The position numbers and the translations under genes are program-made. From a virus: DNA of 27,554 nucleotides. The notes beneath the pieces were generated by a model. That model did no database searches. It was not told the origin of the DNA and was given only the letters and a program-made list of their open reading frames with translations. The first letter of the stretch is position 1, and the number at the start of each line of letters is the position of its first letter. The DNA is taken from the IMG/VR virus record IMGVR_UViG_3300010149_000116, positions 1 through 27,554 of that record, one strand, 5' to 3'. This document shows, in pieces, positions 1 to 27,554 of this stretch.

Positions 1-71
1 CAACTCTTGACCAGTCTGAGATTGATAAAAAAATCGAAGAATATGAAAATAAAGACTTGACATCCTCATAG
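1..71 (+). CDS. C-terminal end of an unrecognised protein (partial)
   Basis: An open frame enters from the left edge (codons in phase with position 3) and stops at TAG 69-71. The 22 visible residues are polar and charged (ending EEYENKDLTSS), as expected for a hydrophilic C-terminus. Nothing identifies the family. The last codons overlap the -35 box of the next promoter (57-62). The only support is that the frame is open and reads like protein; the other two forward frames stop earlier. Confidence 0.5.
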   Translation, partial: TLDQSEIDKKIEEYENKDLTSS

Positions 72-85
72 ACTTGTGTTATAGT
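57..85 (+). promoter_or_regulatory. Sigma70-type promoter (TTGACA-N17-TATAGT)
   Basis: TTGACA at 57-62 and TATAGT at 80-85 are separated by exactly 17 bases. The -35 hexamer is perfect, and the region after -10 (AATAACATAAT) closely resembles the promoter at 7317. Transcription should start near 92 and read into a folded leader and the gene at 217. This fits recognition by host RNA polymerase and so early or middle expression, which is inferred from the sequence alone. Confidence 0.8.
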
Positions 86-94
86 AATAACATA

Positions 95-196
95 ATGAGA
101 ATTAAGGTTGGTTGGCTACAGAAAAGGTCCTCGATAGAGGTGTAGGGTTCGAGTTTCTCATGATGCATTTATATTGGCATGTTATTCACAACATGC
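95..196 (+). promoter_or_regulatory. Structured 5' leader RNA
   Basis: Nested complementary segments lie between the promoter and the gene at 217. ATGAGAA (95-101) pairs perfectly with TTCTCAT (155-161). Inside it, CTACA (116-120) pairs with TGTAG (141-145), and CCTC (129-132) pairs with GAGG (137-140) across a GATA tetraloop. A separate hairpin, GCATGT (177-182) with ACATGC (191-196), sits just before the ribosome binding site. The fold starts almost at the predicted transcript 5' end, so it may stabilise the mRNA, control translation, or be a small RNA in its own right. It contains GGGTTCGAG, but no consistent tRNA cloverleaf could be drawn. Confidence 0.5.
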
Positions 197-216
197 GTTA
201 CAAGAAAGGAAAAGTT

Positions 217-489
217 ATGAATTTTGTTACTGGTTATCACGATGTTGTTGGCACTTGTTATCAAGGTAAGATTGAAGCATCATACGATACTCTGTGTGAG
301 GTCTTTGGTGAGCCTCAAGTTCTTGATGATGATAAAGTTCAAGTTCAGTGGGCTATCAAGTTTAGTGATGGCACACTTGCTACAATCTATGATTGGAAAG
401 ATGCTAATCGAACATCTGAAATTCTTAAATGGCACATCGGTGGTCACAGCGAAGCCGCAGTCTATAATGTAGTTGATGAGGTTGTCTAA
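217..489 (+). CDS. Conserved phage protein of unknown function, 90 aa
   Basis: The product starts MNFVTGYHDVVGTCYQGK and contains a stretch around FGEPQ..DDKVQVQWAIKF and GTLATIYDWKD. I recognise this as a small family common in marine T4-like phages, without known function. The start at 217 is preferred over an upstream in-frame TTG at 112 because AAAGGA (205-210) lies six bases before ATG 217, and because the upstream part would be encoded by the folded leader. It has no signal peptide or membrane segment. It is the first gene of a four-gene run: its TAA overlaps the ATG of the next gene at 489. Confidence 0.8.
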   Translation: MNFVTGYHDVVGTCYQGKIEASYDTLCEVFGEPQVLDDDKVQVQWAIKFSDGTLATIYDWKDANRTSEILKWHIGGHSEAAVYNVVDEVV

Positions 490-695
490 TGCAACGTCCT
501 GGAAAAAAGCAGAAGGCTATCGGTGGCGGTGATTCCGCTCTGATGTCTCAAATGTTATTCTTCAAGGCATGTAAAGAAGTCTTGAATGAATATGGTCATG
601 ATGATGCCGCATTCTATTTCGAGCAGATTGAATCTCATCTTCGTGACGGTGGTTCTTTGAGTTCAAGCGAAGCAGGGAGAATACTCGGTGTCTAG
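489..695 (+). CDS. Small hypothetical protein, 68 aa
   Basis: This short frame begins at an ATG overlapping the upstream stop (TAATG) and ends by overlapping the next gene, an arrangement typical of coupled translation. The N-terminus is basic (MQRPGKKQK) and the rest looks helical, with alternating charged and hydrophobic residues and an ending SSSEAGRILGV. I do not recognise the family. The coding call rests on tight packing between two convincing genes and on the absence of a competing frame. Confidence 0.7.
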   Translation: MQRPGKKQKAIGGGDSALMSQMLFFKACKEVLNEYGHDDAAFYFEQIESHLRDGGSLSSSEAGRILGV

Positions 696-1182
696 AACAG
701 TTCCAGTATATAAGAAGAAGTCTCGTAAGACTGAGATGAATATGAACATGCTTGGTAAAGCAGGCGAAACTTTGGTGTCTAACTTTTTACAAAATGAAGG
801 TTGGTTTGTCAAAACTTCTGTTAATCAGTATGATAGCAAACAAGACATGATTGCTACTCGTGGTGATGTGACAGTGACTGTTGAGGTGAAGACACAACAG
901 CCTTGGCACTATCAGAATGCTTTCACAGTAAAGCCTAATCAACTCCAGAAGTGTTTGAATGTTGATGCGCTTATCTTTGTAGAAACGCCTTCGAGAGAAA
1001 GTGGTTACACAGTTCGTATGTGGAATGCAGTTAAACGTAATTACTTCACAGCAAAAACACGAGACGGCCGTTCAATGGCTTGTTTTGATATTGATGACAT
1101 GGAGTTGATGGAAACATACGACGACTTTGATACTGTTAATAGTATTAGACGACATACAAATTCTGAATGGAGTGGACAATGA
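688..1182 (+). CDS. Putative PD-(D/E)XK-fold nuclease, 164 aa
   Basis: The protein carries the order expected for a small restriction-endonuclease-like or Holliday-resolvase-like fold. A helix GKAGETLVSNFLQNEGW (about residues 23-39) is followed by YDSKQDMIAT (48-57), with a likely catalytic Asp, and then VTVEVKTQQ (63-71), where E-V-K matches the (D/E)XK element. It could resolve or trim phage DNA or degrade host DNA; the substrate cannot be told from sequence. The start is GTG at 688, supported by GGAG eight bases upstream (676-679). It overlaps both neighbours (ATGA at 1179). Fold-level assignment only. Confidence 0.65.
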   Translation: MSRTVPVYKKKSRKTEMNMNMLGKAGETLVSNFLQNEGWFVKTSVNQYDSKQDMIATRGDVTVTVEVKTQQPWHYQNAFTVKPNQLQKCLNVDALIFVETPSRESGYTVRMWNAVKRNYFTAKTRDGRSMACFDIDDMELMETYDDFDTVNSIRRHTNSEWSGQ

Positions 1183-1649
1183 CAGAAGCAACACAAAAAG
1201 TAATCGTAGAGATTGGTAAGTGCTACGAGATTAACCCTAAGTGGAAGAAGTCTTACATTGAAGAAGAAATTTTTTCTAACGGTACTAAGTCTGTTGGTGT
1301 CGAGACTTGCTGGCGAAGTGGCACAGTTCATATCACACCTCAGAACGAAACAGAAGTTGAATGGCTTCAAGATGCGCTTGACTCTGCCGAAGAGAATGAG
1401 TATGGTGATGCATTTGAGCCAATGGACTTCGAAGAGTATGAGTTTGTAGATGCTTGGGATGGATGTTCTGAAGACTATCATTACTATGGCGAAGGATGGA
1501 CTGACGAAGAGAAAGAAACTCTCGAAGAATCGATGGAAGAAGAGTTTGCGTCTTCTGCTCTTGAAGAAGCGGGATATGAATCGCATGACTTAGAAGTGAT
1601 TATTCACAACGGAATTGTTGCTACGGAAATTGAACCCGAGCAATATTAA
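1179..1649 (+). CDS. Acidic conserved hypothetical protein, 156 aa
   Basis: The start ATG 1179 overlaps the previous stop (ATGA). The protein is strongly acidic, with runs such as EEYEFVDAWDGCSEDYHYY and DEEKETLEESMEEEF in the second half. The N-terminal half (KVIVEIGKCYEI...GTVHI) looks like alternating beta strands. A DCSxDYHYYG-type segment is familiar from other marine phage hypotheticals, but no function is known to me. Strong acidity is also seen in DNA-mimic inhibitors, but nothing specific supports that reading here. It is the last gene of the first transcription unit. Confidence 0.75.
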   Translation: MTEATQKVIVEIGKCYEINPKWKKSYIEEEIFSNGTKSVGVETCWRSGTVHITPQNETEVEWLQDALDSAEENEYGDAFEPMDFEEYEFVDAWDGCSEDYHYYGEGWTDEEKETLEESMEEEFASSALEEAGYESHDLEVIIHNGIVATEIEPEQY

Positions 1650-1652
1650 GGG

Positions 1653-1681
1653 TTGACATATCGTGTGTGATATGTTAATAT
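1653..1681 (+). promoter_or_regulatory. Sigma70-type promoter (TTGACA-N17-TAATAT)
   Basis: TTGACA (1653-1658), a 17-base spacer and TAATAT (1676-1681) are followed by AAGAAATAAT, like the other promoters of this set. It lies in the 67-base gap before the helix-turn-helix gene at 1717 and could also read on into the tmRNA. Confidence 0.8.
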
Positions 1682-1716
1682 AAGAAATAATGTGAAAACT
1701 ATAGGAGAAATACATT

Positions 1717-1989
1717 ATGATTAAGATGACTAAAACTAACCGTGTTCTATCTGCTCTTCAAGCAGGTGAAACTCTGACCGAAGGTCAAATGAAGACTCGC
1801 TTTGGTGTGAGCAATCCTAGCGCGACTGTATCATACATTCGTCAGATGGGTTTCCCAGTGCATTTGAATGCTGGCACTAAAGACTCTCGTGGTCGTGTTC
1901 GTGCCGCGCGTTATCGTCTGGGTAGTGCTACACAAGCAGTTATTGCCGCAGGTTATAAAGCATTGTCGCACAAGCGTCAGGCTGTATAA
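1717..1989 (+). CDS. Small helix-turn-helix protein, 90 aa
   Basis: Residues about 8-50 (RVLSALQAGETLTEGQMKTRF then GVSNPSATVSYIRQMG) read as a helix-turn-helix of the winged type: a first helix, a second helix around TEGQMKTRFGV, and a recognition helix around SATVSYIRQM. A basic tail follows (SRGRVRAARYRLG). This suggests a DNA-binding regulator or a small accessory protein. The start at 1717 has AGGAG at 1703-1707; an in-frame ATG at 1726 is less well placed. It has its own promoter at 1653, and its stop codon lies inside the TATAAATA box preceding the tmRNA. Confidence 0.75.
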   Translation: MIKMTKTNRVLSALQAGETLTEGQMKTRFGVSNPSATVSYIRQMGFPVHLNAGTKDSRGRVRAARYRLGSATQAVIAAGYKALSHKRQAV

Positions 1990-1992
1990 ATA
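1985..1992 (+). promoter_or_regulatory. T4-type late promoter box TATAAATA before the tmRNA
   Basis: An exact TATAAATA, the T4 late promoter -10 element, overlaps the TAA stop of the upstream gene (1987-1989). Transcription from such a box would start near 1998-2000, within the 5' edge of the tmRNA acceptor piece. The same box before the structural gene at 11840 also overlaps a stop codon. Chance occurrence in AT-rich DNA cannot be excluded. Confidence 0.5.
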
Positions 1993-2058
1993 AAGGTATT
2001 CGTTGAAGCAAACCAAAAGGTAGACTGGACGCGGGTGCGATTCCCGCCACCTCCACCA

Positions 2059-2070
2059 AACTCTCTCTGA
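2059..2070 (+). other. tmRNA intervening segment, removed in the mature two-piece RNA
   Basis: The 12 bases AACTCTCTCTGA join the encoded CCA (2056-2058) to the first base of the coding piece (2071). In permuted tmRNAs such a loop caps the acceptor stem in the precursor and is cut out. It is notably short. Confidence 0.75.
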
Positions 2071-2154
2071 GGGGGTGTATAGGTTCGACAGGTATTGATT
2101 AGGAATGTGGAGAATAGGTGTGCAAGCGACCTTAACCGTAAGAAACTCGTAAAT

Positions 2155-2199
2155 GCAAACGATAACAATGCATATGAAGATATCCGCCTAGCGGCATAA
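2155..2199 (+). other. tmRNA tag reading frame (ANDNNAYEDIRLAA)
   Basis: The resume codon GCA at 2155 begins a 14-codon frame ending with TAA 2197-2199, giving ANDNNAYEDIRLAA. The ANDN start is characteristic of alphaproteobacterial tags, and the LAA ending is the ClpXP recognition signal. The segment is not translated from its own start codon; it is entered by ribosome switching on the tmRNA. Confidence 0.9.
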
Positions 2200-2211
2200 T
2201 CTTCGGGGTCA

Positions 2212-2245
2212 GAGGACGCCTAGCAACAGAAGTCCTCATTTTTAT
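2212..2245 (+). terminator. Hairpin and T-rich tail ending the tmRNA
   Basis: GAGGAC (2212-2217) pairs with GTCCTC (2232-2237) across a 14-base loop, followed by ATTTTTATT. It could be an intrinsic terminator or the last helix of the tmRNA coding piece, or both. The moderate stem and large loop make full termination uncertain. Confidence 0.5.
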
Positions 2246-2261
2246 TATAGAGGAATATATT

Positions 2262-2561
2262 ATGAAAAAGTATTTTAGTTTTAACGGTGTAGCAAAACGT
2301 CAACAGTATTGGGCAGTGCATGCCTTGGCGTTTCTTGCTTTGATTGTTGCGTTTGCGGCAATTGCACTTGAACCTTATGGCGCACTTCTAACTGTAGCAA
2401 TTGCTATTGGTGTCATCTGGCTATCATTATCAACAGTTGTTCGTCGTCTTCGTGATGCTGGTCTGTCGGTATGGTGGGTTCTTCTCACATTGGTACCATA
2501 TGTTGGTGGTATCGCAACCATCGTATTTGGTTGTATCGGAAGTGCAGAGGAAACAGCATAA
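2262..2561 (+). CDS. DUF805-family inner membrane protein, 99 aa
   Basis: The protein has the DUF805 pattern: an N-terminal F.FNGVAKRQQYW segment (residues 5-17), two hydrophobic segments (about 20-37 and 41-58), the conserved cytoplasmic RRLRDAGLSVWW (61-72) and a last hydrophobic stretch ending near GCIG. It should be an integral cytoplasmic-membrane protein. The biochemical role of DUF805 is not established. AGAGGAA lies about ten bases before ATG 2262. Its stop overlaps the next ATG (TAATG at 2561), so it heads a small membrane-protein pair after the tmRNA. Confidence 0.85.
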   Translation: MKKYFSFNGVAKRQQYWAVHALAFLALIVAFAAIALEPYGALLTVAIAIGVIWLSLSTVVRRLRDAGLSVWWVLLTLVPYVGGIATIVFGCIGSAEETA

Positions 2562-2857
2562 TGCAAAAGTTTATTTACGATAGTTGGAACTATATCTTCA
2601 GTCATGATATGAGTCCACTTAAAAATATCCCCGATGTTAATACACGACATATGATTCTACAAATCTTAGCATGGATGTGGGTAACTTCTTTCAGTATTAT
2701 GATTGGTAGTTGGACTGGCTTCCTAGCTTCTGCTGTTGGTCACATCGCAATCTTAGCGGCACTTGCTATTACAGTTGGCACATATGCTGAAGCGCAACGA
2801 ACACCGAATGTATTTACTAACAACCCGGGACGCAGAAGCGATGGTGAACACGAATGA
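2561..2857 (+). CDS. Hypothetical membrane protein, 98 aa
   Basis: Starting at ATG 2561 (overlapping the previous stop), the product begins MQKFIYDSWNYIFSHDMSPL, then has two membrane-spanning stretches: about residues 38-52 (AWMWVTSFSIMIGSW) and 57-75 (SAVGHIAILAALAITVG). A polar tail ends RRSDGEHE. An upstream in-frame ATG at 2471 would run backwards into the DUF805 gene, so 2561 is chosen. I do not recognise a named family. Translational coupling to DUF805 suggests that the two work in the same membrane. It overlaps the following SDR gene by four bases. Confidence 0.75.
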   Translation: MQKFIYDSWNYIFSHDMSPLKNIPDVNTRHMILQILAWMWVTSFSIMIGSWTGFLASAVGHIAILAALAITVGTYAEAQRTPNVFTNNPGRRSDGEHE

Positions 2858-3432
2858 AGATTGCTATTACAGGACACACAAAAGGCGTTGGTAATGCTAT
2901 TGCCGATAGGTTTGATGATGTCTTAGGTTTCAGTAAAAGCACAGGCTATGATATCAGTGATGATACTGTAGTCAAGCAAATTGTAAAAGAAGCCGCAGAC
3001 TGTGATGTGTTTATTAATAATGCTTATCATAGAGACGCACAGGCTCGATTGCTCTACAAGATGTATCAGCAGTGGCAGAACGAACCAAAACTTATTATTA
3101 ATATCGGTGCTGTGAGCAGTGATACTATTAGTAATTTCACCCGTCTTGGTTATATCCCATTCTGGACAGATTACACATCATATAAGAAGCAACTTGACTT
3201 TGCCAGTCTACAACTGTCAGACAAGCATAAGAAAGGCATGTGTCGTGTAACAATGCTAAAAGGTGGGTTTGTAGACACATCAACGACAGCAGGCTTTAAA
3301 GCGTTACCAGGAGTTGCTGAAGCGATGATGCGACCATCTCGATTTGCTGATATGGCAGAATTTGTTATAAATATGGATAAGAATGTTCAGATTAGAACAT
3401 TAAGTTTTGATGAGGGAAATATTTCAGCATGA
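2854..3432 (+). CDS. Short-chain dehydrogenase/reductase-like protein, 192 aa
   Basis: Classical SDR marks are present: TGHTKGVG (residues 6-13) matches the TGxxxGxG dinucleotide-binding loop, NNA at 55-57 matches the NNAG motif, and YTSYK (107-111) supplies the catalytic Tyr and Lys with S88/S89 as the Ser candidate. At 192 residues it is shorter than the usual 240-260, lacking part of the C-terminal substrate lobe. Similar short SDRs are known in marine myoviruses; the substrate is unknown. It overlaps both neighbours by four bases and lies before the terminator at 3560. Confidence 0.85.
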   Translation: MKIAITGHTKGVGNAIADRFDDVLGFSKSTGYDISDDTVVKQIVKEAADCDVFINNAYHRDAQARLLYKMYQQWQNEPKLIINIGAVSSDTISNFTRLGYIPFWTDYTSYKKQLDFASLQLSDKHKKGMCRVTMLKGGFVDTSTTAGFKALPGVAEAMMRPSRFADMAEFVINMDKNVQIRTLSFDEGNISA

Positions 3433-3518
3433 GTATTTTACAGTTTAGAGTGTTAGGTGTCTTGGCGATTATCGCAATTGTCTCTTTTATTTGCTATGCA
3501 GGAGCCTCTTTTCCATAA
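3429..3518 (+). CDS. Tiny membrane peptide, 29 aa
   Basis: A 29-codon frame begins at ATG 3429, overlapping the SDR stop (ATGA), and ends at TAA 3516-3518. It encodes a short polar start (MSILQFR) followed by one continuous hydrophobic helix (VLGVLAIIAIVSFICYAG). A single-span peptide coupled to the previous gene is common in phages and can modulate membrane targets. The evidence is limited to the overlap and the hydrophobic profile. Confidence 0.5.
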   Translation: MSILQFRVLGVLAIIAIVSFICYAGASFP

Positions 3519-3559
3519 ACCGTAAAGTCGAATGGATTGGACGCCAGAAATAGTCCCGT

Positions 3560-3589
3560 GTCACGCCATGGTTAGCGTGACTTTTTTTT
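3560..3589 (+). terminator. Rho-independent terminator
   Basis: GTCACGC (3560-3566) and GCGTGAC (3575-3581) form a perfect seven-pair stem with an eight-base loop, directly followed by eight T residues (3582-3589). This is the clearest intrinsic terminator in the window. It closes the unit ending with the peptide at 3429 and separates it from the late-promoter unit that follows. Confidence 0.92.
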
Positions 3590-3608
3590 GTTCTAAAAAC
3601 AAAATACT

Positions 3609-3616
3609 TATAAATA
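3609..3616 (+). promoter_or_regulatory. T4-type late promoter box TATAAATA
   Basis: An exact TATAAATA lies in the non-coding gap between the terminator (3560-3589) and the first exported-protein gene at 3652. Transcription would start near 3622. Position between a terminator and a gene start makes this one of the two best-supported late boxes in the window. It implies late expression of the exported cluster. Confidence 0.75.
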
Positions 3617-3651
3617 CTACCGATATTATAATAATAATTTTGGATATTGAG

Positions 3652-4215
3652 ATGAAGTATATAATTGCAACACTAGCATTGATGATATTTGCTACATCAG
3701 CATACGCACAAGACGTTGACCCGAATCTAATTAAGACCGAATCAACAACAGACAGTAATGTTACCACCAAGTCAGATACGACCACGACTTTGAAGTCACC
3801 ACCAGCATCGGCGATTTCACCAACTATTAATACGTCAAACTCTGATTTATGCACATTCGGTGTCGCAGGCGCAGTTCAGACCCAGATTCTTGGTATGTCT
3901 ATGGGAACACAAATAACTGATAAGAACTGCGAACGATTGAAGAACGCGAAGACATTGTATGATATGGGTATGAAAGTTGCCGCAGTATCAGTGATGTGTC
4001 AAGACAAACGAGTCTTTGATGCTATGATGAACGCAGGCACACCATGTCCTTATGATGGTTTGATTGGTGACGATGCAAAAGCCGCATGGAAAGTTCATAG
4101 CGGTGAACAACCCGAAGAAGGTGACCAAGAGCCTAAGATAGAAAGAACAAATGATGAAAAGACTCTGTTTGGCACTAGTCTTGTATTTGGGTTGCTCCTC
4201 TTACTCTTACTCTGA
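3652..4215 (+). CDS. Exported conserved phage protein, 187 aa
   Basis: From ATG 3652 the product opens with a textbook signal peptide (MKYIIATLALMIFATSAYAQ), cleaved after AYA. A Thr/Ser-rich linker follows, then a conserved domain with SNSDLCTFGVAGAVQTQ, KNCERLKNAKTLYDMG, VMCQDKRVFDAM and GTPCPYDG. Its four cysteines suggest disulfides in the periplasm. I recognise this domain from T4-like cyanophages and pelagiphages, where it is uncharacterised. The C-terminus ends in a poly-Leu tail (GLLLLLLL), possibly an anchor. An upstream in-frame ATG at 3532 would translate through the terminator and is rejected. The next gene overlaps it by 65 bases. Confidence 0.85.
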   Translation: MKYIIATLALMIFATSAYAQDVDPNLIKTESTTDSNVTTKSDTTTTLKSPPASAISPTINTSNSDLCTFGVAGAVQTQILGMSMGTQITDKNCERLKNAKTLYDMGMKVAAVSVMCQDKRVFDAMMNAGTPCPYDGLIGDDAKAAWKVHSGEQPEEGDQEPKIERTNDEKTLFGTSLVFGLLLLLLL

Positions 4216-5029
4216 AATCATTTTCGGGACTACGGGTAACGCAACACAAGACAACATGGATTGGGTGATGAAAAACATCTTACCTGACCAAGCAGGGTTG
4301 ACTGTGGGTAGTGTTGTGTATCAATACACGACAATCAAGAATACTGAAGATGATATGATTGTTCATGTTCAGAACGAAGATGCTCTGAACGAAGGTGAAT
4401 ACATCTTTAGAGAAACAGATGATTGGTCAGGTCTACCTAGTAATACTATCAACAAAGTCGTTGCTGTTGATGAGATTGTAATTGATAGATGGGGTGACGG
4501 TTCTATCGAGATTGAAGGTCAAGGCGAAGTTGTAGAACCAAGAGTCGTTTATAACTATCGGTTCGACCCTTGTTTTGACCCACAAGTGAGTGTAGATTGT
4601 CCTGGCTATGTCACTCCATATGACCCGTCTCTGATGCCTGATGAACCAGAGATTGTAGACCCATTAGATGACGATGTTGTTCAGGACGAGATTGACCGAA
4701 AAGCGGTTCAAAAAGATGATGATGAAGAAGAACAAGAACGCGAGAATGTAAAGTCAAAGAGTAAGAAAAAAGAACGATTGAGCCTTGAAAAAGTTCTAGG
4801 TATCGTAAATGATACAGCAATGGCTGATGAATCACAAGCACTGCACAATGAACTGATTCTACTAAATTATATACCAAAAACCTACTTTGAAACTCTTCCT
4901 GATACTAAATATGAAGAGACTGTAGTATTAAAAGACGCTAATCTCCCTAATAATAAACGGGGCAGGAGAGTAGGATTAGCACAACAACTACTGCATCAAC
5001 AAATGGTTGATTCGCAGTGGGAAGATTAA
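4151..5029 (+). CDS. Exported conserved phage protein, 292 aa
   Basis: The start (MM at 4151/4154) gives a signal peptide MMKRLCLALVLYLGCSSYSYS; the Cys at residue 15 is a weak lipobox candidate. The mature part holds a beta-rich region (to about residue 165) with DRWGDGSIEIEGQGEV and VVYNYRFDPCFDP..VDCPGY, recognisable in marine T4-like phages. An acidic Asp/Glu-rich stretch, a Lys-rich segment (KSKSKKKE) and a helical C-terminal part (about 205-292) follow. The unusually long overlap with the upstream gene means that gene's poly-Leu tail and this signal peptide are read from the same DNA in two frames. Function unknown. Confidence 0.85.
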   Translation: MMKRLCLALVLYLGCSSYSYSEIIFGTTGNATQDNMDWVMKNILPDQAGLTVGSVVYQYTTIKNTEDDMIVHVQNEDALNEGEYIFRETDDWSGLPSNTINKVVAVDEIVIDRWGDGSIEIEGQGEVVEPRVVYNYRFDPCFDPQVSVDCPGYVTPYDPSLMPDEPEIVDPLDDDVVQDEIDRKAVQKDDDEEEQERENVKSKSKKKERLSLEKVLGIVNDTAMADESQALHNELILLNYIPKTYFETLPDTKYEETVVLKDANLPNNKRGRRVGLAQQLLHQQMVDSQWED

Positions 5030-5046
5030 CTAGGAGAGAGACTAAA

Positions 5047-5559
5047 ATGTTTCAAAAAATTATAACAAGAGGCGCTCTTGCATTAACGGCAACTAGCATG
5101 ATTGCTATGGCAGGCGCGGCAGATGTTCCCATTACTGGTAATGTCGAATCTAAGTGTGTGATTACTACAGATACCCCAGGCATCTATGGCAACCCTACAC
5201 CAAATGTTCTAAGCACAGCACCGACCGATGGCGGTGTAGACCCTATTGTCCGTTATGATGTAATCATTGCGGAAGCATATAAGGCAGTGATTAGTTATCC
5301 AGAATCATTCTCATCAAGTCCAAGTCTGAACGACACAGTTACCTTCACGGGTGGTGTTTCTGTTTCAGAAGTGAGTGATGCGGGAATGTCTGGTTATGAA
5401 ACTGACAAACGCGAATATAACAACGTCACGGAAGTAGACCTCACTATCGCAGGTAGCACTTGGTTTAAAGTCGAATCAGAGGCTGACTATGGTTTTGATA
5501 AAGCGTTTCCTGGCGGCACATATCGTGCAATTGTAAGTGCGGAATGTATCGCATTGTAA
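5047..5559 (+). CDS. Exported pilin-like beta protein, 171 aa ending
   Basis: AGGAG lies upstream of ATG 5047, which gives a clear signal peptide ending MAGAADV; a longer frame from 5017 would bury that signal. The mature protein is beta-rich, with one Cys early (ESKCVITTDT) and one near the end (VSAECIAL), so a disulfide could link N- and C-terminal strands, as in fimbrial or spore-coat-U-type pilins. The last strand, GGTYRAIVSAECIAL, resembles the terminal strand of such proteins. This is a structural analogy, not a confirmed family. It sits next to a chaperone-like gene. Confidence 0.75.
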   Translation: MFQKIITRGALALTATSMIAMAGAADVPITGNVESKCVITTDTPGIYGNPTPNVLSTAPTDGGVDPIVRYDVIIAEAYKAVISYPESFSSSPSLNDTVTFTGGVSVSEVSDAGMSGYETDKREYNNVTEVDLTIAGSTWFKVESEADYGFDKAFPGGTYRAIVSAECIAL

Positions 5560-5568
5560 GGTAAAACT

Positions 5569-5943
5569 ATGCGTTATATTATGTGTATGATAATGTTTCT
5601 AAGTTTGGGGTGTGCGAATGCCCATGAGTGGACTCCGACATACCCCAAACTTAGTCCTTCTTATGTATCAGATGTCGTGGGAACAACCATGAGTCTATAC
5701 AACTCTAGGAAGGATATTGAATACTATGAGTTTAGTGTTTACGATAGAAACTTTAATCCTATTCGTTTTGCAACCTCAGAGAAGATTGTTTCGATAAAGT
5801 ATCTCGAAAGAAAGACTATCGAAATATATGTTCGCAAACAAGATGTCGGAAGAGGAATGTATATCTGTTCCGAGTCTAAAGTATTAAAAGATGATGTCAC
5901 AGCGACAGTTGTGCGGTCTAGAATATGTTCGAAGGTAAAATGA
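5569..5943 (+). CDS. Exported protein resembling a pilus-chaperone domain, 124 aa
   Basis: A signal peptide (MRYIMCMIMFLSLGCANA) precedes a compact domain. The segments LSPSYVSDVVGTTMSLYNSR, YYEFSVYDRNFNPI.FAT and KTIEIYVRKQD....YICSESKV resemble the N-terminal Ig-like domain of periplasmic pilus chaperones, with a Cys-containing strand. A full chaperone has two domains; only one fits here, so this would be a minimal version. The direct neighbour is a pilin-like protein, which supports but does not prove a chaperone-subunit relationship. No usher gene is present in the window. Confidence 0.7.
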   Translation: MRYIMCMIMFLSLGCANAHEWTPTYPKLSPSYVSDVVGTTMSLYNSRKDIEYYEFSVYDRNFNPIRFATSEKIVSIKYLERKTIEIYVRKQDVGRGMYICSESKVLKDDVTATVVRSRICSKVK

Positions 5944-6371
5944 AAAAGTGTATTACATTATTAATTTTGTTGATGTCGAGCAGTAATGCTTTAGCGCAGT
6001 CTAGTTCTTTGAACCTCGCTATACCACAATCACCACAAAGTTATCAATCAGACAGAGTTCGCGCAGGCGACCTTGAGTGTTCGGCTGCAATCGGTTCTTC
6101 GACTAATCTAGAGTTCGGAGTTGTTGGCATACTCAATCAGAACGACCCATATCAACCAAATCCGTATAACGACCCCGCATTGCGTAATGAGGATGGTTTT
6201 GTGCGAGATGTTGGTGTCTATGCAAGAATGCAGATTCCTATTGGCGCACCCAAACAACGACTAGATTGCACTAAACTATATAGAATAGAAATCGAAAAGA
6301 AACAACTTGAATTAATCAAGTTAAGACAAGAGATAAAGAATCTTCAATCATTGAAGTTTGAAGAGGAGTAA
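5940..6371 (+). CDS. Exported conserved phage protein with coiled coil, 143 aa
   Basis: ATG 5940 overlaps the previous stop (ATGA) and yields a signal peptide MKKCITLLILLMSSSNALAQ, cleaved after ALA. The mature start SSSLNLAIPQSPQSYQSDR leads to RAGDLECSAAIGSSTNLEFG, a pattern familiar from marine T4-like phages. A hydrophilic loop and VYARMQIPIGAP..RLDC follow, and a C-terminal helix rich in Glu/Lys/Leu (KKQLELIKLRQEIKNL) looks like a coiled coil. A longer frame from 5925 would place residues before the signal. Function unknown; the context is the exported cluster. Confidence 0.8.
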   Translation: MKKCITLLILLMSSSNALAQSSSLNLAIPQSPQSYQSDRVRAGDLECSAAIGSSTNLEFGVVGILNQNDPYQPNPYNDPALRNEDGFVRDVGVYARMQIPIGAPKQRLDCTKLYRIEIEKKQLELIKLRQEIKNLQSLKFEEE

Positions 6372-6374
6372 GAA

Positions 6375-6833
6375 ATGGCAGAAATTGAATTTGGTGGAAT
6401 GACATTCAAGGGCGGTAAGATGATGGTTATTCTTACAGCACTCTCAACTCTGGGTGGTGCTACTTGGGGCGTGTTTGAGTTCTACAAAGACTATACGGAT
6501 ATGAAAGAGATTATCCAGAATATCGATACTACCGAGATTGCGAACCGCAACAAGCAAATCGAAATCAAACTCGACGAAGCCATCGATTACTCACGCAGTA
6601 TCAAGAATGACTTGCGTGACGACTTCAATCGTATGGAGAAGAATGTTGACCGCATCGAAGACCAGAATCGTGAGATGCAAGATAAAGTCAAAGATATGAT
6701 TGACCGAGCATCTGAACGATTTGATACGAAACGTGAGAGTCTTATCACAGATAGTAGACTACAGATGGATGCGCTTGAGAACCGAATGAATAAGAAGATT
6801 CAGTCATTCATCGATAATCCACTCGCGGATTAA
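6375..6833 (+). CDS. Membrane-anchored coiled-coil protein, 152 aa
   Basis: A short N-terminal part (MAEIEFGGMTFKGGK) is followed by one hydrophobic segment (about residues 16-35, MMVILTALSTLGGATWGVFE), then some 110 residues of charged helix with heptad-like spacing (IKNDLRDDFNRMEKNVDRIED), predicting an extended coiled coil. This layout resembles tail-associated or lysis-associated tether proteins in marine phages, but the role is not known. It follows the exported cluster after a three-base gap with an AGGAG site and probably shares its transcript. Confidence 0.75.
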   Translation: MAEIEFGGMTFKGGKMMVILTALSTLGGATWGVFEFYKDYTDMKEIIQNIDTTEIANRNKQIEIKLDEAIDYSRSIKNDLRDDFNRMEKNVDRIEDQNREMQDKVKDMIDRASERFDTKRESLITDSRLQMDALENRMNKKIQSFIDNPLAD

Positions 6834-6850
6834 TAATGTATATATAAATT

Positions 6851-7309
6851 ATGATTGAAGTTGAGATACATGATAACTTTCTAGAAGACCCAGGCTATTA
6901 CATTGATTTTGCTAATCAGTGTAAGTTCTACACTCATGACGAACATCGTGAGAAGACGGGTAGACACGAAGGTTGGCCGGGGCTGAGAACATTAGACCTC
7001 AAGAAAGACCTGCCAGACTTGGTGAACAAACTCAATTCATCATTCAATATTCGTGTAGGTCGTCTCAATTTCTATAGACATCCCATGTCTAAGTTCGAAC
7101 ACATGATTGAAGGTAAAGACCACATCGATGCCGCATGGCAGTTCTCGGGCGTCATCTATCTTCAAGGCTCGAACGGCACAGTGATTGGCGGAAAAGAAGT
7201 TCCGTTTGAGTTCAATCGCTGTGTCTGTTTCGATGCACACACACCACATCATCCTACATATGGCGACAGCGAAAGACTTGTTATTACATTTTTTTCAGAT
7301 TTAGCGTAA
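6851..7309 (+). CDS. 2OG-Fe(II) oxygenase-like protein, 152 aa
   Basis: The double-stranded beta-helix signature can be read: HID (H91, D93) as the first two iron ligands, a distal His in FDAHTPHHP (H130, H133 or H134) and R142 in SERLVITFF as the 2-oxoglutarate-binding Arg. Small 2OG oxygenases are common in marine T4-like phages; substrates are mostly unknown and could be protein, nucleic acid or a small molecule. An AT-rich stretch (TATATAAATT) abuts the ATG and no good ribosome binding site is visible, so translation may be weak or coupled. Confidence 0.75.
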   Translation: MIEVEIHDNFLEDPGYYIDFANQCKFYTHDEHREKTGRHEGWPGLRTLDLKKDLPDLVNKLNSSFNIRVGRLNFYRHPMSKFEHMIEGKDHIDAAWQFSGVIYLQGSNGTVIGGKEVPFEFNRCVCFDAHTPHHPTYGDSERLVITFFSDLA

Positions 7310-7316
7310 AAAATAC

Positions 7317-7345
7317 TTGACTTTACTATAAGTTTGTGTTATTAT
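7317..7345 (+). promoter_or_regulatory. Sigma70-type promoter (TTGACT-N17-TATTAT)
   Basis: TTGACT (7317-7322), a 17-base spacer and TATTAT (7340-7345) are followed by AAGAACATAATCA. The stretch TTGTGTTAT through AACATAAT is nearly shared with the promoter at 57. It drives the DUF932 gene. Confidence 0.85.
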
Positions 7346-7379
7346 AAGAACATAATCAGATAGCAAAGGAGAAATGATT

Positions 7380-8348
7380 ATGGCACATAATGTAGAAATG
7401 ATTGATGGTGTTGCTCAAATGGCATATGCAGGTGAAGTTCCGTGGCACGGACTCGGCACCGCAGTGTCAAATGACTTGACACCACAACAAATTCAAGAGA
7501 AAGCAGGACTTGACTGGACAGTTGACAAAGAAGTAATGGTCACTGGTTCTGGTGCAACAGTAGAAGGCAAGAAAGCCCTTGTTCGTTCATCAGACAAAAA
7601 GGTTCTTGATGTCGTTGGTGACAACTGGAATCCTGTTCAGAACGAAGAAGCGTTCAACTTCTTCTCTGAGTATGTTCTTGCTGGTGATATGGAGATGCAT
7701 ACAGCAGGTTCACTCAAAGGTGGTCAGATGGTCTGGGCACTTGCGAAAGTGAAAGAGTCTTTTGACATTCTTGGCGGTGACCAAGTTGACTCATATCTCT
7801 TGTTCTCAAATCCACACATGTATGGTAAGTCAATCGATGTTCGCTTCACACCAATTCGTGTGGTCTGCAACAACACATTGACTCTCTCATTGGGTCAACA
7901 GGTTGCAAATGCGGTTTCATTGAATCACCGCACAGCATTCAATCCTGACTCTGTGAAAGAGACACTTGGTATTGCACACGAGAAGTTTGCTCAATACAAA
8001 GAGACTGCTGAGTTTCTTTCAAGCAAGCGTTTCGATATGGATACTTTGATTAACTACTACAACGAAGTATTCCCACGCACATATCAAGGCAAGAACCCTG
8101 TGAGTGTATCGACTATCGAAGACCTGACTACAAATGCGAAGAAAGCATATGAAGTCCTCGAAACACAGCCAGGCGCTGAGTTCGGTGAAGGTTCGTGGTG
8201 GCAAGCACTAAACAGTGTGACTTATCTGACAGACCACAAAATGGGTCGTGAAGCAGATAGTCGTTTGACTTCAGCATGGTTCGGTGCAAATCAATCACGC
8301 AAAGTCAAAGCAGTTGAGAAGGCAGTAGAATATGCGCTGGCTTCTTGA
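7380..8348 (+). CDS. DUF932 phage/plasmid-like protein (TIGR03299 type), 322 aa
   Basis: The N-terminus MAHNVEMIDGVAQMAYAGEV followed by PWHGLG is the hallmark of this family, found in phages and plasmids. Further conserved pieces include DVVGDNWNPVQNEEAF, GGQMVWALAK, SNPHMYGKS and RVVCNNTLTLS. The molecular role is unknown; it is often among the better expressed non-structural phage genes. The start at ATG 7380 is chosen over ATG 7374 because AGGAG (7367-7371) is eight bases from 7380 but only two from 7374. It has its own promoter at 7317. Confidence 0.9.
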   Translation: MAHNVEMIDGVAQMAYAGEVPWHGLGTAVSNDLTPQQIQEKAGLDWTVDKEVMVTGSGATVEGKKALVRSSDKKVLDVVGDNWNPVQNEEAFNFFSEYVLAGDMEMHTAGSLKGGQMVWALAKVKESFDILGGDQVDSYLLFSNPHMYGKSIDVRFTPIRVVCNNTLTLSLGQQVANAVSLNHRTAFNPDSVKETLGIAHEKFAQYKETAEFLSSKRFDMDTLINYYNEVFPRTYQGKNPVSVSTIEDLTTNAKKAYEVLETQPGAEFGEGSWWQALNSVTYLTDHKMGREADSRLTSAWFGANQSRKVKAVEKAVEYALAS

Positions 8349-8469
8349 TTGGATGACAAGTTTCGTAGGCAGGGCGTTTTATCCTGCCTACTATGACATA
8401 GATTATGAAAACAACTTGGGTGAAGATACTCGCCCATATCGAATTAGAGAAAGTAAAGATGATGAGTAA
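8332..8469 (+). CDS. Small hypothetical protein, 45 aa
   Basis: A 45-codon frame from ATG 8332 to TAA 8467-8469 fills the gap between DUF932 and the next gene, overlapping each by a few bases. The product begins MRWLLDWMTSFVGRAFYPA, amphipathic and aromatic-rich, and ends in a charged tail RPYRIRESKDDE. It resembles no family I know. The start lies inside the end of the DUF932 gene, and a nine-pair hairpin (8365-8391) falls within it, so RNA structure could be the real selected feature here. Confidence 0.45.
   Translation: MRWLLDWMTSFVGRAFYPAYYDIDYENNLGEDTRPYRIRESKDDE
8365..8391 (+). other. Strong nine-pair hairpin without T-tract
   Basis: GTAGGCAGG (8365-8373) is the exact reverse complement of CCTGCCTAC (8383-8391), with the nine-base loop GCGTTTTAT. 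No run of T follows, so it is not a standard terminator. It lies 16 bases after the DUF932 stop and could protect the 3' end of that mRNA, act as a processing site, or terminate with help of a factor. Confidence 0.6.
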
Positions 8470-8719
8470 AACATATACAATTAAACGCCGCGAACATCAT
8501 ACGGTGTATCTAACATATGAGGTAGAGATTAACGAAGATGAACTGAAAGAAATCTTCGGTGATGTAGACCCATATGAAATTGGCGAAGATGAACTGTCGG
8601 ATGCGTCAATGGAAGGCGAAATCGAAATGGATATGGTCGATGAAGATTGGTGGTCTATGAACAAAGGCGGCTATGACATTCATTGGGAAATTGAAGAATC
8701 AGGAGAAGACGATGAATAA
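8462..8719 (+). CDS. Acidic hypothetical protein, 85 aa
   Basis: The likely start is ATG 8462 (MSKTYTIKRREHHTVYLTYE), overlapping the stop of the 45-aa frame (ATGAGTAA); ATG 8459 is an equal alternative. An in-frame ATG at 8405 would add residues read from the spacer and is disfavoured. After a basic beta-like start, the protein becomes highly acidic (ASMEGEIEMDMVDEDWW, ending ESGEDDE). Similar small acidic proteins occur in marine phages. The function is unknown. It overlaps the peroxiredoxin gene by eight bases. Confidence 0.7.
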   Translation: MSKTYTIKRREHHTVYLTYEVEINEDELKEIFGDVDPYEIGEDELSDASMEGEIEMDMVDEDWWSMNKGGYDIHWEIEESGEDDE

Positions 8720-9281
8720 AGGTGTAAAACTTCCCGTAGTAAACTTTCAGACTCGTGTGCGGGACGAATCAATCGGTGGGGACAACCCATATCGTTGGCA
8801 GACAGTGAACAGTGAGTTTCTGTTTGGTAGTGCGGATATCAAGAAGCGTGTCGTAGTGTTCTCACTGCCAGGCGCGTTTACACCAACATGTTCGACATAC
8901 CAGTTACCTGACTTTGAGCGTCTGATGGACGAAGGTGAGTTTGCTGATTATGGTATCGACGATGTATACTGTATCTCTGTGAATGATTCGTTTGTGATGA
9001 ACAAGTGGGCTCAAGACCAAGCACTGGACAATGTGAAAGTCGTGCCAGATGGTTCGGGTGAGTTTACTCGCAAGATGGGTATGCTTGTTGATAAGGACAA
9101 TCTTGGTTTTGGATATCGTTCATGGCGTTATGCGATGATTGTTCAGAACGGCGTCATCGAGGCATTCTTACCTGAAGAAGGGTTTGAAGACAACTGTGGA
9201 GAGGATCCGTATGGCGAATCATCACCTCAAAATGTCCTCGAAGTTCTGAAAGGACTTGAAGTGACTGGAGCACCTGTCTAA
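8712..9281 (+). CDS. Peroxiredoxin (Prx5-like), 189 aa
   Basis: The product has VVVFSLPGAFTPTCS (residues 47-61), the peroxiredoxin active site with peroxidatic Cys60 in PGxFTPxC, and later CISVNDSFVMNKWAQ and the RSWRYAMIVQNG segment typical of the Prx5/AhpE-like group. It reduces hydrogen peroxide or organic peroxides in the cytoplasm using thiol reductants; the glutaredoxin domain encoded in nrdA could be one partner (speculation). A second Cys in EDNCGED might resolve the disulfide. ATG 8712 has AGGAG (8700-8704) upstream; the frame extends further upstream but without a better site. Confidence 0.92.
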   Translation: MNKGVKLPVVNFQTRVRDESIGGDNPYRWQTVNSEFLFGSADIKKRVVVFSLPGAFTPTCSTYQLPDFERLMDEGEFADYGIDDVYCISVNDSFVMNKWAQDQALDNVKVVPDGSGEFTRKMGMLVDKDNLGFGYRSWRYAMIVQNGVIEAFLPEEGFEDNCGEDPYGESSPQNVLEVLKGLEVTGAPV

Positions 9282-9311
9282 GTCATTGATATTGTTACGA
9301 AAGAAAGTTCT

Positions 9312-9340
9312 TGACATTCCTTACTCGATGTGGTATATTA
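9312..9340 (+). promoter_or_regulatory. Sigma70-type promoter (TTGACA-N17-TATATT)
   Basis: TTGACA (9312-9317), a spacer of 17 bases and TATATT (9335-9340) are followed by AAGATATAAG. It lies in the 88-base gap after the peroxiredoxin gene and reads into the metalloprotein gene at 9370. Confidence 0.8.
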
Positions 9341-9369
9341 AGATATAAGCTAATGAGAGAGGACTTGTT

Positions 9370-9816
9370 ATGAATATTTATCTTGAAGACAATGGATATG
9401 ATGTTGAAGACTACATCAACGCAGTTGCGGTAGTCCTCGACCTAGACAAGTATGAGGGCGACCTTCGTATTGACTTGACGAAGAAGTGTGATGGTGATGC
9501 AGGTGGCTATTGCTACGGCGATGCTGATGATATCGATATCGAGATTGCTACTCATGTTCAAGGTGAGGCTCTCGATATCGAGGACATCAAAGTCAACATT
9601 GCTCACGAGATGATTCATGCTCAACAACTGGCGACTGGTCGGTTAGAAGACCATGGCATTCAAATCACAAATGATATTCTGGTCAAAGTTGCGGTTTGGG
9701 ATGGTGAGTATCATACGAACACTCCATATGATGACCAGCCTTGGGAAATCGATGCGTATGGTCGTGAAACACAAGTAGCAAAGCAAGCAAAGGAGATGAT
9801 TGCACAATGGATGTAG
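9370..9816 (+). CDS. Putative zinc metallopeptidase-like protein, 148 aa
   Basis: NIAHEMIHAQQ carries an HExxH zinc motif (H79, E80, H83), and PWEIDAYG (E126) 43 residues later could supply the third ligand, as in gluzincin or ImmA-like small proteases. The N-terminal half is acidic, with a Cys/Gly segment (KKCDGDAGGYCYGDADD). It is short for a protease and has no signal peptide, so action would be cytoplasmic. GAGG-type bases precede the ATG. It is first in a unit with its own promoter and overlaps a second HExxH gene by ten bases. Confidence 0.7.
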   Translation: MNIYLEDNGYDVEDYINAVAVVLDLDKYEGDLRIDLTKKCDGDAGGYCYGDADDIDIEIATHVQGEALDIEDIKVNIAHEMIHAQQLATGRLEDHGIQITNDILVKVAVWDGEYHTNTPYDDQPWEIDAYGRETQVAKQAKEMIAQWM

Positions 9817-10388
9817 AATACAAAGAGTATCTTCGTAAGTTCAAGCGCAAGCAGAACAAAGGTGCGATTGGTCAAGACTCAGAACGGTCTAAGACCTATC
9901 AAGCAGAGTGGGCGTTTCAGAAACGTGTCAAAGTCAAACAGTTCAAGAATCTAAAAGAAGCACAGAAACGCGCAAAGCAAATCTACGCGACTAAGAAGTG
10001 GCAGAAGGTTTGGAAACTGGAACGCGACACAACTCGTGACCTGATGAAACAACCCGCAGTCGTTCTCAAAGAACGCAACACAGGTCGTGGCACCGCTGGT
10101 TGGACTGATGGCTGGTCAGTGACACTAGACAGCAAAGCAGGTCTTGATGAATACACTCTGTTGCACGAACTGGCTCACTGCTTGGGTCACATGCATCATG
10201 GTCGCTCATTCCGTCGTGCGTTACTTGAACTCGTTGGCGGGTTCATGGGAACTGAAGCCAAGAAGATACTCAAAGCCGAGTTCAAGAAAAAGAAACTCGC
10301 GTTTGGTAAGGCTTCGAAGCCTATGAGCATCGAACAATGGCGGTTTGCAAAGCAACACATGGAGAACATTCGTAATGGAAGAAAGTAA
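9807..10388 (+). CDS. SprT-like/HExxH metalloprotein, 193 aa
   Basis: Residues 118-136 read LLHELAHCLGHMHHGRSFR: HExxH (H120, E121, H124) followed by H130/H131 before G..F, the arrangement of SprT-like and WLM-related metallopeptidases. The first 80 residues are very basic (many Lys/Arg/Gln) and could bind nucleic acid; the C-terminus is basic too. SprT-family proteases can cleave DNA-bound proteins, which would suit a phage, but the substrate is unknown. It overlaps HExxH gene 9370 upstream and the membrane gene at 10375 downstream. Confidence 0.78.
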   Translation: MDVEYKEYLRKFKRKQNKGAIGQDSERSKTYQAEWAFQKRVKVKQFKNLKEAQKRAKQIYATKKWQKVWKLERDTTRDLMKQPAVVLKERNTGRGTAGWTDGWSVTLDSKAGLDEYTLLHELAHCLGHMHHGRSFRRALLELVGGFMGTEAKKILKAEFKKKKLAFGKASKPMSIEQWRFAKQHMENIRNGRK

Positions 10389-10617
10389 TAAAACTTTTGT
10401 CTGGTATATCAAGTGGCTTGCAACATTCTGTATCATAGCGGGTGTTGTCTGTCGAAGCGCAGGTCCTGAGTATCAACTCTATGATATCATCTTTGGTATT
10501 GTAGGAACAGCACTCTGGGCTTGGGTATCACTCATCTGGCAAGACCGCGCATTGATTGTTCTCAACGCAACAATGTTTGTCATTCTCGTAATTGGATTAT
10601 TGAAAGCGATAGCGTAA
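10375..10617 (+). CDS. Small membrane protein, 80 aa
   Basis: From ATG 10375 (MEESNKTFVWYIKWLATF) the product has three hydrophobic stretches: about residues 10-26, 36-54 and 58-79. This makes it a small integral membrane protein. The internal segment SAGPEYQLYDIIFGIVG is familiar from a short marine phage family without known role. An upstream in-frame ATG (10345) lies inside the metalloprotein gene and is disfavoured. The stop overlaps the next start (TAATG at 10617). Confidence 0.75.
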   Translation: MEESNKTFVWYIKWLATFCIIAGVVCRSAGPEYQLYDIIFGIVGTALWAWVSLIWQDRALIVLNATMFVILVIGLLKAIA

Positions 10618-11141
10618 TGGGTCGATGGCAACAAGGCACATATAAAAGAAAGCCGCGTGACTTCTATCCGACTCCGATAGAAGCCGCGTTGCCATTGAAA
10701 CCACATCTTCCCGAAGAGTTTGAGTTCATCGAACCCTGTGCAGGAAACGGTATTCTGGTTGAACATCTTGAATCATTTGGGGGTAAATGTGTGTCCGCAA
10801 CCGATATTGAACCACAGGTGGATACAATTACAGAGGCGAATGCTTTTGAGATTGAACATGATGGACTTGTTATCACAAACCCACCATGGGACAGAAAAAT
10901 CCTACACCCGATGATTGAACATTTTACCAAGAGTGATAAGGGATGTTGGTTGTTATTTGATGCGGCATGGATGCACACCAAGCAAAGTGAACCGTATATG
11001 AAATGGTGTCGAAAGATTGTATCGATTGGTCGGGTCAAGTGGATACCTGATAGTGGTATGGTCGGTAAGGACGACTCTTGCTGGTATCACTTCTCTAGAT
11101 ATGGTAATGGAACTGAATTTTTTGGGAGAACAAATGTTTAA
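10617..11141 (+). CDS. SAM-dependent methyltransferase, probably DNA adenine-type, 174 aa
   Basis: DFYPTP (15-20), EPCAGNG (39-45, SAM-binding motif I), an acidic loop ATDIEPQ (61-67) and NPPW (88-91) form the order seen in N6-adenine methyltransferases; NPPW is the catalytic motif. The protein would methylate adenine in DNA (or a related amino group), perhaps protecting phage DNA from restriction. It is short and has no obvious target-recognition domain. It is preceded by a membrane gene and followed, with an eight-base overlap, by an exonuclease. Confidence 0.8.
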   Translation: MGRWQQGTYKRKPRDFYPTPIEAALPLKPHLPEEFEFIEPCAGNGILVEHLESFGGKCVSATDIEPQVDTITEANAFEIEHDGLVITNPPWDRKILHPMIEHFTKSDKGCWLLFDAAWMHTKQSEPYMKWCRKIVSIGRVKWIPDSGMVGKDDSCWYHFSRYGNGTEFFGRTNV

Positions 11142-11808
11142 TCACACGCCTGTAGAACTAACTGAAATGAACGCAGTGACAACTGAGTCGGGTCGCAAGT
11201 ATCGCACACCCGAAGGTGTTGACTTGCCTTCAATCACAACAGTCTTATCTATTCTGTCTCGTGATGGTATTGCCGCATGGCGTAAGAAGGTTGGCGAAGA
11301 AGAAGCCAATCGTATCTCGCATCGAGCATCGACACGAGGCACCAAAGTGCATGAGATTATCGAAAAGTATGTAGACAACGACCCTAACTATCGTGATGGC
11401 TACACTCCTGATATCATCGCTTCGTTTCAAGATGTGAAGCCTATTCTTGATAACAACATTGGTGATGTATTCGCACAAGAAGCACCACTCTATTCTAATC
11501 ATCTTGGTGTAGCGGGTCGTGTTGACTGTGTTGCAATGTATAATGGTAAGCCTTCTATCATCGACTACAAGACGAGTCGTAAACCAAAACAAGTAAAGTG
11601 GATTACAAATTATTTCATGCAAGAAGCCGCATATGCTATTATGTGGGAAGAACGCACTGGAATGCCTATTGTTCAACTGGTTACAATCATCTCTGTAGAC
11701 AACAATGAGCCTCAGGTGTTCATCGAACATCGAGATAATTGGATTCGTCCTCTGCAAGATGTAATAAAACAGTATAAAGATGAGCAAGAGAGTTCCTTAT
11801 TCGTATAA
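11134..11808 (+). CDS. PD-(D/E)XK exonuclease, Cas4/MGME1/RecB-like, 224 aa
   Basis: The expected order of a RecB-family nuclease is visible: RGTKVHEIIE (His73), AQEAPLYS (Glu116), VAGRVDCVAMY (Asp131), SIIDYKTS (Asp144, Lys146) and YFMQEAAYAIMW (the QxxxY motif). This is complete and in frame, so an active single-strand exonuclease is likely, acting in phage recombination or DNA processing. The start at ATG 11134 follows GGGAGA; the longer frame to 11017 runs through the methyltransferase gene. The stop lies within a late promoter box. Confidence 0.88.
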   Translation: MFNHTPVELTEMNAVTTESGRKYRTPEGVDLPSITTVLSILSRDGIAAWRKKVGEEEANRISHRASTRGTKVHEIIEKYVDNDPNYRDGYTPDIIASFQDVKPILDNNIGDVFAQEAPLYSNHLGVAGRVDCVAMYNGKPSIIDYKTSRKPKQVKWITNYFMQEAAYAIMWEERTGMPIVQLVTIISVDNNEPQVFIEHRDNWIRPLQDVIKQYKDEQESSLFV

Positions 11809-11811
11809 ATA
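11804..11811 (+). promoter_or_regulatory. T4-type late promoter box TATAAATA
   Basis: An exact TATAAATA contains the stop codon of the exonuclease gene (TAA 11806-11808) and precedes the first gene of the head-protein block at 11840. Transcription would start near 11817. The switch from nucleic-acid enzymes to structural-type genes occurs exactly here, which supports the call. Confidence 0.7.
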
Positions 11812-11839
11812 GTATCAACACTATTATCGGATGGGGAAC

Positions 11840-12583
11840 ATGATTCGCTTTCAAACATATCTTTCAGAGGCTGGTGCATCAGCCGAACGTCAAGAAAATG
11901 GCTTTGTAGATGCTGTCGCTCAAGCAGTGAAAGCAAATGATAATAAGCCAATCACACTCAAAACAAAAGATGCAACCATTCGTGGTGTAATCAAAGCAGA
12001 GAAATATACTGGTCGTCAGATGTCTGGCTCAGAGCCATATACTGATGTTCAACTCTTTACCTCAAAAGGTATTATTAATCTTTCAATGAAAGGTCCTAGC
12101 GCACCATCTCTTGCTGGTGGCGGTCTTCGTGGTATTGAAGAAATTATCCCAGGCATCTCTGCACGTTTCTTTAGAGCCGCATATGACAACCACATTAAGA
12201 AGGGTCGTAAAGCAGGTGATAAAGTGCCGGATACTTTTGCTAAACTCAACGATAAAGACAAGCAACTTCTCGTTATTGGTAACAAACCGATGGGAGGTCC
12301 AATTCATTACATGTATATTGGCCCAATGGATGTTTCGTCTAAGTTTGGTAACGGCACACTGACTGTCAATGGTAAATGTATCGAAGCAGTCAAATACGCT
12401 AAATCAAAGGACTTGTTCTTCAGACTGAGAGCAAGACGAATAGACCAAACGTTTGACCCCGAAGCATCTGACAAGAATGGTATCCCTAAAATCTATGGTA
12501 AGTCGCCGTCAAAGGGTGACAGCGCAGGTCGTCTGGTCATTACAGACAAGCCTAGTGGAGGAAGAGACATTATCGTCTTTTAA
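11840..12583 (+). CDS. Probable internal head protein with capsid-targeting-like N-terminus, 247 aa
   Basis: From ATG 11840 the product starts MIRFQTYLSEAGASAE. This matches the spacing of the T4 capsid-targeting peptide MKTYQEFIAE-A: aromatics at 4 and 7, aliphatic at 8, Glu at 10 and Ala at 11, where the prohead protease would cut. The rest is unrecognised; LKTKDATIRGVIKAEKYTG and YTDVQLFTSKG suggest a small beta domain, followed by PSAPSLAGGGLRG. ATG 11831 (adding MGN) is an alternative start. It is first behind the late box at 11804. Confidence 0.75.
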   Translation: MIRFQTYLSEAGASAERQENGFVDAVAQAVKANDNKPITLKTKDATIRGVIKAEKYTGRQMSGSEPYTDVQLFTSKGIINLSMKGPSAPSLAGGGLRGIEEIIPGISARFFRAAYDNHIKKGRKAGDKVPDTFAKLNDKDKQLLVIGNKPMGGPIHYMYIGPMDVSSKFGNGTLTVNGKCIEAVKYAKSKDLFFRLRARRIDQTFDPEASDKNGIPKIYGKSPSKGDSAGRLVITDKPSGGRDIIVF

Positions 12584-12588
12584 TCAAC

Positions 12589-13800
12589 ATGCAATTTAGT
12601 GATTTCATAACAGAGCAAAAGAATACTCACATGACTCATATCGAGGACAAAGTTCTCTATGGTGGTGTGAAAGGCACTCGTGAAGCAATCAATGCATTGC
12701 GCGAGTTGCGTAATATGCTTGCAGGAGCAGGTGGTAAAGCGAAACTTTCAACGAAGTGGGATGGCGCACCTGCTATCTTTGCTGGTATTGACCCGCGTGA
12801 TGGTGAGTTCTTTGTCGCAAAGAAGGGCATCTTCAACAAGAACCCAAAAGTCTATAAGACAGCAAAAGAGATTGATGCTGACACGTCTGGTGACCTTGCA
12901 TCGAAACTGAAAGACGCATTGAAGTATCTGCCAGAACTTGGTATCACAGGCATTATTCAAGGCGACTTCTTGTTCTCACAAAAAGACCTGAAAGCAAAGA
13001 GTGTCGATGGTGTGAAGTATGTCACGTTTCATCCTAACACAATCATCTATGCTGTGCCATATGACCAAGCGACAGAGATACGCAAGTCAAAGATTGGTAT
13101 TGTGTGGCACACGACATACAGTGGCACAGACTTTGAAAGCATGAAAGCCACATACGGTGTCAACGTATCTCGTTTCAAGAATTCTAAGAATGTCTACTCG
13201 GCTGATGCTATGTTGCGTGATGTGTCTCGCGCCACGATGGGCAAAAAAGAAACTGCTGAAGTAACAAAGTATCTGTCACAAGCAGGCTTTCTGTTCAACA
13301 AGATTGCGAGTTCGACACTTCGAGAACTTGAGAACAATCAAGAACTTGCTCAACTTATCGAACAATACAATAATACCTTTGTTCGAAGAGGTCAATTGAT
13401 TCCAGATTCAACACGCCATGTTACTGGATTAATCAAATGGATTCAACAAAAGTTTCAAGCAGAAGCAGATAAACGTAAGTCTGAAAAGGGTAAAGCGACT
13501 CAATATAAGAGACTTGATGATATTATGAAGTTTTTTAGTGTTAAAAATAAAAAATCTTTAATTAGCATGTTTGATTTACAGAAAAATCTTGTATTTGCAA
13601 AATTAAAACTTATAAATAAACTTAACAGTATTAGTAAACTTGGCACGTTTGTTCAAACGAATCAAGGATACAAAGTCACTGGCGCAGAAGGATTTGTTGC
13701 TATTGACGACTTAGGTGGTGATGCGGTCAAGTTGGTTGACCGCTTGGAATTTTCGTATAATAACTTCAGTCCAGATGTTTTAAAAGGCTGGCAGAAGTAA
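12589..13800 (+). CDS. Ligase-like nucleotidyltransferase-superfamily protein (possibly DUF6267), 403 aa
   Basis: The motifs of covalent nucleotidyltransferases (DNA/RNA ligases, capping enzymes) appear in order: LSTKWDGAPAIF with K56-x-D58-G59 (motif I, the AMP-accepting Lys), GEFFVAKKG (72-80, motif III-like), IIQGDFLF (122-129, IIIa-like), EGFVAI (367-372, motif IV) and AVKLVD (379-384, motif V). A helical insertion of more than 150 residues separates the last two. The N-terminus MQFSDFITEQ resembles a capsid-targeting peptide, so the protein may be carried in the head. Whether it ligates RNA or DNA, or is a degenerate structural relative, is unknown. Codons 300-345 are noticeably AT-rich. 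Confidence 0.7.
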   Translation: MQFSDFITEQKNTHMTHIEDKVLYGGVKGTREAINALRELRNMLAGAGGKAKLSTKWDGAPAIFAGIDPRDGEFFVAKKGIFNKNPKVYKTAKEIDADTSGDLASKLKDALKYLPELGITGIIQGDFLFSQKDLKAKSVDGVKYVTFHPNTIIYAVPYDQATEIRKSKIGIVWHTTYSGTDFESMKATYGVNVSRFKNSKNVYSADAMLRDVSRATMGKKETAEVTKYLSQAGFLFNKIASSTLRELENNQELAQLIEQYNNTFVRRGQLIPDSTRHVTGLIKWIQQKFQAEADKRKSEKGKATQYKRLDDIMKFFSVKNKKSLISMFDLQKNLVFAKLKLINKLNSISKLGTFVQTNQGYKVTGAEGFVAIDDLGGDAVKLVDRLEFSYNNFSPDVLKGWQK

Positions 13801-13824
13801 TGGGACAAACCAAGAGGTAAAACG

Positions 13825-14313
13825 ATGGCGAAACCAATGAGCCTGAAAACATTTCTGAATGTGGACTACACTCAAACGGGTGACCCACAACTTGCATATA
13901 ATGCGAAGAAACGCAAATCTGCCATTCCTACGGGAAGTAATGCAGAATACTCTTCAACGACTCCTCCCACAAAAGATGAAGCACTGACTGTTCAACAGCG
14001 TCTTGCTCGTGGTCGCCAACTACGCAAAAATAAAGCCAAAATCGCTATCGGTCGTAAACGCGCCGCTCGTAAATTTGCTAGTATGGACGTTCTAAAGAAA
14101 CGTGCCCGTAAATCTGCTCGTAAAGCCATCTACAAAAAACTTACCAAAGGTATAGATAAAAGCGACTTGTCAGTTGCTCGTCGTAGAGAAATTGAGAAGA
14201 AACTCGAAAAGATGGGTCCGCGTATTGACCGCATTGCAAAGAAAATGCTACCCGCGACTCGTAAAAAAGAGAAAGAACGCAAACAAGCTATGAGAGCAGG
14301 TAATAAAAAGTGA
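13825..14313 (+). CDS. Highly basic conserved phage protein, 162 aa
   Basis: The protein is dominated by Lys and Arg from about residue 55 on (RLARGRQLRKNKAKIAIGRK, KKRARKSARKAIYKKL) with a helical pattern, suitable for binding nucleic acid inside the capsid. This run of motifs is familiar from cyanophage and pelagiphage structural-type hypotheticals. The N-terminus MAKPMSLKTFLNVDY contains a partial capsid-targeting-like segment (LKTFLN). AGAGG (13811-13815) precedes the ATG. The next gene starts with GTG overlapping its TGA. Confidence 0.75.
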   Translation: MAKPMSLKTFLNVDYTQTGDPQLAYNAKKRKSAIPTGSNAEYSSTTPPTKDEALTVQQRLARGRQLRKNKAKIAIGRKRAARKFASMDVLKKRARKSARKAIYKKLTKGIDKSDLSVARRREIEKKLEKMGPRIDRIAKKMLPATRKKEKERKQAMRAGNKK

Positions 14314-16034
14314 TTAAAAATTTCAGTCAGTATTTGGTAGAAGAGAGCCGTGAGGCATTCTTTACGTTTGGTCGGATGAATCCGCCAACGATTGGTCATG
14401 GTAAAGTCATCGATACGATTGTATCAAAGTCGAGAGGCTCTGACTATAAGATTTTTGTATCTCAGACAACGGGCGCAAAAGACCCCCTATCGTATTCCGA
14501 TAAAGTAAAACACTTACGCAAGATGTTCCCAAAGCATGGTCGTAACATCATTGTAGACAAATCTATCAAAAATGTATTCAATGTTGCTGTCAAACTCTAT
14601 GACATGGGCTACAAGAAAATCACAATGATTGTTGGTAGCGACCGTGTTGCAGAGTTTAAGGGACTGCTTGAGACATACAATGGCAAGAAAGCCCGTCACG
14701 GTTTCTATAACTTCGAGACAATCAATGTTGTATCTGCTGGTCAGCGTGACCCAGATGCAGAAGGTGTTGCTGGCATGTCTGCTTCGAAGCAACGTGCAAA
14801 CGCAAAAGACAATAACTATCAAGCATTCACACAGGGTGTTCCGAAGTCTATGTCAGACCGTGATACTCGCAAACTCTTTAACGATGTTCGTAAGGGTCTG
14901 GGTCTGAAAGAAGAACGCACATTCAAGCGTCACATCGACCTTGGTAAACTTGATGATACACGCGAAGCATATGTTCAAGGTGACCTCTATGAAATTGGCG
15001 ACACTGTAGCAATCAAAGAGAGTGATGAAGTTGGTATCGTATCTGTTCTAGGTTCTAACTATGTTATCGTAGAAACCAATGAAGGTAAGCGTCATCGTAA
15101 ATGGCTCGATGCAGTAGAACTTGTTGAGAAAACAAAAACTGCTCAAGACCCAGATGTCGATGAGAAGCCTGGGACACAGCCAAAGAACTATTACAAAGGT
15201 GTGAAGAAGAAGACAAAAGCCGCAAGAGCCGCACACTTCAGAAAACATGGAAAGATGGACGATGATAATCCAGGCGCTTACAAGCCTGCGCCGGGTGACG
15301 CTAAAGCCAAGACAAAGCCGTCAACATACACAAAACAATTCAAATCGATGTATGGAGAAGAAGCAGGAGCAGGTGAAGAAGGCACAGACAAACTCGTCAA
15401 GAAATATAAGAAAGACACTCCTGGTGAAAGCGTAGACGAAAGAGTTTTCGGTAAGACTGGGCCGTTTGGTAGTAAAGGTGGTAGCATTGTTTTATTCAGA
15501 GGTGTTGATAAGTTTCTTGATAAAGTTGTGAATGGCAAGCAATACAAAAAAGCAGTTCGCGCATATCTCGACTGGAGACGTAAGAATCCAGGCAAAGGGC
15601 CGACTGGTGCATGGGACTTCTTCAGAATGTATGGTGTTGAGAGTCCACGCCAGATGGTCGATTACTTTGACCAAATGGTTAAAAAAGGCATTCTTCCAGC
15701 ACATTTAGGTTTTGATAGAAAATCGCCGAAATCTAAAACAATTTTTCCTAAAGGCGTGAATGCACAGGCAGAAGACGTTGATGAGTCTCTGTGGGCAAAC
15801 ATTCACAAGAAAAGAAAAGAAGGTCGCCCTATGAGAAAGCCTGGAGAGAAAGGTGCACCGAAAGCATCTGACTTCAAATCTGCTCGTGGCGAGGAAGTCG
15901 AAGAAGATGCCGTCGCAACGGCAAAAGATAAAATCGAACGCGAAAAACAAACAGATAAAAAGAAACATGACTCAATGCTTGACCGTGCAAGACTCGCACG
16001 AGCAAAAGCAAAGAATAGAGAGACACAACCATGA
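14310..16034 (+). CDS. NMN-adenylyltransferase-like nucleotidyltransferase with long modular tail, 574 aa
   Basis: Residues 15-200 form an HxGH-type nucleotidyltransferase: GRMNPPTIGHGKVI (21-34, PTxGH phosphate-binding motif), MIVGSDRV (106-113) and MSASKQR (156-162, the ISxTxxR-like motif). NMNAT/NadM or cytidylyltransferase activity is plausible. An SH3-like segment follows (DLYEIGDTVAIK..., 225-273), then linker modules KNYYKGVKKKTKAARAAHF and DESLWANIHKKRKEGRP that I know from other marine phage proteins. The start is GTG 14310 (GTGA overlap); the N-terminus MIKNFSQYLVEE is capsid-targeting-like. The role may be NAD metabolism inside infected cells or in the virion. Confidence 0.8.
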   Translation: MIKNFSQYLVEESREAFFTFGRMNPPTIGHGKVIDTIVSKSRGSDYKIFVSQTTGAKDPLSYSDKVKHLRKMFPKHGRNIIVDKSIKNVFNVAVKLYDMGYKKITMIVGSDRVAEFKGLLETYNGKKARHGFYNFETINVVSAGQRDPDAEGVAGMSASKQRANAKDNNYQAFTQGVPKSMSDRDTRKLFNDVRKGLGLKEERTFKRHIDLGKLDDTREAYVQGDLYEIGDTVAIKESDEVGIVSVLGSNYVIVETNEGKRHRKWLDAVELVEKTKTAQDPDVDEKPGTQPKNYYKGVKKKTKAARAAHFRKHGKMDDDNPGAYKPAPGDAKAKTKPSTYTKQFKSMYGEEAGAGEEGTDKLVKKYKKDTPGESVDERVFGKTGPFGSKGGSIVLFRGVDKFLDKVVNGKQYKKAVRAYLDWRRKNPGKGPTGAWDFFRMYGVESPRQMVDYFDQMVKKGILPAHLGFDRKSPKSKTIFPKGVNAQAEDVDESLWANIHKKRKEGRPMRKPGEKGAPKASDFKSARGEEVEEDAVATAKDKIEREKQTDKKKHDSMLDRARLARAKAKNRETQP

Positions 16035-16543
16035 GTGGCAGAAAAACTTTTAGAAAATTCTATGCAGAGAGACTGGACGAGAAGTTTGGTAGATTGGATA
16101 AAAAGGATGCCAATTATTTTGGTTGGGTAGTTCGATATGAAATCCGTTCAAGAGGATATACTCGTGCATTTGACCTTGATAGTATTAAGAAAGGTCAAGA
16201 AAGAAAAGCAGAAAAAGAATTACCTCGTCTGTTGAAGATTATTGCCAAAGAGAACAGGGTAAAAGTTAAAGACATAGAAAATGCGAAAATAGAAAAACAA
16301 CCACCAGCGGGTTATAGTTTGGACGAGTCTCTTCAGGAAAAGAATGAGGCACTCACGAAAAAAGCAGAGAAGTCTGGTATCTCGTATGGCACACTGAAGA
16401 AAGTTTATGACCGTGGCGTGGCTGCATGGAGAACAGGTCACAGACCTGGCACTACTCCACAGCAGTGGGGATATGCTCGTGTCAATGCATTTATAGTCAA
16501 AAAGAAAAAGGGTGGTCTGAACCACGATAAGGATTTAGCGTAA
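16031..16543 (+). CDS. Conserved phage protein with DUF5824-like C-terminus, 170 aa
   Basis: The C-terminal half (about residues 112-165), with KKAEKSGISYGTLKKVYDRG, AAWRTGHRPGTTPQQWGY and ARVNAFI, is a strongly conserved module in marine phages; I associate it with DUF5824, whose function is unknown. The N-terminus MSGRKTFRKFYAERL has aromatics and a Glu spaced like a capsid-targeting peptide shifted by three residues. The middle is basic and helical. ATG 16031 overlaps the previous stop (ATGA). A virion-associated role is inferred from context. Confidence 0.75.
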   Translation: MSGRKTFRKFYAERLDEKFGRLDKKDANYFGWVVRYEIRSRGYTRAFDLDSIKKGQERKAEKELPRLLKIIAKENRVKVKDIENAKIEKQPPAGYSLDESLQEKNEALTKKAEKSGISYGTLKKVYDRGVAAWRTGHRPGTTPQQWGYARVNAFIVKKKKGGLNHDKDLA

Positions 16544-17463
16544 TGAAAACTTTTAAAGAACTCAGAGAAAAGACTCTCACTCCTGCTGAGAAAAAGAAAC
16601 GGGAAGAGATTGCCAAGGCAATGGAGAAAGATAATCCTGATATGCCTATGGACAAGAAGATGGCGATTGCCACTGCTACTGCAAAGCGTGTCGCTGAGTA
16701 TGGTGGTCCTCCAATCTCACGCAAAGCGTATCTGAAGCAGAAGCCTATGAGTAAAGAACTTGATGAGGGTCGTATGAAAGAACTTCATGGCTATATTGAC
16801 CGTGGCATGTCTGCTCAACAGATTGCAAAGAAAATGAAACTTGATGTTAAAACGATTCAAGCATTGATGCCTAAAGAATCCGTTGAAGAAGCAAAAGATA
16901 CTTTTGTTGTCTATAAACAAACCGGTATTGGCAAAATGAGAAAACTTGCTACACTCAAAACGATGCCAAAGGGTAAAGCACTAGACAAAGTTCTCGACAA
17001 GTATGATGCTGATGGCGTTATAGCAATGTCTAAAATTCAAAGAAACAAAATTAGAGTTCATGAAGCAGTCTCTCCTGCTCAACAGGCCGCGATTGCGATT
17101 GCGAAGAAAGAGAAGGGTGAGAAACCTCAAGAGGAGTCTCGTGCATATCGTGATGCAATGAAAGGCATGAAGTCTCGCAGTGCAACTCGTGGTATGGCAA
17201 CGACCAAGAAAGACAAAGACACTGAGGCATCTGATGATGACCGTAAAGCGGCGTCTAAAAATATCATCATGCAGTTGCGTAAAGCATCCGACTTATCTAC
17301 TGGAGCGAACATTGAGTTTGAAAAAGGTAAAGGCAAGGTTGACCGTGCAACAGCACAGAACGTTCTCGCCAAGTTCAATCGCCTCCAGAAGCCAATTGAC
17401 AAAGAGAAGTTTCAGAAATCAATCAAGTCACTTGCCGACATTAAGAAAATCTTAGGTAAATAA
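16543..17463 (+). CDS. Modular basic protein of the head block, 306 aa
   Basis: The start overlaps the previous stop (TAATG). MKTFKELREKTLTPAEKK combines a capsid-targeting-like peptide with the module LTPAEKKKREEIAKAMEKDN followed by PDMP..MAIATATAKRVAE, shared by many marine phage proteins. Residues about 80-107 (MKELHGYIDRGMSAQQIAKK and on to IQALM) read as a helix-turn-helix-like unit. IRVHEAVSPAQQAAIAIAKK and a Lys-rich C-terminus follow. Several (V/H)EA sites (ESVEEAKD, VHEAVS) could be prohead protease sites. A DNA-binding internal head protein is the favoured reading. Confidence 0.7.
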   Translation: MKTFKELREKTLTPAEKKKREEIAKAMEKDNPDMPMDKKMAIATATAKRVAEYGGPPISRKAYLKQKPMSKELDEGRMKELHGYIDRGMSAQQIAKKMKLDVKTIQALMPKESVEEAKDTFVVYKQTGIGKMRKLATLKTMPKGKALDKVLDKYDADGVIAMSKIQRNKIRVHEAVSPAQQAAIAIAKKEKGEKPQEESRAYRDAMKGMKSRSATRGMATTKKDKDTEASDDDRKAASKNIIMQLRKASDLSTGANIEFEKGKGKVDRATAQNVLAKFNRLQKPIDKEKFQKSIKSLADIKKILGK

Positions 17464-17465
17464 AA

Positions 17466-18269
17466 ATGGCACAGTATTCCGTCAATCGTCAAACACATTT
17501 CAATACAAGCAACTCAGACTTGCATGAAGTTGTTATGCTTGCTGACCAAGACGGGAATCTCATCAATACATTTGGTGCGGCATCTAATGTGATTATCTCT
17601 GCTGGACAACTTGAGGGATACTCTGGTGTTCATAAGTTTGGTGCAGTATATGGAACAAGTGGTTCTACGATTCATACGGTTTGGACTGCCGCAGACACCG
17701 TTGCAACTAAACTCTACGACTGGACATACAGTGCTGGTGTTGTGACTGTTGTATCGTCATCTGGTTCAGATGTAACCGATGTGACTGTTCAAGGACTAGA
17801 TGAAAACTACAACTTCGTAGAAGAGACTTTCACACTTACAGGCGCAACACCGACTGCGGCGGGTTCAGTAACCTTTGCGCGAGTCAATCGTGCATTCATG
17901 CACACTGCAACAAATGTCGGTAAGATTCAAGTGAAGAGAGGTTCAACTGTTGTCACTGAGATTGGTGCTGGTTTTGGTCAGACACTTCAGTGTATCTACA
18001 CTGTTCCTGCTGGCAAGACTGCATATCTAATGAACCTGTCTGCATCTACTTCCAAGAACCAAGTAACTGACTTGTTTCTTTTTCAGAGACCTTTTGGTGG
18101 TGCATTCCGTGTTCAAACAACAATTTCTTTGAACCAAAGCAATCAAACGCTGGAGTTTCCAGTTCCCTTAAAACTTACAGAGAAGACCGATATTGATTTG
18201 AGAGTAGAAGGTTCGAACAACGCAACTGTTTCTGCTGACTTCACAATGATATTGGTGGATAACGACTAA
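17466..18269 (+). CDS. Beta-rich virion structural protein, 267 aa
   Basis: The whole sequence is Thr/Ser/Val/Gly-rich with alternating hydrophobic residues, typical of a beta-sandwich phage structural protein: YSVNRQTHFNTSNSDLHEVV, DGNLINTFGAA, VTVQGLDENYNFVEETFTLT, IYTVPAGKTAYLMNLSAS, FRVQTTISLNQSNQ. The last part (ELPVPLKL-like strand, TDIDLRVEGSNN...ILVDND) suits a receptor-binding or decoration protein. Related proteins are common in uncultured marine phages. It has no capsid-targeting peptide, unlike its neighbours, so a surface position is likely. Confidence 0.75.
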   Translation: MAQYSVNRQTHFNTSNSDLHEVVMLADQDGNLINTFGAASNVIISAGQLEGYSGVHKFGAVYGTSGSTIHTVWTAADTVATKLYDWTYSAGVVTVVSSSGSDVTDVTVQGLDENYNFVEETFTLTGATPTAAGSVTFARVNRAFMHTATNVGKIQVKRGSTVVTEIGAGFGQTLQCIYTVPAGKTAYLMNLSASTSKNQVTDLFLFQRPFGGAFRVQTTISLNQSNQTLEFPVPLKLTEKTDIDLRVEGSNNATVSADFTMILVDND

Positions 18270-18799
18270 TGAAAAGATTTACAGAACACACAAACTGCGG
18301 AACGGACGAGTGTTGCGGCACTTGTTCGTCTCTTATTGAGAACAACATTTATCGTGTTGGGTCAGAGAGATACTTCGAATACTTCCGCGAAGCAAGAGAG
18401 AAATATTATGCTAGTGAGTTAGAACTTGACGAAGCAGATGTTGACATCATGGAGTCTGACCTTGGTGAGTTCGCTCAATGGCGCGGAGAGAATGTGGCGC
18501 TTGATTGCATCTTTGAAGAAGAGAAACAACCAGAACTGAATAAACCCAAAAAGGGTGGTCCAAAGAAATACTATGTGTATGTCAAAGACCCTAGCACTGG
18601 TAACATCAAGAAAGTTACTTGGGGCGACACGACAGGTCTGAAGGTTAAACTCAATGACCCAGCGGCTCGTAAATCATTTGCGGCTCGTCATAAGTGTGAC
18701 ACACGAAACGACAAAACAAAGGCATCATACTGGGCATGTAGATTGCCTCGCTATGCGAAACAACTTGGTTTATCAGGAGGAGGTTCCTTCTTTTGGTAA
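18269..18799 (+). CDS. Conserved head-block protein with DUF5872-like C-terminus, 176 aa
   Basis: The N-terminus MKRFTEHTNCGTDECCGTCS has four closely spaced cysteines (possible metal site). The middle is acidic. The C-terminal half, KKYYVYVKDPSTGNIKKVTW, GLKVKLNDPAARKSFAARHK, CDTRNDKTKASYWACRLPRY and the tail GGGSFFW, is a recognisable marine phage module, in my recollection DUF5872, of unknown function. The start overlaps the previous stop (TAATG). The codons for GGG near the end double as the ribosome binding site of the next gene. Confidence 0.78.
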   Translation: MKRFTEHTNCGTDECCGTCSSLIENNIYRVGSERYFEYFREAREKYYASELELDEADVDIMESDLGEFAQWRGENVALDCIFEEEKQPELNKPKKGGPKKYYVYVKDPSTGNIKKVTWGDTTGLKVKLNDPAARKSFAARHKCDTRNDKTKASYWACRLPRYAKQLGLSGGGSFFW

Positions 18800-19053
18800 A
18801 CCCTTATACTGACTCGGGCAATACAAGAGTATTTTCGAGTGATGTTGATGAATTAGATTTGATATGGCATCGTGATTATAATGATAGACAGATAGTTGTC
18901 ATTGAAGGTAACGGATGGAAGTTACAGAAAGACAACGAAGAACCTGTCATTATGAAACACGGCGTTGTATATGAAATAAAAGCAATGGAATATCATCGAA
19001 TACATAAAGGGTTCGGTGATTTAGTTTTGAAGATACATGAGCAAATTGATTAA
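18793..19053 (+). CDS. Small cupin-like protein with TTG start, 86 aa
   Basis: TTG 18793 is preceded at eight bases by AGGAGGAGG (18776-18784), a very strong ribosome binding site, so a TTG start is well supported. The product MVNPYTDSGNTRVFSSDVDE has a small beta-rich pattern (LIWHRDYNDRQIVVIEGNGW, IMKHGVVYEIKAMEYHRIHK) that resembles a minimal cupin with His candidates (WHRD, EYHRIH). The family is common in marine phages; ligand and role are unknown. It overlaps both neighbours. Confidence 0.75.
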   Translation: MVNPYTDSGNTRVFSSDVDELDLIWHRDYNDRQIVVIEGNGWKLQKDNEEPVIMKHGVVYEIKAMEYHRIHKGFGDLVLKIHEQID

Positions 19054-19720
19054 TATTCTCTATCGCGGTGGCGGTGGTGGTGAGTTTCTAGGAAGCATTC
19101 TTACAGCACATAAAGATATTGTTACAAAGAATGTCGATTATGATGAGACTATCGAGAGATGGCATTTCGAAAGAGACGATGAACTGTCTCAAAGATATAT
19201 CGATGGTAGTCAACCCGTATCGGCTAGAGACTGGGATGACACTCTTTGGAACATACGATTAGACCACGGTTACGGTTTTCATGTTCATAAAGAGTATTAT
19301 CGAGACTATCTCTGGAGTAACTGGAGTAAGACAAAGACAATCTTACTTCAGCCAAAAGAAGAGAGCAGTGTCAAATATATTGACCGACTTGTGAAAACAA
19401 AAGTCAAACCAGGACCGAATAATAAAGATGGTCAATGGTTAGTTCAGAATGGATTTGATATGAAGAAGTTTTGGGGTCAACCTTGGAAGTCTTGTCAAGA
19501 ACTGACGACACTATATAAGGATATGATTCCGAGCGGACATGACTATATTGAAATTGACCCGTGTGAATTGTTTCATAGAAGCAGAGTTCGGAGTGACTTC
19601 GCACTTAATAGGATAATAAAATATCTTGAATTAGATGATTATTTGATAGATGAATGGACGTTTAAGATAGAAAAATACAGAATAAAGAATAAAATTCTTA
19701 TAAATAAAACTATAGTTTAA
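19037..19720 (+). CDS. Putative sulfotransferase-like P-loop protein, 227 aa
   Basis: The N-terminus INILYRGGGGGEFLGSIL gives a beta-strand, Gly-rich loop and helix, like the 5'-phosphosulfate-binding loop of sulfotransferase-like phage proteins, though the usual Lys/Ser after the loop is not obvious. Later parts (TKTILLQPKEESSVKYIDRL, PSGHDYIEIDPCELFHR and DEWTFKIEKY) fit a P-loop-fold protein with a helical C-terminus. Cyanophages carry similar proteins in structural regions. Activity is uncertain. The gene overlaps its upstream neighbour by 17 bases, is relatively AT-rich, and its last codons contain a late promoter box. Confidence 0.6.
   Translation: MSKLINILYRGGGGGEFLGSILTAHKDIVTKNVDYDETIERWHFERDDELSQRYIDGSQPVSARDWDDTLWNIRLDHGYGFHVHKEYYRDYLWSNWSKTKTILLQPKEESSVKYIDRLVKTKVKPGPNNKDGQWLVQNGFDMKKFWGQPWKSCQELTTLYKDMIPSGHDYIEIDPCELFHRSRVRSDFALNRIIKYLELDDYLIDEWTFKIEKYRIKNKILINKTIV
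19699..19706 (+). promoter_or_regulatory. T4-type late promoter box TATAAATA
   Basis: An exact TATAAATA lies in the last codons of the sulfotransferase-like gene, 25 bases before ATG 19732. That is an ideal distance for a T4-like late start serving the following genes. The context is coding, so chance cannot be ruled out. Confidence 0.55.
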
Positions 19721-19731
19721 TGGGAACTAAA

Positions 19732-20010
19732 ATGGCTGAGACACAAGCACAACGACTAGACCGCATCGAGGGTAAAATAGATAAACTTGCCGACGCAATG
19801 ATTGCTATTGCTCGTGCCGAGGAGAAACTCATTTCTATAGAAAAAAACAATCAGAACAACTTTGAGAGAATGAACAAGTTCTCACAGAAGTTAGACCATA
19901 TCGAGAAGAAGGTGGACGATAACGCTCACACTGTCTCAATCATTAACAAGGTCGTCTATATGCTCGGAGCGGCAGTGATTGCCGCATTCGTCAAGTATAT
20001 GTGGATGTAA
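19732..20010 (+). CDS. Coiled-coil protein with C-terminal membrane anchor (XhlA-like), 92 aa
   Basis: MAETQAQRLDRIEGKIDKLA opens a heptad-patterned helix continuing through MNKFSQKLDHIEKKVDDN, and the C-terminus VVYMLGAAVIAAFVKYMWM is one membrane segment. This organisation is that of XhlA-type hemolysin or holin-associated proteins and of small phage tail-anchored coiled coils. ATG 19732 gives the natural N-terminus; ATG 19720 (adding MGTK), overlapping the previous stop, is an alternative. It may act in lysis or in membrane tethering. Confidence 0.7.
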   Translation: MAETQAQRLDRIEGKIDKLADAMIAIARAEEKLISIEKNNQNNFERMNKFSQKLDHIEKKVDDNAHTVSIINKVVYMLGAAVIAAFVKYMWM

Positions 20011-20021
20011 CGGAGAAACCA

Positions 20022-21023
20022 ATGAATAAGCAAGATATTAAGAAAATGGGTGAAGCATGGAGTTCCGTTGTTAATCCCGTAGTAGAAGTTCTCGAAGAGG
20101 GAACAGAATTATTTCAAGTAAACATTAAAGGCGAAGGTGGTGCTACCATCAGAGCGCGTTCTGAGAAAGAGGCTATTGCCAAGGCTTTCAAAAAGATGCG
20201 TATCGCTAACAGATTTACAAACGACAAAAAGTTTATGTCGGGCGTTAAAGTTGTCCCTGCTGAATCAGTAGAGACAGACGAAGATAGTCTTCAAGAAAAA
20301 ATGGATCCTACAGACCATGTTAAAGAAAAAGATGGTAAGTTCTGTGTATACAATGCAGACGGTAGTGTTGCAAAAGAGTTTGACAATAAAGCAGACGCAG
20401 ACAAGTATGCAATTGCTAACCATGACAAGATGATGGCAACCAAAAAAGAAGACGCATCTAACGATGACGAAGATGACGGTGAAGGCATCGACAAGGTAGA
20501 CCCAAAGGCTGCCAAGAAGAAGTTCAAAGACCGTAAAGACAAAGACATCGACAACGATGGTGATGTTGATTCATCTGACAAGTTCTTGCACAAACGCCGT
20601 AAAGCGATTGGTAAAGCCATGAGTAAAGACAAGCCTGTAGGTAATTCTGGTGAGAAGAAAGCCGAGATTTCTAAAATCGGTGAAGCGGCTGAAGAGTTGC
20701 TTGGCATGATTGAGTCGGCTGCAAAAGCACAGAAAGCAAATGCTACTGAGCCAGAAGACATCATGGACAAAGAGTCCGAGAAGTCTAAGCAGTTCGCAAT
20801 GGCTCACTCTAAGTCTGACAAGAAAATCGAAGACAACTATGAAGATGGTGTCAAGAAGACTACTGAAGCTGGCAAAGCAACAAAAGCAAAATCAGGCAAG
20901 CGTTCTCAAGACAACGCCGCTGGTGATACTAATGTTGTGAAATCAACAGAGGCTCCAGCAAAAGGTCAGATGGAAGCATATGTTAATGCAATTCGCAAAG
21001 ATAACGAAAGATTAGGTAAATAA
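20022..21023 (+). CDS. Acidic/basic scaffold-like protein with EF-hand loop, 333 aa
   Basis: ATG 20022 has GGAGA five bases upstream (20012-20016), so it is preferred to 20001. The protein is hydrophilic and rich in Lys, Asp, Glu and Ala, with a calcium-binding loop D175-x-D177-x-D179-G-x-V-x-x-x-D186 within KDKDIDNDGDVDSSDKFLHK; this module recurs in marine T4-like phages. Segments such as KMGEAWSS, KIGEAAEE and KSTEAPAK carry x-E-A steps suited to prohead protease cleavage. An internal scaffold or core protein is the likely role; this is inferred from composition and position. Confidence 0.7.
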   Translation: MNKQDIKKMGEAWSSVVNPVVEVLEEGTELFQVNIKGEGGATIRARSEKEAIAKAFKKMRIANRFTNDKKFMSGVKVVPAESVETDEDSLQEKMDPTDHVKEKDGKFCVYNADGSVAKEFDNKADADKYAIANHDKMMATKKEDASNDDEDDGEGIDKVDPKAAKKKFKDRKDKDIDNDGDVDSSDKFLHKRRKAIGKAMSKDKPVGNSGEKKAEISKIGEAAEELLGMIESAAKAQKANATEPEDIMDKESEKSKQFAMAHSKSDKKIEDNYEDGVKKTTEAGKATKAKSGKRSQDNAAGDTNVVKSTEAPAKGQMEAYVNAIRKDNERLGK

Positions 21024-21024
21024 T

Positions 21025-21351
21025 ATGGCTATCAAACCCCCGGCTTGGTGTGGTAATGCTGTTCCTACAACTCGTGGTTGGGTTGACCCAGCGACAAACG
21101 AGTTGTATGCGTCAGGCAGATTCACACAACAACAGATTGATGAGTTCTTTGGTCTTGAGCCAATTGTAGAACAAGTTCAAGAACCTGCTAGTGTTCAGAC
21201 ATTAACAGAGGCACCTATTGGTGATAAGTCTCTTGATGATATGACTAAAGTTGAACTCGAAGCACTTGGTGAACAGTATGGTGTTAAACTTGATGTCAAA
21301 AAGAAAAAGTCAACACTTATTGAGAAAATGGCAGGTTTGTTAAAAGACTAG
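21025..21351 (+). CDS. Conserved phage protein with SAP/Rho-N-like C-terminus, 108 aa
   Basis: The N-terminal part (PPAWCGNAVPTTRGWVDPAT, NELYASGRFTQQQIDEFFG) is a familiar marine phage motif. After a linker, residues about 72-108 (LDDMTKVELEALGEQYGVKL then KKKKSTLIEKMAGLL) form a helix-extended-loop-helix as in SAP, LEM or Rho-N domains, which often bind nucleic acid. It could join DNA to a structural component. It starts one base after the previous stop and closes the head block. Confidence 0.7.
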   Translation: MAIKPPAWCGNAVPTTRGWVDPATNELYASGRFTQQQIDEFFGLEPIVEQVQEPASVQTLTEAPIGDKSLDDMTKVELEALGEQYGVKLDVKKKKSTLIEKMAGLLKD

Positions 21352-21380
21352 ATAGAGGGCAACTTCTATTTGGACTCATT

Positions 21381-21737
21381 ATGCAACTCACCGAAAAAAA
21401 CTTAGTTTTATACGCCGCTCAAAACTACTACAATCCCAAGTGCATTGATAGTGAAGAGTTCTTTGATGACTTAAAAAGATTTAAGTATGTCAAAAGACTT
21501 GTCAATCGATATCTTGAGACTGGAGTGGTTTCTGAGCGGCTTATGGTTAACCACTTAATTGTTATTTTTAATGTGTTTGGACATGATGCTGGGCTAAATA
21601 TACTAGAATTGAAAATTGATTTAGACCAATGGAATATACTAAAACCATACTTAATTAAATTGAAAGCAATTAAAAACACTGACTACACTAATATTGAAAT
21701 GGATGAAGTTGTAGTGGAAGCACTGAGGAAAATTTAA
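21381..21737 (+). CDS. Conserved T4-like marine phage protein of unknown function, 118 aa
   Basis: The pattern ENNLVLYAAQNYYNPKC-like start (here KNLVLYAAQNYYNPKCIDSE), then FDDLKRFKYVKRLVNRYLET and RLMVNHLIVIFNVFGHDAG, is a strongly conserved small all-helical family in cyanophages and pelagiphages. No function is known to me; its conservation across myoviruses suggests a core role, possibly structural or in replication. It has no signal or membrane segment. It starts 29 bases after the previous gene and ends one base before the next. Confidence 0.8.
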   Translation: MQLTEKNLVLYAAQNYYNPKCIDSEEFFDDLKRFKYVKRLVNRYLETGVVSERLMVNHLIVIFNVFGHDAGLNILELKIDLDQWNILKPYLIKLKAIKNTDYTNIEMDEVVVEALRKI

Positions 21738-21738
21738 A

Positions 21739-22338
21739 ATGGGAATTCTTAAATCCGCCGCAGACTTGGTCTACACAATTCGCTTTCTAAAAGTTCTAGT
21801 GACACCTTTCAAAGATACTGGTGCTTTCAAAGCAGGTATCATCGATGAGAATGGTAAGAAGAACAAAGAGTTCAAACTAAACACAACAGAAAATCGTAAA
21901 GCATATGCTGAACATTATACATCGTTTCTTAGACTGGTGTATAATGTAAAACGCATCATGGCTCTTGCTCCTGGTGGTCAATCGGTAGTCGCTCGTTATG
22001 GTGCGGCTCTGGCGCTCATACGAGAGCATGGAGAACTATCAAATAAAAATCTTGAGAAAATTCATGCCGAAACAGGAATCGACATTCTCGATGTTCTAGC
22101 CGAGGATACGCAGTGGTTCATGCTAGAAGATAAAAAATTATCTCCTGGAATATATCGCATGAAGTATGATACATTAACAACAGAGTGTGAAGAGGTTGTT
22201 TTTAAAGACGACAAGATTCGTGTGCTTGAAACTGATGCTGAACCAATTACAGAAGTTTTTGGTATTGATGTCTACAAAGGTGTTCACGAGAACTCTAAAC
22301 AATGGGTATATTTTACAACAGGTGAAATCGTAAAATGA
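21739..22338 (+). CDS. Conserved T4-like marine phage protein of unknown function, 199 aa
   Basis: The opening AADLVYTIRFLKVLVTPFKD, then GAFKAGIIDENGKK, HYTSFLRLVYNVKRIMALAP and GGQSVVARYGAALALIREHG, marks a family that accompanies the previous gene in marine T4-like phages. It looks helical in the first two thirds and mixed at the end. The function is unknown; the two genes may encode partners. Its stop overlaps the next start (ATGA at 22335). Confidence 0.8.
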   Translation: MGILKSAADLVYTIRFLKVLVTPFKDTGAFKAGIIDENGKKNKEFKLNTTENRKAYAEHYTSFLRLVYNVKRIMALAPGGQSVVARYGAALALIREHGELSNKNLEKIHAETGIDILDVLAEDTQWFMLEDKKLSPGIYRMKYDTLTTECEEVVFKDDKIRVLETDAEPITEVFGIDVYKGVHENSKQWVYFTTGEIVK

Positions 22339-22805
22339 CGTGGAATCTCACGGGTAAGACCGAAGAGACAATACAAGCGTTCAAAACTGAATTACCAGAA
22401 TTTGACACAGTAAAAAATATTCTTTGTATTGGCTCACATGATGGCTTTGGTGACTTAATTGATATCGAGTGTGATGTTTGGGACGAAGATATTCAAAGAA
22501 AGTCTTTTAAAGAGTATATTGAGAACGGTAGTATAGCAAGTTCAGCAGATGTCGAGGTCGATGCAATCTACATTAATGGTGCTATTGCTCGACGAAATTT
22601 ACCTGCAATAATGACTTGGGCACTTAAAACAAATGTTAAATATGTTCTGGTTGATAAGACACACGAACCGATTGTAAAAGAAAGATATTATACATATGTG
22701 TATAAGACAAGAAAGAGTAATCACAATGTATTCTGTCATTTCAGATATGTTGACGAAAAAATGAACAATCAGATGATAACTGTTCTAAAGAGGTATAATA
22801 TATGA
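22335..22805 (+). CDS. Hypothetical protein, Rossmann-like N-terminus, 156 aa
   Basis: VKNILCIGSHDGFGDLIDIE resembles the first strand and Gly-rich loop of a class I methyltransferase-like or other Rossmann fold, and VDAIYINGAIARRNLPAIMT and VKYVLVDKTH could be later strands. Further methyltransferase motifs are not convincing, so the call stays open. The gene is more AT-rich than the head block. It overlaps the next gene by four bases (ATGA). Confidence 0.6.
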   Translation: MTWNLTGKTEETIQAFKTELPEFDTVKNILCIGSHDGFGDLIDIECDVWDEDIQRKSFKEYIENGSIASSADVEVDAIYINGAIARRNLPAIMTWALKTNVKYVLVDKTHEPIVKERYYTYVYKTRKSNHNVFCHFRYVDEKMNNQMITVLKRYNI

Positions 22806-23002
22806 AGACCTGGACACATTTTTACGAAGAGATGACGGGAACTACAGCCGTAGCTGGTGCAGGTGATAATCCCGAGAAGATAGTTCCTGTATATATAAAA
22901 AAGAGAAAGAAGGACAGAGAAAAAGTCCTCAGACGATTTATTGACAATCGTGAAAAGAGTGAAGCGAAGATGCGTGAACGCATCGAAAAATCAAAAGGAT
23001 AA
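22802..23002 (+). CDS. Small conserved phage protein with capsid-targeting-like start, 66 aa
   Basis: MKTWTHFYEEMTGTTAVAGA matches the T4 capsid-targeting spacing (aromatics at 4 and 7, Glu at 10). It is followed by a Gly-Asp segment and a Lys/Arg-rich helix (KKRKKDREKVLRRFIDNREK). A processed product would be a very basic small peptide, like T4 internal proteins. Similar 65-75-residue proteins occur in marine myoviruses. The start overlaps the previous stop. Confidence 0.65.
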   Translation: MKTWTHFYEEMTGTTAVAGAGDNPEKIVPVYIKKRKKDREKVLRRFIDNREKSEAKMRERIEKSKG

Positions 23003-23005
23003 GTT

Positions 23006-23131
23006 ATGAAATATATTATTATTTTAGGATTACTATCAATCGTGACTATTGGATACACAATCTATACGAGCGAAACCCTTGAAATCTTGAGTGATTCCAT
23101 GCTTTGGGACTCATGTGTAGGCAACTGTTAA
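23006..23131 (+). CDS. Small membrane or exported peptide, 41 aa
   Basis: ATG 23006 to TAA 23129-23131 encodes MKYIIILGLLSIVTIGYTIY, one hydrophobic segment, then a short polar tail with two cysteines ending WDSCVGNC. It could be an uncleaved membrane peptide or a small secreted one with a disulfide. No family recognised. Its position directly before small membrane proteins and spanins hints at a lysis-associated role. Confidence 0.5.
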   Translation: MKYIIILGLLSIVTIGYTIYTSETLEILSDSMLWDSCVGNC

Positions 23132-23143
23132 TAGGAGATTAGA

Positions 23144-23308
23144 ATGTTAGATTTTATCACATCAAGAATTAAAGAACGCACATCACTTGACGGCATTGCC
23201 TTGATTGGTGCTGGCGTTGTATTTTTAGTATTCAAACCATTTGCTTCGATTGCCGCATATGCCGCTATCGCATATGGTGCATGGACGTTCTATAAGAAAG
23301 AAGACTAA
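23144..23308 (+). CDS. Small membrane protein of the lysis region, 54 aa
   Basis: AGGAG (23133-23137) precedes ATG 23144. The product MLDFITSRIKERTSLDGIAL has an amphipathic start and two hydrophobic stretches (about 17-30 and 33-48, with IAAYAAIAYGAWTFY) and ends KKED. Size and topology fit a small holin-like protein, but this is only a candidate. The stop overlaps the ATG of the inner spanin (TAATG at 23308), placing it in the lysis cassette. Confidence 0.65.
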   Translation: MLDFITSRIKERTSLDGIALIGAGVVFLVFKPFASIAAYAAIAYGAWTFYKKED

Positions 23309-23694
23309 TGTTTAAATTATATGCGATGCTTGCAGTTGTAGGCATTGTCGGTGCAGTTCTGTTCGGTGCTTGGTATGAATACCGAGACATGCAACAACGC
23401 ATCGCTACCCTTCGAGAAAACAATGCTAAGTTAGAAACCGTTGCGAAAGCAAATGCTGAGGCGCTTGAAGAAGTGACCGCATTTGCTAATCAGATGGAAG
23501 AAAGCAATCTTGAACTACAAGCAAACCTCCGAAAAGCAGAAGCATACAAAGACGAACTTCTGAGCAAGTTTCAGAAACACAATCTTACTAAGTTGTCTTT
23601 GAGAAAGCCTGGACTAATAGAAGGGAGGATAAACAATGCTACGAAAGAAGTTTTTGACGACATCGAGTCTCTTACTGCTATCACTAACGATTAG
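23308..23694 (+). CDS. Inner-membrane spanin (Rz-like), 128 aa
   Basis: One N-terminal membrane segment (LYAMLAVVGIVGAVLFGAWY) is followed by a long periplasmic coiled coil (RDMQQRIATLRENNAKLETV to EAYKDELLSKFQ) and a short distal domain (KPGLIEGRINNATKEVFDDI). This is the architecture of an i-spanin, which spans the periplasm and fuses inner and outer membranes at lysis of Gram-negative hosts. Diagnostic support comes from the overlapping lipoprotein gene at 23636. Confidence 0.85.
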   Translation: MFKLYAMLAVVGIVGAVLFGAWYEYRDMQQRIATLRENNAKLETVAKANAEALEEVTAFANQMEESNLELQANLRKAEAYKDELLSKFQKHNLTKLSLRKPGLIEGRINNATKEVFDDIESLTAITND

Positions 23695-24040
23695 TGGTTG
23701 TGCCATGTTTCGACCCGGCGAGGACAGAGTGGTCGTGCAAAGTCAAATTGTCGAGCGAAAAATTCCATTGCAGGGTAATCCTAAGCCTGTAACACTTGGT
23801 GACCCGACATTCTATGTTGTGACACAAGAGAATTTCGATGAGTTTCTAGAGAGATTTACCAAAGAAGAAGGCGAACCATGGGTGTTCTATGCCATGAGTG
23901 TTCGTTCATATGAGACACTCGCATTGAATGTTGCTGAGACACGCCGATATCTGGAACAACAAAAAGAAATTATCGTCTATTACGAATCTGCCATCACTGG
24001 CAAAAAAGAAGAACCTAAAGAAGAAATCACGGAGAAATAA
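23636..24040 (+). CDS. Outer-membrane lipoprotein spanin (Rz1-like), 134 aa
   Basis: MLRKKFLTTSSLLLLSLTIS leads directly to G-C22, a lipobox (ISGC), so the mature protein is an outer-membrane lipoprotein. It begins inside the i-spanin gene with a 59-base out-of-frame overlap and a strong GGAGG site seven bases before ATG 23636: a classical overlapped Rz/Rz1 arrangement. The mature part (about 112 residues) is longer than many o-spanins, with a helical section (SVRSYETLALNVAETRRYLE) and an acidic/lysine tail. Confidence 0.85.
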   Translation: MLRKKFLTTSSLLLLSLTISGCAMFRPGEDRVVVQSQIVERKIPLQGNPKPVTLGDPTFYVVTQENFDEFLERFTKEEGEPWVFYAMSVRSYETLALNVAETRRYLEQQKEIIVYYESAITGKKEEPKEEITEK

Positions 24041-24041
24041 T

Positions 24042-24626
24042 ATGGATTTTGTTATCGAACAACTTATTACATGGTGGCAGTTCACTGTGTTTGGTATTCT
24101 GGTTATCGCTGGATACATCGCAAACTTATTTGGTGTTGACCAAGACGAGCCTTTGGTGGGATTGAAGTTCAAAGAGATGCCGCACATGAAACCTATTGCT
24201 ATCCCTACAGCAGGCAAAGGTTTCTGGGGTGCTATCTGGTTGTGGCTAATGGGAACACGCACATGGGAAATCGCCAAAGACTGGCAGTTCTCTGTGAATG
24301 GCGAGAACTATGTCGTACCAAAAGGTTTCGTATTTGATGGCGCATCAGTTCCCAAGTTCCTAGCATCGTGGTTGTCACCAACTGGTGTATTGCTTGTCGG
24401 TGGTCTGGTTCACGACTATGCATACAAATATACAGTCTTACTCAAGAAGGGTAAGAAGTCAACATCAGAACCTATGACACAGAAAGAAGCCGACCAACTG
24501 TTCCGTGATATTAATATCGAACAGAATGGCTTTCATCTTCTCAACAATCTCGCATACTGGGCATTGAGAATTGGTGGTTTTGTTGCTTGGAACGGTCATC
24601 GTAAACGCGGCGAAACTATTCAATAA
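24042..24626 (+). CDS. DUF1353-family protein with membrane anchor, 194 aa
   Basis: An N-terminal membrane segment (WWQFTVFGILVIAGYIANLF) precedes the DUF1353 core: PKGFVFDGASVPKFLASWLS, LVHDYAYKY and EADQLFRDINIEQNG, followed by RIGGFVAWNGH. DUF1353 proteins are common in phages; HD and DINxE residues suggest a metal site, but activity is not established. It follows the spanins by one base (start ATG 24042) and may belong to the lysis cassette. The promoter for nrdA starts six bases after its stop. Confidence 0.85.
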   Translation: MDFVIEQLITWWQFTVFGILVIAGYIANLFGVDQDEPLVGLKFKEMPHMKPIAIPTAGKGFWGAIWLWLMGTRTWEIAKDWQFSVNGENYVVPKGFVFDGASVPKFLASWLSPTGVLLVGGLVHDYAYKYTVLLKKGKKSTSEPMTQKEADQLFRDINIEQNGFHLLNNLAYWALRIGGFVAWNGHRKRGETIQ

Positions 24627-24631
24627 AATAG

Positions 24632-24660
24632 TTGACTTTTGGCTCAATTTGGGCTATAAT
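24632..24660 (+). promoter_or_regulatory. Sigma70-type promoter (TTGACT-N17-TATAAT)
   Basis: TTGACT (24632-24637), a 17-base spacer and a perfect TATAAT (24655-24660) are followed by AAGACAATAT. This is the strongest of the five promoters and drives the ribonucleotide reductase genes. Confidence 0.9.
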
Positions 24661-24668
24661 AAGACAAT

Positions 24669-24734
24669 ATGAAAATTGTAATGGGTATAGATATAACTAT
24701 CCCCTAGTGAAACCATCTGCCTTTAGGAACCCAA
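24669..24734 (+). promoter_or_regulatory. nrdA leader with hairpin and 12-codon frame
   Basis: GGG-T-ATAG (24683-24690) pairs with CTATCCC (24697-24703), leaving one bulged T and a six-base loop. A 12-codon frame from ATG 24669 (MKIVMGIDITIP) ends at TAG inside the same region but has no visible ribosome binding site. AGGA about seven bases before ATG 24735 serves nrdA. Leader-based control of nrdA is possible; the evidence is only the fold and position. Confidence 0.4.
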
Positions 24735-26720
24735 ATGTCCGTTAAAATTGATAAGAAGAAAGACTCTCTACTTGCTGAATACGCTGTGGGGATGCTGAAA
24801 GATTTTTACCTGAATGATTATGAGAAGAGTCCACAAGAAGGTTTCGCAAGAGCATCACTAGCGTGGAGTAAGTATAGAGAAGAGATTGACGACGACCTTG
24901 CACAGCGTCTCTATGACTATGTGTCTAACAAGTGGTTCATGTTTGCCTCTCCTGTATTGTCAAATGCTCCCAATGGTGAGAAGAAAGACAAAGGGATGCC
25001 TATCTCTTGCTTTCTCACATATGTGCCTGACACACTCGAAGGTTTGATTAGTCACTCGTCTGAGTTACGTTGGCTGTCAGTCTATGGTGGTGGCGTTGGT
25101 GGTCACTGGTCAGATGTGCGAACTGTTTCAGACATCGCGCCTGGACCAATGCCATTTCTACATACAGTAGATGCAGACATGATTGCATATCGTCAAGGCA
25201 AGACACGCAAGGGTTCATATGCCGCATACATGGATATCTCACATCCTGATATCGTAGAGTTCATGAACATGCGTATTCCTACTGGTGATGTTCAACGCAA
25301 GGCTCTCAACTTACACAATGCTATAAATATCAGCGATGAGTTCATGCAGTGTGTAGTCGAGAACAAAGACTTCGACTTGCGTGACCCCAAAGACGATAGT
25401 GTAAAAGATACTGTCAATGCTCGTAAGTTATGGGAACGTATTCTTGAGATTCGTTTTCGGACTGGCGAACCGTATCTTAACTTTATCGACACAGCAAACA
25501 ATGCGTTACCGCAACCCCTAAAAGACTTAGGTCTAAAGATTAACGGGTCTAATCTCTGTAATGAGATTCACCTACCGACAAGTGCAGACAGAACTGCTGT
25601 CTGTTGTTTGTCCTCACTGAACTTGGAATACTATGATGAATGGAAAGATACGACTATTGTTCGTGACCTTGTGCGGATGCTTGATAATGTCTTGCAGTTC
25701 TTTATCGACGAAGCACCAGACACAATCACAAGAGCAAAATATAGTGCAGAGCGAGAACGCTCAATCGGACTCGGAGCAATGGGATTCCACAGCCTCCTCC
25801 AAAAACACGGAGTTGCATGGGAGTCCGAAGCCGCAAGAGAAATCAACAAGACCGTGTTCGATAGAATTAAGTCAGAAGCAGTTGCAGAAACTGAACTCCT
25901 TTCCGAAGAGCGTGGCGAGTATCCTGACGGTGTTGGCAGCGGACGGCGTAACTCGCACTTGCTCGCCATCGCACCGAACGCCTCTAGTGGAATAATTCTA
26001 TCAACAAGTCCTTCTATCGAACCATTGAAGGCAAATGCATATACTCACAGAACTCGTGCTGGTTCGTTTCTTGTGAAGAACAAGTATCTCGACGAACTGT
26101 TGACAGAGAAGGGTGAGAACAACGATTCTAACTGGACATCTATTATCACTAAAAAGGGTTCTGTTCAGCATCTTCCGTTTCTTACAGAAGGCGAAAAGGC
26201 TATATACAAGACAGCAGATGAACTTGACCAGAACTGGGTTGTTCAACACGCCGCAGAGCGTCAAGAGTTCATCTGTCAAGGTCAATCTGTCAATCTGTTC
26301 TTTCCTGCGGGAGCGAAAAAATCATATGTCAATGGCGTCCATCTTAGCGCCTGGACGCAAGGACTTAAAGGTCTATACTATCTACGCACCGAAGCCAAAC
26401 AACGCGCAGAGAATGTCTCTGAGAAGGTAGAGCGTGTTGCACTTGCGGGTGATATGCGAACCATTGTATATGGCAAGTCAGATTGTCCATTCTGTTCTAT
26501 GGCAAAGGAAGAACTTCGCTTGCGTGGCATTCCTTTTGATTACATCGACCTAAAAGAAATTGGCAAGACTGCCCGTGAAGTGACAGGTCGAGAAGTTAAA
26601 ACAGTCCCACAAATTTACATCGAAGGTGAATACATTGGGGGTTATGATGAACTTATGGAATACTTTAACAAACCATTAGAAACACAAGAAGACGACGAAT
26701 GTAGAGCCTGCGAAGGTTAG
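24735..26720 (+). CDS. nrdA: Ribonucleotide reductase large subunit with embedded glutaredoxin domain, 661 aa
   Basis: Reduces ribonucleoside diphosphates to deoxy forms for phage DNA synthesis, together with NrdB. Class I marks are present: Cys92 in PISCFLTY, N273-x-C275-x-E277 in SNLCNEIHLP, Cys290/291 in AVCCLSSLNL and the Tyr pair in GLYYLRTEA (548-549). The N-terminal ATP-cone is absent, so dATP activity control through it is missing. Residues about 575-645 are a glutaredoxin: TIVYGKSDCPFCSMA (CPFC 584-587), TVP (623-625) and YIGGYDEL. The last residues ECRACEG keep a Cys pair (656, 659) like the NrdA swinging tail, so the glutaredoxin sits between the catalytic core and the tail. Confidence 0.95.
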   Translation: MSVKIDKKKDSLLAEYAVGMLKDFYLNDYEKSPQEGFARASLAWSKYREEIDDDLAQRLYDYVSNKWFMFASPVLSNAPNGEKKDKGMPISCFLTYVPDTLEGLISHSSELRWLSVYGGGVGGHWSDVRTVSDIAPGPMPFLHTVDADMIAYRQGKTRKGSYAAYMDISHPDIVEFMNMRIPTGDVQRKALNLHNAINISDEFMQCVVENKDFDLRDPKDDSVKDTVNARKLWERILEIRFRTGEPYLNFIDTANNALPQPLKDLGLKINGSNLCNEIHLPTSADRTAVCCLSSLNLEYYDEWKDTTIVRDLVRMLDNVLQFFIDEAPDTITRAKYSAERERSIGLGAMGFHSLLQKHGVAWESEAAREINKTVFDRIKSEAVAETELLSEERGEYPDGVGSGRRNSHLLAIAPNASSGIILSTSPSIEPLKANAYTHRTRAGSFLVKNKYLDELLTEKGENNDSNWTSIITKKGSVQHLPFLTEGEKAIYKTADELDQNWVVQHAAERQEFICQGQSVNLFFPAGAKKSYVNGVHLSAWTQGLKGLYYLRTEAKQRAENVSEKVERVALAGDMRTIVYGKSDCPFCSMAKEELRLRGIPFDYIDLKEIGKTAREVTGREVKTVPQIYIEGEYIGGYDELMEYFNKPLETQEDDECRACEG

Positions 26721-26730
26721 AGGAGAAACA

Positions 26731-27554
26731 ATGTCACTACTAGATTTTAGCACAACATATAAACCGTTTGCCCACCCATGGGCTGTAGAACTATCAAAGA
26801 AACACGAAGAAATTCATTGGACAGAAGACGAAGCGGAACTGTCTGAGGACGTTCAAGACTGGAAGACTAAACTGACTGATGTAGAGAAGAACTTCATCAC
26901 TCAAGTCTTGCGTCTGTTTACACAGTCTGATGTTCAGGTTGGTGAGAACTACCATGAACTACTGATTCCAAAGTTCAAGAACAATGAAGTCCGCAACATG
27001 CTGTCATCGTTTGCCGGTCGTGAAGCAACTCATCAACGTGCATATGCATTGTTGAATGATACGCTCGGTCTGCCTGACGAAGACTTTCACATGTTTCTCG
27101 AATACAAAGAGATGGCAGACAAGATTGACTTCATGAAACAAGGTGACATCAATAGTCATACTGGTCTCGCATTGTCTCTCGCACAGTCCGTCTTCAACGA
27201 GGGTCTGTCAGTGTTCGCATCGTTTGTGATGCTGTTGAACTTCCAACGCTTCGGTAAGATGAAGGGTATGGGCACAATCGTTGAGTGGTCTATTCGTGAC
27301 GAGACTCTGCATGTGCAAGGTAATGCGAAACTGTTTCGTGAGTTCTGTGAAGAGAAACCACGCATAGTCAATGATGAACTGAAGTCTAAAATCTATCAGA
27401 TGGCAAAAGATGTTGTCAAACTAGAAGACCGATTCATCAAACTTGCATTTGATGGTATGGAGATGGAAGGTCTGTCAGAAGAAGACGTAAGACAATACAT
27501 CCGTCACATCGCAGACCGCAGACTTCTACAACTTGGCATGAAACCAAAGTTCGG
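26731..27554 (+). CDS. nrdB: Ribonucleotide reductase small subunit (partial, cut by window end)
   Basis: From ATG 26731 (AGGAG at 26720-26724) 274 codons run open to the right edge. The diiron and radical residues are complete: Asp67 in TQSDVQV, E98-x-x-H101 and radical Tyr105 in GREATHQRAY, Glu158 in FNEGLSVF, and E191-x-x-H194 in RDETLHVQG. The protein should make the tyrosyl radical for NrdA. The gap to nrdA is ten bases, so the two are one operon. The C-terminus, which binds NrdA, lies outside the window. Confidence 0.95.
   Translation, partial: MSLLDFSTTYKPFAHPWAVELSKKHEEIHWTEDEAELSEDVQDWKTKLTDVEKNFITQVLRLFTQSDVQVGENYHELLIPKFKNNEVRNMLSSFAGREATHQRAYALLNDTLGLPDEDFHMFLEYKEMADKIDFMKQGDINSHTGLALSLAQSVFNEGLSVFASFVMLLNFQRFGKMKGMGTIVEWSIRDETLHVQGNAKLFREFCEEKPRIVNDELKSKIYQMAKDVVKLEDRFIKLAFDGMEMEGLSEEDVRQYIRHIADRRLLQLGMKPKF

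Follow-up and report, generated by a model that had tools for sequence, protein, structure and literature searches.

The origin of the two-piece tmRNAs carried by phages, and the point in infection at which they are expressed, are unsettled, the one detailed study arguing that they are expressed early and were acquired from an alphaproteobacterium. The same questions of descent and timing are raised by a tmRNA gene on a viral contig, the whole of which (an IMG/VR record of 27,554 bases, referred to here as the window) was analysed. Buchholz and colleagues described a two-piece ssrA in phage Melnitz, discussed the related Pelagibacter phage Mosig and found 53 of 133 distinct phage tmRNA structures to be of the two-piece form; they proposed that ssrA had been acquired from an alphaproteobacterium and acts early, from an early promoter (PMC9004378). 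Another paper lists 79 phage tmRNA sequences and is the source of the family RF04321 (PMC11915505), and well over 100 viral permuted tmRNAs were found in IMG/VR. In the light of Melnitz, Mosig and the listed phage sequences, the gene in the window is of a kind already known, and the statement in a preliminary description of this DNA that the phage tmRNAs known to it, in mycobacteriophages, are one-piece was outdated as a picture of phage tmRNAs, two-piece forms in marine T4-like phages having been published in 2022 (PMC9004378).

The permuted gene and its parts

Covariance-model searches identified a circularly permuted tmRNA gene at 1998-2240 on the + strand of the window. The match to tmRNA_permuted (RF04321) covered the full length of the model (1-213) and scored 113.4 bits (E 1e-21) against a curated cut-off of 47 bits. 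The search with the alpha-tmRNA model that had been suggested in the preliminary description scored above threshold (RF01849, 91.4 bits, curated cut-off 50 bits), and this family was the best of the older Rfam subtypes. No difference was found between the gene and RF04321, a family that spans all permuted forms (PMC11915505). ARAGORN reported nothing in the window but does detect a near-identical gene in another record (L103). The 12-nt segment within the gene was considered as the cause of the miss and rejected, since that of L103 is also 12 nt long. ARAGORN missed many other genes found here as well and was the program used in an earlier survey, the tmRNA counts of which are therefore low.

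All parts of the gene lie on the + strand. The alignments to RF04321 and RF01849, together with covariation, place first an acceptor piece (1998-2058) made up of the 5' strand of P2, a T arm with a 5-bp stem (2031-2047), the acceptor 3' strand CACCTCC (2048-2054), the discriminator A2055 and an encoded CCA (2056-2058). Between the CCA and G1 is an intervening segment of 12 nt (2059-2070), the removal of which would yield two pieces. The coding piece (2071-2240) begins with the acceptor 5' strand GGGGGTG (2071-2077), which pairs with the 3' strand at 7/7 positions, G3-U70 included, and continues with a D-arm remnant GGTTCGAC, the P2 3' strand, a tag reading frame (A)ANDNNAYEDIRLAA (codons 2155-2196, TAA 2197-2199) and a 3' hairpin, GAGGAC/GTCCTC (2212-2217/2232-2237), around the conserved CCTAGCAACAGAA. 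The T-rich ATTTTTATT that follows the hairpin is a possible 3' end or terminator; a terminator scan did not call this T-run as a terminator. The preliminary description was right to see a circularly permuted tmRNA of the two-piece type on a phage contig, one that appears related to the T4-like Kyanoviridae. Every element that it named in the upstream acceptor piece was present, as were the tag frame and the stem following it, and the seven-position acceptor pairing was confirmed; of the extent that it gave, from 1993, the gene itself stood but the start did not, the actual start lying slightly inside at 1998.

Mosig (MT647606), a Pelagibacter phage, and Melnitz, a Methylophilales phage, likewise carry a permuted tmRNA on the genome of a marine T4-like phage, and the Mosig tmRNA falls within the same viral tree group as that of the window. 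However, the intervening segment of Mosig is 44 nt long as against 12, the neighbours of ssrA in both phages differ from those in the window, and a glutamine riboswitch has been reported for both (PMC9004378). The alphaproteobacterial permuted tmRNA (RF01849; Caulobacter ssrA) has in common with the window gene its gene order, acceptor stem, the ANDN start of the tag and a 3' CCU.GCAACAGAA motif, but differs in its longer 3' part, its separate branch in the tree and its promoter region.

Other phage records furnished further observations. Menderavirus records (L003/L125 and others; Stenotrophomonas phages) hold a permuted tmRNA, which scores 118.5 bits in Bhz51 and is unannotated in several published records. 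In Caulobacter phage CcrBL9 (L393, about 1501-1535) an unannotated segment matches the part of a permuted tmRNA formed by the T arm and the acceptor end. For the viral permuted tmRNAs of L023, L028, L049, L075, L082 and L124 ARAGORN gave tags that are unusually long, at 22-29 residues, an example being ANDNALSNVTFVDFSAPVTAVNEDFALAA.

The promoter region

A T4-type late promoter, TATAAATA, is predicted at 1985-1992 (+), the box matching at 8/8 positions. In T4 the late box begins at -13, one helical turn ahead of the transcription start, and has no -35 element to accompany it (PMC2988020); by the same numbering the box in the window is read as -13 to -6 and +1 falls at 1998, which is the first base both of the RF04321 match and of the outer P2 pair. 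The late motif of cyanophages is NATAAATA, and middle expression via overlapping early and late promoters has been proposed for RB49 and for cyanophage S-PM2 (PMC2984593). Whilst the late promoters of T4 and the cyanophages serve structural genes, the box in the window precedes a tmRNA, and Mosig lacks TATAAATA at the corresponding place. The window contains seven TATAAATA sites where 0.74 would be expected, every one of them on the + (coding) strand, and those at 3609, 11804 and 19699 lie 20-45 bases ahead of likely start codons. The distance from TATAAATA to the tmRNA is the same in relatives. A gp55 gene was not identified in the fragment.

In a wider set, and among the matches listed, TATAAATA was found in the same short zone in 40 of 104 distinct viral permuted tmRNAs but in none of 112 bacterial ones, although the viral set comes from one IMG/VR pattern scan whose rows are related to each other, so that the counts are not independent. 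Most of the viral boxes lie 64-69 bases before CCTCCACCA, again among the matches listed.

An important consideration is whether TATAAATA might be a plain sigma70 -10 box, giving early expression like that of the Melnitz ssrA, which has been placed behind an early promoter (PMC9004378), and perhaps the tagging of host proteins. Among the matches listed, TTGAC stands 15-19 bases upstream of TATAAATA, at -35 spacing, in 32 of the 44 viral tmRNA promoters that contain the box, a feature that sets these boxes of other phages apart from the late promoters of T4 and the cyanophages. The window also has a putative sigma70-like promoter ahead of the gene upstream of the tmRNA, TTGACA-17-TAATAT at 1653-1681 (+), scoring 10/12 in a consensus scan that yields no more promoters than shuffled sequence does. 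Moreover, TATAAATA was not enriched outside the tmRNA zone of the viral contigs that carry the box there (45 found among the matches listed, 49 expected). This lack of enrichment, together with the sigma70-like -35 in 32/44, means that in the wider set TATAAATA could be an ordinary or hybrid promoter. Against a plain -10 box, however, no good -35 precedes the box in the window, where that region reads ATTGTC, or the equivalent position in L207, L010, L064 and L041, and for this reason the late-promoter reading is strongest for the window and the phages closest to it. The seven sites within the window point the same way, as does the finding that sigma70-like promoters elsewhere on the scanned viral contigs are mostly of the TATAAT type; the combination TTGAC-16/18-TATAAATA occurred at least 34 times at tmRNAs and twice elsewhere among the matches listed. 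A plain sigma70 promoter is considered unlikely, though it is the most serious of the alternatives, and the combination of TTGAC with TATAAATA in the viral set agrees with a promoter in which early and late elements overlap.

Phage setting and descent of the gene

The gene for the large subunit of ribonucleotide reductase (NrdA) at 24735 has 77% identity with its counterpart in phage C48C1 (Kyanoviridae), and the window shares genes with record L004; among the genes of the fragment no T4 marker, gp23 for example, was identified. Of the records that carry the same tmRNA, the two nearest relatives, G011 and G013, have a reductase 91% identical and a tmRNA 88.9% identical to those of the window, and in both a homologue of the 68-aa phage gene at 489-695 (+) lies directly before the tmRNA. 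In L207/L208, L103, L010 and L064 the tmRNA is immediately preceded by a homologue with 64-69% identity. In the window three genes separate the 489-695 gene from the tmRNA, to which the TATAAATA box is still attached. A 90-aa gene at 1717-1989 (+), with a weak winged-HTH match (PHROG 4973), has a stop codon that overlaps TATAAATA; its homologue in L041 precedes the tmRNA. Directly downstream of the tmRNA is a DUF805 membrane protein (2262-2561, +; PF05656, E 3e-18), to which nothing matched in 20 related records in a search run without a positive control. These comparisons show that the tmRNA and a neighbouring gene have been passed down together within a set of marine, probably T4-like phages. 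The possibility that it represents contamination from a bacterial contig was ruled out, since relatives with phage genes share the tmRNA in the same gene neighbourhood.

A permuted tmRNA was present in 3 of 50 related records, many of them fragments, and absent from a related record of 149 kb and from the complete C48C1 genome; that of the third tmRNA-bearing record (G039) is of a different, beta-like type. Being present in so few related records, the tmRNA gene counts as accessory; the stretch that contains it, ahead of the 7374 gene, is variable. The beta-like permuted tmRNA of G039 (L209, 600-935; reductase 84% identical) has the CCTTGTTACCCAAG motif and the tag ANDDVYTEDFALAA and is likewise upstream of a 7374-type gene, so that related phages hold different tmRNA types at a similar place. 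Two other genes of the window deserve mention: the reductase large subunit (24735-26720) has a C-terminal thioredoxin/glutaredoxin-like domain (PHROG 22 match, residues 559-646), and a peroxiredoxin-like protein (Redoxin, AhpC-TSA; 8673-9281) is kept beside the 7374-type gene in relatives.

The preliminary description had held that the phage captured an alphaproteobacterial-type ssrA and that the gene gave a handle on the host. Its assignment of the tmRNA to the alpha-like type holds on the present comparisons: RF01849 is the best older subtype, and the D arm, the ANDN start of the tag and the CCTAGCAACAGAA motif are all alpha-like. These features would also be expected if the ssrA of an alphaproteobacterial host (e.g. 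SAR11, SAR116 or Rhodobacterales) had been captured recently, and in one tree the viral group stood beside the Pelagibacterales, with weak support (16-68). However, one branch parted 66 alpha-like viral tmRNAs, that of the window among them, from 73 alphaproteobacterial ones, with an ultrafast bootstrap of 100, an SH-aLRT of 98 and recovery in 200/200 bootstrap trees. In a larger set 105 of 107 viral rows grouped without bacteria, and a tree from just the initial 85 bases of the coding piece produced the same viral/alphaproteobacterial split, which required 3 changes when judged by the acceptor piece and 9 by the tag and 3' part. When one betaproteobacterial tmRNA and beta-like phage tmRNAs were added they joined the viral side, the alphaproteobacteria staying nearly together. 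The trees were built from about 300 columns of fast-evolving RNA, betaproteobacterial row L513 was left out and cyanobacterial permuted tmRNAs were not in the sample; as the RNA is short and the bacterial and viral sets were both chosen by one sequence pattern, the deep branching order is uncertain. On these trees the tmRNA is shown to belong to a phage group separate from the sampled alphaproteobacterial tmRNAs.

When 385 alphaproteobacterial genomes were searched directly, only short conserved stretches matched, and no close copy of the window tmRNA was found in the sampled bacteria. The RF01849 scores of the gene and its closest relatives, which are phages, ranged from 91 to 120 bits, as against 220-299 bits in eight alphaproteobacterial genomes. 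Recent capture from an alphaproteobacterial host is accordingly judged improbable; the tree split and the lack of a close bacterial copy argue for inheritance within phages, which the evidence suggests has been long. Thus, of the earlier claim, the alpha-like type stood and the capture did not, and the gene gives no handle on the host, the assignment of one by tmRNA similarity having failed. A short intervening segment was also tried as a hallmark of phage genes and rejected, as the segments of bacteria, SAR11 above all, vary over equal lengths (4-34 nt within the pattern). The distance from CCA to G1 is as short as 4-5 nt in L005, L012, L073, L080, L097, L119 and L123, and values this short occur in bacteria too.

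Conservation, proposed working and meaning

Conservation of the RNA was assessed in an alignment of 13 phage relatives, with only nested pairs of the acceptor, T, P2-end, small and 3' stems counted. Standard pairs made up 96.4% of helix cells, whereas in a slid-partner control 48-56% of cells were paired, and changes on both sides were found in 13 of 26 pairs, a figure reached in none of 500 shuffles. The T stem takes many different sequences among the relatives, with both-side changes in 4/5 pairs and 100% of cells paired, and the 3' hairpin has such changes in 6/6 pairs. The acceptor pair A67-U6 is replaced by G-C in L207, and G3-U70 is invariant (13/13). The tag frame is open in 13/13 relatives and ends each time in Ala-Ala-stop; substitutions within it number 344 at third codon positions compared with 153 and 166 at the others, and a 6-nt deletion in one relative is in-frame. 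Folding energy alone was uninformative (z -0.61). Three records (L041, L045, L064) have an additional ~28-nt hairpin that follows the small stem and precedes the tag (alignment A1, columns 164-191) and is missing from the window. That the gene is a degenerate or non-functional remnant of ssrA is very hard to credit, for while its RF01849 score is below those of cellular alphaproteobacterial genes and its 3' part is shortened (23 nt from stop to AACAGAA, bacterial median 40), the compensatory changes in the acceptor, T, P2 and 3' stems and the conservation of the tag frame across phages argue against it.

Judged by its sequence, therefore, the gene is shown to have the gene order, the acceptor stem with G3-U70 and CCA, the P2, the tag frame and the 3' hairpin of a permuted tmRNA. 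The best explanation as a whole, and one that is judged probable, is that it encodes a phage-type permuted tmRNA, inherited among phages, which would be transcribed late, processed by the host and used in ribosome rescue. Host polymerase with a phage late sigma factor would carry out gp55-type late transcription from 1998, the mature 5' end or within a base or two of it, with possible early read-through into the tmRNA from the sigma70-like site at 1653-1681. Host RNase P, tRNA 3'-processing and other RNases would then excise the 12-nt segment, leaving two pieces linked through pairing in the acceptor stem and P2. Charging of the tmRNA with alanine would fall to host AlaRS, and host SmpB and EF-Tu would bring it to ribosomes stalled on broken mRNA; no SmpB was found in the window or in seven related records. 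The tag, ending in RLAA, would mark the peptide for ClpXP-type proteases. The benefit is likely to be that ribosomes are kept free while mRNA is cut late in infection, and rescue when RNA is degraded, the use put forward in the preliminary description, is a plausible one.

A broader reading may be entertained tentatively, namely that the permuted tmRNAs of T4-like marine phages form an old phage lineage with its own mode of expression, in which early and late promoters overlap and the late box sets the start at the mature 5' end, so that rescue is sustained into late infection, and that phages may have helped to spread the permuted tmRNA among bacteria. Neither the promoter placement nor the separate phage lineage was found in the literature searched, the coverage of which left out most subscription journals, and the promoter placement looks to be a new aspect. 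The evidence presented here points to phage inheritance and to a promoter of late type, or one in which early and late types overlap, positioned at the RNA's first base. It carries the warning that phage ssrA is unfit for naming hosts, and it turns the question of why phages carry a tmRNA into a testable one of timing.
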